From Hoylesella saccharolytica JCM 17484 (GTDB taxonomy: Bacteria > Bacteroidota > Bacteroidia > Bacteroidales > Bacteroidaceae): a stretch of DNA of 64,000 nucleotides. The position numbers and the translations under genes are program-made. The notes under the pieces are model-generated. The model was not told where the DNA came from. It saw nothing but the letters and a program-made list of their open reading frames with translations, and made no database searches. The DNA lies in NCBI RefSeq assembly GCF_000614205.1, contig NZ_BAKN01000001.1, positions 186,001 to 250,000 of the forward strand, given 5' to 3'. This document shows positions 1 through 64,000 of this stretch, in pieces. How positions within the stretch are numbered: position 1 is the stretch's first letter; each line of letters begins with the position of its first letter.

Positions 1-1383
1 TACGATACGTGTGTAGATAGCATTTGTAAATGGTTTGATGAAGCAGCAGTTAAACTGCCGCCAACGGTTTCTGTTGAGGAATTAGGTCGTGCAACGTCTA
101 CTGCTTGCAAAGCTTTTAAGGCCCGGGTATTGCTTTATGCAGCCTCTCCGCTATGGAATGGCTCGTTCCCTTACCCTAATTGGCGCAACCAAACGTATGA
201 AACGTCGGGATATGGAAAGGAACTTGTCAGCAGAACGGCTGATGTTTCAAAGTGGCAAAAGGCTTTGGTGGCATGTGATGAAGCCATTGATTTTGCCATC
301 AATGAAGGTAATCGAGAGCTCTTTGACATAGAAACTTCCGAGGTTTTGCGTAACAATGACCGTCTTGCTTTACCTCATTACGAAGGTGCAGACGATACTT
401 TTAAGAAGAAAGTGATGATGATGCGCTACCTGATGACATCGACAGAGCCTGAAGGAAATAAAGAAACCATCTTCGGAGTGTTGACCACCGAGCGCAACTC
501 GATTGAGGTTTGCATACCTCACGGCGTAACATTGAACGGCATAGGAAACCCCATTGGCGGGTGGACAGGATTGTCTCCGACACTCTTTACCATGTCTCAT
601 TTCTTTACATCGAAGGGAAAACTGCCGGCAAACGATACAGATTTTTACCCTCGAACCGAATGGTTGGAGTCGGCTAACCTCAGTAATAGAAACATCATTA
701 AGCTGAATGTACATCGCGAACCGCGTTTTTATGCGTGGATGTCTTTCGATGGAGATGTTTACGGACAAGTGATTTCAAACGGTCAGCCTTTAACGGTGAA
801 TATGCGTAGTGCCGACAAACTGGGGCAGGGATACAATCCCACACGCTATCAAAGAGATAATAGTCAGACCGGTTTTCTATGTCGAAAGTATGTGCAACCT
901 AATATAAAGTTCCGTCAAGACGGCGGAAATAACATGCGCCTTGTGCCTTTTCCCATTATTCGATTAGCCGAATTGTACCTCGACAGGGCCGAATGTTATG
1001 CCAATTTGGGTAATGTACAAAAGGCCTTAGACGATCTTAACGTTGTCAGAGACCGTGCGGGCATACCCTTGTTAACCACTGCTGATGTAACGGCAGACAC
1101 TTCAATACTCGACCTTGTACGTAATGAGCGGTTTGTTGAACTATGGGGAGAGGGGCATCGTTACTATGATTTGCGTCGTTGGATGATAGCTCCCGAATAC
1201 CTGAAGGCCGGTACACGCGAGGGATTGAACGCATTAGAGAAAATCAATCCGTCGTTCTCCGAATTCAATAAGGTGGTTCGTGTGAACCAACCTTTTCAGT
1301 GGAACCAGCGTATGTACTTACTTCCCATTCCGGACAGTGAGATCTATAACGACCCCAATCTGGTGCAAGCTCCGGGTTATTAA
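1..1383 (+). CDS. SusD/RagB-family outer-membrane glycan-binding lipoprotein (5' end outside window)
   Basis: The reading frame is open from base 1, so the signal peptide and N-terminus lie upstream; about 460 residues are visible. The C-terminal half has SusD-family hallmarks: a helical TPR-like stretch (RLAELYLDRAECYANLG), then RNERFVELWGEGHRYYDLRRW, and a final LLPIPDSEI plus NLVQAPGY. SusD proteins are surface lipoproteins that cap a SusC TonB-dependent transporter and bind the glycan. The paired susC should lie just upstream, outside the window. The next gene, 18 bp downstream, is a DUF1735 surface lipoprotein, a usual partner. The substrate cannot be inferred from this fragment. Confidence 0.93.
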   Translation, partial: YDTCVDSICKWFDEAAVKLPPTVSVEELGRATSTACKAFKARVLLYAASPLWNGSFPYPNWRNQTYETSGYGKELVSRTADVSKWQKALVACDEAIDFAINEGNRELFDIETSEVLRNNDRLALPHYEGADDTFKKKVMMMRYLMTSTEPEGNKETIFGVLTTERNSIEVCIPHGVTLNGIGNPIGGWTGLSPTLFTMSHFFTSKGKLPANDTDFYPRTEWLESANLSNRNIIKLNVHREPRFYAWMSFDGDVYGQVISNGQPLTVNMRSADKLGQGYNPTRYQRDNSQTGFLCRKYVQPNIKFRQDGGNNMRLVPFPIIRLAELYLDRAECYANLGNVQKALDDLNVVRDRAGIPLLTTADVTADTSILDLVRNERFVELWGEGHRYYDLRRWMIAPEYLKAGTREGLNALEKINPSFSEFNKVVRVNQPFQWNQRMYLLPIPDSEIYNDPNLVQAPGY

Positions 1384-1401
1384 CCGATAAATAAAAACAA
1401 A

Positions 1402-2962
1402 ATGATGAAAAAGTATATTTATTTGGCTTTGTTGCTGCTGGGCGGTTGCATCGTAACGGCGTGCAGCAATCACGAATACGACCTGCAAAATATTGTGCCG
1501 TCGGCTTACCATAAGATAGCTTACGTCAAGAATTACGGTACACACCAGTTGTCGTTGTTTACTACGCAGACCGAAGCAACCGACTCTTTGATACTTATCA
1601 AAGCAGGTAGCGACCCCTCTGCAACGGCAAACTATCGCATAAAAGTGCTTTCGCAGGCCGAGCTGGACGAAGCGTACAGCCATGTACAAGCGGTTAATTA
1701 TAAGCTCATTCCTGCTTCGGCATTCTCTTTCGACAATGGTGAAGACATCGCTTTTGCAGCCAATGAAACAGGAAAATACTTCCCTGTAACCTTCAAGCCA
1801 ATAGAGATTTTTCGGCTGATAAAGGCCAATCCGGATGTAAAGTACGTGTTACCGCTGCAGCTTGTCAGTACAACCGACAGCGTAAATGCCGAGATGAATC
1901 GTGCGTTTTATGTGCTCGACGTGAAGAGTTCCATTATAAGTTTCTCGCAAAAGGAGAACACTGCGATGATGATTTACAAGTCGTTGGATGTAAGTATACC
2001 CTTAACCATCCGTAATTGCGATGCCAATAAGTGGGATATTAGCTGTACACTTGATGCAGCAGATAACGTACAGGCGGTGGCCAACTATAATACCAAACAC
2101 GGAACGCATTACGATTTGTTGCCCGACGATGCTTATACGTTAGACCATTTGGCCTTTTCGAAAGGCTCTCTTACCACCGATGCCGCCCTGAAAGTTAATC
2201 GTGCGAAGCTCGTAAGCGACCATACTTACCTACTGCCGCTGAAGATTGGCTCTTCGTCTATGGGTGAAGGAATGCAGATAGACACAACTTATGCTTTCGT
2301 TATCATCGACAATCCCCGCTATGCAACCCGTGAAATAGTACGCAAGGATGGAAAGCCGTGTTCTGTAACAACGACAATGCCATTGGCGGAACAGACGATA
2401 ACGCGGGTATTGCTGCGATATTCGACGACAAAAACAATACCTTCTGGCATACGGATGGCAAATTCCGCTGGCCTCGAGCATCTCTTATAAGGGTGTTACA
2501 GGTGATGATTACGACTATACAAAACATCATGGTTATCACGCTTTTAAGGGTAGTCGCGATGCCAACAAAACGGTATTTGTACTCGATTTACAAACAACCC
2601 ACCGCGTTATAGGCGTTGGTATCACTCAGAGACAGAGTTTCGGACATGCCGATTTCCACGAAGCCGATGTGTTTGTATCTAATGATAACAGCTTCTTGTT
2701 TAAGCCGGTGGACGGCGGTGGCGACTTAAACGACTACCATTTGGTGGCTCTTAACCATTGGGAAAAGCTGATGTCGATTAATGTTCCCCACGATATTAGT
2801 GCCCATTGGTTTAGTCCTGCGCCGGCGATATTTACTGCTAAAGGAGTTCAGGGACGCTTTGTAAAGGTAGCTGTAAAGAGTTCTTATCGCGACCAAAACG
2901 TAAGTTTGGCCGAGTTCCGATTAAAAGAACTGATTAGTATAGATGGCGAACCGGTAGAATAG
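1402..2962 (+). CDS. DUF1735 + discoidin (F5/8 type C)-like surface lipoprotein, two apparent frameshifts
   Basis: The product starts with a lipoprotein signal (MMKKYIYLALLLLGGC, then VTACSN). Two DUF1735 (BT_3987-like) modules follow, about residues 30-180 and 180-320. The frame then breaks twice. The +1 frame ends near 2349 and continues in frame 3 with FCNNDNAIGGTDDNAG and DDKNNTFWH, as expected for a discoidin-like domain. Near 2450 it moves to frame 2 and runs to 2962 (VGITQRQSFGHAD, FRLKELISIDGEPVE). Each break is repaired by restoring one base (AAGGAT-TGG; ACG-GGATGG). With both repaired, the protein is about 520 residues. The domain order fits a PUL surface glycan-binding protein. Sequencing error is more likely than a pseudogene because the downstream frames remain free of stops. 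Confidence 0.82.
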
Positions 2963-3006
2963 GGCCACGTTTTACCTTCCCAATACGGTAATAATAACAC
3001 CCCAAC

Positions 3007-3062
3007 AGCGTTTAAGCGCTCTGTCCTCTCGAGGCTTTGTAAGTGCTTAAACGCTCTTTCTT
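3007..3062 (+). terminator. Hairpin terminator after the PUL lipoprotein
   Basis: AGCGTTTAAGCGCT (3007-3020) pairs with AGTGCTTAAACGCT (3042-3055) with one G-T pair, and is followed by the T-rich CTTTCTTG. It separates the upstream operon from the SDR gene. Confidence 0.7.
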
Positions 3063-3129
3063 GTTGCGCAGACGCTTGTTATGAGGTGCCTACTTGTATT
3101 GGTCAGTGCCTCAAACTCTTATCTTTCAT

Positions 3130-3162
3130 TTTGCCCGAATTCAATTTATTTACGTATCTTTG
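3130..3162 (+). promoter_or_regulatory. Bacteroidetes-type promoter for the SDR gene
   Basis: TTTG at 3130-3133 and TATCTTTG at 3155-3162 are separated by 21 bp, matching the -33 TTTG / -7 TAnnTTTG consensus. Transcription would start near 3168, leaving a leader of about 100 nt before the ATG at 3267. Confidence 0.7.
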
Positions 3163-3266
3163 CATTATCCTAATTAGCGGGATTAACTCTAAAAGAAATC
3201 AGCTGTTGTTTTCGCGACAACAGTTTTATCGACAATAATTTTTCAATCACTAAACAGTATTACAAC

Positions 3267-4072
3267 ATGAACAGCTTACAAGCATTTTCATTGGAAGGTA
3301 AGAATGCCCTCATTACAGGTGCATCTTACGGTATCGGGTTTAATATTGCCAAAGCTTTTCACGCTGCAGGCATCAGCAACATTATCTTTAACGACATCAA
3401 CCAAGAACTGGTTGACCGCGGATTGGCTGCTTATAAAGAGGCGGGCATTAACGCACACGGGTATGTTTGCGATGTAACCAACGAGGCTCAGGTGCAACAA
3501 ATGGTGCAGAAAGCACATCAGGAAGTGGGTCAAATCGATATTTTGGTTAACAATGCAGGTATCATCAAGCGCATTCCGATGCACGAAATGAAGCGCGAAG
3601 AGTTTCAACAGGTTATCGATATAGACCTTGTGGGTCCCTTTATCATGCTAAAGCCGTGCTGCCCGAGATGATAGAACGCCGCGAAGGTAAAATTATCAAC
3701 ATCTGTTCGATGATGAGTGAGTTGGGCCGTGAAACGGTTTCGGCTTATGCAGCAGCAAAAGGTGGCCTCAAAATGCTTACTCGTAACATCTGTTCGGAGT
3801 ATGGCGAGTATAACATTCAATGTAACGGAATTGGTCCGGGCTATATTGCTACACCGCAAACAGCACCTTTGCGCGAGCGTCAGGCTGATGGAAGCCGTCA
3901 TCCTTTCGATAGCTTTATTTGTGCAAAAACACCCGCAGGTCGTTGGTTAGAGCCTGAAGAACTGGGTGGTCCGGCAGTATTCTTGGCGTCAAAGGCGTCG
4001 GATGCCGTTAACGGACATGTGCTTTATGTAGATGGCGGTATATTGGCTTATATCGGTAAGCAGCCGAAATAA
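3267..4072 (+). CDS. SDR oxidoreductase, gluconate 5-dehydrogenase-like, one apparent frameshift
   Basis: This is a short-chain dehydrogenase/reductase of about 268 residues once repaired. It has the Rossmann motif GASYGIG near residue 20, NNAG near residue 93, and the catalytic YAAAK after the Ser-containing ICSMMSE segment. The C-terminal region (GPGYIATPQTAPLRE, PAGRWLEPEELGGPAVFLAS) resembles gluconate 5-dehydrogenase / 2-deoxygluconate 3-dehydrogenase enzymes of uronate and gluconate catabolism. The frame changes at about 3650: PFIM must be followed by SKAVLPEMI, which requires one added base (ATG-TCT-AAA). A strong terminator follows, so the gene is probably monocistronic. Substrate specificity is inferred from family resemblance only. 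Confidence 0.85.
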
Positions 4073-4098
4073 GTACTGTCTATATCAAAAACAGATAT

Positions 4099-4141
4099 TG
4101 CAGGTTATCTCGTTATATGCGAGATAACCTGCATTTTTTAT
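4099..4141 (+). terminator. Rho-independent terminator of the SDR gene
   Basis: TGCAGGTTATCTCG and CGAGATAACCTGCA form a perfect 14-bp stem (4099-4112 / 4120-4133) followed by TTTTTTATT. Confidence 0.9.
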
Positions 4142-4188
4142 TGGAAAGGGGGCGGTAGGGGATTAGAGAATAGAGATTATGAATTAGG

Positions 4189-4272
4189 GTTTATTGGTTG
4201 TTTTGATGAAGGATGAATGAATAAAGATGAAGGTTTGGCGGCTTTTGGGGATTAGAACTTGGTATTTTGGAG
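4189..4272 (+). repeat. Dispersed 84-bp intergenic repeat, copy 1
   Basis: This stretch recurs, inverted, at 9373-9456 with roughly 90% identity (shared blocks include TGTTTTGATGAAGGATGAAT and AATAAAGATGAAGG). Neither copy codes for a recognisable protein. Confidence 0.75.
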
Positions 4273-4540
4273 GATTAAGGCAAATTGATAAGGAATGTGG
4301 ATTAGGACATTTGGAGAGGGTAGAGCCGCTATCTTGTATCGTTACGTTTTTCTTAAAATTGACCAATTTGTAGGTGTCAAAAAAGTGGAAGACGGTATCA
4401 AATGCTTGCGATAGAAGTAAACCAACTGCTGTCGGTTCGTAAATACGCCATTCTCGTGTGGTTAAAAATGATATTGTATATCAGTAAGTTACGTGTATTT
4501 TGTTCGTTGTTGTATTCTGATAGACATTGTTTGCCCCCCT

Positions 4541-4672
4541 GAAACCATAGTTTTGGGGTCGTAAAAGCTATGCTTTCTGCCTCCAAAACCTATGCTTTTG
4601 AGATGCAAAAGCTATTCTTTTGCAACCTTAAAGCATATCTTTTAGCATACGAATACTTGTTTTTGTCAAAAT
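4541..4672. repeat. 22-bp-pitch array of A4-N7-T4 palindromes, locus 1 (six units)
   Basis: Units start at 4541, 4563, 4585, 4607, 4629 and 4651, exactly 22 bp apart. Each is a 15-bp near-palindrome (for example AAAAGCTATGCTTTC, AAAACCTATGCTTTT) plus a 7-bp variable spacer; the last unit is degenerate. The array lies in the 850-bp gap between the SDR gene and the desulfidase-family gene. The rest of that gap holds the dispersed 84-bp repeat and a promoter. Confidence 0.85.
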
Positions 4673-4825
4673 AACCGTAAATCTTTTTGCTGAAAGAAGC
4701 AACCCCATTGTAACGTAAAACGAAAAAATCACGATACCCATTGCTATACCTTTGTGCAACAGAAATCCACAAAATTGACCAATCAATAACTTCTCTCCAC
4801 CTCTTATAAAATAAATATTCCAACC

Positions 4826-4858
4826 TTTGTATAATTTACATATTTTGCCGTATCTTTG
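4826..4858 (+). promoter_or_regulatory. Bacteroidetes-type promoter for the desulfidase-dsbD operon
   Basis: TTTG at 4826-4829 and TATCTTTG at 4851-4858 have a 21-bp gap. The predicted start is near 4865, 55 nt upstream of the ATG at 4920. Confidence 0.75.
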
Positions 4859-4919
4859 CATTGTTCGGCTGTTGCCTTGTTATTCAGTCCTCGTATGTTG
4901 TGCGAAAAAAGGGGGCATT

Positions 4920-6251
4920 ATGTTATCTCAGAACGAAAGAAAAGCCATTATTCAACTTATACATCGGCAGGTGGTGCCGGCAATTGGCTGTACCGAGCCG
5001 ATTGCAGTGGCGCTTTGTGCTGCCAAGGCAAAGCAATTGTTGGGCTGTCAACCGGAAAAGATAGAGGTGCGACTGAGTGCCAACATCCTTAAAAACGCCA
5101 TGGGTGTGGGTATTCCGGGCACAAATATGGTGGGATTGCCTATCGCCATTGCGCTGGGAGCGCTTATCGGAAACCCTGACCAACAGCTCGAGGTGTTGCA
5201 GGGATGTTGTGCTGAGGCGGTAGAGAAAGGCAAAAGAATGATCGAAGAAAAACGCATCGACATCTTATTGGAAGAAAACGACCCCGACAAACTTTTTATA
5301 AACGTATGTTGCAAAGCGGCCAATAATGAGACTGAGGCGCGTATCAAGGGGGCACATACCCATTTTGTGTTTCTTAGAAAGAACGACAAGGTGATGCTCG
5401 ACACGGCTGCCTGCACTGCCGAAACTGTGGAAGAAGACTCTGTAGAACTATCTTTGCGAAAGGTTTACGAGTTTGCCACTACAACAAATATTGACGAACT
5501 GCGTTTTATTTTGGAAGCCAAAGAGTTGAACGAGCGGGCTTCGCAAAGCGGGTTGGAAGACAATTACGGTCACCAATTGGGTAAAACGATGTGCAGTCCG
5601 CTGGGCAAAGGGGTGATGGGCGATAGCATTTTTGCCCACATTTTATCAGCAACAAGCTGTGCATGCGATGCCCGGATGGCAGGCGCAATGATACCTGTGA
5701 TGAGCAATAGCGGCAGCGGAAATCAAGGCATATGTACCACACTGCCGGTTACAACCTTTGCCCGCGAAAATCATAACACGGAAGAAGAGCTGGTAAGAGC
5801 GCTCATAATGAGCAATCTCACCGCTATATATATCAAGCAACATCTGGGTACCCTCTCGGCGCTTTGCGGGTGTGTGGTGGCCAGCACAGGAAGCAGTTGC
5901 GGCATAACTTACCTGATGGGCGGAACGTATGAACAGATATCCTACTCGGTAAAGAATATGATTGCCAACCTGACGGGTATGATTTGCGATGGTGCAAAGC
6001 CCAGTTGTGCACTTAAACTGACAACTGGCGTGGGCACGGCGGTGATGAGTGCGATGTTGGCTATTCAGCATAAATATGTTACTTCGGTAGAAGGTATCAT
6101 CGACGACGATGTAGATCAGAGCATTCGTAACCTTGCTACCATCGGCAGCAAGGGGATGGACGAGACCGACCGATGCGTTCTTGATATTATGACACATAAG
6201 GGTGATAGCGGCATTTTTACCTTTTCATCCTTTTCACTTTTGCAATTTTAA
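4920..6251 (+). CDS. L-cysteine desulfidase / UPF0597 (serine dehydratase alpha-like) family protein
   Basis: This 443-residue protein has the family signature IGCTEPIAVALCAA at residues 18-31, SNSGSGNQGI in the middle and GMICDGAKPSCALK near residue 350. These cysteines are the expected [4Fe-4S] ligands. Characterised relatives degrade L-cysteine to pyruvate, ammonia and sulfide, while others are annotated as serine deaminases. The ATG at 4920 is chosen because an upstream in-frame extension to 4827 would overlap the promoter and the transcription start. About 13 residues after LDIMTHK form an unusual C-terminal tail. The dsbD-like gene begins 11 bp later, so the two are probably cotranscribed. 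Confidence 0.86.
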   Translation: MLSQNERKAIIQLIHRQVVPAIGCTEPIAVALCAAKAKQLLGCQPEKIEVRLSANILKNAMGVGIPGTNMVGLPIAIALGALIGNPDQQLEVLQGCCAEAVEKGKRMIEEKRIDILLEENDPDKLFINVCCKAANNETEARIKGAHTHFVFLRKNDKVMLDTAACTAETVEEDSVELSLRKVYEFATTTNIDELRFILEAKELNERASQSGLEDNYGHQLGKTMCSPLGKGVMGDSIFAHILSATSCACDARMAGAMIPVMSNSGSGNQGICTTLPVTTFARENHNTEEELVRALIMSNLTAIYIKQHLGTLSALCGCVVASTGSSCGITYLMGGTYEQISYSVKNMIANLTGMICDGAKPSCALKLTTGVGTAVMSAMLAIQHKYVTSVEGIIDDDVDQSIRNLATIGSKGMDETDRCVLDIMTHKGDSGIFTFSSFSLLQF

Positions 6252-6262
6252 TGTAATTAATA

Positions 6263-8317
6263 ATGAATTTATATAGTAAGATGACAAAAATAAGATTTGT
6301 ATTATTCGCGATTTTATTCGTTGTATTCGGTTTTTCGGCATCGGCACAGATGCAAAATCCGGTACATTTCAGCGTGCAACAGAAGCAGATTTCACCGACA
6401 GAAGTCGACATTATATTTTTTGCCAAGATCGATAATGGCTGGCATGTGTACTCAACCGATCTGCCCGGGGGTGGCCCTACCTCTGCAACGATAACCACAG
6501 AAACAGCCGAAGGTGCTAAAGCGGTGGGCAAGTTGAAGGCCAGAGGCAACGAAATCAGCATGTTCGACAAGCTTTTCGAGATGAAGTTGCGTTATTTTGA
6601 AAACTCTGTAACCTTTGTTCAGCGATACAAAATAACGGGTAAAACGTATAAACTAAAAGGTTATTTGGAGTATGGTGCTTGTAACGACCAGAGTTGTTTG
6701 CCGCCTACATCGGTAGAGTTTGACTACTCGGGAAAAGGTCCGGATACTGCACCCGAGGTTCAAGAAGCGCCCAAAAAGCAGCCCAAAGATTGGGATGAGG
6801 TGGACAAATCGAACCTTATAGCTGTAAAAGATAGCGTAAAACCGGTGCTTACAACAACCGATTCGGCTGCAGTCGTGGCGCAAAACGACCTTTGGAAGCC
6901 GGTTGTAAAAGAACTGCAAGTATTGAACGGAGCCGATGCCGACAATGGTAGTTCGTGGTTATATATCTTTGCAATGGGTTTCGTTGGTGGTTTGTTGGCA
7001 CTTCTTACCCCTTGTGTGTGGCCCATTATTCCGATGACTGTGAGTTTCTTTTTAAAGCGTTCGCAAAGCAAAGCAAAAGGGATAAAAGATGCAATTACAT
7101 ACGGTGTGTCGATTATTGTGATTTACCTGACACTCGGTTTGGCTATAACGGGCGCTTTCGGAGCCAGTTCGTTGAACGCGCTTTCTACCAATGCTGTGTT
7201 CAATATCTTCTTCTGTCTGTTGCTCATCGTTTTTGCTTTGTCGTTCTTTGGATGGTTTGAAATACGTCTTCCCGATAAATGGGGCAACGCAGTAGATAGC
7301 AAAGCCTCTTCGACAAGTGGTATATTGAGCATCTTTTTGATGGCTTTCACCCTCGCGTTGGTGTCTTTCTCGTGCACCGGACCTATCATCGGCTTTCTGC
7401 TTGTACAGGTATCGACATCCGGAAGCATAACCGGTCCGGCGATAGGAATGTTTGGTTTCGCCATAGCATTAGCGCTTCCGTTTACGCTTTTCGCACTTTT
7501 CCCCGCGTGGTTAAAGCAAGCACCGAAGTCGGGAAGTTGGATGAACACCATCAAAGTGGTGTTAGGTTTTATCGAATTGGCGTTTGCTTTGAAGTTCTTT
7601 TCGGTTGCCGACTTGGCGTATGGATGGCATTTGCTTGACCGAGAAGTATTCTTGGCCCTGTGGATAACCATCTTCGGCCTGCTGGGATTGTATCTTATCG
7701 GTCGGCTGAAATTCCCCGGCGACGACCCGGACACCAAAGCAATGCCCGTGCCCAGTATTATGTTGGGAATGGTTTCCATTGCTTTTGCCATCTATATGGT
7801 ACCCGGTTTGTGGGGGGCACCTTGTAAAGCGGTGAGTGCTTTTGCACCTCCGATGAGCACACAGGATTTCAATCTCTATCATAATGAGGTGCGGGCGGCA
7901 TATACCGACTATGAAGAGGGAATGGCTGCTGCGGCATCTCAGGGTAAACCCGTATTGATTGACTTCACCGGTTTTGGGTGTGTGAACTGTCGAAAGATGG
8001 AAGCTGCAGTGTGGACCGACCCACAGGTGGCTGATAAACTTTCAAAAGACTATGTGCTGATTTCGCTTTATGTAGACGATAAAAAGCCGCTGGCACAGCC
8101 CATTGAGATTGAGGAGAACGGGCAGAAACGCACCCTTCGCACCATTGGCGATAAATGGAGCTATCTGCAACGCAGTAAGTTTGGTGCCAATGCGCAACCT
8201 TTTTATGTAACGCTGGATAATCAAGGAAACCCTCTGAGCAGATCGTACAGCTACGACGAGAACATCGAACGCTATATGGATTTTCTGCAAGAAGGACTGA
8301 AAAACTATCGAAAATAA
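6263..8317 (+). CDS. dsbD: DsbD-like thiol:disulfide interchange protein
   Basis: The 684-residue product has a signal peptide (about residues 1-28, ending SASAQ), then an N-terminal periplasmic DsbD-alpha-like domain. A polytopic core (about residues 228-510) follows with the paired redox motifs LLTPCVWPIIPMTV and SFSCTGPIIGF. The C-terminal thioredoxin domain carries the active site FGCVNCRK near residue 572. DsbD moves electrons from cytoplasmic thioredoxin across the inner membrane to reduce periplasmic or secreted disulfides. The length is usual for Bacteroidetes homologues. It follows a sulfur amino acid enzyme in a likely operon. ATG 6281 (MTKIRF) is an alternative start. Confidence 0.93.
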   Translation: MNLYSKMTKIRFVLFAILFVVFGFSASAQMQNPVHFSVQQKQISPTEVDIIFFAKIDNGWHVYSTDLPGGGPTSATITTETAEGAKAVGKLKARGNEISMFDKLFEMKLRYFENSVTFVQRYKITGKTYKLKGYLEYGACNDQSCLPPTSVEFDYSGKGPDTAPEVQEAPKKQPKDWDEVDKSNLIAVKDSVKPVLTTTDSAAVVAQNDLWKPVVKELQVLNGADADNGSSWLYIFAMGFVGGLLALLTPCVWPIIPMTVSFFLKRSQSKAKGIKDAITYGVSIIVIYLTLGLAITGAFGASSLNALSTNAVFNIFFCLLLIVFALSFFGWFEIRLPDKWGNAVDSKASSTSGILSIFLMAFTLALVSFSCTGPIIGFLLVQVSTSGSITGPAIGMFGFAIALALPFTLFALFPAWLKQAPKSGSWMNTIKVVLGFIELAFALKFFSVADLAYGWHLLDREVFLALWITIFGLLGLYLIGRLKFPGDDPDTKAMPVPSIMLGMVSIAFAIYMVPGLWGAPCKAVSAFAPPMSTQDFNLYHNEVRAAYTDYEEGMAAAASQGKPVLIDFTGFGCVNCRKMEAAVWTDPQVADKLSKDYVLISLYVDDKKPLAQPIEIEENGQKRTLRTIGDKWSYLQRSKFGANAQPFYVTLDNQGNPLSRSYSYDENIERYMDFLQEGLKNYRK

Positions 8318-8429
8318 TCTTTCTCAGTATCGAAAGAAACGCCCGGAGTTAGCTCAAGAAGGTTTTAAGGGCTTTAGTTAAAAGATTCTTAGATAGTTTA
8401 AATAGGTCTCTATTTCACCTGATGATAAT

Positions 8430-8469
8430 GGGGTATGCACGCTGATACGTACATACCCTATTTGTTTTG
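8430..8469 (+). terminator. Hairpin terminator, palindromic element copy A
   Basis: GGGTATGCACG and CGTACATACCC flank the loop CTGATA and are followed by TATTTGTTTT. Nearly the same element recurs at 9332-9371 on the other side of the lipoprotein gene. Confidence 0.75.
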
Positions 8470-8621
8470 CTTCCCGAAAACTTTTCTGTTGCCGCCTTCT
8501 TAAGTCAAAACAGCAATTCATGGCTTTGTTCGTTGGCGTGTATTACTGTAAAATCATCATCACATATACAATGCAATAAAGTACAAAAGAAGTATAATTT
8601 GTATTGTTATTTTATAGAACG

Positions 8622-8653
8622 ATTGAAGTTAGATAATATTTTTAATACTTTTG
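8622..8653 (+). promoter_or_regulatory. Promoter for the small lipoprotein gene
   Basis: TTG at 8623-8625 and TACTTTTG at 8646-8653 (TAnnTTTG) are separated by 20 bp. The predicted start is near 8660. The remaining bases from 8318 to 8621 hold only the upstream terminator; no gene is evident. Confidence 0.6.
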
Positions 8654-8699
8654 TTTATCTAAATTTCATTTAGACATTGCTAACATAAGAAATTTAATT

Positions 8700-9293
8700 A
8701 TGAAAATACAGCGACACAAACCGGTATTGATCGGTTGTATGAAGAAACTGAAATTCGCCCGTATGAGTTTGGTCTTAGGAACTACTTTGTTATTAGTTTC
8801 TTGCCGAATAGGTGGTTTGACAACGGGCTATAACCATCTTACCCCTGCACAGAAAGCAAAAGTAGAGAAGCTTACGGGACGTATTGCCGATGTTAAGAAC
8901 GATGATGGCAAGGTGTATAAGATAACTGTGGCGCAGCTGAAAGATTTTATCCGCGGTGAAAAAGACGTTGTGGTGTATGAGTTTATACCCTATTGTAAAG
9001 CTGAAGGATGTATTCCTCCTGTACTTTTTGAACGTTCTTGTCGAGAAAAAAACTATCGGGCAGTGGTGGTAGCCGTTCTTTATGACGAGCTTTTTAGTGT
9101 TAAACATCCCGGCATACCTATGTTCTCAATCGATACCGAGCCTTATCAAACGAAATGGAGATCGAAGTATGAGCGGCGCTTTTTTGATGAATTGACCGGT
9201 ATAACGGAGAAAGAACGAAATTATTACTCGTTCCATTACTTTCACGATGGTAAGTATGTAAAATCTTACTGTAGATTTAATGAGGTGCCATAA
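8700..9293 (+). CDS. Small lipoprotein of unknown function
   Basis: The 197-residue product has no recognised domain. A hydrophobic stretch ends in the lipobox LLLVSC near residue 35, so export and lipidation are likely. The mature part is soluble and rich in aromatic and charged residues, with a Cys-containing centre (YCKAEGCIPP, ERSCREKN). ATG 8739 (MKKLKF) would give a more typical 22-residue signal. ATG 8700 is kept because its AT-rich upstream resembles other starts here and lies about 40 nt from the predicted transcription start. The gene stands alone, with its own promoter and near-identical palindromic terminators on both sides. Confidence 0.72.
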   Translation: MKIQRHKPVLIGCMKKLKFARMSLVLGTTLLLVSCRIGGLTTGYNHLTPAQKAKVEKLTGRIADVKNDDGKVYKITVAQLKDFIRGEKDVVVYEFIPYCKAEGCIPPVLFERSCREKNYRAVVVAVLYDELFSVKHPGIPMFSIDTEPYQTKWRSKYERRFFDELTGITEKERNYYSFHYFHDGKYVKSYCRFNEVP

Positions 9294-9331
9294 AAGTGAA
9301 CTAAGGCAATAAGGTTTGATGCTATCATAAC

Positions 9332-9371
9332 GGAGTATGCACGTATCAGCGTGCATACCCCATTTGTTTTT
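9332..9371 (+). terminator. Hairpin terminator, palindromic element copy B
   Basis: GAGTATGCACG, loop TATCAG, then CGTGCATACCC followed by CATTTGTTTTT. It matches copy A at 8430-8469 except that the loop is the reverse complement. Confidence 0.75.
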
Positions 9372-9372
9372 A

Positions 9373-9456
9373 CTCTCCCAAATACCAAATTCTAATCCCA
9401 AAAGTCGCCAACCTTCATCTTTATTCATTCATCCTTCATCAAAACAACTAATAAAC
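9373..9456 (-). repeat. Dispersed 84-bp intergenic repeat, copy 2 (inverted)
   Basis: This is the reverse complement of 4189-4272 with few differences. The following bases up to 9733 contain a short inverted repeat (TCTCCCCTT / AAGGGGAGA near 9490-9511) and otherwise nothing recognisable. Confidence 0.75.
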
Positions 9457-9733
9457 TGCGTCAGTTCGGTATAAGTAATCCCCTCTCTTTCTCCCCTTTT
9501 CAAGGGGAGAGGTGTGCTGCATAGCCACTCGAAAGCTTTGTTTGTTCGTGCGTATTGACCCCATAAGAATTGCCTTTTACTTTTTAATCTTTACTTCTTT
9601 TTTCTTCTCTTGCTTCGCTGTAAAACTCCATTCCAAGCCCTATCAATCGTTATTAATTTTCCTTATTCGTGTATTTGAAAAATTGATTTATATCAAGAAA
9701 TGTGCTATAAGTGTAAAATATACGTTGTAAGCT

Positions 9734-9764
9734 ATTGCATATTTGTAAAAAGTACATATCTTTG
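9734..9764 (+). promoter_or_regulatory. Promoter of a putative small RNA
   Basis: ATTG at 9734-9737 and TATCTTTG at 9757-9764 are 19 bp apart. No protein-coding gene follows; a terminator lies only about 60 nt downstream. Confidence 0.65.
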
Positions 9765-9769
9765 CATTG

Positions 9770-9833
9770 TGTTTTTCATGGTATTAGATTTAAGGTTAAC
9801 AAAAGGTTGGGATTCAGCGGAATCCCTTTTTTT
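9770..9833 (+). ncRNA. Putative ~64-nt small RNA
   Basis: A good TAnnTTTG promoter (9757-9764) is followed at short distance by a textbook terminator: GGGATTC (9809-9815), tetraloop AGCG, GAATCCC (9820-9826) and a seven-T run. The 5' part is A/T-rich and contains the near-repeat AAGGTTAAC / AAGGTTGGG. There is no credible ORF. The target and family are unknown to me. Confidence 0.55.
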
Positions 9834-9943
9834 ATGTCCATACCTTACATCTTGTGTGTTTACATCTTAAAATCCATAGGCTTCTTTAATAATTAGAAGT
9901 CTCTTGCATATAATAAAATATCCCCGTGTTACAGATATAAAAA

Positions 9944-9975
9944 TCCCTCAAAAGTGGTGGCTTACTTTTGAGGGA
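9944..9975 (-). terminator. Terminator of the DUF2795 / adenosyltransferase operon
   Basis: TCCCTCAAAAGT and ACTTTTGAGGGA form a perfect 12-bp stem with an 8-nt loop; on the minus strand it is followed by TTTTTATATC. It sits 10 bp beyond the stop codon of the DUF2795 gene. Confidence 0.85.
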
Positions 9976-9985
9976 CTTTTCTTTT

Positions 9986-10207
9986 TTAATATTCGTCTTC
10001 GTTAAACAAGAAATCTTCTTTCGTAGGATAGTCGGGCCAAATGTCTTCAATACTGTCGTAAACATCACCTTCATCCTCTATTTCCTGCAAATTTTCCAAT
10101 ACTTCCAACGGTGCTCCCGAACGTATAGCATAATCAATCAGCTCTTCTTTTGTTGCGGGCCATGGCGCATCTTCTAATTTAGATGCCAGTTCAAGTGTCC
10201 AATACAT
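9986..10207 (-). CDS. DUF2795 domain-containing protein
   Basis: This small acidic protein of 73 residues matches the conserved Bacteroidetes DUF2795 family almost throughout: it begins MYWTLELASKLEDAPWPATK, contains IDYAIRSGAPLEVLENLQE and ends FLFNEDEY. The function of the family is not established. It has its own promoter and lies downstream of the adenosyltransferase on the same strand. Confidence 0.88.
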   Translation of the reverse strand: MYWTLELASKLEDAPWPATKEELIDYAIRSGAPLEVLENLQEIEDEGDVYDSIEDIWPDYPTKEDFLFNEDEY

Positions 10208-10245
10208 AGTCTAAAAGTTTTTCTTATTATTGTCGGTTTTGGTTG

Positions 10246-10275
10246 CAAAAATAATACTTTTTGTGTTATCGGCAA
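10246..10275 (-). promoter_or_regulatory. Promoter for the DUF2795 gene
   Basis: On the minus strand TTG (10275-10273) and TATTTTTG (10253-10246) are 19 bp apart, with the predicted start about 30 nt before the ATG. The -33 box overlaps the end of the adenosyltransferase gene. Confidence 0.5.
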
Positions 10276-10819
10276 CTCTTTTGCCACTTTTTTTCAGTAG
10301 TATTACAATTTAAATTGAGCCTGCGCGACAAGACGAACAGATAATCAGACAATCGATTAATATACTGTAAAATAAGCGGGTCAACGGCAACCTCATCGTT
10401 TAGGGTGATAATTCGACGTTCTGCCCTGCGGCATACGGTCCTGCAAACATGTGCTAAAGCTGCTTCTTTACATCCTCCCGGTAAAATAAACGCTGTTTGT
10501 GTAGGTAACTCGGTCTGCATCTTGTCTATCTCTTTTTCGAGTAAGGCAACCTCTTTTTCCGTTACTTCACCCTCTATTGGCAGGGCGTTTTGTGATAAGT
10601 CGGTGGCTAAATTACAGCCTATGGTGAAGAGCATGTGTTGAATATGCTCCAGCATTTCAGTAGTATCGCTAGTGGGTAAAAGCGCGATAAGAAGCCCCAA
10701 TTGGGAATTCAGTTCGTCCAAAGTGCCGTAGGCTCGATGCGGATGTGTGTTTTGCTTACCCTAAAACCTCCCACCAGACTTGTTGAACCCTTATCGCCGC
10801 CCTTCGTATAGATTTTCAT
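10266..10819 (-). CDS. Cob(I)alamin adenosyltransferase, PduO type, one apparent frameshift
   Basis: The enzyme transfers the adenosyl group of ATP to cob(I)alamin. The N-terminal ATP-binding segment is [18 protein letters not shown], starting at ATG 10819. The main frame resumes with [16 protein letters not shown] and contains the family motif [15 protein letters not shown] and the C-terminal [12 protein letters not shown]. The two parts are in different frames. Restoring one base at about 10732 (GAG-GCC-TAC) gives the expected [12 protein letters not shown] junction and a protein of about 184 residues, the usual length. The break is probably a sequence error. The gene lies 12 bp downstream of the methyltransferase-like gene, on the same strand. 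Confidence 0.88.
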
Positions 10820-10831
10820 TCTCACTCGAAA

Positions 10832-11452
10832 TTAAAAGTTAATGATGTAGTTTTGTTTATGTCGTGCACGATCAAAAAATACAATGCCGCAGTAATACAG
10901 ATCGAAACAGACACCGGTACGCTCGTTCTCCATAACCTGTTTCCAAAATCTACGAGTTGCTGCATTGCGCTTGATACCCTCGATAATCAGCATATTACGC
11001 TCGCCCAGTCGGCCGATAATTTGCTGATAAAAGGCAGAATAGGTGTCTGTAAGCGAGAGATGAACAACAGTAGTGTCGCTTATTGATTTCGTAGAGAAAG
11101 TTTCTGTCGTCTGAAGAAGCTGTACACGGGTTTTGTTACACCCTCTTACGATATACTGTTCATAAGCATTGGTTACCGGTCGAAAGCTTATCCAACTGTC
11201 AGCCTGTGCATAATTAGACAGTCGGAAATAGAGTTTACCCAGTTTTCTGTGCCGTAAAGAGAGGTTGGAATTTTCGTTTTTAAGTTCGTTGTAAGCGTAA
11301 TAGGGATAATGTTCGTTTATCACATAGCGCACAAATGCGTATGCCGAAGGCGATTGTATGCCAAATCCCCGACAATAACCTATACGCATCAGCCAGACAC
11401 AAAGACGCTTTACCCTGTCTGTTTGCTTTGTAAAATGAAACATCCCATCCAT
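10832..11452 (-). CDS. Conserved Bacteroidetes protein, divergent SAM methyltransferase-like
   Basis: The protein has about 206 residues. Its N-terminal GFGIQSPSAYAFVRYVI and C-terminal CFDLYYCGIVFFDRARHKQNYIINF are the conserved ends of a Bacteroidetes family often annotated as class I methyltransferase or O-methyltransferase. The central glycine-rich SAM motif is not obvious here, so catalytic activity is uncertain. The start is unsettled: ATG 11452 (MDGMFHF) and ATG 11443 are both possible. A minus-strand TATCTTTG at 11472-11465 lies just upstream, which argues against any start further out. The gene is probably cotranscribed with the adenosyltransferase. Confidence 0.65.
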   Translation of the reverse strand: MDGMFHFTKQTDRVKRLCVWLMRIGYCRGFGIQSPSAYAFVRYVINEHYPYYAYNELKNENSNLSLRHRKLGKLYFRLSNYAQADSWISFRPVTNAYEQYIVRGCNKTRVQLLQTTETFSTKSISDTTVVHLSLTDTYSAFYQQIIGRLGERNMLIIEGIKRNAATRRFWKQVMENERTGVCFDLYYCGIVFFDRARHKQNYIINF

Positions 11453-11529
11453 TTTGTTTACATGCAAAGATAGTAAAGAAAGGTGAAATTACCTCTTTTG
11501 ACTTTCCCAAAAGAGGGAAGGTGCACGTA

Positions 11530-11589
11530 AAAAGCATAGCTTTTGTGATGGAAAACTTGTGTTTTTACCACCCAAAAGCTATGCTTTTT
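11530..11589. repeat. 22-bp-pitch array of A4-N7-T4 palindromes, locus 2 (three units)
   Basis: Units start at 11530 (AAAAGCATAGCTTTT, a perfect 6-bp inverted repeat), 11552 (AAAACTTGTGTTTTT) and 11574 (AAAAGCTATGCTTTT, also perfect). The spacers are 7 bp. The array lies between the end of susF and the methyltransferase-like gene. Confidence 0.85.
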
Positions 11590-11616
11590 ACCTTTTATGA
11601 TAGGCTGATGATGCCT

Positions 11617-13023
11617 TTATTGATACGAACCTGTGCCGGTGGAGAAGTTAAGGTGAACTTTCTGACCTGCGGTTCCGTTGATGCGAGGTTGGTCGTTTCC
11701 ATTACCGCGGAAATCTATTTGTCCCCCTCCGTTAACGATAAACTCGGTCTTCCACCAATCAAAACCGTCAAGATTGATACACATACGGACCTCTGCATTA
11801 TTAGTAAAAGCAGGTGAAACAAATTCGCCCGTTGCGTCGGAAGGTACACTAAACCGGTGAGCAGGATTGATTGTCCAGTCGTTTCCGGCAGTTCCGCCGA
11901 TGAGATAAATATCGGGCGAGAGGATGTCTACTGTGCGTTGCGTTCCGTTAACCACCTTCAGTAAGTACCATCCTGCGTTAGCAATCTTGATGTTTCCACT
12001 GTTATCGGTTGCGCCCGCACCAGCAACGTCGTTGATAGTAGCCTGTGAACCGAAGTCGTTACCCCATCCGGCTTGTGGCGCAAACTTAAATTCTTCGCCA
12101 GCATGAAGGTAGATAATCGTCCAGAAAGTGGGTGAAGGAGAGAGCTGACTGATAGTGCCGTGAACCGGAACCATTGGTTTCCACGTTCCGCCCCAACCAT
12201 ATTCGCTGCCTGTAAGAAATAGTTCGGCATCGTTTAAGGTGGTTAGGGTGTAGGTCTGTGCCAGCATATCAAAGTCTAGCTTATAATATTTTACGCCGGC
12301 AACCGTCGTTATTTTAATTGCCTCGCCCTCGTTATTATAAGCAAATTTGCCTGCGGCATTATCTTTGGTCGCCGTGATACAGTGGTCTTCTTTACCCAAA
12401 GCAGATGCCGGTGTGAGCTTAAATTGAAGTCCGGTTCCCACCTGTGCTGCTGTCAGCGTTATGCTGAAAGCAGGGTTGAGATAAGGATCGCCGCCGTTGT
12501 TTTTTACCCCGTAGGTCTTATCATTATAGTTCCAAGCATTGATAGAACCCGTAAGGTAATACGTTTCGTCGATTTGCGGACCGTTGGGCGTGGCTTTAAC
12601 GCTAACATTGCCTTCATTTTTGATACTTTGTCCGTTAATTTTGGTGTACGCTGTAACCGTTATTGGCACCTCGCGTTGGGTGGGACGGCTGGTGTAAAGC
12701 GCATTAACGGCTGTTATCAAGTCGCTTGTTTTTACGCGCCCTGCAGCGTCGGCAGGTAGCGTTCGGGCTGCACTTTTATCTGTATTGAACAGTTTTGCCG
12801 AGTAACTGTTTACTGCGTTGGCTGCGCTTTCCACTTTTGGTACAAAAAGTTGAATCGAGTCTGCAGTTACATTTGCCAAGTTGATGTCGGGTGCTTGTGT
12901 AAGCGAAAGGGTCACAGAGGCCGCATCTTCGCTGGCTGATTGTGGTTGAGCCCAGTCGGTATAATCGTCAGAACAAGCCGTTATCAGTAAAGCAGCACTG
13001 ATAGTATATAAAAATTTCTTCAT
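11617..13023 (-). CDS. SusF-like starch-binding outer-membrane lipoprotein
   Basis: The ATG at 13023 gives MKKFLYTISAALLITAC, a lipoprotein signal with lipobox ITAC; the longer frame to 13110 has no signal at its start. The product has 468 residues. After an N-terminal Ig-like region come successive SusE/SusF-type modules, recognisable from the repeated openings YYLTGSINAWNY, LFLTGSEYGWGG and IYLIGGTAGNDW, about 100 residues apart. These modules bind starch in the family. It is the last gene of susCDEF, 61 bp after susE. No glycoside hydrolase follows. Confidence 0.85.
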   Translation of the reverse strand: MKKFLYTISAALLITACSDDYTDWAQPQSASEDAASVTLSLTQAPDINLANVTADSIQLFVPKVESAANAVNSYSAKLFNTDKSAARTLPADAAGRVKTSDLITAVNALYTSRPTQREVPITVTAYTKINGQSIKNEGNVSVKATPNGPQIDETYYLTGSINAWNYNDKTYGVKNNGGDPYLNPAFSITLTAAQVGTGLQFKLTPASALGKEDHCITATKDNAAGKFAYNNEGEAIKITTVAGVKYYKLDFDMLAQTYTLTTLNDAELFLTGSEYGWGGTWKPMVPVHGTISQLSPSPTFWTIIYLHAGEEFKFAPQAGWGNDFGSQATINDVAGAGATDNSGNIKIANAGWYLLKVVNGTQRTVDILSPDIYLIGGTAGNDWTINPAHRFSVPSDATGEFVSPAFTNNAEVRMCINLDGFDWWKTEFIVNGGGQIDFRGNGNDQPRINGTAGQKVHLNFSTGTGSYQ

Positions 13024-13084
13024 TGTTGTGTGTAAATTGTGGAGAAACGGTGTGTAAAATACACCGCCTCTCCTGTTAATTTGA

Positions 13085-14314
13085 CTATTGAGCAACAAAG
13101 CTATACGCACCGAGAATATCGTTGAAGTATACTTTGTATGTACCTTTCTTGTACGGAATGTTGGCTCCGCCGGCTATACCTGTACCGTAAGGGAAGCCTT
13201 CTCCACCCCAGTTGACAGCCCAAGAACCGTTGGCAAACTTCATTCCTTCAGGGTCTTTGAGTGCCGAATTGGCGTCTGCGGGGAAAGAAACACTTGTTGT
13301 CCAGTCGTGATTTTCTACCGTTGTGTTGATGGCAGTCATAGCGTTCTGGGTCTCTTTCCAACCCTGATAAGTACCCGGCATGGTGATGGTAGTGTATGTA
13401 TGCACCGTTCCGGTATGCGGTTGGATGGTACATTTCATTGTAGCAGTGTTGAGTGAGATGTGATAATAACCCGCCGTTGCAACGGTGATGTTCTTCCAAT
13501 CGCCGCTCTTTTCGCCATTTCTGACTGTTGTTTCAAGCGGTTTGCCGTCTACACCGCAGATGGCATGCTCCCAGTCGCCTAAGGTCTTGAGAATTTTAAA
13601 TTCGGCTCCGGCAGGGAAATAACCGATATATTCGATATCTCCTGTACCTGTTTTCTTGTCGTAAGTGTTACCTGTGATGGCATACATGGGGATAACAGAC
13701 ACGCCCAAACCATCTGCCGAATTAGCCCATAAACCATCGCCGATGCTGCTACCGATGAGATACCAGATAATTGGAGCGGCATCTTTGAGCTCAATATAAT
13801 AAGGAGCCACCTTTATTTGCACGTGGTTAGAGTACACGGTATCTACATTTGTGTATATCGCTTTTGTGCGTACATACACCGTTTGATGAGCAGGTACAGC
13901 ATCTTCAGCCCAATGTGCGAGCTGTTGCAACGCTTTAGCGAAGTCGACGGCATTGGCGTTGGCCTCGCAAAGGTTGTAAATAGATGTCAGTTCGTTATAA
14001 TCAGCCACCTTTGTTCCTGATTTATCTGCCTCAGCTTCATCTACCGATGTGGTGAAATTACCCGTGAGCGAAACCTGCAATTGATAATCTACCTTTGCCG
14101 GAAAACCGAATTCGGGTTGAGACCAAGTGAAATGTAGCGTATTGGATGTGGCCAAATCAATCTCGGATGTAGCGTATGCCGGCGTGTTCATAGTGAATGA
14201 TGTCGGACGCTGAATGGTGGGATTAGAGTCTCTGTCGTCTGCACATGAGGCCCATAACGACAGGCCGCATATCAGCAATAAGGCAGACTTTATCATTGTT
14301 TTCATATTCTTCAT
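13085..14314 (-). CDS. SusE-like outer-membrane lipoprotein
   Basis: The 409-residue product has a lipoprotein signal ending LSLWASC and the SusE N-terminal domain: NPTIQRPTSFTMNTPA, then a long SNTLHFTWSQPEFGFPAKVDY strand region (shown here in part) and YQLQVSL. Two C-terminal binding modules follow (WYLIGSSIGDGLW; TMPGTYQGWKE). In the Bacteroides model SusE limits and holds malto-oligosaccharides at the surface. It lies between susD (57 bp upstream) and susF. ATG 14305 is an alternative start. Confidence 0.83.
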   Translation of the reverse strand: MKNMKTMIKSALLLICGLSLWASCADDRDSNPTIQRPTSFTMNTPAYATSEIDLATSNTLHFTWSQPEFGFPAKVDYQLQVSLTGNFTTSVDEAEADKSGTKVADYNELTSIYNLCEANANAVDFAKALQQLAHWAEDAVPAHQTVYVRTKAIYTNVDTVYSNHVQIKVAPYYIELKDAAPIIWYLIGSSIGDGLWANSADGLGVSVIPMYAITGNTYDKKTGTGDIEYIGYFPAGAEFKILKTLGDWEHAICGVDGKPLETTVRNGEKSGDWKNITVATAGYYHISLNTATMKCTIQPHTGTVHTYTTITMPGTYQGWKETQNAMTAINTTVENHDWTTSVSFPADANSALKDPEGMKFANGSWAVNWGGEGFPYGTGIAGGANIPYKKGTYKVYFNDILGAYSFVAQ

Positions 14315-14371
14315 AAATTAATAACTTTGAATGAATCAAGAATGTATTCTGAAAATCGAATCGGAAAGACA

Positions 14372-15970
14372 TTAACTGCCATAGCCGGGATTTTGCTTTA
14401 AGTTCTCGTTGACAGAGAGGTCGCTTGCCGGAAGGGGAAAGATGTTGCGACGTTTGTCAAAGTTACGTCCGTTGGCAGTGCCGCCTTTCCATGTCCAGAG
14501 ATAATCTGTTTCTCCGCCGAACTTGTCGTAACGGATGAGGTCTGTGCGTCGTTGTCCCTCGAAATAAAATTCGCGAGCGCGTTCATCAAGGATGTCATTG
14601 AGCGAATAACCTGCTTTGTTGACAGCATGTGAACGTGTTCTGAGTCTATTCAGGTAGGCTATACCCTCAGCAGTTGCTCTGCCTCCGTTCAGTCGGGCTG
14701 TAGCTTCTGCATAGGTGAGGTAGGCCTCTGCTGTGCGGAAAAAGAAGAAATCGGCATCCGAAAAACCTGTGTCTGTACCGTTTGAGCCATCACTTTTGAT
14801 ATTGGTAAACTTGGTAACAGAGAAGCCTTTCTTAAAATCTTTTACCTGATCGGTGGTTTCTATCTCTAAGGTTCGGTCTTTACTCCAGAACAAAGCACGG
14901 TCATCTTTGGCTGCAGCAATAAGATCTGCAGGCTCGCCTACAGGTGCGTCATTGTTTGGGAAGAACTTTTGTATCAGTTCTTTGCGTGCCCGATTACCTC
15001 CCCAAGCAGCGTTCAGACCGTTCGATTTCATATCTGAGGTATGCGTAGAAGCCGTAAGGAAGGTGGTGCAACCGTACGCTGCGGTTCTGTTTCCCTGCTG
15101 TAACACGGGGAAGATGGCCTCGACAGAGGCTCCGCTTTCGCCGTTATCGCCCATAAAAAGCTTTTGATAGGCACTGTAATTGCCTGTTGCCTGGGTGTAC
15201 AGTTGATAAGGAGAGTCGATAACTTTTTTAGCATATTCGGCTGCTTTAGCCCATTGTGCAGTACCCGTATAAACTTCTGCATTGAGGTATAAACGCGATA
15301 ACAGCATCCAAGCGGCTGCTTTATCAACACGTCCATAACCTGCATCGGTAGACTTCTTTACAGAGGGTTGAGACATCAAAGGCTCAATTTCGAGCAGCTC
15401 TTTTTCCAACCAAGCGTACACCTGTGCTTGTGTTTCCTGCACTGGCTTTTCGTTGGATATCATCGTTGGAACGGGAATATTACCGAAAGCATCCATTGCC
15501 AAGTAGAACTGAAGTGCACGAATAAAACGGATTTCGGCCGTTCGTGTGGCGTCGATATCTGCTGCTACAGTAAGGTATTGATTGCAAACGGAGATACCCG
15601 AATACAACCGATTGTAGTAAATAGCAAGGAAAGCGTTGCTTGCCCCCTGCTCATTGGTGTTCATAGTGGTAACACCCGGATCGGTCCATGCACAGATAGC
15701 TTCGTCGGTTGTCAATTCGTTGGCATTGAATAACTCACGCACCAATCCGGTCGTACCAGGGTCGTCAGCAGCGATATTGGCTTTTCCCGGTCCCTCAACG
15801 CCCTCTAATGCGAAGTTGGCATAACACATATTGAAAAGCGCTTCGGGGTCTAAGTCCATATTCTTGTTGGGATCAATAGGTGTAACATCTAAGTCCCCGA
15901 TACAGGAAGAGAAGCCCATTGACAACAGTAATACCGCTGAAGGGATTATGTTTTTGATATATCTTTTCAT
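14372..15970 (-). CDS. susD: SusD, starch/maltodextrin-type SusC partner lipoprotein
   Basis: The 532-residue lipoprotein has signal and lipobox LLSMGFSSC. The region ELFNANELTTDEAICAWTDPG is characteristic of the starch-type SusD clade rather than RagB proteins in general. The C-terminal signatures are present: TAEAYLTYAEATARLNGG, ILDERAREFYFEGQRRTDLIR and NIFPLPASDL...NLKQNPGYG. It caps the SusC transporter and binds malto-oligosaccharide helices. It follows susC by 19 bp and precedes susE by 57 bp. Confidence 0.92.
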   Translation of the reverse strand: MKRYIKNIIPSAVLLLSMGFSSCIGDLDVTPIDPNKNMDLDPEALFNMCYANFALEGVEGPGKANIAADDPGTTGLVRELFNANELTTDEAICAWTDPGVTTMNTNEQGASNAFLAIYYNRLYSGISVCNQYLTVAADIDATRTAEIRFIRALQFYLAMDAFGNIPVPTMISNEKPVQETQAQVYAWLEKELLEIEPLMSQPSVKKSTDAGYGRVDKAAAWMLLSRLYLNAEVYTGTAQWAKAAEYAKKVIDSPYQLYTQATGNYSAYQKLFMGDNGESGASVEAIFPVLQQGNRTAAYGCTTFLTASTHTSDMKSNGLNAAWGGNRARKELIQKFFPNNDAPVGEPADLIAAAKDDRALFWSKDRTLEIETTDQVKDFKKGFSVTKFTNIKSDGSNGTDTGFSDADFFFFRTAEAYLTYAEATARLNGGRATAEGIAYLNRLRTRSHAVNKAGYSLNDILDERAREFYFEGQRRTDLIRYDKFGGETDYLWTWKGGTANGRNFDKRRNIFPLPASDLSVNENLKQNPGYGS

Positions 15971-15989
15971 TTTTTAGTCATTAGAATTG

Positions 15990-18900
15990 TTAGAAATTCA
16001 AGCTTAAACCTAAGATAAAGGAGATAGGCCGTGGGTAAAGTTCATAGTCGAGACCACTGAAAACCTCGGGGTCGAGACCTTTATATTTGGTAATTGTGAA
16101 CACGTTGGACGCTGTTGCATACACTCGTCCGTTAAGTCCGTGCCATCCATTGGTTTTGAAAAGCTTGTCGAAACTGTAACCCAACGTAATGTTATCACAC
16201 TTCAAGAAAGAAGCGTTGTGTACGAAATAGTCGCTTTGTACCCAGTTGCTGGTCTGCCAATTGAGGTCGAGTACCGATTTGGGACGTTGCTCCAAGAAAC
16301 CTGAAGGAGCCCAAAGCTGACTCATATTGCTGCGACTTGCCTCGACATCGTTATAGACATAGTTGCCTATGCTGGCACGAAACGCCATACCCAAGTCCCA
16401 TTTTTTGTATTCCAAACGCGAAGAAAGTCCCATCGTAACGGGTGCTGCTGCCTGCTTGTAAAAGTAGCGATCATCGTCTGTAATGGCACCATCGCCATTG
16501 CGATCGACGATGGCTCCCTCGATGGCACGCCCATTTTGATCGTATGCTTGTTGGTAAACCCAGAACGATGTAGAGGGATGACCTACTGCATAAGCAAAGA
16601 TTTTCTTACCTATACTGCTGTTCAGTGATTTTCCATTTTCAATCGGTTTCGAGTTGGCTCCAGTCAGTTCGGTAATCTGATTGTGGTTATAAGTAATGTT
16701 ATAATCCAGTGTCCAGTACCAATCTTTCGACTGAATGGCCTTCCAACTCAGTGTTGCTTCGATACCAGTATTCTCTAACGAGCCGATATTGGTCATCACT
16801 TTATTGTCGAAATTGGTACCTGCTGCAACCGGAGAATAATTCAACAAGTCGGTGGTTTTGCGATAATACCAGTCGATACTTCCGCTAACACGTTGGTTAA
16901 GGATGCCCCAGTCGAGCCCGATGTTGTAAGTTGTGGTTGTTTCCCACTTCAAGTTGGCATCATAAGCTTGCGGTGTATACAGTCGTCCGATACCTAAGAG
17001 GGGGTAAAACGATTGCGTTCCGGTGTTAGAATTATACACTGCGAAATAGTTATAATCGCCAATGCTCTCTTGTGTACCATTACCTTCCTGTTGTCCGGTC
17101 ATTCCCCAGCCCAGTCTTAACTTCATATCAGAGAGCCAGTTTACATCTTTCAATGCCTTTTCGTCTTTCATTCGCCATGCAAAAGCAAACGAAGGGAACC
17201 ATGCCCAATGCTGTTTGAAGCGCGAAGAACCATCGTCACGCACTGTGGCTGTAAAGAAGTAGCGGTTTAAGAACGTATAGTTGGCACGACCGAAGAACGA
17301 AACCAAGTAGTTTTCAGTCTTTGTATAGAAGGGTGTATGATCGGTTTCCTGTCCCGGTTTTACCGAACTTGTAGACTGATAATAGCCAAAATAGTCTTTG
17401 TGTTCATCGCGCCAGAAGTGTTGCCACTCGTAACCAGCCATCAAATCGAAGTGATGTTTGTCGTTAAAATCTTTGAAGTACTGCGCATACATACTTAAAG
17501 AAAGGTTTCTTTTCAGTTTTTCGGTAGCGCCGTAGCTGCCATAATAGAAGTTTTCTGACGATATTGGAGGAACACTTTTATTTTGTTTTCCTTTCGAAAC
17601 ATCGGCTCCAAGAGTTAGGTGTAAGCGTAAATCTTCAAAGCCATGCACCTTATAATCAATATCTGCGCTACCTACAAACGACCGGCTGTAAGCCTTTTCG
17701 TGATGCAAGTTAAGCATGGCAACGGGGTTGTTGGGTGCCAAATTATTGAAAGCAGTAGGGAAATGTGTGTCTATATCCGTAATACCGCCGATGGTTTTCC
17801 ATTGAAAATAACCGCCGTAATGCTTTTTTGCGTCGTCCGAATCATCATAAATGCTCTGCGTAGGATCAAATCTAAACGCATCGTTTATCGCAGCTAAGTT
17901 GGGGAAATGGCTCTCTGCATACATTCCTTTTGCATTGAGATTCATCGTGAGATGATCGTCGAAGAACGACGGATTTAAGTTAACAGCCGCCGTATAACGC
18001 TTAAAGTCGGAGGTTTTAAGAATACCCTCTTGCCCTGTATAGCCTATTGATACGCGGTAAGGAACATTTTTTACAGCCCCTTGCAGTGCAACGTTGTGAT
18101 CGTGACTGATGGCTGTGCGATAAATTTCTTTTTGCCAATCGGTGTTCGAAGTACCTAAAGCTTTGGCCGCATCGCTGCCTGCACCATACTTGTTGATAAT
18201 AAATTCGCGGTATTCGTCGCCATTCATTAGCTTCAACGATTTACTCTTTTCGCTCACAGTAAGACTTCCGTTGTAGCTCACCTGCGGTGCCATACCCTTA
18301 CGTCCTTTCTTTGTTGTGATGATGATAACACCGTTAGAGCCACGCGAACCATAGATGGCAGTGGCCGATGCATCTTTTAATACGTTGAACGACTCGATGT
18401 CTTGGGGGTTCACCATTGAAAGCGGATTGGCCAATCCTTGAACTCCATTGTTATCCATGGCTATACCATCAATAACGATTAATGGGTTGTTAGAGGCATT
18501 AAGCGATGAACCGCCACGTATTCGGATGTTTGCGCCGGCACCTGGAGCACCGCCGTCTGATGTGATATTTACACCTGCCACCTTACCCGAAAGCATATCT
18601 TGCGGGTTCACCACAAGTCCTTTATTCTTCGAATCGGGCTTTAAGGCAGCCACCGAACCGGTTAAATCGCTCTTCTTTACTACGCCGTAACCGATGACAA
18701 CCACCTCATTGAGGGCTTTTCCTGCGTCATCTTTCAGCGTTACATCCACATTCGGGCTTGCCGCTACTTTGGCATCACTGTATCCTATATAAGATATGGT
18801 GATGGTTGCACCGGTTTGTACCTGAATAACAAAATTTCCATCAAGGTCTGTTATCACCCCGCCTGTTTGGCCGGCAACACGAACAGTGGCGCCAATAACG

Positions 18901-19043
18901 GGTTCACCGCTTGCGTCTTTAACGTGTCCCTTGACTGTGATTTGCTGCGCAAAGGCACTGATGGAAAGGATAAGCGCGCATAAAAGCATACCCATCCTGG
19001 CCAGCATAGTACATTTTACCTGCTTCATCATTCTTTGTTCCAT
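15990..19043 (-). CDS. susC: SusC-type TonB-dependent outer-membrane transporter
   Basis: The 1017-residue product has a signal peptide ending ISAFAQ and a carboxypeptidase-like domain (VKGHVKDASGEPVIGATV). The conserved NEVVVIGYG segment and a plug domain (MLSGKVAGVNI, IRIRGGSSLNASNNPLIVID, ATAIYGSRGSNGVIIITTKKG) follow, then a C-terminal 22-strand barrel ending in ILGLSLNF. It imports oligosaccharides using TonB energy. With SusD, SusE and SusF downstream and LacI divergent, the likely substrate is starch-derived maltodextrin. The length is typical. Confidence 0.95.
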   Translation of the reverse strand: MEQRMMKQVKCTMLARMGMLLCALILSISAFAQQITVKGHVKDASGEPVIGATVRVAGQTGGVITDLDGNFVIQVQTGATITISYIGYSDAKVAASPNVDVTLKDDAGKALNEVVVIGYGVVKKSDLTGSVAALKPDSKNKGLVVNPQDMLSGKVAGVNITSDGGAPGAGANIRIRGGSSLNASNNPLIVIDGIAMDNNGVQGLANPLSMVNPQDIESFNVLKDASATAIYGSRGSNGVIIITTKKGRKGMAPQVSYNGSLTVSEKSKSLKLMNGDEYREFIINKYGAGSDAAKALGTSNTDWQKEIYRTAISHDHNVALQGAVKNVPYRVSIGYTGQEGILKTSDFKRYTAAVNLNPSFFDDHLTMNLNAKGMYAESHFPNLAAINDAFRFDPTQSIYDDSDDAKKHYGGYFQWKTIGGITDIDTHFPTAFNNLAPNNPVAMLNLHHEKAYSRSFVGSADIDYKVHGFEDLRLHLTLGADVSKGKQNKSVPPISSENFYYGSYGATEKLKRNLSLSMYAQYFKDFNDKHHFDLMAGYEWQHFWRDEHKDYFGYYQSTSSVKPGQETDHTPFYTKTENYLVSFFGRANYTFLNRYFFTATVRDDGSSRFKQHWAWFPSFAFAWRMKDEKALKDVNWLSDMKLRLGWGMTGQQEGNGTQESIGDYNYFAVYNSNTGTQSFYPLLGIGRLYTPQAYDANLKWETTTTYNIGLDWGILNQRVSGSIDWYYRKTTDLLNYSPVAAGTNFDNKVMTNIGSLENTGIEATLSWKAIQSKDWYWTLDYNITYNHNQITELTGANSKPIENGKSLNSSIGKKIFAYAVGHPSTSFWVYQQAYDQNGRAIEGAIVDRNGDGAITDDDRYFYKQAAAPVTMGLSSRLEYKKWDLGMAFRASIGNYVYNDVEASRSNMSQLWAPSGFLEQRPKSVLDLNWQTSNWVQSDYFVHNASFLKCDNITLGYSFDKLFKTNGWHGLNGRVYATASNVFTITKYKGLDPEVFSGLDYELYPRPISFILGLSLNF

Positions 19044-19296
19044 AGAGTTTAGTTATACATTGTTATATTGAATATCCTGTTTAGGTCATCTGTTGGTAGG
19101 TCGAAGACGTTACCCCGCAGTAGTTTTCACCGGGGCAAATGCGTTTATTTTATTTATCTTCAGTACTTGTTACAATAGTTGTATAGGTCTTCTTCCAAAT
19201 AGATTGACGATGATTTTGTAAATCATCTATAATGCAAAAATAGTTCTCTTCGCATTACGTTGTACCTTTTTAGGGGTAAAAGCGATATTTGTTTGG

Positions 19297-19310
19297 TGCA
19301 AACGTTTGCA
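19297..19310. promoter_or_regulatory. LacI-family operator candidate
   Basis: TGCAAACGTTTGCA is a perfect 14-bp palindrome with the central CG of LacI/GalR-type operators. It lies in the 546-bp gap between divergent susC and lacI, about 255 bp upstream of the susC start. A second palindrome, TGTAAATAAATTTACA, is at 19457-19472 nearer lacI. Confidence 0.65.
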
Positions 19311-19422
19311 TATTTAGTTGTTTGGTGGGGTATTTTTGTGCGATAAGGTATTGAAAAATAATAGAGATACCTATTTATTCGCTTTTCGTTCGTTACCTGT
19401 TTTATCTTTATACCTTTTTATA

Positions 19423-19496
19423 TATCTTTGCATAAGATAGGCTGTACTCGGCAATTTGTAAATAAATTTACATTGCGCTTGTTTGCACTATCTTTG
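19423..19496 (+). promoter_or_regulatory. lacI promoter region carrying the 66-bp promoter element
   Basis: Two TATCTTTG boxes (19423-19430 and 19489-19496) are exactly 66 bp apart. The stretch between them (GCATAAGATAGGCTG...ACTCGGCAA...TTTGCACTATCTTTGCA) matches the repeat upstream of the topoisomerase gene at 45437-45557. The second box lies about 95 bp before the lacI start. Confidence 0.6.
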
Positions 19497-19589
19497 CATT
19501 ATACTGACATTGTCTCTGTTAATTCAATCCGGTTGCTGTTGTTTTTCATTTGCACTATCCGGGTATTAGGTCTTCACATAAATTAAAGG

Positions 19590-20618
19590 ATGATGAAAGA
19601 GATGTCTGCCATCACGATGAAAGATATTGCAAGAGAGCTGAATGTCTCTGTTGCAACGGTTTCGCGAGCACTTAAGAACAGTCCGTGTATCAGCCTTCAG
19701 CAACGCGAACGTATTCAGGCTTATGCTCGTGAACATGAGTTTTACCCCAATTTTATTGCAGAGAGCTTGCGCAACAGCAAGATACGACCGATGAAAATTA
19801 TCGGTGTCATCATTCCAGAGTTTACTCATTTCTATTTTTCTTCCATACTCAGTGGTATCGAAGAAGAAGCTTCGGCACGCGGTTATCGCATCATGATTGC
19901 GCAAAGCAACGAGCAATACGACCGTGAAGTAAGCATCTGCAAATCGTTTTTCGAGAACAGAGTATGCGGCATTATTGTGTCGCAGGCCAAAGATACTGCT
20001 GTTTACGATCACTTTCAGCGATTTATTGATGCAGGCGTACCATTGGTTTTCTACGACAGAATATGTACGGGCGTCAATGCCAGTCGTGTGGTTGTAGACG
20101 ATTACATGGGTGCTTACACCGCTGTAAGCTATCTTATCGAAACGGGTTGCAAACGTGTGGCGTTCTATGGATCGCCTATGAAGATGGAGATTTCTAAGAA
20201 TCGGTATAACGGTTATCGTGATGCGCTACTTAAACATGGACTTAAAGCCGACGAAAGTTTAGCTTTGATATGCGACAATAGGGCAGATGCCGAGGTGCTT
20301 ACGCCCGACATTCTGGCCCGAAAAGACCGTCCCGATGCTTTCTTTGCTGTAAACGACGACACCGCTATCGGTATTCTTTACACTGCCAAACACGCCGGTT
20401 TTCGTGTTCCCGACGATATCAGCGTGTGCGGTTTTACGAACGGACAACGTGCCATAGCTTGCGATCCGCCTCTCACAACGGTAGAACAGCGGGGGTATAA
20501 GGTAGGGCAAGAGGCGGCCGATATGTTAATTCGGCATGTTGAAGGTGCTATCGAGAAGGGACAAATAGAACGCCGCGTGGTGCGAACAAGGTTAGTTGTG
20601 AGAGGAACAACGCGGTAA
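19590..20618 (+). CDS. LacI-family transcriptional regulator of the sus locus
   Basis: The 342-residue protein has an N-terminal helix-turn-helix (TMKDIARELNVSVATVSRAL) with the hinge-helix region at about residues 50-65, followed by a periplasmic-binding-protein-like effector domain (IIGVIIPEFTHFYFSSILSG; FFAVNDDTAIGIL; VCGFTNGQRA). It is divergent from susCDEF and precedes an MFS sugar transporter. This suggests it controls both through the palindrome at 19297. In Bacteroides thetaiotaomicron starch sensing uses SusR instead; LacI regulators take this place in some other Bacteroidetes. ATG 19605 is an alternative start. Confidence 0.9.
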   Translation: MMKEMSAITMKDIARELNVSVATVSRALKNSPCISLQQRERIQAYAREHEFYPNFIAESLRNSKIRPMKIIGVIIPEFTHFYFSSILSGIEEEASARGYRIMIAQSNEQYDREVSICKSFFENRVCGIIVSQAKDTAVYDHFQRFIDAGVPLVFYDRICTGVNASRVVVDDYMGAYTAVSYLIETGCKRVAFYGSPMKMEISKNRYNGYRDALLKHGLKADESLALICDNRADAEVLTPDILARKDRPDAFFAVNDDTAIGILYTAKHAGFRVPDDISVCGFTNGQRAIACDPPLTTVEQRGYKVGQEAADMLIRHVEGAIEKGQIERRVVRTRLVVRGTTR

Positions 20619-21146
20619 TTCGTAGTTCACGATGCATCATTCATAATCTTAGGTGTGCATATTGGGGCCTCTATGTTATATGGCATCTGGCGGTTATCTG
20701 TCAACATTTATAGTTTACCTATACAACAGCTGTTATTTCATAAATGTTATAAGCTTCGTATAATCAAGGTGTAAATAGGGCGTTATGAATAAGTAAGTAT
20801 TTGTTGCAACTTAGAAATATGAAAGTGAAAGATAAAATAATAAAGAGTAATACCTTATAAATAGGGTAGAGATGAAAGATATAAATAAGCATGTCGTTGT
20901 ATTAAAAAATATGGATTTTTCTGTTTGAAGTGTAAGACTTTGTACTTACCTTCGCGATAAATAATAAGGTATTAGTTATGTATTGAGTTGATAAAACGTT
21001 CATAACGGTTGTAAAAAGACAGCTGAATAGTAAGTAAGAGTGAAAAAAATGAATAGTTAAGTACAGTATTTAAGATAATGATAACGTATCTCATTGTGAA
21101 TGAAGTAAACAATGAAATGTGAAGAATAAATTATGAATTGTGAATT
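20619..21146. other. 528-bp AT-rich gap between lacI and the MFS gene
   Basis: No ORF, RNA or repeat array is evident. Low-complexity runs of the type GAATTGTGAATTATGAAT precede the MFS start, as at several intergenic sites here. No clear terminator was found, so cotranscription of lacI with the MFS gene is not excluded. Confidence 0.5.
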
Positions 21147-22484
21147 ATGAATCATCAATTAAAAAACAAGCCCGATCTTAGTTTTTGGAAACTGTGGAAC
21201 CTTAGTTTCGGTTTCTTCGGTGTGCAGATTGCTTATGCGCTGCAAAGTGCAAATATTTCGCGTATCTTTTCGACGTTGGGAGCCGACCCCCATAACCTCA
21301 GTTACTTCTGGATATTACCACCGTTGATGGGTATTTTGGTACAGCCCATCGTCGGAACATTGAGCGATAAAACCTGGACACGCTTTGGGCGCCGTATACC
21401 TTATCTCTTTGTGGGTGCCACCATAGCTGTTTTGGTGATGTGTTTGCTGCCCAATGCCGGCTCGTTGGGTATGGCGGCAGCCACTGCAATGGTGTTCGGA
21501 TTGGGTGCATTGATGTTTCTTGACACCAGTATCAACATGGCAATGCAACCTTTTAAGATGCTGGTGGGCGATATGGTAAACGAAAAGCAGAAGGCTTTGG
21601 CTTATTCCATACAGAGTTTTCTTTGTAATGCCGGCTCGGTGGTAGGCTTTGTTTTTCCTTTCTTTTTTACTTATATCGGTCTAAGCAATGTCGCAGCAGC
21701 CGGTACGGTGCCCGATTCTGTTATCTGGTCGTTCTATATTGGAGCCTACATTCTTATTCTTTGTGTTATCTATACCTCGGTCAACGTAAAAGAATGGCCG
21801 CCCGAAACGTATGCAGAATATAACCGTTTGGAAACGCCACTTCATGAAGAGAAGGCCAATATGTGGCAGTTGCTGCGCCGTGCACCTGCTACTTTCTGGA
21901 CTGTTGGATTGGTTCAGTTCTTTTGTTGGGCTGCTTTTATGTACATGTGGACCTACACTACGGGTTCGATTGCCGATACTTGCTGGGGCGTAGACATGCA
22001 ACAGCAAACTGCAACTACCACCCTTGCTTATCAGGAAGCGGGTAATTGGGTGGGTATTCTGTTTGCCATTCAGGCTATCGGAAGCGTTGTCTGGGCGGTT
22101 GTGTTGCCCCTTTTGAGAAACCGAAAGCTGGCTTATGCCCTCTCGCTTCTGCTTGGTGGCATCGGCTTTGGTCTTGTTCCGTTTGTCAGCGATAAGTATT
22201 TGATGTTTATTCCCTTCATTCTTATCGGTTGCGCATGGGCTGCTATGCTGGCCATGCCCTTTACTTTCGTTACCAATGCATTGGAAGGACGTGGGCACAT
22301 GGGTGCCTATCTGGGCCTTTTTAACGGCACCATTTGCGTACCTCAGATTATCGCCGCTGCGCTGGGAGGTGTGGTTTTTCACCTTTTGGGCAGTGTACAG
22401 AGCCACATGATGATGGCTGCCGGTGTGTTGTTGATTGTGGGGATGTGCTGCGTTTGCCTAATTAAAGATAAGGCAGCAGCTTGA
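21147..22484 (+). CDS. MFS sugar transporter (maltose/SLC45-like)
   Basis: The 445-residue protein has twelve likely membrane helices. It carries the family N-terminal LSFWKLWNLSFGFFGVQIAY and ISRIFSTLGADP, and the loop motif GTLSDKTWTRFGRRIPY. Relatives in Bacteroidetes starch loci import maltose or maltodextrin across the inner membrane after SusCD uptake. Its position beside lacI and susCDEF supports that role. Maltose phosphorylase and phosphoglucomutase genes, often next to this transporter, are absent here. Confidence 0.87.
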   Translation: MNHQLKNKPDLSFWKLWNLSFGFFGVQIAYALQSANISRIFSTLGADPHNLSYFWILPPLMGILVQPIVGTLSDKTWTRFGRRIPYLFVGATIAVLVMCLLPNAGSLGMAAATAMVFGLGALMFLDTSINMAMQPFKMLVGDMVNEKQKALAYSIQSFLCNAGSVVGFVFPFFFTYIGLSNVAAAGTVPDSVIWSFYIGAYILILCVIYTSVNVKEWPPETYAEYNRLETPLHEEKANMWQLLRRAPATFWTVGLVQFFCWAAFMYMWTYTTGSIADTCWGVDMQQQTATTTLAYQEAGNWVGILFAIQAIGSVVWAVVLPLLRNRKLAYALSLLLGGIGFGLVPFVSDKYLMFIPFILIGCAWAAMLAMPFTFVTNALEGRGHMGAYLGLFNGTICVPQIIAAALGGVVFHLLGSVQSHMMMAAGVLLIVGMCCVCLIKDKAAA

Positions 22485-22549
22485 TTTTATCGGGCGAAAG
22501 ATTGACGGTTCGGCGGCAGTTGGTTTGCATGCGTTTCGCCATTCTCTAA

Positions 22550-22659
22550 CAATAACGATAGTACCAATGTCTGGTAGTGCCACTACCACTGTTTGGTAGC
22601 ATGGCTACCAGTGCTTGGTAGGGTGAGTACCAACGCTTGGTAGTCATTTGGGTAGTCTT
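22550..22659. repeat. 22-bp-pitch array of TGGTA...TACCA palindromes upstream of the PAP2 gene
   Basis: Units start at 22550 (left half degenerate), 22572, 22594, 22616 and 22638 (right half degenerate). The core is TGGTAG-N5-STACCA with a 5-bp spacer. The array ends exactly one base before the ATG at 22660. Its sequence is unrelated to the A4...T4 arrays but its 22-bp pitch is identical. Confidence 0.85.
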
Positions 22660-23226
22660 ATGATGCGATTGATTTTTTTGTTTCTTTTTAGTTTTTTGCT
22701 GTTAACAGGTCGTGCGCAATACAAGCCTTATCATGGTGACGGCATAGAAGATTACTTACGGTTTGCACCCTTAACCGCGACGTATGTTATGAAAGCGGCG
22801 GGTGTAGAGGGGGCAAGCTCTTGGAAACGACTGCTGGTTAACTCAGCCGCTTCAGTGGCTTTAACCTCTGGCACCACCTTTTTGCTAAAGCGATCCATAC
22901 ACAGTAGGCGTCCTGATGGAACAGATAGAGTGTCATTTCCATCAGGGCATACCTCGTTTGCTTTTGCCGGAGCCACCATCTTACACAAAGAATACGGCAA
23001 ATTTTCAGCTTGGATTAGCGTGGCAGGTTATACCGTTGCCACGGTCACAGCATTAGAACGGGTGCGCCGCAACCGACATCGCTGGAGCGACATTATCGTT
23101 GGTGCGGGATTGGGTGTGCTGGGAACGCATGCCGGTTATTGGCTGGGTGATAAGCTTACGGGCGAGAAAAGCCGTTATGTTGTGGGTGTAACGGAAGATG
23201 GTATCACGCTGATGGTATGTCTGTAA
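22660..23226 (+). CDS. PAP2-family phosphatase
   Basis: This is a secreted or membrane-associated acid phosphatase-type enzyme of about 188 residues. It has an N-terminal hydrophobic signal (LIFLFLFSFLLLTGRAQ) and the three-part PAP2 active site: KRSIHSRRP, then PSGHTSFAFA with the catalytic His, then RVRRNRHRWSDI with the second His. Family members dephosphorylate lipid phosphates such as undecaprenyl pyrophosphate or PAP. The start at 22660 is the first ATG; an upstream TTG at 22648 lies inside the repeat array. No partner gene is adjacent on this strand. Confidence 0.85.
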   Translation: MMRLIFLFLFSFLLLTGRAQYKPYHGDGIEDYLRFAPLTATYVMKAAGVEGASSWKRLLVNSAASVALTSGTTFLLKRSIHSRRPDGTDRVSFPSGHTSFAFAGATILHKEYGKFSAWISVAGYTVATVTALERVRRNRHRWSDIIVGAGLGVLGTHAGYWLGDKLTGEKSRYVVGVTEDGITLMVCL

Positions 23227-23272
23227 GTTATCTTAACAAGGCAGAAAAGAAAGTTTATGATCAATGAAAAAA

Positions 23273-23297
23273 GATGCTTTTCGAGCCGAAAGGCATC
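23273..23297 (-). terminator. Distal minus-strand terminator hairpin
   Basis: GATGCTTTTC and GAAAGGCATC pair around GAGCC; on the minus strand it is followed by TTTTTTCATT. It may act as a backup to the hairpin at 23311. Confidence 0.6.
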
Positions 23298-23310
23298 TCC
23301 TAAAAAGATA

Positions 23311-23343
23311 AAAGGCCGCGAGTTCTACAGAACAACGGCCTTT
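23311..23343 (-). terminator. Terminator between convergent PAP2 and anti-sigma genes
   Basis: AAAGGCCG and CGGCCTTT form the outer stem with inner TTCT/AGAA pairing. On the minus strand it is followed by TATCTTTTTAGG. Confidence 0.7.
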
Positions 23344-23442
23344 ATCTACGTTAGTATGTTATGAAAAATTTGAGAGAAAGAAGCTTCTCAGCTTCGCATT
23401 GTTTTACTAAACATTATTTATAGAGAAAGCATAGAAAATTTC

Positions 23443-23931
23443 TTACTTAATGATATTGACGGGAATGGGCTGTAAAGTAGCTTTCTGTAAGGTGTCGGTC
23501 GTGGTCGAATCGCCCATTGCAACCGATGCGCCTTTATCTATTTTATTATATCCCGCAAGGTTTACTGCGTCGTTTTTGCTGTTGTTAAACGATTCTTGCG
23601 CAGCGTTTCCCAGTGTCAGGAAGATAGCTACTACAGCGGCAGCTTTAAACAACGGCATCAGCCTTTGTGTCATTGTGATGGTGCGTGCCTTCACTTTCAG
23701 CGGCTCTTCCTCGTTGATAACAGACAGTATTTTGCTATCGAAGTCGCTGCCTAATACGTGCGTGCTCACCTCCTTTTGCTCGTAAACGAAGAGCGCCTGA
23801 TAGGGTAGCAGATGTGCCGGAATGTCTTTCTGGCTGAAGAACGTGCGTAAGATGTCTTCCTCTTCTAAAGAAGTTTCGCAGTTCCAATAGCGTTCCAGCA
23901 GCTGCTCGATATATTTATAGTCCATAATCAT
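23443..23931 (-). CDS. Single-pass membrane protein, putative anti-sigma factor
   Basis: The 162-residue protein has an acidic N-terminal region (YIEQLLERYWNCETSLEEEDIL) typical of Bacteroidales proteins encoded next to ECF sigma factors, then one membrane segment near residues 92-108 (LFKAAAVVAIFLTLG) and a short outer tail. No zinc-binding anti-sigma motif is seen. It overlaps the 3' end of the sigma gene by 17 bp, which supports a regulatory pairing. The function is inferred from position and layout. Confidence 0.7.
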   Translation of the reverse strand: MIMDYKYIEQLLERYWNCETSLEEEDILRTFFSQKDIPAHLLPYQALFVYEQKEVSTHVLGSDFDSKILSVINEEEPLKVKARTITMTQRLMPLFKAAAVVAIFLTLGNAAQESFNNSKNDAVNLAGYNKIDKGASVAMGDSTTTDTLQKATLQPIPVNIIK

Positions 23932-24427
23932 CTACCTTTTTAAACTTCTGTTTAATGGTTTGTCTTGCTCTGAAGAGGTTTACTTTTACCTGTTCTTCGG
24001 TTATCTGCATCACCTCTGCAATTTCTTTGTACGTTTTCCCTTCAAAATCTCTGAGCTGCATACAGCTTTTTTGTTTCTCGGGCAACGTGTCGATGAAGGT
24101 TTTGATGAGGCTGATTCGATCGTTTTGCAACATCTCCTCGTATGGATTGAAAGCAGAATCGGGTCTCTCGGGGCCAACATCTTCGAGCGAGTGGTTTTTA
24201 TTTTCGTGCCGTTTGATGCTGTCGAGCGAGAGATTTCGACAGATCGTAAGACTGAAAGCCTCGATGGATACGATTTCATTCCACTTTTCTCGCCGGTTCC
24301 AAACCTTGATCAGTGTATCTTGCACGATGTCTTCTGCGTCGCCCGGGTTGAGCGTTATGCGCAGCGCAAGCCGATAAAGCTTGTCTTTTAAAGGGAGAAC
24401 ATCGTGTTGAAAACTGATTTTATTCAT
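23915..24427 (-). CDS. ECF-type RNA polymerase sigma factor
   Basis: This 170-residue sigma-70 family protein has region 2 (YRLALRITLNPGDAEDIVQD, TLIKVWNRREKW) and region 4 (LPEKQKSCMQLRDFEGKTYK, then EIAEVMQITEEQVKVNLFRAR). The size is standard for ECF sigma factors. It is cotranscribed with the downstream overlapping membrane protein. Target genes cannot be read from the sequence. Confidence 0.92.
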   Translation of the reverse strand: MNKISFQHDVLPLKDKLYRLALRITLNPGDAEDIVQDTLIKVWNRREKWNEIVSIEAFSLTICRNLSLDSIKRHENKNHSLEDVGPERPDSAFNPYEEMLQNDRISLIKTFIDTLPEKQKSCMQLRDFEGKTYKEIAEVMQITEEQVKVNLFRARQTIKQKFKKVDDYGL

Positions 24428-24486
24428 CGTGTCTCTTGATTGAATGACGAGTGGGTTACAAGTAAGTTACGCGCGTTAACATTTAT

Positions 24487-25275
24487 TTATATAATAATTG
24501 TACCTGTTTGGATACAATCAGGGCTTTGAAAGGAGCTTTCAGCGTCTGTGATAATCACTCGATGCACACCTGCTTCGGCTGCCGAAAGGGCACTTTCGAT
24601 CTTCGGAATCATGCCTGCTGAGATGGTGCCGTTGGCGATATGGACTTTAAAATCATGTCGGTTGATGCATGGAATGATACTGTCGGTGTTGTCGGGGTGT
24701 GCCAAAACACCTTTCTTTTCAAAGCAGTAAACCAGCGTTACTTCATAATAGGGTGCCAATGCTTTGGCTATTTCAGATGCCATAGTATCGGCATTGGTGT
24801 TGAGCAGCTGTCCTTTTCCGTCGTGTGTAAGGGGTGAAATGACCGGCGTGATACCCCAATCGATAAGCTTTTTCAAGATTTGGGCATCTGTTTGCTCTAC
24901 ATCGCCGACGTATCCGAAGTTCACTCCGTTGACAACGGGGCGTTGATGACTGCGAATAAGGTTCATATCGGCGCCTGTAAGACCGAGTGACGGTACACCG
25001 AGTGCTTGCAAACGCGCTACGATGGTCTTGTTAATGAGTCCACCATAAACCATTACAGCCACTTCGAGCATAGGTTGGTCGGTAACTCTGCGACCGTTAA
25101 TAAGTTGGGTTGAGATACCCAGTTGTTGGGCAATATCAGTGGCTCTGCGACCTCCTCCGTGAACAAGTATCTTGCGTCCTTCGAGCTTTGCAAAGTTCGA
25201 AAGCAGCTTTTCCAGTTGTGCCGGGTCTTCAATGATGGCGCCTCCGGTCTTTATAATGGTGATTTTTTCTTGCAT
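24487..25275 (-). CDS. argB: Acetylglutamate kinase
   Basis: The enzyme phosphorylates N-acetylglutamate in arginine biosynthesis. This 262-residue amino acid kinase-fold protein has IIKTGGAI at residue 7, LVHGGGRRATD near residue 38, and the C-terminal nucleotide-binding part (SAGMIPKIESALSAAEAGVHRV). Bacteroidetes enzymes may use N-succinylated intermediates, so the acyl group is not certain. It lies 200 bp downstream of speA, another arginine-related gene, on the same strand. Confidence 0.9.
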   Translation of the reverse strand: MQEKITIIKTGGAIIEDPAQLEKLLSNFAKLEGRKILVHGGGRRATDIAQQLGISTQLINGRRVTDQPMLEVAVMVYGGLINKTIVARLQALGVPSLGLTGADMNLIRSHQRPVVNGVNFGYVGDVEQTDAQILKKLIDWGITPVISPLTHDGKGQLLNTNADTMASEIAKALAPYYEVTLVYCFEKKGVLAHPDNTDSIIPCINRHDFKVHIANGTISAGMIPKIESALSAAEAGVHRVIITDAESSFQSPDCIQTGTIII

Positions 25276-25474
25276 AACGTGAGGAGTTTAGTGTGAAGTA
25301 ATGAATAAAAGCGTGTTGTATCGCTCCTGAATATCCATTAAACCGTAATTTATAAGTCCTATTTTAATGTCCAAAGGGTATCAAACCTTCGTTCTTATTC
25401 TTTTCATACTTCATCCACAAGGCATTCATTCTAATCCCCAAACTTCTATTCTTCATCTCGAGGCAACGAGCTTA

Positions 25475-27367
25475 TTACTCCAGATATGTGTATCCGTAGA
25501 GTCCGGAACGATAGTTTGAGAGAAACTCTTTACCTTCTTCGAGCGATATTTTGCCTTGTTTTACACTCTTGGTAACCCATATTTCGAGTTGCCGAACCAA
25601 TTTTTTAGGATTATATTGTACATAGTCGAGTACCTCTTCAACGGTTTCTCCGTCGAAAATTTGGTCGATACTATATCCCCCATCCTTAACAGATATGTGT
25701 ACAGCGTTAGTATCTCCGAAGAGATTATGCATGTCGCCAAGTATCTCTTGATAAGCTCCGACGAGAAAAACACCGAGATAATACGGTTCGTTTTTGCGCA
25801 GTGTATGCACCGGAAGCACATGTGAAATGTGGCGATTGGTAACGAAATTGGCTATCTTTCCGTCGCTGTCGCAGGTTATGTCTTGAAGTGTTGCGTTGCG
25901 TGTAGGCCGCTCGTCGAGCCTTTGAATAGGCACAATAGGAAATAATTGATCGATAGCCCAACTGTCGGGAAGCGACTGAAAGAGTGAGAAATTACAGAAA
26001 TACTTGTCTGCCAACAGCTTGTCCAGATTGCGAAGTTCCTCCGGAACGTGCTTCAAACCCTTGGCAATGGTGTTGATTTCACGGCAAACGCTCCAGTACA
26101 TACTTTCGATTTCGGCCCGTGTACGCAGGTCAACCATGCCATGTGCAAATAGGTCTAACGCCTCTTCGCGTATTTGTTCGGCATCGTGCCAGTCTTCTAA
26201 CATCGAGCGAGAGTTGATGTTATCCCATATATCATACAGGTCTTTTACGAGCTGATGTTCGTTTTCGTTGGGCTCAAAATCTTCGGTCATCTCGGGTAAC
26301 GAAGCTGTTTCGAGTACGTCAATAACCAGTACACTGTGGTGAGCTGTTAACGAACGACCGCTCTCGGTGATGATGTTGGGATGGGCGATACCGTTTTTAT
26401 TGGCAGCTTCGACAAAGGTATAAATACAGTCGTTGACATATTCTTGAATAGAATAGTTAACCGAACTCTCGCTGCTGGGCGAACGTGTGCCGTCGTAATC
26501 GACACCTAATCCGCCGCCGCAATCTACAAAATCGACGTTGTACCCCATTTTATGGAGTTGCACATAGAACTGAGATGCTTCGCGAAGGGCGGTTTGTATG
26601 CGGCGTATCTTGGTGATTTGCGACCCGATATGAAAGTGAATAAGCTTTAAACAGTCGTGCAAACCTTTCTGATCTAATATCTCGAGTGCCTGTAACAGTT
26701 CGCTGCTGGTGAGCCCAAACTTGCTGGCATCGCCTCCGCTTTCTTCCCATTTGCCTGACCCCGACGACGCTAATTTGATACGAATGCCGAGATTAGGGCG
26801 TACGTTCAGTTTCTTAGCGGCCCGTGCAATGAGGTCTAATTCGTTCAGTTTTTCTACAACAATGAAGATGCGTTTACCCATTTTCTGTGCCAAAAGCGCC
26901 AGTTCGATGTAGCTTTGATCCTTATATCCGTTGCAGATAATCAGCGAATCGCTTTGGCATTGCACCGCTATCACGGCGTGAAGTTCGGGTTTTGAGCCTG
27001 CCTCTAAGCCCAAATTAAACTTACGCCCGTGTGAAATAATCTCTTCGACGACAGGTTGCATCTGGTTAACTTTGATGGGATAGATTACAAAGTTTTCGCC
27101 TTTATAATCGTATTCCTTAGCTGCCTGACGGAAACAGCTGGCTGTTTTCTCGATACGACTGTCGAGAATGTCAGGAAAACGCAGCAAAACCGGAGGCGTA
27201 ACATCGCGTAATGACAACTCGTCCATAATGTCACGAAGGTCTATTTCAGTGTTATCCTTACAGGGCGAAACGTACACATCGCCTTTATTGTTAATGCCGA
27301 AATACGAAGTTCCCCATCCGTTGATGTTATAAAGCTCCTTCGAATCGTCGATAGTCCATTTTTTCAT
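25475..27367 (-). CDS. speA: Biosynthetic arginine decarboxylase
   Basis: This 630-residue PLP enzyme converts arginine to agmatine for polyamine synthesis. It begins WTIDDSKELYNINGWGTSYF and has the PLP-lysine segment VIYPIKVNQMQPVV near residue 95, LGLEAGSKPEL, the HFHIGSQI strand and the GGGLGVDYDG phosphate-binding loop. The length equals that of the SpeA family. The gap to argB (25276-25474) shows no clear terminator. Confidence 0.95.
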   Translation of the reverse strand: MKKWTIDDSKELYNINGWGTSYFGINNKGDVYVSPCKDNTEIDLRDIMDELSLRDVTPPVLLRFPDILDSRIEKTASCFRQAAKEYDYKGENFVIYPIKVNQMQPVVEEIISHGRKFNLGLEAGSKPELHAVIAVQCQSDSLIICNGYKDQSYIELALLAQKMGKRIFIVVEKLNELDLIARAAKKLNVRPNLGIRIKLASSGSGKWEESGGDASKFGLTSSELLQALEILDQKGLHDCLKLIHFHIGSQITKIRRIQTALREASQFYVQLHKMGYNVDFVDCGGGLGVDYDGTRSPSSESSVNYSIQEYVNDCIYTFVEAANKNGIAHPNIITESGRSLTAHHSVLVIDVLETASLPEMTEDFEPNENEHQLVKDLYDIWDNINSRSMLEDWHDAEQIREEALDLFAHGMVDLRTRAEIESMYWSVCREINTIAKGLKHVPEELRNLDKLLADKYFCNFSLFQSLPDSWAIDQLFPIVPIQRLDERPTRNATLQDITCDSDGKIANFVTNRHISHVLPVHTLRKNEPYYLGVFLVGAYQEILGDMHNLFGDTNAVHISVKDGGYSIDQIFDGETVEEVLDYVQYNPKKLVRQLEIWVTKSVKQGKISLEEGKEFLSNYRSGLYGYTYLE

Positions 27368-27427
27368 GCTTCTTGAAACGGGTGATTTATTGTTATGTAA
27401 GTTAGTTTGCAGCCGGCTCTCAGGGGG

Positions 27428-27955
27428 TTAAACACCCAACAGTTGGCGAGCTTTGGCCACCGTAATGTTTATTTTTTCGTAATTATCCATCAAACTGACA
27501 TCGAGCATATAACGCGCTTTTTGATAAAAAGGCTCGCGTATTTGCAGTTGCTCGCTAATGAAATGCTGTACCTCTTCGGGTGTTTTGTTGAGCAGAAGGG
27601 GGCGTATGGTCTTGCCCATTTTTAAGTGTTTGTAAAGCACTTCGGGTGCGGCTTTGAGGTAAAGAGTATCTCCCTGTTGGTTCAGATAATCGATATTATC
27701 AAAGAAACAAGGCGTTCCGCCACCGCAACTGATAAGTATATCCTCAAACTCAGCTAACTCATGAAGGAGGTTATATTCTACCTTTCTAAAGCCTTCTTCA
27801 CCGCGTTCACTGAATATTTGCGCAATGGTTTGCCGCATACGGCCCTCAATATACCAGTCTAAATCGTAGAAGCGCATACCCAGCTCGGCAGCCAATGCCT
27901 TGCCCACAGTGGTCTTTCCCGACCCCATATAGCCGATGAGGATAATACGCCGCAT
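27428..27955 (-). CDS. aroK: Shikimate kinase
   Basis: This 175-residue P-loop kinase has Walker A GYMGSGKTTVGKALA at residues 8-22, the shikimate-binding DLDWYIEGRM and CGGGTPCF, and the lid region (IRPLL). It phosphorylates shikimate in chorismate biosynthesis. It lies between topA (27 bp upstream) and speA on the same strand. Confidence 0.93.
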   Translation of the reverse strand: MRRIILIGYMGSGKTTVGKALAAELGMRFYDLDWYIEGRMRQTIAQIFSERGEEGFRKVEYNLLHELAEFEDILISCGGGTPCFFDNIDYLNQQGDTLYLKAAPEVLYKHLKMGKTIRPLLLNKTPEEVQHFISEQLQIREPFYQKARYMLDVSLMDNYEKINITVAKARQLLGV

Positions 27956-27982
27956 AGTTTTTTGAGTGAAGAAGGGGTGATG

Positions 27983-30298
27983 TTAGCGGCCTTTCTTTAC
28001 AGGAGTGGCGTTGATAATCTCCATACATTGCTCGTAAGTAAGGTCTGCCGCCTTGCTGTGAAGGTCTTTCGGAATACGGAAATTCTTACCGTTGTGTACG
28101 ATATAAGGACCGTAACGACCGTTCAGTACTTCGAGTTTGCTATCTTCGGCAAACTTTTTGAGGTGTCGTTGTTGTTCTTGCGAGCGTTTCTCTTCTATCA
28201 ATGCAATGGCTGTTTCGAGCGTTACTGTCATCGGATCTTCAGTCTTTGGTAACGAGGTGTATTTTTTATTGTGCAGCACATAAGGCCCAAACCTACCCGC
28301 ACCGATGACTACCGACTTGCCTTCAAACTCGCCAATGGTACGCGGAAGCTTAAAAAGCTCTAACGCTTCGTTTAGCGTAATGGTTTCCATGCTCTTGTCT
28401 GTGGGCAACTGTGAGAAGCGCGGTTTGTCGTCGTCTTCTGCCGAACCAATTTGTACTACCGGTCCAAATCGACCTATCTTTACAAACACCGGTTTACCCG
28501 TTTGCGGATCGTCGCCCAATTTTCGTTCGCCGGCTTTGTGCTCAGAGCGGGCATTCATCACCGTCTCTACAGTGGGTTCGAACGAAGCATAAAAGTCTTT
28601 CATCATCTCTGTCCACTGTTCTTTGCCATCGGCAATGCGGTCAAACTCTTCTTCAACATTAGCCGTAAAGTGGTAATCCATAATTTTCGGAAAGTTGTTC
28701 ATCAAAAAATCGTTTACCACCATACCAATATCCGTGGGCAACAACTTGCCCTTTTCGCTACCCACCATTTCGCGTTTGGTCTTCGCCGTCACCTTAATAC
28801 CCTTCAATGTATCGATGGTATAGGTGCGTTCGTCGCCTTTCCGGTCGCCCTTTTGCACATACTCGCGTTGCTGAATGGTGCTGATGGTGGGAGCGTAAGT
28901 TGAGGGACGGCCGATGCCCAGCTCTTCAAGTTTGTGCACCAAACTGGCCTCTGTGTAGCGGAAAGGACTTTGACTGAACCGTTCTGTGGATGTGATTTCG
29001 CGCCGTTCGAGCATGTCGCCTTTCTTCAAAACGGGTAGTGTGCGAGCCTCCTCCGCACCGTTTTCATCGTCGTCGGTAGACTCTCGGTATACTTTCAGAA
29101 AGCCGTCGAAGACGATAACCTCACCGGTGGCGATAAATTTTTCTTTTGTTCCCGATACATCTATCGTTACGGTGGTCTTTTCTATCTGTGCTTCGGCCAT
29201 TTGCGAGGCCACCGTACGCTTCCAAATCAGGTCGTAAAGACGTTTTTCTTGCTGTGTTCCTTCAATTTGAGTATTGTCCATATAGGTGGGTCGAATAGCC
29301 TCGTGAGCCTCTTGTGCACCTTTGGCACGGGTCTGAAAATTGCGCGATTGACTGTAGGTTTCGCCCCAAAGCCGTATAATTTCTTCTTTGCTGGCACCGA
29401 TACAGAGCTTTGAAAGGTTTACGCTATCTGTACGCATATACGTTATTTTACCGCTTTCGTACAGCCGTTGGGCCACCATCATGGTTTGCGAAACGGTGAA
29501 ACCCAGCTTGCGGGCAGCCTCTTGTTGCAGCGTCGAAGTGGTGAAAGGAGGGGCAGGTAAACGCTTTAACGGCTTCTTGGTGATGCCCGAAACCGAGAAC
29601 TTTGCATCTTTACACTTGTCTAAAAAAGCCAAAGCCTCATCATGAGTGCTGAACCTTGTGTCGAGTTCGGCATCTACTTCAGTGGCCGAACCGTCGGCAT
29701 TGATAATGGCAAAGATGGCGTTGATGCGGTAGTAAGGCTCGGAATGGAAAGCCTGAATTTCGCGTTCGCGCTCTACAATAAGTCTTACTGCCACACTCTG
29801 CACACGCCCGGCAGACAATGCCGGCTTGACTTTGCGCCACAAAACGGGTGATAGTTTGAAGCCCACCAATCTGTCGAGTATACGCCGAGCCTGCTGAGCG
29901 TTCACTAAATTCATGTTCAGATGCCGGGGCGTTTCAATGGCTTGCAATATCGCCGGCTTTGTAATTTCGTGAAAAACGATGCGGTTTGTCTTCGCCTCAT
30001 CCAGTCCTAATACCTCGCACAGGTGCCAAGATATGGCCTCTCCTTCACGGTCTTCATCCGATGCCAACCACACTTTGGTCGTTTCTTTGGCAGCTTTTTT
30101 CAGCTCGTTTACCAGTTTTTTCTTCTCCTCGGGTATTTCGTAGTCGGGTTGAAGCGTTTTTAAATTGATGCTTAACTCTTTCTTTTTTAAGTCGCGAATA
30201 TGTCCGTAACTGGACATTACTTTATAATCGTTTCCCAGAAATTTCTCTATTGTTTTAGCCTTTGCAGGGCTTTCTACGATAACTAAGTTTTCTTGCAT
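27983..30298 (-). CDS. topA: DNA topoisomerase I
   Basis: This 771-residue type IA topoisomerase has the TOPRIM domain (LVIVESPAKAKTIEKFLG, WLASDEDREGEAISWHL) and the active-site segment KITYMRTDSVNLS with the catalytic Tyr near residue 301. The C-terminal topoisomerase repeats (GRFGPYVLHN, GRYGPYIVHN) replace zinc fingers, and it ends in a basic KKGR tail. A minus-strand TACTTTTG box at 30334-30327 is the likely promoter. Confidence 0.96.
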   Translation of the reverse strand: MQENLVIVESPAKAKTIEKFLGNDYKVMSSYGHIRDLKKKELSINLKTLQPDYEIPEEKKKLVNELKKAAKETTKVWLASDEDREGEAISWHLCEVLGLDEAKTNRIVFHEITKPAILQAIETPRHLNMNLVNAQQARRILDRLVGFKLSPVLWRKVKPALSAGRVQSVAVRLIVEREREIQAFHSEPYYRINAIFAIINADGSATEVDAELDTRFSTHDEALAFLDKCKDAKFSVSGITKKPLKRLPAPPFTTSTLQQEAARKLGFTVSQTMMVAQRLYESGKITYMRTDSVNLSKLCIGASKEEIIRLWGETYSQSRNFQTRAKGAQEAHEAIRPTYMDNTQIEGTQQEKRLYDLIWKRTVASQMAEAQIEKTTVTIDVSGTKEKFIATGEVIVFDGFLKVYRESTDDDENGAEEARTLPVLKKGDMLERREITSTERFSQSPFRYTEASLVHKLEELGIGRPSTYAPTISTIQQREYVQKGDRKGDERTYTIDTLKGIKVTAKTKREMVGSEKGKLLPTDIGMVVNDFLMNNFPKIMDYHFTANVEEEFDRIADGKEQWTEMMKDFYASFEPTVETVMNARSEHKAGERKLGDDPQTGKPVFVKIGRFGPVVQIGSAEDDDKPRFSQLPTDKSMETITLNEALELFKLPRTIGEFEGKSVVIGAGRFGPYVLHNKKYTSLPKTEDPMTVTLETAIALIEEKRSQEQQRHLKKFAEDSKLEVLNGRYGPYIVHNGKNFRIPKDLHSKAADLTYEQCMEIINATPVKKGR

Positions 30299-31101
30299 AC
30301 TTCTGTTTGCCTTTTAATTTGGGACGCAAAAGTAAGTAAAACTTCAGCTTATACCTTATTATATAGAATATTTTTTAGTTTTTTTATAGATTGGGGGTGT
30401 TTGTGTAGGGTGTAAGAGGTGTCTTTTGATAGTGCGATAGCGCAGAGTGATTATTTTTAGGAAAATGTAATTTCACTGTATGAGGTGCTTGCGCGTCGTT
30501 AACAAAAATCGTTCCGAAAGCGACAATGTATTTACATCTTTTCACGTGTAGAATTTTATGGTTTCATGCTTCGTCGTTTTTATGTCCAAATTTTTAAGCT
30601 AATCACTATTTTTGAGTTTTATCGTAAATCATTAATAGTTAAGTTTTTATGGTTTTGTATTATGCTTTTAAACTTTTGTTTTCTGATATTTTCGCTTGTG
30701 AAAACATGGGTTTTGGATGTTGAAAGCATAGGTTTCATTTTCTAAAAGCATAGCTTTTGCAACCTAAAACCTATGCTTTTAGTGTTTAAATGTCTCTCTT
30801 TTCGATATCCAATAAATAAGTATGGGTTATTAGGATCTATTTTGAGGGTTGCTAAAAGCTGAAAAGTAAGAATATTTAAGATAAAAATATAAAGATTAAT
30901 AGTTTGGAACGTGTATCTGAAAGTGTGGGTGTGAACTGATTTGTGGGTCGTTAAAACGAAATTTTGAGAAAGTGTATTTTCCTCTTTTTAAGTGATAAAA
31001 CGCTGATTTGTTACATTTTGATGGTTCTTTGATAGGTAAGCTGTGGTGTAGTTGTTTTGTTAATATTTCGTAAAATCTACTTTTCTTTCGCAGTGGGTTG
31101 G
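30299..31101. other. AT-rich gap between divergent topA and rplM
   Basis: This gap contains the topA -7 box (30327-30334) and a 22-bp-pitch palindrome array (30701-30803). The rest is AT-rich with no credible gene; the one minus-strand frame near 31 kb has no codon-use or family support. Confidence 0.6.
30701..30803. repeat. 22-bp-pitch array of A4-N7-T4 palindromes, locus 3 (four to five units)
   Basis: Units start at 30701 (AAAACATGGGTTTTG), 30722 (GAAAGCATAGGTTTC), 30744 (AAAAGCATAGCTTTT), 30766 (AAAACCTATGCTTTT) and a degenerate one at 30788. The pitch is 22 bp except 21 bp between the first two. Confidence 0.85.
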
Positions 31102-31131
31102 CTTGTTGCTCTATATAAATATGTAACTTTG
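31102..31131 (+). promoter_or_regulatory. Promoter of the rplM-rpsI operon
   Basis: TTG (31103-31105) and TAACTTTG (31124-31131) are 18 bp apart. The leader to ATG 31277 is about 140 nt, contains a second TACTTTTG box (31190-31197), and could fold (CAGC...GCTG near 31207-31227). A regulatory leader is possible but unproven. Confidence 0.6.
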
Positions 31132-31276
31132 CAGTCCGATTATTACGGGGGTAACTTAGGGCCTCCACTACAGTTCGTGTTAATAGTTGTACTTTTGGCC
31201 GAGTGCAGCGGTTAGTGAATCGGCTGTAAAAATAAGATATAAACGTTTTTTAGTAGTATTACAATTTTAATTTAAA

Positions 31277-31738
31277 ATGGACACTTTAAGTTATAAAACT
31301 ATTTCCGCTAATAAGGAAACAGCTAAGAAGGAGTGGGTCGTTATTGATGCAACCGATCAGGTTGTGGGCCGTTTGTGCTCCAAAGTAGCCAAACTTATTC
31401 GCGGAAAGTACAAACCCAACTTTACTCCTCACGTAGATTGCGGAGACAATGTGATTATTATCAATGCTGAAAAGGTGGTTTTCACCGGTAAGAAAGAAAC
31501 CGATAAGGTTTATACACGCTATACAGGTTATCCCGGCGGACAGCGTTTTAACACACCCGCAGAATTGCGCAAGCGCAAGAATGGTGTAGATCGCATCATC
31601 CGTCATGCCGTTAAAGGTATGCTTCCCAAAGGTATTTTGGGTCGTCATCTTTTGAACAACCTTTATGTTTTTGAAGGTACAGAGCACGATAAGGCTGCTC
31701 AGAAGCCTAAGGCAATCGATATTAACCAGTATAAATAA
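31277..31738 (+). CDS. rplM: Ribosomal protein L13
   Basis: This 153-residue 50S subunit protein contains WVVIDATDQVVGRLCSKVAK, the GDNVIIINAEKV segment and the signature GMLPKGILGRHLLNNLYVFEG. It is the first gene of the usual rplM-rpsI pair, 14 bp before rpsI. Confidence 0.97.
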   Translation: MDTLSYKTISANKETAKKEWVVIDATDQVVGRLCSKVAKLIRGKYKPNFTPHVDCGDNVIIINAEKVVFTGKKETDKVYTRYTGYPGGQRFNTPAELRKRKNGVDRIIRHAVKGMLPKGILGRHLLNNLYVFEGTEHDKAAQKPKAIDINQYK

Positions 31739-31752
31739 TTAAGGAAATAAGA

Positions 31753-32139
31753 ATGGAAGTAATAAACGCAATTGGTCGCCGCAAGAGCTCTGTAGCTCGT
31801 ATTTACCTTTCTGAAGGCAGCGGTAAGATTACAATCAATAAAAAAGACCTTACAGAGTATTTCCCCTCGGCAATTCTTCAGTATGTGGTTAAACAACCGT
31901 TGCAGCTGTTGGACGTTGTTGAAAAGTATGACATCAAGGTAAATCTTGATGGTGGTGGTTATACCGGTCAGAGCCAAGCGTTGCGTCTGGCTATTGCCCG
32001 CGCACTGGTTAAGGTTAACGAAGAAGATAAGAAGGCTTTGAAAGTACAAGGTTTTCTTACTCGCGACTCTCGTGCTGTAGAGCGTAAAAAGCCCGGTCGG
32101 CCGAAGGCTCGTCGCCGCTTCCAGTTCAGTAAGCGTTAA
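31753..32139 (+). CDS. rpsI: Ribosomal protein S9
   Basis: This 128-residue 30S subunit protein contains GRRKSSVARIYLSEGSGKI, GGGYTGQSQALRLAIARAL and the basic C-terminus RRRFQFSKR that reaches the P-site tRNA. It follows rplM in an operon. Confidence 0.97.
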   Translation: MEVINAIGRRKSSVARIYLSEGSGKITINKKDLTEYFPSAILQYVVKQPLQLLDVVEKYDIKVNLDGGGYTGQSQALRLAIARALVKVNEEDKKALKVQGFLTRDSRAVERKKPGRPKARRRFQFSKR

Positions 32140-32488
32140 CGAATTGAGAATGATCAATTGAAAACGGCAAGCGGTAGCGGCACAAATGGCACACAGCCTG
32201 ATGCTGTAAACCTTGTCGAAAGTAAATTCTCAATCCACTGAACACGTTTAGCATCTAAACGGACACGACTCCCGGCAGAGCAAATTGACTATGAATAATT
32301 GCAGCATGCTTGTTATCTTAAAAGGATAAAGAGGCAATAAGCAATTCTCAATTGTCAATCCTCAAAAGGTTAAATTGTCAATGATTAATTTTCATTTGTC
32401 AGTTATCTGGCCCTCGGATTACCTGTCCGTTGGTTCTAAATCAACAGAATTAAAAGGAAAGTAAACAATTAAAAGAAAGTAAAAAACA
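32140..32488 (+). other. 349-nt leader between rpsI and rpsB with possible alternative pairing
   Basis: AATTGAGAAT at 32142-32151 can pair with ATTCTCAAT at 32226-32234 or with ATTCTCAATT at 32344-32353, but not both. A 7-bp hairpin CGTTTAG-CAT-CTAAACG is at 32245-32261. No promoter box was identified with certainty. It may be an S2 autoregulatory leader; that is inference. Confidence 0.35.
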
Positions 32489-33445
32489 ATGTCAAGAACA
32501 AATTTTGACCAATTATTGCAGGCCGGTTGTCATTTCGGACACCTGCGTCGTAAATGGAATCCCGCCATGGCTCCTTACATTTTTATGGAGCGTAACGGTA
32601 TTCATATTATCGATCTTCATAAAACTGTAGCCAAAGTTGATGAGGCTGCAGAGGCTTTGAAGCAAATTGCCAAATCAGGAAAGCGTATCCTGTTCGTTGC
32701 TACTAAAAAACAAGCTAAGGACGTTGTGGCAGAAAAGGCTGCCAGCGTAAATATGCCTTATGTTATCGAACGTTGGCCGGGCGGTATGTTAACCAACTTC
32801 CCCACCATTCGTAAGGCTGTGAAAAAAATGACGAACATCGATAAACTGATGGCCGATGGTACATTTGCTAACCTCTCAAAACGCGAGTTGTTGCAGGTTA
32901 CTCGTCAGCGTGCGAAGCTTGAAAAGAACCTCGGTTCGATAGCAGATCTTACCCGTCTGCCCAGCGCACTTTTCGTTGTAGACGTGATGAAAGAAGCTAT
33001 CGCCGTGAAAGAGGCTAAGCGTTTGGGTATACCTGTGTTTGCAATGGTTGATACCAACTCTGATCCTCGCGACATCGACTTTATCATTCCTTCTAATGAT
33101 GATGCTAAAGACAGTGTAGATGTGGTTCTTTCTGCTTGTTGCGCCGCAATTGCTGAAGGCTTGGAAGAGCGCAAAGTAGAGAAAGCTGATGAGAAAGCTG
33201 CTGAAGAAAAGGCTGAAGAAGCTGCCGACGGAAAGAAGCGTACGCGCAGAAGTCGTAAGGAAGAGACACCTGCAGAAGTAGCAGAAAAAGAGGCTCTGGT
33301 AGCAGAAGCAACTGAAGAAAAGGCTGAAGAAGCTGCCGACGGAAAGAAGCGTACGCGCAGAAGTCGTAAGGAAGAGGCACCTGCAGAAGCAGCAGAGAAA
33401 GAGTCTCCGGTAGCAGAAGCAACTGAAGAAGAAGCTGAAGCGTAA
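32489..33445 (+). CDS. rpsB: Ribosomal protein S2 with a repetitive C-terminal tail
   Basis: The first ~230 residues are a normal S2: NFDQLLQAGCHFGHLRRKWN, the signature VIERWPGGMLTNFPTIRK, and VDTNSDPRDIDFIIPSNDD. The remaining ~90 residues are a low-complexity Ala/Glu/Lys tail built from a 37-residue unit repeated twice (DGKKRTRRSRKEE, then acidic stretches), matching a 111-bp tandem DNA repeat. Long charged S2 tails are known in Bacteroidetes; the near-identical duplication is notable. It is followed by tsf after 95 bp, the usual pair. Confidence 0.96.
   Translation: MSRTNFDQLLQAGCHFGHLRRKWNPAMAPYIFMERNGIHIIDLHKTVAKVDEAAEALKQIAKSGKRILFVATKKQAKDVVAEKAASVNMPYVIERWPGGMLTNFPTIRKAVKKMTNIDKLMADGTFANLSKRELLQVTRQRAKLEKNLGSIADLTRLPSALFVVDVMKEAIAVKEAKRLGIPVFAMVDTNSDPRDIDFIIPSNDDAKDSVDVVLSACCAAIAEGLEERKVEKADEKAAEEKAEEAADGKKRTRRSRKEETPAEVAEKEALVAEATEEKAEEAADGKKRTRRSRKEEAPAEAAEKESPVAEATEEEAEA
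33201..33422 (+). repeat. 111-bp tandem duplication inside rpsB
   Basis: The two units are 33201-33311 and 33312-33422. They differ at only a few bases and keep the reading frame (37 codons). A third unit begins (GAAGAAGAAGCTGAAG) and ends at the stop codon. Confidence 0.85.
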
Positions 33446-33540
33446 AACAACAATAAGGAAGGTAGCCGACGGATGAAATATGAGTCGGTCGGTTGTTTTC
33501 TTTATTAATTATTAATTTATAAAATACAAAGGAAAATATT

Positions 33541-34533
33541 ATGGCTGTTTCAATAGCTGATGTACAGAAGCTCCGTAAACTAACTGGAGCTGGATTGGCA
33601 GACTGCAAAAAGGCGCTCGATGAAAGCGAGGGCAACATAGAAAAAGCAATCGAGATTATCCGTGAAAAGGGTCAGGCCATCGCTGCAAAGCGTTCAGACC
33701 GTGAAACTTCTAACGGTTGTGTGCTCGTAAAAGTGGGCAATGGCTTTGGTGCTATCATTGCTTTGAAGTGTGAAACTGACTTTGTTGCCAATGGTAAAGA
33801 TTATATTCAGCTTACACAAGATATTCTTGATGCTGCTGTGGCTGCAAAGGCAAAGAGTCTGGATGAAGTAAAAGAATTGACATTGGCTGACGGTACAAAG
33901 GTACAAGACGCTGTTGTGGCTCGTTCGGGTATCACCGGCGAGAAGATGGAATTGGATGGTTACAACTTCCTCGAGGGTGAGAATATATACACATACAACC
34001 ACATGAACAAAAATCTTCTCTGCACAATGGCTCAAATGAACAAGCCCGCAGAGGAGCAAGGACATGCTTTGACGATGCAAATTGCTGCTATGAGACCTAT
34101 CGCTCTTGATGAAGCAAGCGTTCCGCAGGCAGTGAAAGACGATGAAATGAAGGTTTCTATCGAGAAAACGAAGCAGGAGCAGGTGGAGAAAGCTGTTCAG
34201 GCTGTATTGAAGAAAGCTGGCTTTAACCTTTACATTGCTGAAAACGAAGAGCATATCGCAGAAGGTGTTGCAAAGGGAAATATCACTGAAGCGCAGGCAG
34301 AAGAAATTCGCAAGATAAAGAAAGAAACTGCTGAAGAAAAGGCTGCAAGCCTTCCCGCTGAGATGATTCAAAACATCGCAAAGGGTCGTATGGCAAAGTT
34401 CTTCAAAGAAAGCTGCCTCTTAAATCAAGAGTTTATTCAGGATTCGAAACTCAGTGTTTCAGATTATCTGAAGGCTGCCGATAAAGATTTGACGGTAGTT
34501 GCGTTCAAACGTTTCACACTCCGCGCTGAATAA
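33541..34533 (+). CDS. tsf: Translation elongation factor Ts
   Basis: This 330-residue nucleotide exchange factor for EF-Tu has an N-terminal UBA-like segment (VQKLRKLTGAGLADCKKAL), the core ALKCETDFVANGKDYIQL and the dimerisation domain. The longer form with two core modules is normal for Bacteroidetes. The terminator at 34643 ends the rpsB-tsf operon. Confidence 0.97.
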   Translation: MAVSIADVQKLRKLTGAGLADCKKALDESEGNIEKAIEIIREKGQAIAAKRSDRETSNGCVLVKVGNGFGAIIALKCETDFVANGKDYIQLTQDILDAAVAAKAKSLDEVKELTLADGTKVQDAVVARSGITGEKMELDGYNFLEGENIYTYNHMNKNLLCTMAQMNKPAEEQGHALTMQIAAMRPIALDEASVPQAVKDDEMKVSIEKTKQEQVEKAVQAVLKKAGFNLYIAENEEHIAEGVAKGNITEAQAEEIRKIKKETAEEKAASLPAEMIQNIAKGRMAKFFKESCLLNQEFIQDSKLSVSDYLKAADKDLTVVAFKRFTLRAE

Positions 34534-34642
34534 GTGTTTTATCTTGATAAATAAACGTTTGTCGTTTTAAACGATAGTATTTCATCTTTAATGATTAAGT
34601 GCTCTTGTTCTCAATAAATAAACGTTTGTTTTACATAAAAAT

Positions 34643-34684
34643 AAAAAGACTGTCGAAGAGGTTTTCTTCGGCAGTCTTTTTTGT
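34643..34684 (+). terminator. Terminator of rpsB-tsf
   Basis: AAAAAGACTG-T-CGAAGA pairs with TCTTCG-G-CAGTCTTTTTT, and the second arm runs into a T tract. It may also serve the convergent gene at 34790. Confidence 0.9.
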
Positions 34685-34789
34685 TCCTTTGTATTTGTGA
34701 ACTTATTTTCTATGCGCTAAACATATCTATGTGCAATGTCAGAGCTTCTAAAAAGAATGTGAGAAAGTGCGATTTTAGGTACTAAATGA

Positions 34790-35572
34790 TTAAAAGCGAT
34801 AGGCGAAACCGACATTGAGATAGATGGGATACATATTGAAGCTAATGGTTTTAAAGTCTGCTTCAAAGATGTTATTAAATGCCCAAGTAAGGTCGGCAGT
34901 GACCGAGAAGTGTTTAAATGCGCGCCATGAACCACCCAATTGTGTTCCCCAGAGGAAACGGCGCAGCTGAGAAGTAAAATCATAGGTTGCTGTTTTACCG
35001 TCGGTAAAGCTTATTTTCTCACCGATAGGCGTTCCTTCGCGGAGGTATCCATCACTCACAAAACCTGAAAATTCTCCGTCCATGCGATAAGAAACATAAA
35101 GACCGGCGCGAATTTTCCATTCGGGATTGAACCGATAATTGACCAAAATAGGTAATGAAACGAAAGAACTCTTGTAATTTGTGTTCACATCTCCCGTCCA
35201 GTAACCTGCCACTTTCTCTCCCTCGTTAACAATTTCGGTTTGGTAGCTTTTCACTGTAGCTGCTGTCTCCATGCCTTTCTCTTCTAACCGTAAACCTGCG
35301 GAGACTCCCCATTTATAATCGTTTCCGAGCCATTTTGTTGCGCTACCTTCGAGCAATCCATTAAGTTTGGGACTGTAACTCTTGATGTCTCGGATTTCCA
35401 CCGGTAGCGGCAGGGGACTTGCTCCGCCGATGTTGACGCCGGCTTTTACCTCGTATTCCCAACCGTTTTCTTCCGAAAGAATAAGGCTTTTGTTGCGGTC
35501 GCGCTGAGCGAAGACTGAATTGCCGCAGATAAGAAGGGAACATAGCACGGCGATTGAGATATTTTTTTTCAT
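34790..35572 (-). CDS. Outer-membrane beta-barrel protein (PorT/OmpA-barrel-like)
   Basis: From ATG 35572 the product is 260 residues, with a signal peptide (MKKNISIAVLCSLLICGNSVFAQ, cut after FAQ in outline) and alternating strands (FVSLPILVNYRF, GLYVSYRMDG), ending in LNVGFAYRF with a terminal aromatic, as expected for a barrel. The frame is open further upstream to 35755, but that part translates the 42-bp repeat array and precedes a perfect signal peptide, so it is not coding. It follows the PCMD lipoprotein gene and may work with it at the cell surface. The function is unknown. Confidence 0.75.
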   Translation of the reverse strand: MKKNISIAVLCSLLICGNSVFAQRDRNKSLILSEENGWEYEVKAGVNIGGASPLPLPVEIRDIKSYSPKLNGLLEGSATKWLGNDYKWGVSAGLRLEEKGMETAATVKSYQTEIVNEGEKVAGYWTGDVNTNYKSSFVSLPILVNYRFNPEWKIRAGLYVSYRMDGEFSGFVSDGYLREGTPIGEKISFTDGKTATYDFTSQLRRFLWGTQLGGSWRAFKHFSVTADLTWAFNNIFEADFKTISFNMYPIYLNVGFAYRF

Positions 35573-35592
35573 GATTTGCAGGGGTCTCACAC

Positions 35593-35760
35593 GCATTGCG
35601 ATGGATTGAATAATCGTTTGTATTGGCCTCACAGGCATTGAGCCCCATTGAATAGTCATTCGCATGGGCCTTACAAGCATTGAGCCGAATTGAATAATCG
35701 TTTGCATTAGCCTTACGAACGCTGCGCCGAATTTTATTATTATTTTCATTGTCATTCTTT
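35593..35760. repeat. 42-bp tandem repeat between the PCMD and barrel genes (four units)
   Basis: Units start at 35593, 35635, 35677 and 35719, exactly 42 bp each, sharing GCATTG, GAATTGAATAATCGTTTGCA and GGCCTTACA-like blocks. The array fills the whole gap from the stop codon of the upstream gene to about 20 bp from the start of the downstream gene. Confidence 0.85.
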
Positions 35761-36867
35761 ATTTACAGTCCAAATGCAGCTCGTCGACACAGAGCGTACT
35801 GCCGACTGCTCCCAAAAAATCCGCACCGCCCTCACTCGACGAGAGAACGATTGTCAAGTTATATTTACCCGCGCGCAGTTTCTCGCGATTGATTTCGCGC
35901 TCGTTCACACTTTTAAAGGGAATCGAGAATTTGCGCCACACATCCGACTCTTTCCGGTCTTTTATCTGCGCGAGCATCACAATATTCGGATGCGTTTTGA
36001 TGTTTGTCCCATCGAGATACGGTACCTCCTGCGTTACCTCATACAAAACCGCATAGATGTCACACGAATCCGTTCGTCCCGCCACCACGTTTTTATTTTT
36101 ATCCGTAAAAACTTCACCGGTTTATACTTATAATATCCGGAGAGGCTCAGCGGCGTTTTATAGAAAGGAACCCCAAAGTGAGTAGACTTCGCCATCTGTA
36201 TTAAGTTAACCATAAATGCCCCGAGGAACAGGTTTCCGGCTGCAATCGGAGCCCCCATTTTCTCACCGAACACTCCCGTACTGCGCGTTACGAGCTTCGC
36301 GCACTTGCCCACATACCCCTCATCACTCTGACTGGTGGGGTAATCGGCGGCAGGAGCCAAATTGTTTACCGTTTTAAAGCCTCCGTTTCCGCTGCTCCAT
36401 GCCCGCTCATTGTTGTCATCATCCAGTTCATAAAAGATGTGGAAAAGTTGCCGTTTATTCTCCTCAAAAAAGCGAATGTGTTCAAAATGATAGTCAGTTG
36501 GGATACCCCCTGAGATAAACTTCACCTTATATACCTTGCTCCACTGCCCGTCCTGCGAAGTAACCTTATACGTTTGAGCAGTCGAAAAGTCTCTCGTTGT
36601 ACCGCTCGCCGGCTCGATAGTGGCCCCTTCGGTCAGCGTAAATTTAGGAGCTAAATTCGTTACGTCGTCCCAACTATTCACATAAAGTTTAATCTCATCG
36701 TTGAGAATGACAGGCTTTCTAATCAGAATCCCCTCCGATACCTCGCAACTCAGGATGTCAGCCTCTGCGTTAAGCGCCTCGTCTTTGATGCACGAACTCA
36801 TCAACATGGCAAATCCCGCCATCACACACAAAATACCCGGAGTAAATTTTCGGCAAATTATCATCAT
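35759..36867 (-). CDS. PCMD-domain surface lipoprotein, one apparent frameshift
   Basis: The product is a lipoprotein of about 370 residues when repaired. Signal and lipobox are AMLMSSC. An N-terminal Ig-like strand region follows (ILSCEVSEGILIRKPVI, YKVTSQDGQWSKVYKV), then the putative carbohydrate metabolism domain: GNGGFKTVNN, PLSLSGYYKYKPVK and, after the break, DKNKNVVAGRTDSCDIYAVL and DFLGAVGSTLCVDELHLDC. The frames join at about 36107-36111 in an A5 run (T5 on the coding strand), and one added base restores the junction. PCMD proteins are common near glycan-use genes; activity is unproven. Confidence 0.82.
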
Positions 36868-37111
36868 ATCTCTTTTTTGCTTGTTATCAATTAAAACAAT
36901 TTGAGTAATCTGTGCAAATTTACGATTAAATTCTCAATTACCACTTCCCGACATTCAATTTGCCCGACCCGCACTCCCTCGCATCGCCTTTGCCAGGTGT
37001 TTTTTGCTCGTTTCCGACTGATTTTCACTAAATTTGTATCGATTTGTAAAATCAATCTGCCGAAACATACTCGAAAATGAGAAAATCTTTAACTCAAACA
37101 AATAATAACAA

Positions 37112-39099
37112 ATGAAAAAACTTTTATTTTCAGTCTTTGCACTGGCGATGACCCTCCAGATGCAGGCAAAAGTAAAGTTGCAGCCGATGTTTTCAGATAA
37201 TATGGTGCTGCAGCGCAACACCTCTGCGCCGATATGGGGTGAAACCCGACCGGGGCGCATGGTATCCGTCGTAACATCTTGGAACGCGAAAACTTATCGC
37301 GTCAAGGCCGACAAACAGGGCCGCTTCACGGTTAGTGTCGAAACCCCGAACGCCGGAGGACCCTACGAAATCACCATCAGCGACGGCTCTCCCATCGTGT
37401 TGAGCAACATCCTCATTGGCGAAGTATGGATTTGCAGCGGACAAAGTAACATGGAAATGCCAATGCAGGGATGGGACATCCCGATGAACGCCGAAGAGAT
37501 TGCTCAGAGCGACCGATACACTGGAATACGACTGCTGCACGTAGAACATGCCATCGAAACTGCGCCGAAAACCACCATCGCCGTAAGAAATAACGGCTGG
37601 GCCACCTGTTCGCCACAAACCGTGAAAGATTTTTCGGCCACCGCCTTCTTTTTCGGAAAGAAAATCAACGAAACAGAGCGCGTCCCCGTAGGATTGATTA
37701 TGACCTGCTGGGGCGGAACACCCATCGAGTCATGGATAAGTCCCGAAAAACTTCGCGCCCTCACCCCATTCAGCGCAACCATACAAGAAATGCAAGGAAA
37801 TTCGTTGCAGCAGAAAGCACGCCAACAAAAATTCTTAGACGATTATAAGCAATGGATTGATGATGAAATAAAGCGCAGCACCGCCGTAGATTCGCGCGGA
37901 CGATACCTCATGGCACAGCCCGGTATAGACGATAGCCGATGGGAAACCACCTACTGTCCTGCCGTGCTTACGGGCCCCCGCTACGACAAGTACGATGGCG
38001 GACTTTGGTTCCGTAAAACCATCGAGATACCCACCACTGGGCAGGAAAGCCACTCGAAATCCGACTGGCCAAGATAGACGACGATGATGTTACCTTCTTC
38101 AACGGCGAGTTTGTGGGTACCACCTACGGATATCAACACCCCCGCCGCTACATCATCCCCGCCCGACTCGTAAAGAAAGGTCTCGCTCAAATCGCCGTCT
38201 ACAATCTCGACTTCTCGGCAGGAGCCGGCATCTGGGGCGAGCCTCGCGAAATGACACTTTCGCTGGTCGGCAGCACCGAGACCATCAGTCTTGCCGGCGA
38301 ATGGAAGGTCAACACCGCGCTGCCCCTCAGCCAAATGAACCCGATGCCCAAAAACACCGCATACAACCAAAACGCTCCCAGCGTTCTCTTCAACTCCATG
38401 ATTTCGCCCCTCATCCCCTACGCAATCCGCGGAGCCATCTGGTATCAAGGCGAGGCAAACGCACCTCGCGCCTACCAATACCGCGAGTTGCTCCCCATCA
38501 TGGTAAACGATTGGCGTGCACGCTGGCAAAAGCCCTTCCCCTTCTACATCATGCAGTTGGCCAACTACAAAGCGCGCAATGCAGAACCCGTAGAATCTGA
38601 TTGGGCCGAGCTGAGAGAAGCTCAACAAATGGCGGCCGACCACCTCGTGGCCTGCGAAACCGCCGTAAACATCGATATCGGTATGGCCAACGACATACAC
38701 CCCATTTCAAAAGATATCGTTGGCGATAGATTGGCACGTTTAGCCCTCGCGCTCGATTACAAACATAATCTGCCTTACAGCGGACCGCGTTACCAATCTT
38801 ACTTCATCGGTCCGCAGTCCGTTACCCTTACCTTTCAGTTTGCCGATGCACTTCAAACTTCCGACGGACAGCCTCTGCGAGGCTTTACCATCGCTGGTGC
38901 CAACCGCCGCTTTTACAATGCTGATGCAGTTATTAAGGGAAACACCATCGAAGTATCCTCGCCACACGTTCCCACCCCGCTGGCTGTGCGTTATGCCTGG
39001 GCCGACAATCCCGATTGCAACCTCATCAACGCACATCAGTTGCCCGCCTCACCTTTCCGCACCGACGATTGGCCGGGCATCACCATCAACAATCATTGA
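37112..39099 (+). CDS. Sialate O-acetylesterase, one apparent frameshift
   Basis: This SGNH-type esterase removes O-acetyl groups from sialic acids or related acetylated sugars. A signal peptide (MKKLLFSVFALAMTLQMQA) is followed by the N-terminal sandwich domain and catalytic block I WICSGQSNMEMPM near residue 108. GGTPIESWIS and the block GAIWYQGEANA precede the C-terminal DIHPISKDIVGDRLA with the catalytic Asp/His. The frame changes at about 38037-38040, inside the jelly-roll insert (WFRKTIEIP then AGKPLEIRLAKIDDDDVTFF); one missing base near a GGG run explains it. The repaired protein has about 660 residues, which is normal. It is divergent from the PCMD lipoprotein. Confidence 0.88.
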
Positions 39100-39220
39100 C
39101 GCAGCGCTTTCGAACGAACAACAAACCATCGGCAGCACTTCCGCTCCCCGTTTGGTAAATAGCTAAGAACAAGCCCCGTTGGGGTGACGGCCTCTCCCTG
39201 TTTTTTCCTCCGTCGTCCCT

Positions 39221-39745
39221 TCGGGGTTTCTTCATTCTTCTGATATCCCTGCATCTTGTCTCAACTTTTTATCTCCCTCTTCCTTCTGCCTTTCTTCGCT
39301 ATTTATAGATGTACCATTTTCTTTCAATGCCCTTGAATCTCTCTTCAATTCTCCCTCTTCATCAGCACTCTACCTCTCCTCGTTGCTGATAGACTCACCA
39401 TTTTCTCTCAAAATCCCCATAGCTTCCTTCAATTTCTACTCCTCATCTATATTTCCCTTTCCTACGTAACTCATCGGCATACCATTTTCTCTCGATACCT
39501 ATTAGCTCGTCTCAACTTTTTATCTTCCCTCTTCCTTCGACCTTTCTTCGCGGCTCATAGATGTATCATTTTCTTTCAATGCCCTTGAATCTCTCTCCAA
39601 TTCTCGCTCCTCATCCCTATTTCTTTTCTCTTCATAGGTTATAGATACAGCATATTTTCTCAATAATTCCACATCCCTCTCTAATTTTCTCTCCTCATCT
39701 ATACTCTGTCTCTTTTCGCAGCTCATAGACGTAGAGCTATTACTT
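39221..39745 (-). repeat. 84-bp tandem repeat encoding a degenerate 28-residue coiled-coil repeat
   Basis: Units start at 39305, 39389, 39473, 39557, 39641 and 39725, exactly 84 bp apart, with a partial unit before them. On the minus strand one frame reads as Glu/Arg-rich 28-residue repeats (for example EERELERDSRALKENDTSMS) open from 39756 to 39520. It then continues through several in-frame stops with the same repeat (LKENGTSINSEERQ). It looks like a decayed or never-coding repeat protein. Confidence 0.75.
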
Positions 39746-39807
39746 AGCAGAATCATTCACGCTTCCTTTTTTCTTTATCCATTACTTGTTTTCCATAGAA
39801 AAAGATT

Positions 39808-40380
39808 CCTTTTTTTATATCCTCCTAAAGAAGAACATCTAAAAATCAATCTTTTTTGATGTCCTTCTATAGGAGAGTACCCAAAAATTGAACTTTTTTA
39901 TTATCCTTCTCCAGGAAACCATACAAAAAGTCTTCTTTTTTACTGTCCTCCTAAAGGAAAGTACTTAGAAATCAATCTTTTTTATTGTCCTCCTATAAGA
40001 ATACATCCAGAAACTAAACTTTTTTACTATCCTCCTGTTGTCGGATGCATAAAAAGTTAACACTTTTAACATCCAACAATAGAATGACACATAAAAAGTT
40101 ACATTTTTTAATATCCAACAATTGGTGGATATAAATCGATTGACATTTTTTAGTATCTAACAAGCGGAGGACTTCTAAAAAGAATACTTTTTGTATGGTT
40201 TCTTATAGATTGACACAAAACTAACACACTTTTTGGCTGTTCACCAATCGGAGATCTTCCAACTCACACTCTTTTTGTATGTTTTCCGGTAGAATGCCAT
40301 AAAGCAACAACTATTTTTTTATGGCTAAAACTGGACGGATTATAAAAAATACTCTGTTTTTATCGTCAGTTAGCGCGCGA
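39808..40380. repeat. 42-bp tandem repeat with phased T tracts (about 13 units)
   Basis: The T5-T6 tract recurs at 39851, 39893, 39935, 39977 and 40019 at an exact 42-bp pitch, then near 40062, 40102, 40144, 40186, 40227 and 40269. The first units share TCCTCCTA...AGGA; later ones share ATCCAACAAT. No ORF spans it. With the 84-bp repeat it makes 39.2-40.4 kb a gene-free repeat island. Confidence 0.8.
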
Positions 40381-40500
40381 ACTCACAAATTCTAATATTT
40401 TTAAAGCTTCGCTGTTGCATTGCCTCAAGAAAACTTTTTTTGATGCGTTATCATCTTACGGTAGATAACCCAAAACGTAAAAATGGTGCGAGAAACAGGC

Positions 40501-40542
40501 AAAAAATATCGCAGATACTTTGCTTTTTGCAGTATCTGCGAT
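40501..40542 (-). terminator. Terminator downstream of tRNA-Leu
   Basis: ATCGCAGATACT (40508-40519) and AGTATCTGCGAT (40531-40542) form a perfect 12-bp stem; on the minus strand it is followed by ATTTTTT. Confidence 0.88.
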
Positions 40543-40556
40543 GGTTTAAGGAGGAG

Positions 40557-40638
40557 TGCGCCTGATAGGACTCGAACCTACACGTCGCGAAACACCAGAT
40601 CCTAAGTCTGGCGCGTCTACCAATTTCGCCACAGGCGC
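40557..40638 (-). tRNA. tRNA-Leu (anticodon UAG)
   Basis: The 82-nt tRNA has acceptor stem GCGCCTG/CAGGCGC with discriminator A, and D-arm GCG...CGC with TTGGTAGA. The anticodon arm is CCAGA-CTTAGGA-TCTGG, giving UAG. It has a long class II variable arm and a T-loop TTCGAGT. CCA is not encoded after the discriminator. It lies downstream of the S41 peptidase gene on the same strand with its own terminator. Confidence 0.95.
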
Positions 40639-40739
40639 GCACATTTAATGAGCGGGTACAAAGGTAGTTGATTTTGTGGGATTTGCCAAATTTGCGAGGG
40701 GGGAATTTGCTGGTGATGTGGGAATAACGGCCGAAAATG

Positions 40740-41750
40740 TCACTTCGCCAAAAAATGACGTGCAAATTCGATAAGCGTATCCTTGTCCTTTTGCAGGTCG
40801 GCCGACAGCAAACTAACTGGATGGTGGGGCTCTATGCCGAACTCCGTGGTATGAAAGTCTCGATCATAGATCGGACACGCGGAGAATCGCACCGACCAGC
40901 CATTGGGCAGTTCGCTCGAAAATGGCAATCCGGCGCCTCCTCCGGTTTGGTCTCCGACAACAGTTACCCTCGGAAAACACTTTATATATTTCACAAATTC
41001 GTTCGCTGCACTATAAACTCCGCGATTAGTTAGCACAACAACTGGTTTTTGCCAGCGAATTCCTTTCGTGGGGGAGAGCCGCTGCGGGTATAACCCCGAG
41101 AAATCATTGTGCCCCTTTCCCGTCTTGTGCTGCATGTAGCCAACAACGAGTGTTTCGTTGGTAAATCGTGCGGCTAACTTCTCGGCACTCGTTATCATGC
41201 CACCTCCATTGTTGCGGATGTCTAAAATTAGCCCATTACAGGGGGCCAATCGGAGGAAGATCTCGTCAAGATTGCCTTCGCCGAAGTCGTTCAGGAAACT
41301 GCTACAGCGAATGTATCCGATATTATCATCAAACACTTGATACTTAAGTCCCGCTGCAATTTGATAGTTGGTCCCCAAGTATTTATTTACTAAATCTTCG
41401 CTAAAATTGGTGGGAAACTCTTCGTGCCAAGACCAGTTTCGCCCTACATCAAAGGGAGAATAGAGGTTGACATGTCCATCACGAAGTTCTGCAAGCATTT
41501 CTGCGAGAACCTCGAAAGTTTCTCCGTCACTCATTCTCGGCGCAAAGCGCGGGGCGTATTTACTGTAAATTTCGGCCCAATCCAGCCCGTAGGCCTGACG
41601 TTTGTAATCAAAAAAACAATAATGCTCGTCGATGATTCGCCAAAGCGCCTCGAAGTTTCCCCTCGGCGTGTTGTCGTATTCGGGCTCGTCGACACATGAA
41701 GAGAAACACAGCAGTAGGCCGAGAAAAATGGATGTAAATCGTATTTTCAT
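40740..41750 (-). CDS. S41-family (C-terminal processing/tricorn-like) peptidase, lipoprotein
   Basis: The 336-residue product has a lipoprotein signal (LGLLLCFSSC) and an N-terminal helical region resembling tricorn core domains (NFEALWRIIDEHYCFFDYK). The S41 protease fold follows, with RDGHVNLYSP, GLILDIRNNGGGM, and the nucleophile segment NRGVYSAANEFV. No PDZ domain is evident. It is lipid-anchored, probably at the outer membrane, and overlaps DUF3316 by ATGA, so the two are translationally coupled. Confidence 0.85.
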   Translation of the reverse strand: MKIRFTSIFLGLLLCFSSCVDEPEYDNTPRGNFEALWRIIDEHYCFFDYKRQAYGLDWAEIYSKYAPRFAPRMSDGETFEVLAEMLAELRDGHVNLYSPFDVGRNWSWHEEFPTNFSEDLVNKYLGTNYQIAAGLKYQVFDDNIGYIRCSSFLNDFGEGNLDEIFLRLAPCNGLILDIRNNGGGMITSAEKLAARFTNETLVVGYMQHKTGKGHNDFSGLYPQRLSPTKGIRWQKPVVVLTNRGVYSAANEFVKYIKCFPRVTVVGDQTGGGAGLPFSSELPNGWSVRFSACPIYDRDFHTTEFGIEPHHPVSLLSADLQKDKDTLIEFARHFLAK

Positions 41751-42619
41751 GGGCGGAGATGTATAAGTTTGAAACGTTTTACGACTCCGACAACAAGCGA
41801 ATGCGTGTAAATATGCGTTTTCAACAGATTGACTTGAGATTGCTGATAGTCGCCCAAGTATCCCAATCTTAACGTAGTGTTACGCAGCAACTGGAAGTCA
41901 ATGCTGAACATTTGCCGCATGGATGGAGTGGAAATAAACGTAGTAGGCACGATGTTATGGTCGTAATTCCCCTCAGAAAATATTTCGTAGTAAGATTGTC
42001 CGTAGTTAGGACTGAACATCACACCCAAAAGTGGTATGCTCACCTCATATCGAAGTATCATCGGATGGTTTTTCATCATCACCCGATAGCTCACCACCGC
42101 AGACGGTGCAATATTAAAATTCGCGCGTGCTTGAGCAGGATTGTTCGAGTTGCGTGTATTGTAAATAAAACCGATATTCACATCAGCGAGTGCACCGGCA
42201 CTCAATCGAAAGCGATTATCGAAAAAACACCAGTTGTAGTGCCAAGCATAAGAGAAGTTGTAATTTCCTGCAAATTCGTTGCTGTTCCTTGCTCGGTTAT
42301 GTACGTATGACACGTTGCCATTGTGTATAATTTGGCGTGAAAGATGCTTTCCTTCGCGCTCCCGTGTGGTGTGCGAGATAAATCTTAGGTCCGCACCTTG
42401 GTATTTTTCGGGCGACAGGTAGGTATCTAATATATTTGTAGATCCGATGCCCAACATTCTTACCTGTGTTGTAATTCGGTCGTCTGCAACATCGTTTTCT
42501 ACCTGTGTTTGAGCCATCAGCAATGTGTTTCCGCATAAAAGCAGTGCGAGTAATCCGTATCTGCTGTGGCTGTTTAGTATTCGTCGCTGTTTGTTAATAG
42601 AGTTCTTGGTGTGTGTCAT
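41747..42619 (-). CDS. DUF3316 family outer-membrane-like protein
   Basis: The 290-residue protein has an N-terminal signal (LLALLLCGNTLLMAQ) followed by beta-strand-rich sequence with regular aromatic residues (YNFSYAWHYNWCFFDNRF; MILRYEVSIPLLGVMF), consistent with a barrel. DUF3316 is a Bacteroidetes family without an assigned function. It lies 16 bp after the topoisomerase gene and overlaps the S41 peptidase gene by four bases. Confidence 0.75.
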   Translation of the reverse strand: MTHTKNSINKQRRILNSHSRYGLLALLLCGNTLLMAQTQVENDVADDRITTQVRMLGIGSTNILDTYLSPEKYQGADLRFISHTTREREGKHLSRQIIHNGNVSYVHNRARNSNEFAGNYNFSYAWHYNWCFFDNRFRLSAGALADVNIGFIYNTRNSNNPAQARANFNIAPSAVVSYRVMMKNHPMILRYEVSIPLLGVMFSPNYGQSYYEIFSEGNYDHNIVPTTFISTPSMRQMFSIDFQLLRNTTLRLGYLGDYQQSQVNLLKTHIYTHSLVVGVVKRFKLIHLRP

Positions 42620-42635
42620 ACATTACTGCAGGAAT

Positions 42636-45337
42636 TTATTCATCTTGATCAGAAAATAGGTTTAGCTGTCCCGTCATCTCATCTATTACCTGTTGCTCGC
42701 TCTTTCCTTTGTCTGGATCCAAGTTATCTTCCTGATCTTGGTCCTTATTTTCATTGTCATCTTCCGTTTCTTTAGGCTCAGGGAAGCGAGTCGGTTCCAA
42801 TTCTTCAACTTTATCTAATGTCCAATTCGCAATTCGCTTGCCTTTGGCTTTGAACCCTTTGACACCTACAAACTCCTCAATGTCGATGACCATGGGTTCC
42901 CGGAAGGCATCGTTTCCGCCAAAAGAAACCTTAATTCTTGGGTACATTTGGTCGGTAAAGAAGAGTAATTTGTTTTTCGGATTTTCACCAAGGAAGGTCT
43001 GTTTGCGGCTATTCGACTCCATAGTGAAGCGTTTGATATAAGGATGATTGCCATTATCTGCATCCAATAACACTGCACTCCATACCTTGCGTTCATCCCA
43101 TTTTTCGATAAATCGGATATTATCTTCGTAATGGTTATTGACATCAAAGTTGGTTGTGTAAAATTCCGAATTGTCAAGCACCACAAGAATGGCATCATTT
43201 TCGTGAAACTCTCCGAGCAAACGACCGCGTTCATCATAGTTAATCCGGTTCACATCAGGGTCAAACCACACCTTTCTTCCGCCCAAAGTACTGTGTCCGT
43301 GGCTCTTTAAACTAATTCGGTTTACGGGCGATTTCGATAAAATATTACCCTTTGAACCGCGTCCTTTGATGGCAATTTGCGAAAAATCGTACTCCATAAA
43401 GAGCCTTTTCTTTTTTGGTGTAGGCTCTAATGTTACTTTAATCACTTCAGCTTCTCCGTTTGGATTGGCGGTAAAATACACCACTTTGGTGCCCGGTTTA
43501 CCTTGTGCAAGGTCGTATTCCCTGTCACAAGTCATTGCAGGAATATTGAAACGCTTGATAAAGTAATAGCCCTCGCGCCCGTCTTTATAAACAACGTTGT
43601 ATGTAGTACGCTTGTCATTCTTCTTATAAACATTGATATAAATAACGTTTTTACCGATAAAAATCTTGTCGGCAACACGTGTTACTTTATATTTTCCGTC
43701 TTTATAAAAAACAATGATGTAATCCAAATCCGAACAGTTACATACAAATTCGTCTTTCTTCAAACTCGTTCCGGCAAATCCCTCACTGCGGTTGATATAA
43801 AGCTTTTCGTTCGCCTCTACCACCTTCGTCGCTTCGATGGTTTCAAAACTCCTGATTTCTGTATGCCGGGGATGTTCTTTTCCGTATTTGTCGATAAGGA
43901 ATTTAAACCACTTAATGGTAACATCTATCATGTGTGCAAGGTCGTGATCAATTCCCTCAATCTCGTTTTTGATGCGTGCAATCAGCTCGTCAGCCTTGTC
44001 TTTGCTGAACTTCAAGATGCGCTGCATCTTTATTTCCATCAGTTTTAAGATGTCGTCGCGGGTTACTTCGCGTATAAAATCGGCTTTAAAAGGCGTTAGT
44101 CTGTGATCGATATGCGCTATTGCCACATCCATATTTTCGGCATTTTCAAACTCTTTGTCTTTGTAAATGCGTTCTTCGATGAATATCTTTTCGAGCGATG
44201 AGAAAAACAATTGCTCCAGTAATTCGTCTTTACGAATCATCAATTCTTTGCGCAACAGGCCCATTGTGCTGTCCACACTATGTTTCAAAACTTCACTAAT
44301 CGTGAGGAAGCAAGGTTTGTTGTCTTCGATAACACAGCAGTTGGGCGAGATATTGATTTCGCAATCGCTGAATGCATATAGTGCATCAATGGTTTTATCC
44401 AACGAAATTCCGGGTGCTAAATGCACCAAAATCTCTACTTCGGCAGCTGTATTATCGTCTACCTTTTTCGCTTTTATCTTCCCTTTATCTATCGCTTTCA
44501 GTATTGATTCGATAAGAGTTGTGGTGTTTTTACTGAACGGAATTTCTCTGATGGCTAATGTTTTATTGTCCAGTTTCTCTATTTTGGCACGCACTTTTAA
44601 CGTGCCTCCGCGCTGCCCGTCATTATATCGGCTTACGTCTATCGAACCACCGGTAGGAAAATCAGGGTATAGATGAAAAGGTTTACCTTTGAGATACAAG
44701 ATGGCGGCCTCACAAATCTCTTTCATATTGTGAGGTAAAATCTTTGAACTTAGCCCTACGGCAATACCCTCTGCACCTTGTGCCAGCAACAAAGGATATT
44801 TTACCGGCAGCGTTACGGGTTCTTTATTTCTGCCATCGTAGCTGAATTGCCACTCTGTAGTTTTGGGGTTGAACACCGTATCAAGGGCAAATTTAGACAG
44901 ACGAGCTTCTATATAACGAGGCGCTGCCGCACGATCGCCGGTCAGAATGTTCCCCCAGTTGCCCTGCGTATCAATGAGCAGGTCTTTTTGTCCCATCTGC
45001 ACCAGGCGTCGCCAATACTTGCATCGCCGTGCGGATGAAACTGCATGGTATGTCCAACGATGTTTGCCACCTTATTATAACGCCCATCGTCCATTCTTTT
45101 CATCGAGTGTAAAATACGTCGTTGTACCGGTTTCAAGCCATCTTCGATATGTGGAACGGCTCTTTCCAATATCACATACGAGGCGTAATCAAGAAACCAG
45201 TTCTGATACATTCCGCTAAGATGATGTACTGCCGATGCGTCAAAACGATCTACGGGTTTGTAATTCGAGTGTTGTTCTACTTCCGTTTCCTCGTTCTCCG
45301 GTTCAAAACCGTCGTGTTCTTTTATTTCGTCGTCCAT
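42636..45337 (-). CDS. parC: DNA topoisomerase IV / gyrase-like subunit A, one apparent frameshift
   Basis: This is the catalytic A subunit of a type IIA topoisomerase. The N-terminal YASYVILERAVPHIEDGLKP, QRRILHSM and HTMQFHPHGDASIGDA lie in the first frame. QMGQKDLLIDTQGNWGN and the catalytic AAPRYIEARLSK lie in the second. The frames meet at about 45007-45010, where one base is missing in the GCC-CTG-GTG segment of the invariant DALVQMGQKDLL. The C-terminal part lacks a clear GyrA box and ends in an acidic tail, favouring the second Bacteroidetes A subunit (ParC) over GyrA. It is essential, so a sequence error is far more likely than inactivation. The repaired length is about 900 residues. 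Confidence 0.9.
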
Positions 45338-45436
45338 TTCTTATTGAATAAACCAAATTGTTTAAAAAGCGGTATGAGTTTTTCGTTTGATGTAAGAAGT
45401 GTATGTTCCAACTCATTTTTGATAGCGCAAATATCT

Positions 45437-45557
45437 GCAAAGAAAGTTTATTTTCAATTTGCCGAGTGCAGCCTATCTTATGCAAAGATAGTGCAAATGA
45501 GTGCAAAGAAAGCTTGCTTTTAATTTGCTGAGTGCAGCCTATCTTATGCAAAGATAA
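45437..45557 (-). promoter_or_regulatory. Tandem 66-bp promoter repeat upstream of parC
   Basis: Two copies (45437-45502 and 45503-45557, the second incomplete) each contain a minus-strand TATCTTTGCATAAG box, at 45490-45483 and 45556-45549, exactly 66 bp apart. Both point toward parC. The same element occurs upstream of lacI at 19423-19496. Confidence 0.7.
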
Positions 45558-45608
45558 GAAATAATTTTCAACTTACTTTTATTTCTATGCGATAACATTC
45601 CCCAACAG

Positions 45609-46286
45609 TTACAACCTGTCTTCCTCGCGATAGCTGTAATATTTGCCGTCGGTAATGATGATGTGATCTAAGAATAGAATGCGCATAGTCTCACAAGCCT
45701 GCTTAAGAGATTGTGTTAAGCGGTCGTCAAAGGCGCTGGGTGTAGCATTGTTGCTGGGATGATTATGGCATACTGCCAGAATGGTTGTGTTATGCAGCAG
45801 TGCTTCGCGCATAACAACGCGCACATCTACCGCTGTTTCACTAAATCCTCCGTGCGATATGCGTTCAGCCTTGATAAGTTTATAATTCTGATTCATCAAG
45901 AGTGCCCACGCCTCTTCTACATCTAAATCCTGCATTCGCGGATGCATGTAGTTGTAAATAGCCGTTGCCGAACCTAAATCCGGTCGTTTTTCTACTTGTT
46001 CCAGCTGTCTGCGCTTGCCTAATTCGCAAGCTGCCATGAGGGTGATGGCTTTGGCTTCTCCTATCCCATTATAGCTTGTTAGTTCGTGTAAAGTTTTCTT
46101 TCCCAGTGTATTCAGGTTGTTTTTACAGTCAGCCAAAATGCGTTTCATCAAGTCTACGGCGGTTTCTTTCACCGACCCGGAGCCGATAAGAATAGCCAAC
46201 AGTTCGGCATTGGTCAGCGCTTCTGCTCCTAATCGGTTCATCTTTTCTCTTGGACGGTCTTCTTCTGCCCATTCGTTGATTTTCAT
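45609..46286 (-). CDS. radC: RadC family JAB-domain protein
   Basis: The 225-residue protein has an N-terminal helix-hairpin-helix region (NAELLAILIGSG; LTSYNGIGEAKAITLMAA) and a C-terminal JAB/MPN metalloprotease-like domain with the metal motif CHNHPSNNATPSAFD. RadC was named as a DNA repair protein, but its biochemical role is still unclear. It lies 30 bp downstream of the glycosyltransferase gene on the same strand. Confidence 0.93.
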   Translation of the reverse strand: MKINEWAEEDRPREKMNRLGAEALTNAELLAILIGSGSVKETAVDLMKRILADCKNNLNTLGKKTLHELTSYNGIGEAKAITLMAACELGKRRQLEQVEKRPDLGSATAIYNYMHPRMQDLDVEEAWALLMNQNYKLIKAERISHGGFSETAVDVRVVMREALLHNTTILAVCHNHPSNNATPSAFDDRLTQSLKQACETMRILFLDHIIITDGKYYSYREEDRL

Positions 46287-46316
46287 GATAGCGAGAAATT
46301 ATAGGTAATGAAGAGG

Positions 46317-47366
46317 TTATTTATAAAATGTTTTCTCAAAGGCGCTAAACTCATTTCGCTTGAAAAGACAGCGTTTTATCCACGCATCAATAAATCCCGA
46401 ACCATAACCCGTTAGCTGAATAAAGGCTGCCCAAATACTCATGGCGCCTATTTTAATACTGCGGTATTGGCAGGTGGCATCGATAAAGATGGCAGCCGAG
46501 TAGAGGATGAGGGGTGTAATGCCTGCCCAAAGCAGCCCTACGCCAACCTTTTGGCATGTATCTTCGGGTGCAAAAGCGGCTAATAGTCCGCCGACAATCA
46601 TGGTTAAAAGCAAGAGAAGAACCCCCACTGTAAATGCGGCAGGTAACAAATGAACTATTTTGAGCGACTCCGGATACTTCTTATAAAGGTTAATTCGGGC
46701 AATGCCACTGTTGTAAACTTGTCTGAAAAATTTGCGAAAGTCGGTGCGCCTTTTATGCCATACCCATGCTTCGGGGAAGAGTCGGCATTTTAATCCGGCT
46801 TTAAATATGCGGATAGAGAAGTCGATATCTTCGCCGAAACGCATCTGCGAAAATCCTTCCAGCTGTTGATAAACCTCCCTTTTAACACCCATGTTAAACG
46901 AGCGGGGATAAAATTTATCTAGTTTTTTTTGTCCGCCGCGTATGCCTCCGGTGGTAAAAAAGGCCGTCATGGCATACGAAATAGCTTTTTGAGTAGTTGT
47001 AAACGAAGTGTGTGCACGGTCCGGACCACCGAAAGCATCTGTGTTTTCGCGGTTCAATTCTTTGTCTACAGCTGCCAAATAACCGTCGGGCAGTACCACG
47101 TCGCTATCTAATATGATAACATATTCGCTTTTACTGCGTTCCACGCCATAGTTTCGGGTTTGTCCCGGACCCGAGTTGGGCTTGTTATAATAATGTAAAT
47201 TCAAACATTTGGCGTATTTTTCACATACCTCTTTACAAGGTATGGCCGATCCGTCTTCTACAACCAGCACCTCAAAGTCTTTCAAGGTCTGTGTCGTCAT
47301 ACTCTTTAAAAGTTCGTCTACCTCGTCGGGACGATTAAAGACAGGAATGATAAAAGCGTATTTCAT
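46317..47366 (-). CDS. Family 2 glycosyltransferase with membrane segments
   Basis: The 349-residue protein has a GT-A domain with FIIPVFNRPDEVDELL at the N-terminus, VVEDGS, the metal-binding DSD in VIILDSDVVLPDG, and FGEDIDFSIRIF. A WVWHKRRTDFRKFFRQ segment follows, then two to three membrane helices (about residues 240-310). Such enzymes add sugars from nucleotide donors at the inner membrane, in envelope glycan synthesis. The acceptor is unknown and no glycan cluster surrounds it. Confidence 0.88.
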   Translation of the reverse strand: MKYAFIIPVFNRPDEVDELLKSMTTQTLKDFEVLVVEDGSAIPCKEVCEKYAKCLNLHYYNKPNSGPGQTRNYGVERSKSEYVIILDSDVVLPDGYLAAVDKELNRENTDAFGGPDRAHTSFTTTQKAISYAMTAFFTTGGIRGGQKKLDKFYPRSFNMGVKREVYQQLEGFSQMRFGEDIDFSIRIFKAGLKCRLFPEAWVWHKRRTDFRKFFRQVYNSGIARINLYKKYPESLKIVHLLPAAFTVGVLLLLLTMIVGGLLAAFAPEDTCQKVGVGLLWAGITPLILYSAAIFIDATCQYRSIKIGAMSIWAAFIQLTGYGSGFIDAWIKRCLFKRNEFSAFEKTFYK

Positions 47367-47442
47367 AAGGTTTTTCGAACTGTATGGGTACGGTTAAAAG
47401 GGTATGCAAAGCAGACTTTTGGACGTCTGACTTAAAAAGATA

Positions 47443-47506
47443 ACGAGTCGATAAGTATCTTTTAGCCCCGATGCGCTATGTAAACGGGTTTCACTTATCG
47501 ACTCGT
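47443..47506 (-). terminator. Long-loop hairpin downstream of efp
   Basis: ACGAGTCGATAAGT and ACTTATCGACTCGT form a perfect 14-bp stem around a 36-nt loop; on the minus strand it is followed by TATCTTTTT. It lies 15 bp beyond the efp stop codon. Confidence 0.7.
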
Positions 47507-47521
47507 CAGCAAGTAAATATT

Positions 47522-48088
47522 TTATTCTTTCACTCTTTGCAGATACGATCCGTCGCGCGTATCTACCTGTATCAACTCTCCCTCATTAATAAAAAGAGGT
47601 ACGCGAACAATTATTCCGGTTTCCAATGTTGCAGGTTTGGTGGTATTGGTAGCAGTATCTCCCTTAATACCGGGTTCGCTATGTGTAATGCGTAGAACTG
47701 TTTTAACAGGCATTTCAGCAAAAAGCACAGTACCGTCTGTTGTATCGGTCACCACCTCAACAATGTCGTTTTCTTTCATATATTCAACGCCGGTAATGGC
47801 TTCTTTGGCTATGGGTGCCTGCTCGAAGGTTTCCTGGTTCATGAAAATATAGTCAGCCCCATCCTGATAAAGAAACTGATAGGGGCGACGCTCTATGCGA
47901 ACATCCTCCAATTTAAATCCTACCTGAAACGTACGGTCAAGTACACGGCCCGTCGTTACATTTTTCAGCTTGGTGCGCATAACAGTATTTCCCTTGCCCG
48001 GTTTAACGTGTTGAAAGTCGATACAAGTGAAAATCTGGTTGTCAAGACGAATGCACGTCCCGATTTTGATTTCTTGTGAATTGATCAT
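47522..48088 (-). CDS. efp: Elongation factor P
   Basis: This 188-residue factor relieves ribosome stalling at polyproline. It has the N-terminal KOW-like domain with the loop HVKPGKGNTVMRTKLKN carrying the tip Lys, two OB domains, and the C-terminal signature DTATNTTKPATLETG with VPLFINEGE. The length is standard. A minus-strand TAACTTTG box at 48129-48122 is the likely promoter, divergent from rpmH. Confidence 0.96.
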   Translation of the reverse strand: MINSQEIKIGTCIRLDNQIFTCIDFQHVKPGKGNTVMRTKLKNVTTGRVLDRTFQVGFKLEDVRIERRPYQFLYQDGADYIFMNQETFEQAPIAKEAITGVEYMKENDIVEVVTDTTDGTVLFAEMPVKTVLRITHSEPGIKGDTATNTTKPATLETGIIVRVPLFINEGELIQVDTRDGSYLQRVKE

Positions 48089-48167
48089 TGTGCTCTATTT
48101 AAAATTCGTATAAATGATGTGCAAAGTTAAACAAAATATCTATAAGTCGTTTAAAAACAAAGCAATT

Positions 48168-48200
48168 CTTGGTGATTTCAAAAGAAATGAGTAATTTTGC
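48168..48200 (+). promoter_or_regulatory. Promoter of rpmH
   Basis: TTG at 48169-48171 and TAATTTTG at 48193-48200 are 21 bp apart, with the start codon 40 bp downstream. Confidence 0.65.
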
Positions 48201-48240
48201 AGCCCAAAGTGTGAAATATAACAATAAATAATATAAAGCA

Positions 48241-48396
48241 ATGAAAAGAACATTTCAGCCTCACAACAGAAGAAGAGTAAACAAACACGGCTTCCGCGAG
48301 AGAATGTCTACAAAGAACGGACGTCGCGTTTTGGCATCGCGCAGGGCACGTGGTCGTAAAAAATTAACCGTTTCCGACGAGCATCACGGTAAATAA
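48241..48396 (+). CDS. rpmH: Ribosomal protein L34
   Basis: This 51-residue basic protein begins [20 protein letters not shown] and continues with [20 protein letters not shown], the L34 signature. A short acidic-to-His tail (SDEHHGK) follows. It stands alone between divergent efp and a convergent Nudix gene, with its own promoter and terminator. Confidence 0.97.
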
Positions 48397-48436
48397 ATTT
48401 TAGTTTATCTTTTTTAAGACATAAGATTGCAAAGGG

Positions 48437-48472
48437 CAGCAGCAAAACATTTGTTTTGTTGCTGTTTCTTTT
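48437..48472 (+). terminator. Terminator of rpmH
   Basis: CAGCAGCAAAACA and TGTTTTGTTGCTG pair with one G-T, followed by TTTCTTTT. Confidence 0.85.
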
Positions 48473-48558
48473 ATGCCGTATTACACCTTAATTTATATAT
48501 GGGTATACTTAGGCCTTTCGTGTCCTTTTGTAGTGTAATGAAAGGATTTCTTTGCAAC

Positions 48559-49095
48559 TTATTTGCCCTCTAACGCAAAATATTTCCACAACGGGGCATA
48601 CATCAGCGCCTGATATAGCTTGTTGTCAAGCAGCAGTTCGTACACTTGTTGTCGGCTCAATAAATGCACTTCGAGGTCTTCGGTTAGGTCAAGATGCTGC
48701 TCATCTACTTTCTCTACATCTGTAGCCAAAAAGCAATGACATAAGTTGGTTGTTGTTCCAGGATTAGCCGAGAGCGTCATCCATGTTTGCCATGTACCTT
48801 TTCCATACCCTGTTTCTTCCAACAGTTCGCGTTGGGCAGCCTCAAGTGGTGTTTCATCTTTTTCTATTACGCCTGCACAAAGTTCCATAGACGTAACGCC
48901 AAGCGCGTACCTATATTGGCGAACCAACACAAAATCGCCCTCTCGGGTAATAGCTATGGTGTTCACCCAGTCGGGATATTCCAGTACATAATAGTCGTTC
49001 AGCACTACGCCCGTTGGTAATTCCACTTTATCGCGACGGGCGGTGAGCCATGGTTCGCGTATCAAATACTCTGTCTCTAACGTTTTCCAAGCCAT
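48559..49095 (-). CDS. Nudix hydrolase, ADP-ribose pyrophosphatase-like
   Basis: This 178-residue enzyme has a complete Nudix box, GVIEKDETPLEAAQRELLEE followed by TG, preceded by the substrate-side LVRQYRYALG common in ADP-sugar pyrophosphatases. The likely substrates are ADP-ribose or related nucleoside diphosphate sugars. The convergent rpmH terminator lies just beyond its 3' end. Confidence 0.88.
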   Translation of the reverse strand: MAWKTLETEYLIREPWLTARRDKVELPTGVVLNDYYVLEYPDWVNTIAITREGDFVLVRQYRYALGVTSMELCAGVIEKDETPLEAAQRELLEETGYGKGTWQTWMTLSANPGTTTNLCHCFLATDVEKVDEQHLDLTEDLEVHLLSRQQVYELLLDNKLYQALMYAPLWKYFALEGK

Positions 49096-49362
49096 AAGTG
49101 TTTATCTTTTTGTTTTTTTATGATGGTGTCTGTATATGCTTACCTTGTCACTTTCTCACCTTTAAATGCCCTTTCTATCTTCCTTTCAGAAGGGGAGAAG
49201 CATGTTACATTACTACTCAAGAGATTGCAAAGGAGAAGCTTTTCGTATGCCTTCTCTTAGAAAAGCAGTGGTTAGAAAGGGATGTGGGTAATTGCTTATT
49301 TATAATTAATAGTTGAATTATCTGATAAGATGAATGATCCATGCTCAATGGTCAGTTTTCAA

Positions 49363-51045
49363 TTACATATTGTTCTGCCGGGTCTTCTTTCCTTGGGGGA
49401 GGTAGGGTGGGGTGATTTTTTCAAATTCTGTCGCTGAATAAATACATACTTCCTTACCCGACACAGGATGTTGAAAGCAGATTTGTTCGGCATGCAGATA
49501 CATCCGGTCGGCTTTTTTGCCATAAAGAGCATCACCCAGAATGGGCATATCGAGTCCGGAGGGATGCGCGCAATGCACCCGTAGCTGATGTGTTCGACCC
49601 GTTTGAGGATATAAAGCGATGAGTGTGTGCCCATTGCTGCGACCCAATACCTCATAATCGGTAACGGCAGGTTTACCCATTTGATGGTTTACCGTTTGAC
49701 GGGGACGGTCCAGATAATCGGGCATGAGCGGTAGTTCAATGCGCCCTTGTTGCTTATCTTCGGGCAGAACGCCCTCCAACAGAGCAATATAACGTTTTTT
49801 GACGAGCTTTTTCCGAAAGGCGGCTTGCAACTGTTTGTGGCATTGTTTCGTCTTGGCAATAATCAGTAATCCCGATGTATCTCTGTCTAAACGATGCACC
49901 ATAAGCGGCGAATCGCTTTCTTTAAACCGCTCTTTTACAATGTCGTACACCGAGCACGCATGACTTTTACCCGGAACACTTAACATTCCGGCGGGTTTAC
50001 AGATAACCGCCAGTGCATCGTCTTCGTATAAAAACTTTACGGACGAAGATTGTTGTCGGGACGGTGGCGTACCATTCGCCAGCTCAATACCCTTTAACAT
50101 GAAAGCCAATGTAGGTTTACATTTACCGCTGCAAGCAGGGTAAAACATACCTTCTTTGCGAATTTCGGTTGTGGGAGATGCTCCCATCCAAAATTCGGCG
50201 ATACAAACGGGGCGCAGTTGGTGGGTAAAAGCGTATTGAAAAAGTTTAGGAGCGCAACATTCTCCCGTACCTGCGGGCGGCAGTTGTTGTGTTGCAGAGG
50301 CAAAAATATCAAGCAGATTTCGCTGTTCACCCAGTGCATTACGCATCTCAAATTGGGTAAAAAGCCAATTTTGTAATGCGTCTGAACGCCTTTTGCGTTC
50401 TTGTTTCAAGGCATTCAATCGGTCTTCAAACACTTTGATTAGTTTGTCTTGGGCCTCTGCTTGCGTCTGAAACTGTTTTTTAAGGCGTTTCAGTTCGGCC
50501 TTCATAAACTGGCTCTCTGCAATTCTTTCTGCCTCTCTTACCCCTTCTACATCGGTCTTTCGATCGGTATCTCGCCGCCGTTTTGCCCTCTGCATCTCTG
50601 TTTTGTACGCCTCGATACGTTCCTCTGCCTCTTGGTGCAGTAGGTTTCGCGCCTGTAACAGTTGATGCCTGTGCGTATCTTTTTCCAGTTGTTCCACCTC
50701 CCGATTGATGCGGGTAATCTCCTGTTCGTGTATTTTGAAGAACCCGTTTGGTTGCAAATAGTTGAAAACGGCAGGTACAAAGCCCTCCCAATCGCTGCGT
50801 CCGGCTATCTGACCCGAATAAGCTGCCAGATAACCCAATGTTGTTTGCTGTCCCGTTTTTTGTTCTACAACCAGTACACCGAACATTTTTCCTCGCTCTA
50901 CCTCCGCTTTCCACTCTTCGTTATCCGGAAAATGCGCCTTCATTTCTTCTGCCGCTTGTATGCAAAGTGGGTGTGGTTCGTAGTCGAAAGGATTGTTCAG
51001 CCTTTCGGGCAAAGGTATATCGGTGTGCAGGGGGTGAAGTAGCAT
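49363..51045 (-). CDS. RluA-family pseudouridine synthase with long N-terminal extension
   Basis: The C-terminal ~220 residues are an RluA-type synthase with the catalytic segment MVHRLDRDTSGLLIIAKT, KKRYIALLEG and GRTHQLRVHCAHP. The N-terminal ~330 residues hold a long charged coiled coil (about residues 105-230) and a Cys-bearing region. This architecture is common in Bacteroidetes RNA pseudouridine synthases of about 560 residues. ATG 51045 (MLLHPLHTDIP) is chosen; the longer frame begins with TTG at 51069. Confidence 0.88.
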   Translation of the reverse strand: MLLHPLHTDIPLPERLNNPFDYEPHPLCIQAAEEMKAHFPDNEEWKAEVERGKMFGVLVVEQKTGQQTTLGYLAAYSGQIAGRSDWEGFVPAVFNYLQPNGFFKIHEQEITRINREVEQLEKDTHRHQLLQARNLLHQEAEERIEAYKTEMQRAKRRRDTDRKTDVEGVREAERIAESQFMKAELKRLKKQFQTQAEAQDKLIKVFEDRLNALKQERKRRSDALQNWLFTQFEMRNALGEQRNLLDIFASATQQLPPAGTGECCAPKLFQYAFTHQLRPVCIAEFWMGASPTTEIRKEGMFYPACSGKCKPTLAFMLKGIELANGTPPSRQQSSSVKFLYEDDALAVICKPAGMLSVPGKSHACSVYDIVKERFKESDSPLMVHRLDRDTSGLLIIAKTKQCHKQLQAAFRKKLVKKRYIALLEGVLPEDKQQGRIELPLMPDYLDRPRQTVNHQMGKPAVTDYEVLGRSNGHTLIALYPQTGRTHQLRVHCAHPSGLDMPILGDALYGKKADRMYLHAEQICFQHPVSGKEVCIYSATEFEKITPPYLPQGKKTRQNNM

Positions 51046-51401
51046 ATACGGGTTGATGTAAAAATACAATCTGTTGCAAAGGTATAAAGTTTTTAAGTAC
51101 AGTCCAATATGCTTCCTCCTTTTGTTTATCGGTAGAGAGATTATGTATCTACATACCCCGTTTGGTCATTGGGGCTTTCTATTTTATCCCTATCTTATCC
51201 CACACCCTCTACTTACAAATTGTAAGTTGGAGGGTTGTCAAGAAATCGGAAGGTACTTCGCGAGAGTGTCAGTCGAAGTCACCAACTTATTATTAGCTGG
51301 CAAAATCGCAAGGATTTTACGATTACATATATCGTTAATAATGAGCAACTTGCATAAACCACATTAACTTTTCGTTCCTTTTCGCCCTCTTCAAACGCCC
51401 T
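51046..51401. other. Intergenic stretch with an unassigned hairpin
   Basis: CCCTC-ACTTAC and GTAAGT-GAGGG pair at 51205-51234. The hairpin has no T tract on either strand, so it is not an obvious terminator. The plus-strand frame at 51074-51367 has no family support. Nothing else is recognised. Confidence 0.45.
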
Positions 51402-51504
51402 AAAACCGTGTTTTTCGGACTGTAAAAGCATAGGTTTTACACGCTAAAAGATGATGTTTTGCATTCTAAAAGCTATGCTTTTGTAACTCAAAACCTATGT
51501 TTTG
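51402..51504. repeat. 22-bp-pitch array of A4-N7-T4 palindromes, locus 4 (five units)
   Basis: Units start at 51402 (AAAACCGTGTTTTTC), 51424 (AAAAGCATAGGTTTT), 51446 (AAAAGATGATGTTTT), 51468 (AAAAGCTATGCTTTT) and 51490 (AAAACCTATGTTTTG). The spacing is exactly 22 bp throughout. The array lies about 140 bp upstream of the glnN promoter. Confidence 0.88.
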
Positions 51505-51638
51505 GAAAAATCAATGCTGTTTTTTCGCTTTTTCATCCCTCATTTTTCTCTATATTGAAAAAGTGATTTGTAAAGAAAAGAGAAATCAGAAGATGTAATA
51601 AAAGGTTAAAAAAGTTACGATTTGTAAGCAAATAGTTG

Positions 51639-51646
51639 TACTTTTG
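51639..51646 (+). promoter_or_regulatory. -7 box of the glnN promoter
   Basis: TACTTTTG followed by CATT fits TAnnTTTG, 78 bp before the start codon. A TTTG at 51621-51624 is only 14 bp upstream, so the -33 element is uncertain. Confidence 0.55.
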
Positions 51647-51724
51647 CATTATCTTTTATATCCCGCCTTTGCAGAAAAGAAGAGGGAGTGAAGAGGTTTT
51701 TATCAAGCAAAAATTACATCAACA

Positions 51725-53913
51725 ATGGCAAACTTGAGATTTGAGGTTGTGGCAGAAGCATACAAAAAGAAACCGTTGGAAGTGATAACACCCGTTGAAC
51801 GCCCGTCGGAGTTTTTCGGAAAATACGTTTTCAACCGTGCTAAAATGTACAAATATCTGCCTGCCGACGTGTACGAAAAATTGATAGATGTTATCGATAA
51901 CGGCACGCGACTTGACCGCAATATTGCCGACGCCGTAGCTATGGGCATGAAAAAATGGGCCAACGAGAACGGTGTTACGCATTATACCCATTGGTTTCAG
52001 CCGCTTACCGAAGGTACGGCAGAGAAACATGATGCCTTTGTTGAGCCCGACGGAAAGGGTGGCATGATAGAAGAGTTTTCGGGAAAGCTGCTCGTGCAGC
52101 AAGAACCCGATGCGTCTTCGTTTCCCAGTGGCGGTATTCGCAACACCTTTGAAGCGCGCGGATATTCGGCTTGGGACCCCACATCGCCCGTCTTTATCAT
52201 TGACGACACACTTTGTATTCCTACCATCTTTATTTCGTACACAGGCGAATCGCTCGACTATAAGGCACCCTTGCTGCGCTCGTTGCAGGCCGTAAACAGT
52301 GCGGCAGCTGCTGTGGCACAGTATTTTGACCCACAGGTGAAGAAAGTTACGTGTAATTTGGGTTGGGAACAGGAGTATTTTTGGTAGACGAGAGTCTTTA
52401 TTTTGCCCGTCCCGATTTGATGTTGACGGGCCGAACGTTGATGGGACACGACTCGGCCAAAAATCAACAGATGGACGATCACTACTTCGGCACCATCCCC
52501 GAACGGGTTCAAGCGTTTATGAAAGACCTCGAAATTCAGGCGCTCGAACTGGGTATTCCCTGCAAAACACGTCATAACGAGGTGGCGCCCAACCAGTTTG
52601 AGCTGGCTCCTATCTTTGAAGAAACCAACCTTGCGGTAGATCATAATATGCTGTTGATGTCGCTGATGAAGAAGGTGGCACGTAAACACAGCTTCCGTGT
52701 GCTGCTTCACGAAAAGCCCTTTGCAGGCGTTAATGGCAGCGGAAAACACAATAACTGGAGCCTCTCTACCGATACGGGCGTACTGTTGCATGCGCCGGGT
52801 AAGACACAGGAAGAGAATTTGCGGTTTGTTGTCTTTATCGTTGAAACGCTGATGGGCGTATATCGGCACAATGGACTTCTAAAAGCGTCGATTATGAGTG
52901 CCACCAATGCCCACCGATTGGGTGGTAATGAGGCCCCGCCCGCTATCATCTCATCGTTCCTGGGCAAACAGTTGAGTAGTTTGCTCGAGCATATTGAGAA
53001 GGCTGATAAGGAAGAACTGTTTTCGATGGACGGCAAAAAGGGTATCGAACTGGACATTGCCCGTATACCGCAACTGCTTATCGACAACACCGATCGCAAC
53101 CGAACATCACCCTTTGCCTTTACCGGTAACCGCTTTGAATTTAGAGCGGTGGGGTCGGAAGCTAATTGCTCGTCGGCGCTTATCGTGCTGAACACGGCGG
53201 TGGCAGAGGCGCTTGTCGACTTTAAAACGCGTGTCGATGCGCTTATTTCTCAGGGAGAAGAGCCTACACACGCCATCATCGACATTCTGCGCGAGGATAT
53301 TAGAACGTGTAAACCCATTCAGTTTGAGGGTAATGGATACTCGGAAGAGTGGATGGAAGAGGCCCAACGACGGGGGCTGGATTGTGAAACAAGCTGTCCG
53401 CTGGTGTTCGATCGTTACTTAGACGAGGCCAGTGTACAGATGTTTGAAAGTCAGAATGTGATGCAACGCAATGAACTGGAGGCCCGAAACGAGGTGAAAT
53501 GGGAAACTTATACCAAGAAAGTGCAAATAGAAGCGCGCGTTTTGGGCGACATTTGTATGAACCACATTATTCCCGTTGCTACGCATTACCAGAGTAGGTT
53601 GGCTAAAAACGTACAGAGTATGTTCGACATATTCCCCAGAGAAAAGGCTACTTCGCTGACCTCGCGCAACGTGAAGATTATCGAAGAAATTGCCGAACGC
53701 ACGCAATTTATCGAAACAGAAGTAGAAGAATTGGTAAATGCGCGCAAGGTAGCGAACCGTATTGAGAACGAACGCGATAAGGCAATTGCTTATCACGACA
53801 CGATTGCGCCGAAATTGGAGACTATTCGTTATCAGGTGGATAAACTCGAACTGCTGGTTGCCGACGAACTTTGGACGCTGCCAAAATATCGTGAACTGCT
53901 GTTTATCCGATAA
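51725..53913 (+). CDS. glnN: Glutamine synthetase type III, one apparent frameshift
   Basis: This type III enzyme of about 729 residues condenses glutamate and ammonia with ATP. The N-terminal frame contains [20 protein letters not shown] and [20 protein letters not shown], ending LGWEQEYF. The second frame continues [30 protein letters not shown] and [20 protein letters not shown]. The break lies in a T run at 52378-52382: five T's are present and six restore EQEYFLVDES. An artefact is strongly suspected, as both halves are fully conserved. It is monocistronic with its own promoter and is the main ammonia-assimilation enzyme in many Bacteroidales. Confidence 0.94.
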
Positions 53914-53955
53914 AAATTTCGTATTCCGTACTTATCAATCAGGTTACAGAATTCA

Positions 53956-55128
53956 TTATTTATTTTGCACTCTACCGATATTTTGCGCCGAATCGACTAA
54001 AAAACGAATAAGCCGATTACGGTACAAAAGGGTGTTGAAAAGTGATAGATATCTTTCGGTACGTAACGTTCTGACCAGCATGGCCCGAACAAAATCGATG
54101 CCAAGGCAAAGAGAAAAGACTGCAATACAATAACCAATCATCACAGGGAGAAAGCTCCAGGAGGTGATAAAGTCAGTCTGTGGGATAAAATGCCACACCC
54201 ATTGGCGAAGTTCTACATGGTCGTGTATAAGATAAACACCCAACACATAAGGAGAGAGTTGAGCCACACCGTACCACAATTTACTTTTTAACTTGAGCTT
54301 GATAAAGGATATAAAGAGGCCTATAGAGATAAGGAAAGGTAGTCCATTATAAGCCGTGAAGAAAGCAGAATACTTCATTTCGCCACGCAGATAATGTAAA
54401 TAATCGTATCCGGAACCTCCTAAAAACAGCAAAAACAAGCTTACGAAAAGTACAACAAGTCCCATTTTTGCGGTGATTTTATGTTCTACACGCTTTATAA
54501 AGCCCCCGGTAAGATATAGTAGAAACATCATTGGAAGCGATGAACCGCCAATACCCATCACATTTCCGAAAGGAAAATGAATGAAGAAGCTCAGAAAACA
54601 AACCGATAATGCCAATAGAAGGAAAGCGTATTGTCGATTGGAAAGCGGTTGTACCATTAGAGAGAGGAAGGGAGAAAGCAATAACAGACCTAAGTAACAA
54701 CTGATAAACCAATAAAAATAAGGCGGTATCATCAATATCGATTTAATGATACTTCGTAAAGAAGTGACATCTGTCAGCAGATAACAAGCTATGGTAATAC
54801 CTACAAGATAAAAGAAAGTGAGAAACCCCAGTTGCTCAATTTTCCGAAACATTACCTTATATCGGTCTATCAAAAAATAACCGGTAATCAGAATATAGCA
54901 GTTAACAGCGGCAGAAGCGATTGAAAGCATTCCCTTGATACAAAGAAAATTAAACACAGAAGCTTCTGTAGTAAAACTTAAATGGGGAGTATCGGGAAAA
55001 GAAATCTTCAGTCCGTGTATCAGAAAATGCCAGAAAACAATCAGTAACATCAACACAACCCGTAGCACATCTATATTAATATTACGCTTGTTCATCTTAT
55101 TTGCAGCTACCATCTTATCGTCTTTCAT
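53956..55128 (-). CDS. Acyltransferase family 3 membrane protein
   Basis: The 390-residue protein has about ten membrane helices and the acyltransferase 3 N-terminal motif RNINIDVLRVVLMLLIVFWH, whose Asp/Arg and His are typical of O-acetyltransferases acting on surface sugars (OatA/WecH-like). Conserved VYLIHDHVELRQW lies near the C-terminus. The acceptor is unknown. It begins 5 bp after the repaired end of the YitT gene and is probably cotranscribed with it. Confidence 0.82.
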   Translation of the reverse strand: MKDDKMVAANKMNKRNINIDVLRVVLMLLIVFWHFLIHGLKISFPDTPHLSFTTEASVFNFLCIKGMLSIASAAVNCYILITGYFLIDRYKVMFRKIEQLGFLTFFYLVGITIACYLLTDVTSLRSIIKSILMIPPYFYWFISCYLGLLLLSPFLSLMVQPLSNRQYAFLLLALSVCFLSFFIHFPFGNVMGIGGSSLPMMFLLYLTGGFIKRVEHKITAKMGLVVLFVSLFLLFLGGSGYDYLHYLRGEMKYSAFFTAYNGLPFLISIGLFISFIKLKLKSKLWYGVAQLSPYVLGVYLIHDHVELRQWVWHFIPQTDFITSWSFLPVMIGYCIAVFSLCLGIDFVRAMLVRTLRTERYLSLFNTLLYRNRLIRFLVDSAQNIGRVQNK

Positions 55129-55133
55129 TCAAC

Positions 55134-56017
55134 TTATCTTCTATTTTTGCGTTTGGCTTTAAACTTATCAAAGCCCAAACCGTATACTCCAATGACCTCG
55201 CTTTGAGAAACAAAAGCAGCCGGATCGATTTCATCAATGATGGAAAAGATTTTGGCCGACTCGGTCTGTCGCGCCAAAACAAAAAGCATCTTCACCTCTT
55301 TGCCCGAATAAAAACCTGTGGCATTAATGGTAGTACAGCCCCTACGGCACTCAGATTGATGGCGTGGCCGATGTCTTTATACTTCTCAGAGATGATGAAA
55401 AACTGTACCGATTGCCGCATCATACTGACTACCTTGTCTACACAAATAGAAGAAATGAAAAGGAAAACATAGCCATACAACACCAATTCCCAATTGCGCA
55501 GTACCAAATAACTCAATGTTACTACCGTGACATCAACCAAAAGAATAACTTTTCCCAACGAAATGTCGTGATACTTATTAATCATCGCGGCGATAACATC
55601 TGTGCCGCCTGAACTTCCGTTACAAGATAAGCCCAAACCTACACTGCTACCCAAACAGCCCGCACCAAGAATAATGGCCATAAAAGGTTCGTTTTGCAAC
55701 AGCGTAGAACCCGCTGCCCAGCTTTGTCCTAACACGCTGAAAAGGGTGAACACCACAGTTGCATACAGCGTTTTTAAACAAAAACGCCAGCCCAGTACGC
55801 GCCAAGCAATGAGCAGTAATACCGTATTAACGCCCATAAAAGTATATTGAACGGGTATGTTAAAGCCCCAATAAAGGATAGAAGACAGACCGGGAATACC
55901 ACCGATGGCAATGTGATTGGGTAGCAAGAAAAGTACCCAGCCTATACTTCCGATAAACATGGCGATGGTGAGTATCGCAAAATCTTTTACCACTGCTCGC
56001 TTTCTCAGTTTCAGCAT
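55134..56017 (-). CDS. YitT family membrane protein (DUF161/DUF2179), one apparent frameshift
   Basis: The first frame gives five to six membrane helices with family motifs (NHIAIGGIPGLSSIL, SCNGSSGGTDVIAAM) and enters the C-terminal DUF2179 domain at GHAINLSA, where it is lost. Adding one base at about 55345 (GCC-GAT-AGG) restores RGCTTINATGFYSGKEVKML, then FVLARQTESAKIFSIIDEID, to a stop at 55134. The protein is then about 295 residues, the family length. ATG 56017 is chosen because GTG 56041 lies on a -7-like TACCTTTG box (56048-56041). The function is unknown; membrane transport is often suggested. Confidence 0.82.
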
Positions 56018-56202
56018 AAATACGATTTGTTTTGTTGACACAAAGGTACAAAAAATAGTAGTAAGGTAGTAAAGGAGTTAAGGAATACGATAATATGGGG
56101 AGAAAAGATGAAAAATAAGAAAGTGAAAAGGGTAAAAAGAGACAGGCACTATATTTTATAGAGGTGAAAGGAACAAGTTTTAGCGGCCCTTTCACCGCGT
56201 AT

Positions 56203-57432
56203 TCAGCGAAGCAAACGTTTGCTGAGGTATCTCACCGGATACCACACCGAGAGCCAACCCACAGCAATAACGGTAAGAAAAATGAAAAAAACGTCGCTAT
56301 AATGCACGCTTACGGGATAAGCATTGATAATGAATGCGCCGTCGCTGTCGCCCAAACGTACCATACCATATTCTTGTTGGAGCCAGCAAAGCAAAAGTCC
56401 GAGCGCAATACCGATAAACGCACCTATAGCCGAAATCATACGTCCTTCAAAAAGAAAGATGCGAACAATCTGCTGATCGGTGGCTCCGAGATTGCGCAAT
56501 GTTACAACATCGGCCTTTTTATCGATGATAAGCATCGATAGCGAACCCACAATATTAAAGCAGGCCACTACAAGAATAAAGGTTAGAAAGATGTAAGCAA
56601 TGATTTTTTCGATAGACATTATGCGGAAGGTATCTTCTTGTTGCTCAAACCTATCAAGTACTTTATAACGCTCGCCGGCCAGCGATTGTATCTTATTTTT
56701 TACGCTTTCAGTATTCACTCCGTCTTTCAACCGAAGCTCAAGAGATGAAAGCATACCCTGAAGTCCGAATAAATTACGGGCAAATGAGATAGAAGTGAGA
56801 ATGTAACGCTGGTCGTACTTGGCTTGTTTGACCGAAAACACCACGCCGGGAGATATAATCGAGTCGGCCACAAAGCCCGAAGCGGGGTCTGATGGGTCAA
56901 GTTGACCTTCGCGATTGGGTGCAAAAATCTTCATATAACCATTCCATCGAACGCCTGTTCCCAGTTGTTGGGCCAGCCGAATACCCGGAATGCCATACTC
57001 TAAATTGGCTGCTCGAAGAGTAAACTCGCCATCGCCGTAAAGGATATGATTAATTTGCGTAAGCTCTGTAAAGTTATTGTCTACCCCTTTTATCGTTACC
57101 ATAGCCTGCTTATCCTGAAAAACTGCCAGCGCATTGTCTTCTACACACTCAGTAACAACGCTCACTTCGGGCAGCTTTCGTATTTCTGTCAGTATCGGAT
57201 CATCAACCGGTGCCACCTTTCCTTTTGTCGGAACAATCTCTATTTGTGGGTCGAAAGCTGTAAAAAGAGAAGCTACAAGGTCGTGAAAACCGTTAAACAC
57301 GCTAAGAACGATGACTAACGCCATCGTGGCAACAGCCACACCAACCACTGAAATAATACTGATGATGTTGATGGCGTGGGTACTTTTACGCGAAAAAAGA
57401 TATCTGCGAGCGATAAAAAGAGATACAGCCAT
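56203..57432 (-). CDS. LolC/LolE-type ABC transporter permease (FtsX family)
   Basis: The 409-residue protein has one N-terminal helix (INIISIISVVGVAVATMALV), a large periplasmic domain (about residues 45-270) and three C-terminal helices with the FtsX-like segment ADVVTLRNLGATDQQIVRIF. Relatives release lipoproteins from the inner membrane for transport to the outer membrane. It starts 2 bp after rbfA. No ATPase gene is adjacent, so its LolD partner would be elsewhere. Confidence 0.85.
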   Translation of the reverse strand: MAVSLFIARRYLFSRKSTHAINIISIISVVGVAVATMALVIVLSVFNGFHDLVASLFTAFDPQIEIVPTKGKVAPVDDPILTEIRKLPEVSVVTECVEDNALAVFQDKQAMVTIKGVDNNFTELTQINHILYGDGEFTLRAANLEYGIPGIRLAQQLGTGVRWNGYMKIFAPNREGQLDPSDPASGFVADSIISPGVVFSVKQAKYDQRYILTSISFARNLFGLQGMLSSLELRLKDGVNTESVKNKIQSLAGERYKVLDRFEQQEDTFRIMSIEKIIAYIFLTFILVVACFNIVGSLSMLIIDKKADVVTLRNLGATDQQIVRIFLFEGRMISAIGAFIGIALGLLLCWLQQEYGMVRLGDSDGAFIINAYPVSVHYSDVFFIFLTVIAVGWLSVWYPVRYLSKRLLR

Positions 57433-57434
57433 GC

Positions 57435-57770
57435 TTATTTTTTCAAGAGCTCGTCGATGCGGTCGATATAATCGAGACTGTCGTCAATGAAAAAGCGCAG
57501 TTCGGGAATAATGCGAAGCTGATTGTGTATACGTGTTCCCAGCTCATAACGTATGGTTTTAAGGTTGCTCTCGATATTGTTAAGAAGCTCTGTACTACGC
57601 TCGGAGGGGAACACACTGAGGTATGCTGTGCAGATACTTAAGTCGGGAGAAACCCGCACACGCGTAACACTGATCATCACACCGTGCATTAAACGGGTTT
57701 GAGATTGAAAGATAAGGCTGAGTTCTTTTTGTAAAAGCCGGGCTATACGGTTTTGTCTTGTTTCTTGCAT
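57435..57770 (-). CDS. rbfA: Ribosome-binding factor A
   Basis: This 111-residue KH-fold protein assists 30S maturation. It starts MQETRQNRIARLLQKELSLI at ATG 57770; the longer frame to 57806 has no conserved sequence. It contains GVMISVTRVRVSPDLSICTA, YLSVFP and the C-terminal PELRFFIDDSLDYIDRIDELL. It is tightly coupled to the downstream permease. Confidence 0.92.
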   Translation of the reverse strand: MQETRQNRIARLLQKELSLIFQSQTRLMHGVMISVTRVRVSPDLSICTAYLSVFPSERSTELLNNIESNLKTIRYELGTRIHNQLRIIPELRFFIDDSLDYIDRIDELLKK

Positions 57771-57843
57771 AAATGTGATATTGGAATGAAAAACAGGGCA
57801 GCCCACCGGCTGTAAAGAAAGTCAATACGTTCTCCGCGACGTA

Positions 57844-58677
57844 TTATTCTAAATCGATGTGCTGTACATCAACCTGTTCATGTAAAAAGATTCGGGCGTT
57901 GTCTTTAAACTTTTCTTCGCTCTCGGTAGTGAGATAACGACATGTGGCGTGCTTGGTGCACATCGCATCTATCTCCGGATGGCGGGCGAGATACAGTTGA
58001 AGACTGTTGGCCACATATTCTCCTTGTGCCACAATGCGCACTCCTGCGGGCACGTGACGTGAGATGCTGGGCATCAAAAGCGGGTAATGCGTACAGCCTA
58101 AAACAATTGTATCGATGTTCGGATCGGTTTGCATCAGCTGCTCAATATGCTTTTTTACAAAGTAATCGGCACCTGCACTGTCGGCCTCGTTGGCTTCTAC
58201 GATGGCTGCCCACAGCGGACAAGCCTCCCCAGAAACGGTAATATCGGGGAAAATCTTTTGTATTTCAAGCCTGTAACTATGACTTTTGATGGTTCCTTCG
58301 GTGGCTAAAATGCCAATATGTCGGCTGTGTGTGAGGTTTCCAATACACTCTGCCGTAGGTCGAATGATGCCCAACACGCGTCGCGAAGGATCGATTTGGG
58401 GCAGGTCGAGTTGCTGAATGGTGCGCAGAGCTTTGGCCGAAGCGGTGTTGCATCCTAATATAATAAGGTGGCATCCCTTCTCAAAGAGTTTGAGAACAGC
58501 CTGCTTCGTAAACTGATAAACCACTTCGAAAGAACGCGCCCCATAAGGAGCTCGGGCGTTATCGCCAAGATACAAATAGTCGTATTGCGGCAAAAGCTGC
58601 CGTATTCCGTGCAAGATGGTCAGTCCACCATAGCCCGAATCAAACACGCCTATTGGCCCGGCTTCTTTGGGAAACAT
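57844..58677 (-). CDS. murI: Glutamate racemase
   Basis: This 277-residue enzyme makes D-glutamate for peptidoglycan. It has the two catalytic cysteines in LGCNTASAKAL (near residue 78) and VLGCTHYPLL (near residue 194), with GVFDSGYGGLTI at the N-terminus. It begins 12 bp after the skp-like gene and belongs to the envelope cluster that runs from 64 kb leftward. Confidence 0.95.
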   Translation of the reverse strand: MFPKEAGPIGVFDSGYGGLTILHGIRQLLPQYDYLYLGDNARAPYGARSFEVVYQFTKQAVLKLFEKGCHLIILGCNTASAKALRTIQQLDLPQIDPSRRVLGIIRPTAECIGNLTHSRHIGILATEGTIKSHSYRLEIQKIFPDITVSGEACPLWAAIVEANEADSAGADYFVKKHIEQLMQTDPNIDTIVLGCTHYPLLMPSISRHVPAGVRIVAQGEYVANSLQLYLARHPEIDAMCTKHATCRYLTTESEEKFKDNARIFLHEQVDVQHIDLE

Positions 58678-58689
58678 TGTTATCGGGGG

Positions 58690-59217
58690 TTATTTCAGCT
58701 CTGCACTGATGGCCGCACTTACGTTTTCGCCCATTCGCGAATTAATATACGGGGCGGCATTATTATCTGTATTAAGGATGAAAGCTAAACCTTTGGCGTC
58801 GCCAATCTTCTGAATGGCCACCTTTAAACGGGCACGCAGCGGTGCAAGAGCATCGTCTTCGGCCTGCTTCAACAGGCGTTCGGTCTCCTTTTTAAAAGCC
58901 ATATTCTTCTCCATTAGCTCTTGTAACTCGGCTTGACGCTTCTCCCTGATAGGCGTTGCAAAGTCTTTTTGACCATCCAAAAAAGCTTCGTATTTGGCGT
59001 TAAACTCATCAGTTACGCGCTTCATCTCTGCGTCATACTTAGCCCGCAGATTGCTTAAGTTGCGCTTAATGGCTGCATAATCGGGTGCAGACTCTAAGAC
59101 ATCTTTGTAGCTGAAATAGCCAAACTTCAGTGCAGAAGTCTGTGTAACCGTTTCATTTTGTGCCGAAACGGACAGTGTAGAAAAGAGTACGAAGAGTGAA
59201 AAGATGATTTTTTTCAT
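58690..59217 (-). CDS. OmpH/Skp-family periplasmic chaperone, copy 3
   Basis: From ATG 59217 the product has 175 residues: a signal peptide (MKKIIFSLFVLFSTLSVSAQ), then a long helical Skp domain (YAAIKRNLSNLRAKYDAEMK; QKDFATPIREKRQAELQELM). Skp-like proteins bind unfolded outer-membrane proteins for BamA. It is the third of three tandem homologues downstream of bamA. Confidence 0.87.
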   Translation of the reverse strand: MKKIIFSLFVLFSTLSVSAQNETVTQTSALKFGYFSYKDVLESAPDYAAIKRNLSNLRAKYDAEMKRVTDEFNAKYEAFLDGQKDFATPIREKRQAELQELMEKNMAFKKETERLLKQAEDDALAPLRARLKVAIQKIGDAKGLAFILNTDNNAAPYINSRMGENVSAAISAELK

Positions 59218-59334
59218 ATCATTTGTATTATAAATATTTGCTGTTTGAAAAGAAGCCGGCTTCCGTCTTTGCCTGTTACAGATGCTAAAGGGCAAACACG
59301 GGCACCGGCCCCTCTTATTGTTTTAAACGTATTC

Positions 59335-59835
59335 TTATTTCATTTTAGCCAGTTGAGACTTTACATCAGCAGTTACATCCTTACTTAATGTTTCGCTGAT
59401 ATAGGGTATTCCGGCAGATACATCCATGATATAAACATACCCTCCGGCTTTACCTACGGCCTTGATGGCATCTACCAACTTGCTGGTTATAGGTGTCATC
59501 TTCTCTTGTTGTGCTTTTTGCAGTGCCTGTTGGTTGTCTTGATAAGTCTGCTGAATTTTCTGATACATCTGTTGCAAGCTAGCTTCTGTTTCTTGTTGCT
59601 TAGATGCATTCATCGTGCTCTTAGTCTTATCATACTCGTCACTCTTGCGTTGCAGTTCGTCTTGCATCGCTTTCAAATCGTTTTCATACTGTTTTGCAGA
59701 TGCTTCAATCTCACCTCTTGCCTTGATAAATTCAGGCATAGAAGACATTACATCCTGTGCATTCAGATGCCCAAACTTCTGCGCAAACAGCGACAGAGGT
59801 GCACATAGCAGTACCATTAAAAATAGTTTTTTCAT
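59335..59835 (-). CDS. OmpH/Skp-family periplasmic chaperone, copy 2
   Basis: The 166-residue product has signal MKKLFLMVLLCAPLSLFAQ, then FGHLNAQDVMSSMPEFIKAR and a Gln-rich coiled coil (about residues 45-110), ending in the conserved PYISETLSKDVT. Gaps of 41 bp (to copy 1) and 117 bp (to copy 3) fit a single operon. Confidence 0.9.
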   Translation of the reverse strand: MKKLFLMVLLCAPLSLFAQKFGHLNAQDVMSSMPEFIKARGEIEASAKQYENDLKAMQDELQRKSDEYDKTKSTMNASKQQETEASLQQMYQKIQQTYQDNQQALQKAQQEKMTPITSKLVDAIKAVGKAGGYVYIMDVSAGIPYISETLSKDVTADVKSQLAKMK

Positions 59836-59876
59836 TTTGTTTCTTGTTTATGATTAATTAATTATATTTATATCGC

Positions 59877-60389
59877 TTAGTTGGCATAACCTAATCGGCT
59901 CAGCACTTCATTGCTAATATCGATTTTCGGCGATCCGAATATGATGCCGGTATCGGTTGCACGATCAAGCACCAACGAGTAACCACGCAATTCTGAAATT
60001 TCTTTTACCGCATTATAAACAGCTTCTTGAATGGGCGAAATAAGGCTTTCGCGTTTTTTAAACAACTCACCTTCGGGTCCAAAGTATTTCTTTTTCAGTT
60101 CGCCGGCTTCTTGTTCTTTCTTCATAATGGCTTCTTGTTTCGCCTTTTTCTGTTCTTGCGAAAGGAAAACTACTTCATTTTGATAGTTCTTATACATGTT
60201 TCCCGCTTCTGTATTAAGTGCTTCCACTTCGGCTTGCCACTTCTTCGACACCTGATTCAGTTGTTCGTTGGCTCGCTCATAAGCCGGAATATTCTTCATT
60301 ATATACTCCATATCAATCAGCGCAAACTTCTGTGCGCTTGCCGTTATCGCAACTATTGCGAAAAGGCATGTCATCATTATCTTCTTCAT
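59877..60389 (-). CDS. OmpH/Skp-family periplasmic chaperone, copy 1
   Basis: The 170-residue product has signal MKKIMMTCLFAIVAITASAQ, then FALIDMEYIMKNIPAYERAN and a Lys/Glu-rich coiled coil, ending LDRATDTGIIFGSPKIDIS. It lies 70 bp after bamA and is the closest to a canonical Skp in the trio. Confidence 0.91.
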   Translation of the reverse strand: MKKIMMTCLFAIVAITASAQKFALIDMEYIMKNIPAYERANEQLNQVSKKWQAEVEALNTEAGNMYKNYQNEVVFLSQEQKKAKQEAIMKKEQEAGELKKKYFGPEGELFKKRESLISPIQEAVYNAVKEISELRGYSLVLDRATDTGIIFGSPKIDISNEVLSRLGYAN

Positions 60390-60459
60390 AATCTCTCTTT
60401 TGTTAGTTAATGCCTGAGCGAAAATTTATCGCCAAGCGTGTTATACATTATTATTATGT

Positions 60460-63093
60460 TTAAAATTCTTGTCCTAAAATAAAGTGAATATGGCTTCCGC
60501 CCTTAACTCCGTACACCTTATCAAAGCCGTATGCCCAGTCGATACCCATCAAACCAACCATCGGAAGGAAGATACGCACGCCCACACCGGCACTCCGTTT
60601 CATTTGGAAAGGATTGAAATTGCGGGTTTCTGTCCAAGCATTTCCACCCTCGATAAAGCCCAATCCGTAGATAGTTGTGTTACCAAGCATCAGCGGATAA
60701 CGCAGTTCCAGTGCCAAACGACTGTATGCATATCCCTCAGCTCCATTAGGTGTTAACGACCCATTTTCGTAACCTCGCAAGCCAATTGTTTCTTCTGCAT
60801 ACCCCGTTGAGTAACCACTCATACCGTCGCCACCCATATAATAGGTTTCAAAGGGCGATTTTTTGTATTGGTTATACGAACCCAACAGACCCAATTCTAC
60901 ACGTGTCATCAACACAAAGCACTTGTTGGCACCCGAAAGAGCTGTAAAAGTTCTTGATTTAAACTTCCATTTGTGATATTCAATCCAGCGATATTTCTCT
61001 TGTTGTTCTCTTGAGAAAGAAGGCGAATTACGGTCGTTGGCCAAGTTTTTATAATCTTTTCCGTCCCATTTAGACCATGGCGGAGTAATTGTAAGCGATG
61101 CCATGAATTCAGAACCGCGGCGTGGAAAGAGTTGATTATCTGTCGAACTACGACTCAAAGTCACACCGAAATTAATATTATTGGCGTTTCCATTGCTCAT
61201 CAGGAAGTATTTCCAGTTCTTCAGCATATAACGGGTGTACGACAATTCCAATGAAAGTTGGAAGTAATCATCAGGCCAACGTAAGCGTTTACCCCATCCG
61301 ATAGATGCTCCAAGCATTTGAACATAGGTGTTCGGATCTAAATAATTCTCATAATTATTATAGTAACTGCGTCCATAACCGTATAGGTAATTGTTGTAAG
61401 CATTCATGTATCCACTACTATAATAATTGCGTGAAACGTCGGTTTGTTTGGAATAGAATGCGCTAACACTAAATTGGATAGGCCGTTTGCCACCAAACCA
61501 CGCCGTAGAATAGCTCGCATTGTACGACTGATAATAACTTCCGTTGGTCTGTGCACCCAATGCCAGCGTTTCACCATCGCCTACCGGGAGAATGCCGCGA
61601 TGTTCTTTGTTTTTATTAAAGAGGTTTCTAATGGAGAAGTTATTCAGCTTCAGTCCCACCTTACCTATCACACCGGTTTGTCCCCAACCAAGAGAGAACT
61701 CGATTTGGTCGTTACTTTTCTGTTCCAAATCCCAGTGAATGTCTACCGTTCCATCTTCCGGATTGGGCTTAGGAACAGGATTTACCTTCTCCGGATCAAA
61801 GTGTCCCATCGACGCAAGCTCACGAGCCGAACGTTGAAGCGCATCTTTTGAGAACAAATCACCCGGTCTTGTACGCAACTCTCTACGCACAACATTCTCG
61901 TAAAGGCGGTCGTTTCCGGTGATGCGAACACGGTTTAAGTGGGCCTGTTGTCCTTCCGAAATACGCATCTCCAGGTCTATCGAGTCGCCAACGATATTCA
62001 CTTCAGTGGGTTGCAGATTATAAAACAGGTAACCATGATTCCAATAATTATTACCAACGGCATCATCATCACCCGTCAATCGCTTTTCCAGCAACTTCTG
62101 GTTATATACATCTCCCTTTTTCATACCTAACACTGCGCTGAGGTAATCGGTTGTATATACGGTGTTTCCCACCCATGTAATGTTGCGGAGATAATATTTT
62201 TTGCCCTCGTTTACTTTGACAAAGATGTTTACATGCTTATCGTCGGCATTCCATACGCTGTCTTCTACGATGGTAGCATCACGAAAACCCAGCTCGTTAT
62301 ACTTTTCAATAAGCTTTTGCTTGTCGGCTTTCCACCGTTCAGGCGTAAACTTTTTGGCTTTAAACAGCGACGATAGCTTGCCGGCTTCGTGCGTTTTTGC
62401 CAATGCACCTTTTTTAAGAAGGCCACCTTTGATTTTAGAGTCGGGTAACTGATCGTTGCCTTCAATCATGATGCTACGTACCTTCATCTTCTCCTTTTTG
62501 TCGATGATGATATCCAAAATTACCTGATTTTTGTTGGCAACATCTGCTCTTTGCTGAATATTAATATCTGCGTTTTTAAACCCTTTATCGTCAAAATATT
62601 TCTTGGCCAATATTTTTGCACGGTCTATCATGTTAGGCGTTATCTGCGAACCTCGCAGCAACCCCAACTTACTTTCCATGTCGTCGCGCTCCGACTTTTT
62701 TAAACCTACGTAGTTAATGGTCGATACACGCGGACGCAGACTAAGACTTACGTGCAAATAAATTTTGTCGTGAACAATTGAATCGGCAGAGATGACTACG
62801 TTTGAAAATAATCCGTGTCGCCAATAACGCTTCACTGCATCCGTAATTTCATTACCGGGAACGGTTATTTCCTGCCCCACGCTAAGTCCGGAAATACCAG
62901 TCAGCATATAATCCTCATAACCCTCGACACCTGAGACGTTGATTCCGCCGATTTCAAACGTGCGCGGCGTGCCGGCATAAGATATGTCGGGGTTTACGAT
63001 TTTATCTTGTGCACCGGCCCCGATGCCGGTCATACAAAGTGTCGTTATTATGAACACCTTATTTATTATATTCATCTTTGCGATTATTTTCAT
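60460..63093 (-). CDS. bamA: Outer-membrane protein assembly factor BamA
   Basis: The 877-residue product has a signal peptide (IITTLCMTGIGAGAQ) followed by five POTRA domains across about residues 35-470 (VSTINYVGLKKSERDDMESK; VRSIMIEGNDQL; RNITWVGNTVYTTDYL; LNRVRITGNDRL). A 16-strand Omp85 barrel follows with the conserved GGDGMSGYSTGYA and the C-terminal FDKVYGVKGGSHIHFILGQEF region. It inserts barrel proteins into the outer membrane. The neighbouring skp-like chaperones and uppS give the usual Bacteroidetes arrangement. Confidence 0.95.
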   Translation of the reverse strand: MKIIAKMNIINKVFIITTLCMTGIGAGAQDKIVNPDISYAGTPRTFEIGGINVSGVEGYEDYMLTGISGLSVGQEITVPGNEITDAVKRYWRHGLFSNVVISADSIVHDKIYLHVSLSLRPRVSTINYVGLKKSERDDMESKLGLLRGSQITPNMIDRAKILAKKYFDDKGFKNADINIQQRADVANKNQVILDIIIDKKEKMKVRSIMIEGNDQLPDSKIKGGLLKKGALAKTHEAGKLSSLFKAKKFTPERWKADKQKLIEKYNELGFRDATIVEDSVWNADDKHVNIFVKVNEGKKYYLRNITWVGNTVYTTDYLSAVLGMKKGDVYNQKLLEKRLTGDDDAVGNNYWNHGYLFYNLQPTEVNIVGDSIDLEMRISEGQQAHLNRVRITGNDRLYENVVRRELRTRPGDLFSKDALQRSARELASMGHFDPEKVNPVPKPNPEDGTVDIHWDLEQKSNDQIEFSLGWGQTGVIGKVGLKLNNFSIRNLFNKNKEHRGILPVGDGETLALGAQTNGSYYQSYNASYSTAWFGGKRPIQFSVSAFYSKQTDVSRNYYSSGYMNAYNNYLYGYGRSYYNNYENYLDPNTYVQMLGASIGWGKRLRWPDDYFQLSLELSYTRYMLKNWKYFLMSNGNANNINFGVTLSRSSTDNQLFPRRGSEFMASLTITPPWSKWDGKDYKNLANDRNSPSFSREQQEKYRWIEYHKWKFKSRTFTALSGANKCFVLMTRVELGLLGSYNQYKKSPFETYYMGGDGMSGYSTGYAEETIGLRGYENGSLTPNGAEGYAYSRLALELRYPLMLGNTTIYGLGFIEGGNAWTETRNFNPFQMKRSAGVGVRIFLPMVGLMGIDWAYGFDKVYGVKGGSHIHFILGQEF

Positions 63094-63104
63094 TCAAATC
63101 TATA

Positions 63105-63842
63105 TCATTCTTCCTTTTCAACCTGCCCTCCGGTTTTGCCAAAACGGCGTTGCCGAGCTTGATAACTGGCGATGGCTTTATGTAAATCTTCCTCGTTAAA
63201 GTCGGGCCAATAGGTATCACAAAAGTATAATTCGGCGTAAGCAATCTGCCAAAGCAGGTAGTTAGAGATGCGCAATTCGCCACCGGTTCTTATCAACAGT
63301 TCCGGGTCGGGCATAAAATTCGTAACCAAATGCTTACTCAACAGCTCTTCGGTAACGTCTTCTACATTCAGCTTTCCTGCTTTTACATCGGCTGCAATTG
63401 CTTTAGCCGCTTGTGTTATTTCCCATCTTGACGAGTAACTTAATGCTACAACCATCGTCATCGCGGTGTTTCCTGCAGTATGTTCCATCGTTTCCTGCAG
63501 CTTCTGTTGTACCTCTTCGGGCAGTCGTTGAATATCGCCCACCACCTGAAATCTTACGTTATTCTTCATAAAGATTTCATCTTCGAGCGACGATAACACC
63601 AAACCCATCAGCGCAGAAATTTCATCGGCCGGCCTGCTCCAATTCTCTGTAGAGAAAGTATATAAGGTAAGATACTTCACGCCCATACGTGTGCACTCCG
63701 AAGTAATGCGTCTTACGGTATCAACCCCTACCTGATGACCGAAGCTTCGTTCTTTTCCGCGCTCCGAAGCCCAACGTCCGTTGCCATCCATAATGATGGC
63801 AATGTGTTGTGGTATGCGGTTTTTATCGAGTTCGTATTTCAT
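63105..63842 (-). CDS. uppS: Isoprenyl transferase (undecaprenyl diphosphate synthase)
   Basis: This 245-residue cis-prenyltransferase makes the C55 carrier lipid for peptidoglycan and surface glycans. Signatures are [17 protein letters not shown], with the catalytic Asp at residue 19, [14 protein letters not shown], and [20 protein letters not shown]. It ends 11 bp before bamA and its ATG overlaps the stop codon of the upstream gene (TAATG). Confidence 0.96.
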
Positions 63843-64000
63843 TAATCATCTTTGTTACAAGTTCTGCATTTGGGCATAAAACTATACGTCAGCGACAGCA
63901 TCAAAGCCGAATAGCCGTCGGTATTCTTAAACATACCGCTGCTTTTTACAGCATAAGGATCTTTCACACCGTCAAGTTGGTCGCTCAACGAAAAGTGCAT
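63842..64000 (-). CDS. DUF6089-like outer-membrane protein (5' end outside window)
   Basis: Only the last 52 residues are present: the frame runs in from base 64000 and stops at 63844-63842. The C-terminal [20 protein letters not shown] matches the Bacteroidetes DUF6089 family usually encoded just before uppS and bamA. The beta-strand followed by a Cys-rich tail is typical. Translational coupling to uppS (TAATG) is visible. Confidence 0.75.

Follow-up and report, generated by a model that had tools for sequence, protein, structure and literature searches.

Intergenic arrays of 15-bp pseudo-palindromes at a 22-bp pitch recur in many Prevotella chromosomes

What holds short palindromes at an exact distance from one another in the gaps between genes? 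The question is raised by four intergenic loci in a window of 64,000 nucleotides (C82:186001-250000) from the genome of Hoylesella saccharolytica JCM 17484 (G000; 2.98 Mb in 82 contigs). The original prediction named these loci and described a pitch of 22 bp in all but one interval. Re-scoring the sequence in an A4-N7-T4 frame, with each unit scored out of 8, recovers all four arrays, each with A4-N7-T4 units at 22 bp; the one exceptional interval precedes a weak sixth unit of array 1, which lies 20 bp on from the fifth. Array 1 (4541-4643) contains five units starting at 4541, 4563, 4585, 4607, and 4629, with the weak sixth at 4649, and its cores are, in order, CCATAGT, GCTATGC, CCTATGC, GCTATTC, and GCATATC. 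Array 2 (11530-11588) consists of three perfect units (starts 11530, 11552, and 11574; cores GCATAGC, CTTGTGT, and GCTATGC) and lies 29 bp 3′ of a minus-strand SusF/SusE-type gene. Array 3 (30700-30802) sits between the divergent genes topA (minus strand) and rplM/L13 (plus strand); its five units start at 30700, 30722, 30744, 30766, and 30788, and its cores include GCATAGG, GCATAGC, and CCTATGC. Array 4 (51402-51504, plus strand) has five units, starting at 51402, 51424, 51446, 51468, and 51490, in the stereotyped core order CCGTGTT, GCATAGG, GATGATG, GCTATGC, CCTATGT. Arrays 1 to 3, to which no strand is assigned, are freestanding, and an end-pattern search found no terminal repeats at them; array 4 is the center of a 417-bp element. 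The neighboring genes include those for serine dehydratase, a SusF/E-type protein, topA, L13, glutamine synthetase III, and others, and no common function is evident among the genes beside the four arrays. Glutamine synthetase III appears to be split between two frames (51725-52387, N-terminal domain; 52363-53913, C-terminal parts), by a frameshift or an assembly error.

A tolerant detector requiring at least three units found 117 arrays in 1.53 Mb, made up of eight contiguous segments of five genomes. The segments contain 2-25 arrays each, as compared to a mean of 0 to 0.05 per segment in dinucleotide-shuffled intergenic DNA (20 shuffles for each of the eight). Arrays are thus commoner than in shuffled intergenic DNA, the comparison on which the original prediction had staked itself, and a chance origin is excluded. 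No arrays were called at pitches of 16-20 or 24-30 bp in any of the eight segments. Pitches of 21 and 23 bp gave 36 calls, 35 of which are 22-bp arrays that the tolerant scoring reads one base off. Among 200 same-genus genomes, exact three-unit matches number 816 in 31 genomes at 22 bp (G000 included, with 127) versus 2 in a single genome at 23 bp, which bears out the proposed constraint on distance. In a set of 80 loci selected for similarity to topA (1.5 Mb), 22 bp is likewise the sole pitch with exact triples. Genome-wide, G000 contains 248 exact two-unit and 127 exact three-unit matches; because the pattern is its own reverse complement, the counts on both strands represent the same places. 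The four loci are not the whole set, as 31 arrays are present in the 450 kb of G000 examined. Genes predicted by a simple, purpose-made codon-usage caller overlap none of the 117 arrays in the eight segments and 1 of 42 arrays in separately fetched 3-kb loci (G006, L175). The arrays are not CRISPRs, as had been stated at the outset: in place of direct repeats separated by unique phage-derived spacers, they have 15-bp units that point either way and lie 7 bp apart.

Arrays of this kind, each ~100 bp long, number from tens to hundreds in many Prevotella chromosomes. Their presence is patchy. Exact three-unit matches range from 0 to 229 per genome across the 200 same-genus genomes and are absent from 169 of them; the arrays are therefore dispensable to the genus as a whole. 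Among genomes of the same family but outside the genus, 2 of 110 have one match each, which looks accidental, and 0 of 148 genomes in a class sample outside the genus (three of them from the same family) have a match. Among the 80 loci chosen by topA similarity, the tolerant detector finds 13 arrays in seven, including loci from Prevotella histicola, Xylanibacter rarus, and X. caecicola. Arrays with different cores lie ~230-400 bp upstream of topA, a gene concerned with supercoiling, in three lineages (30700 in the window, L039:9698, and L073:9694), a set that is ascertained, the loci having been chosen through topA similarity.

The unit is a pseudo-palindromic 15-bp site, A4-N7-T4, with a 7-bp core in either orientation, followed by 7 bp. 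Arrays in the eight segments contain three to seven units, with four to six in 109 of 117. Five is the dominant number in G000 (21 of 31 arrays) and four in G084 (53 of 60) and G017 (12 of 14); in G010, 9 of 10 arrays have four or five. With the exact 22-bp pitch, all sites share one helical face, and A- or T-tracts recur at 11-bp intervals. The tracts are in register at 11 bp, with a mean resultant of 0.94-0.97 per tract, and three segments have, respectively, 16 of 19, 17 of 17, and 8 of 10 of their arrays above the 99th percentile of the intergenic background for A-tract phasing at 10.5 bp per turn. On the basis of this phasing, the sequence predicts that the arrays are intrinsically curved.

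The core heptamers vary between species, while the 22-bp frame is kept. Core types are GCATAGC, CCTATGC, and CATCATC in G000; CCTACGC, CAGCCGC, and CAATAGG in G084 and G017; GATGACC, CATCATC, CATCACC, and GGTAACC in G010; GCAGCCC in G012; and GACGCCC and GGGCACC in P. histicola. Among the arrays listed for other genomes are CATATCC (G134), CAAGTTG (G185), GCGCCAA-type (G170), and GGTATGC (G196) cores. Many near-perfect palindromic cores (CAANTTG) are found in G185 and G199, and the spacers of G185 are very regular.

In five of six species without evident recent amplification, cores are better kept than spacers, as judged by mean between-array distance: 2.63 versus 3.84 in G010 (17 arrays), 1.67 versus 2.72 in G012 (6 arrays), 2.87 versus 3.40 in G006 (7 arrays), 1.31 versus 2.08 in P. 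histicola (3 arrays), and 2.00 versus 4.25 in G132 (2 arrays). The order is reversed in G027, where cores are less alike than spacers (4.37 versus 3.94). Conservation of core over spacer argues against pure copying, which would keep both equally. Moreover, the flanks of sampled arrays of G010, G012, G027, and G028 show no similarity and no common ends, and these arrays are therefore not recent copies of one longer repeat; G006, the other species of this group in the flank comparison, shows slight similarity at one pair of loci. Cores and spacers are about equally conserved in G000 (3.13/3.25), G084 (2.55/2.31), and G017 (2.08/2.26), where copies are alike throughout. The spacers, described in the original prediction as free, are so in G010, where 41 of 44 are distinct, as compared to 24 distinct cores among 63. 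They are not free in the stereotyped 103-bp copies, such as that at 51402, in which core order and spacers are both conserved.

One array shared by G084 and G017 at an orthologous position records how a core can change. Its unit 1 differs between the two genomes, GCGGCTC having become CCGTAGG, the exact complement of unit 2, with 0-2 changes per spacer. Replacement of a whole core is what might be expected if the arrays were a mutational by-product, with units made and homogenized without selection as replication slips, and switches template at hairpins, on A/T-tract repeats. The homogeneity of G006 cores within an array (0.97 within versus 2.87 between) fits such an origin. However, slippage would copy spacers along with cores, and the genus restriction, the narrow unit number, and the fixed 22 bp are left unexplained. 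We consider this origin very unlikely.

Flank alignment reveals that many G000 arrays form the center of a uniform 417-bp dispersed element with terminal inverted repeats. The copy around array 4 spans 51212-51628 (C82:237212-237628, plus strand). The element is bounded by 18-bp inverted repeats, CTTWCAAATTGTWASTTT, each at a set distance from the array. In this copy, the left repeat is CTTACAAATTGTAAGTTG (51212-51229; C82:237212-237229, plus strand), and the right repeat is CTTACAAATCGTAACTTT on the minus strand (51611-51628; C82:237611-237628), each with one mismatch to the pattern. Among the 88 ends listed genome-wide with at most one mismatch, 27 pairs span 416-418 bp, and two further pairs span 438-439 bp, corresponding to about one extra 22-bp unit. 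Of the 27 pairs, 19 were inspected, and all of these enclose an array (13 in the 450 kb read and 6 by listed array positions). With a looser end pattern, all 34 ends in the 450 kb adjoin arrays. A fragment of the left arm (51241-51351; C82:237241-237351, minus strand), which is open-frame-like and common to many copies, has 53 matches in G000 at E ≤ 1e-3 and 59 at E ≤ 10. A coding function for this arm was considered and rejected. Several of the 59 matches contain stops, and the longest open frame is 75 aa, so the arm is taken as non-coding; none of the matches lies in a long open frame. The right end of the 417-bp elements is often flanked by a GGTGAAAAGGTGAAA-type stretch. Further dispersed repeats of ~100-330 bp occur in both orientations in many array-bearing G000 gaps, for example at C82:9140-9520. 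Two arrays, at C81:149908 and C81:150369 (L128), share one gap and are surrounded by a 402-bp perfect inverted match, part of which may be the same DNA read twice, as the two 500-bp flanks overlap.

Because many arrays in G000 are the center of this element, they favor long gaps. In the 450 kb, 28 of 40 gaps of at least 700 bp hold an array, including all 17 divergent ones, versus 2 of 301 shorter gaps. An apparent centering of arrays within G000 gaps, striking at first, was set aside, as it becomes weaker when a margin is applied (p = 0.026 at 200 bp and 0.088 at 220 bp) and is partly a consequence of the 417-bp element. In G084, flank similarity reveals repeats of ~200 bp or more centered on arrays. 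The arrays thus behave as a repeat family in both genomes.

The main rival to a role for the array in the host is a selfish, non-autonomous dispersed repeat, MITE- or BIME-like, in which the array is the recognition array of a mobilizing enzyme or a passenger, performs no host service, and has cores that reflect lineage-specific amplification. High and erratic copy number, the large shared flanks in G000 and G084, the numerous left-arm matches, and the paired inverted-repeat ends of the 417-bp element all point in this direction. Terminal inverted repeats, uniform length, and many copies, the features of a MITE, are combined in the G000 element only. However, no end pair 440 bp to 6 kb apart is found among the 88 ends listed, and hence no autonomous partner is seen; a trans-acting enzyme with other ends could possibly serve the element. 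The unlike flanks and ends in G010, G012, G027, and G028 and the separate constraint on cores also run counter to a selfish repeat. So does the scarcity of arrays in mobile DNA: the viral_contigs collection yielded one array-bearing contig, a 4.2-kb IMG/VR sequence (L280:1158-1260), and the plasmid and phage collections, for which the 417-bp element was the sole query, yielded no match. Four exact units occur on no other contig among those returned from the viral collection; the L280 array mixes GGTGACC-type and GCATAGG-type cores.

Comparison of conserved gaps bears on the same question. Between G084 and G017, 16 conserved gaps have an array in neither genome, one has an array in both, and one in G084 only. 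In this last gap, G017 keeps the last part of the array and its flank (~85 bp, 79%), a sequence that is more like a truncation than a clean empty site. Other conserved gaps with an array in neither genome number 18 for G000-G084, 14 for G084-G010, and 3 for G084-G132, in sampled stretches with few shared gene pairs.

REP/BIME families comprise hundreds of intergenic palindromic units that occur in either orientation and are species-specific. The arrays resemble them in each of these respects but differ in the rigid 22-bp pitch of their 15-bp units and in that no RAYT was found in the array-richest genomes. The Y1 transposase domain (Y1_Tnp, PF01797) is present in 6 of 18 array-rich versus 11 of 18 array-free genomes, some of the array-rich drafts being 66-81% complete, and has 0 matches in G000, G084, and G017. 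RAYT-driven REP mobilization is therefore not supported. With this evidence on both sides, we regard the selfish repeat as possible but on the doubtful side.

A further alternative is an RNA element, in which transcribed arrays would form hairpins that act as bidirectional terminators or 3′ UTR stabilizers. Strong folding is predicted for one array each from G084 and G132 (z of −5.3 to −6.4) and for three window arrays (−2.5 to −5.3). In contrast, one G012 array shows no excess (−1.25/+0.43), and one G006 array, whose units all point one way, shows little (−1.17/−2.39). Hairpin folding is thus not universal among the seven arrays folded. Of the two readings first offered, a DNA-protein array fits better than a chain of hairpins, because the frame is intact in the G006 and G012 arrays even though they fold little or no more than expected. 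Gene orientation around arrays varies between species. In G084, 24 of 59 array-bearing gaps are convergent versus 45 of 247 gaps of at least 50 bp, an excess that would suit terminators, whereas in G000, 17 of 30 array-bearing gaps are divergent (versus 35 of 225 gaps of at least 50 bp) and 2 of 30 are convergent. No Rfam family matches the window arrays; the Rfam matches elsewhere in the window are an FopS sRNA (RF04319, 9769-9836), an L13-Bacteroidia leader (RF03127, 31147-31221), and a tRNA (40557-40638).

The change of unit 1 to the exact complement of unit 2 in the orthologous array is likewise what an RNA hairpin would favor. Complementarity was scored in arrays anchored on unit 4. In G084 (57 of 60 arrays anchored), unit 1 is complementary to unit 2 or 3, with at most one mismatch, in 51, as compared to a shuffled mean of 39.8; units 2 and 3 belong to unlike core types in 55 of 57, where shuffling leaves on average ~25 alike. 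This difference between units 2 and 3 could be explained by two founder copies. In G017 (13 of 14 anchored), unit 1 is complementary in 12 versus 11.5 when shuffled, which is no excess, and units 2 and 3 are alike (at most one mismatch) in 4 of 13. Hairpin covariation in G084 was set aside on these grounds, and an RNA element is in our estimate unlikely.

No named element of this layout was known to the original prediction, but a relative exists. PINSR is a 188-bp intergenic repeat found 177 times in one P. intermedia strain and 184 times in another; its report places it 3′ of P. intermedia tnaA and at or between some rearrangement sites, gives its function as unknown, and describes it as lacking terminal inverted repeats and as confined to one clade (Naito 2015, PMC4755523). 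G084 (two contigs of 1,965,935 and 708,235 bp, 2.67 Mb), which we infer to be a P. intermedia-like genome, carries an array (L131:1031-1111) 279 bp 3′ of a tnaA-like gene. From this position and the ~200-bp repeat, rather than from a comparison of consensus letters, we infer that PINSR is very probably the 22-bp array as it occurs in P. intermedia. Both are intergenic, numerous, and located 3′ of tnaA, given the identity presumed for G084, whereas 22-bp units do not figure in the accessible description of PINSR. The array layout is also wider than the PINSR clade, occurring with other cores in P. histicola and Xylanibacter rarus. The 417-bp element of the window has 18-bp terminal inverted repeats, whereas PINSR is described, in the same accessible part, as having none; the element is therefore not PINSR and is a relative only through the array. 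The PINSR report (PMC4755523) was the only relevant one on Prevotella among the papers listed, most subscription journals lying outside the search, and the accessible part of PMC5771137 contains nothing on such arrays. The array architecture and its range are thus not described in the literature found, although they are related to one published repeat. Dispersed repeats are usually recognized through shared letters, whereas the trait conserved here is geometry. Surveys by sequence similarity or PCR, such as the PCR survey of PINSR, would consequently miss arrays outside one clade.

The distance is fixed, the frame palindromic, the core specific to the species, and the spacer freer; no array in the eight segments overlaps a predicted gene, the gene neighborhood varies, and the seven arrays folded have no universal RNA fold. 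Together, these traits are what would be expected of a multi-site platform for a candidate oligomeric DNA-wrapping protein, a platform that has spread as a repeat family. This is the reading we prefer, tentatively and at slightly under an even chance. A dimeric DNA-binding protein would read each palindrome through the major groove in the core and the narrow minor groove at the A/T tracts. On the pre-curved DNA, dimers would then stack or close into a ring, and the putative complex would bend or wrap ~80-125 bp. Its role might be architectural, marking the chromosome, and not that of an operator for one regulon, because the neighbors share no obvious function and gene orientation differs between species. 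Against the platform, hundreds of sites switching core together between species would be hard for an ordinary regulator. The earlier interpretation thus anticipated the distance constraint, the exclusion of CRISPR, and the DNA-protein array; the repeat family, core turnover, 11-bp tracts, and PINSR were unforeseen.

Known proteins provide partial parallels to the proposed platform. The accessible part of one report describes phage phi29 p6 as binding through the minor groove with a dimer every 24 bp (a monomer every 12), p6 of GA-1 with a monomer every 11 bp, and DNA as wrapped on a protein scaffold in the p6 complex (PMC10899789). This spacing resembles, in geometry only, the 11-bp recurrence of A/T tracts and the 22-bp pitch of the units; p6 itself is a phage genome-coating protein. 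Octamers of Lrp/AsnC proteins (LrpC, Sa-Lrp) and RemA bend or wrap DNA at AT-rich or repetitive targets, with a foreshortening of 115-156 bp for Sa-Lrp, and no comparable array of sites appears in the accessible parts of their descriptions (PMC3584215, PMC8481266). Lrp as the binder was set aside on co-occurrence: Lrp/AsnC is present in 35 of 36 genomes, array-rich and array-free alike, and its presence therefore explains nothing.

Array-bearing gaps are spaced more evenly along the chromosome than random gaps (seven segments, combined p = 1.9e-6; null mean coefficient of variation, CV, 0.82-0.93), G132 being left out for having too few arrays. The CV is 0.42 (p = 0.00005) in G000 C82, 0.45 (p = 0.010) in G000 C81, 0.52, 0.80, and 0.76 (p = 0.023, 0.24, and 0.17) in three G084 segments, 0.51 (p = 0.019) in G017, and 0.61 (p = 0.16) in G010. 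The first four segments are significant and the three replication segments individually are not (p = 0.24, 0.17, and 0.16); because G084 and G017 are close relatives, the segments are not fully independent. Arrays follow one another at mean intervals of 6.6-17.5 kb in G000, G084, and G017, as compared to 34 kb in G010. Evenness could also be explained by selection against deletions between nearby copies. A more speculative extension, which we think improbable, is that in array-rich genomes the arrays are evenly spaced (~7-17 kb apart) anchoring or wrapping sites for a putative nucleoid protein that would set supercoiling domains and steer rearrangements, its core specificity turning over as the 22-bp frame is kept. 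Such turnover can be likened to the co-evolution of centromere sequences with their binding proteins. If a protein does read the frame, Prevotella would offer a naturally occurring set of variants of a single nucleoprotein architecture, differing in their many core specificities, as well as a handle on chromosome organization and on why gene order breaks where it does. In the single stretch aligned, 140 kb of G017, arrays coincide with synteny breakpoints. Nine of 14 G084-G017 synteny-block ends are within 400 bp of a G084 array, as compared to 2.7 expected from random G084 gap edges (p = 0.0004); on the G017 side, 5 of 14 ends are within 400 bp of an array.
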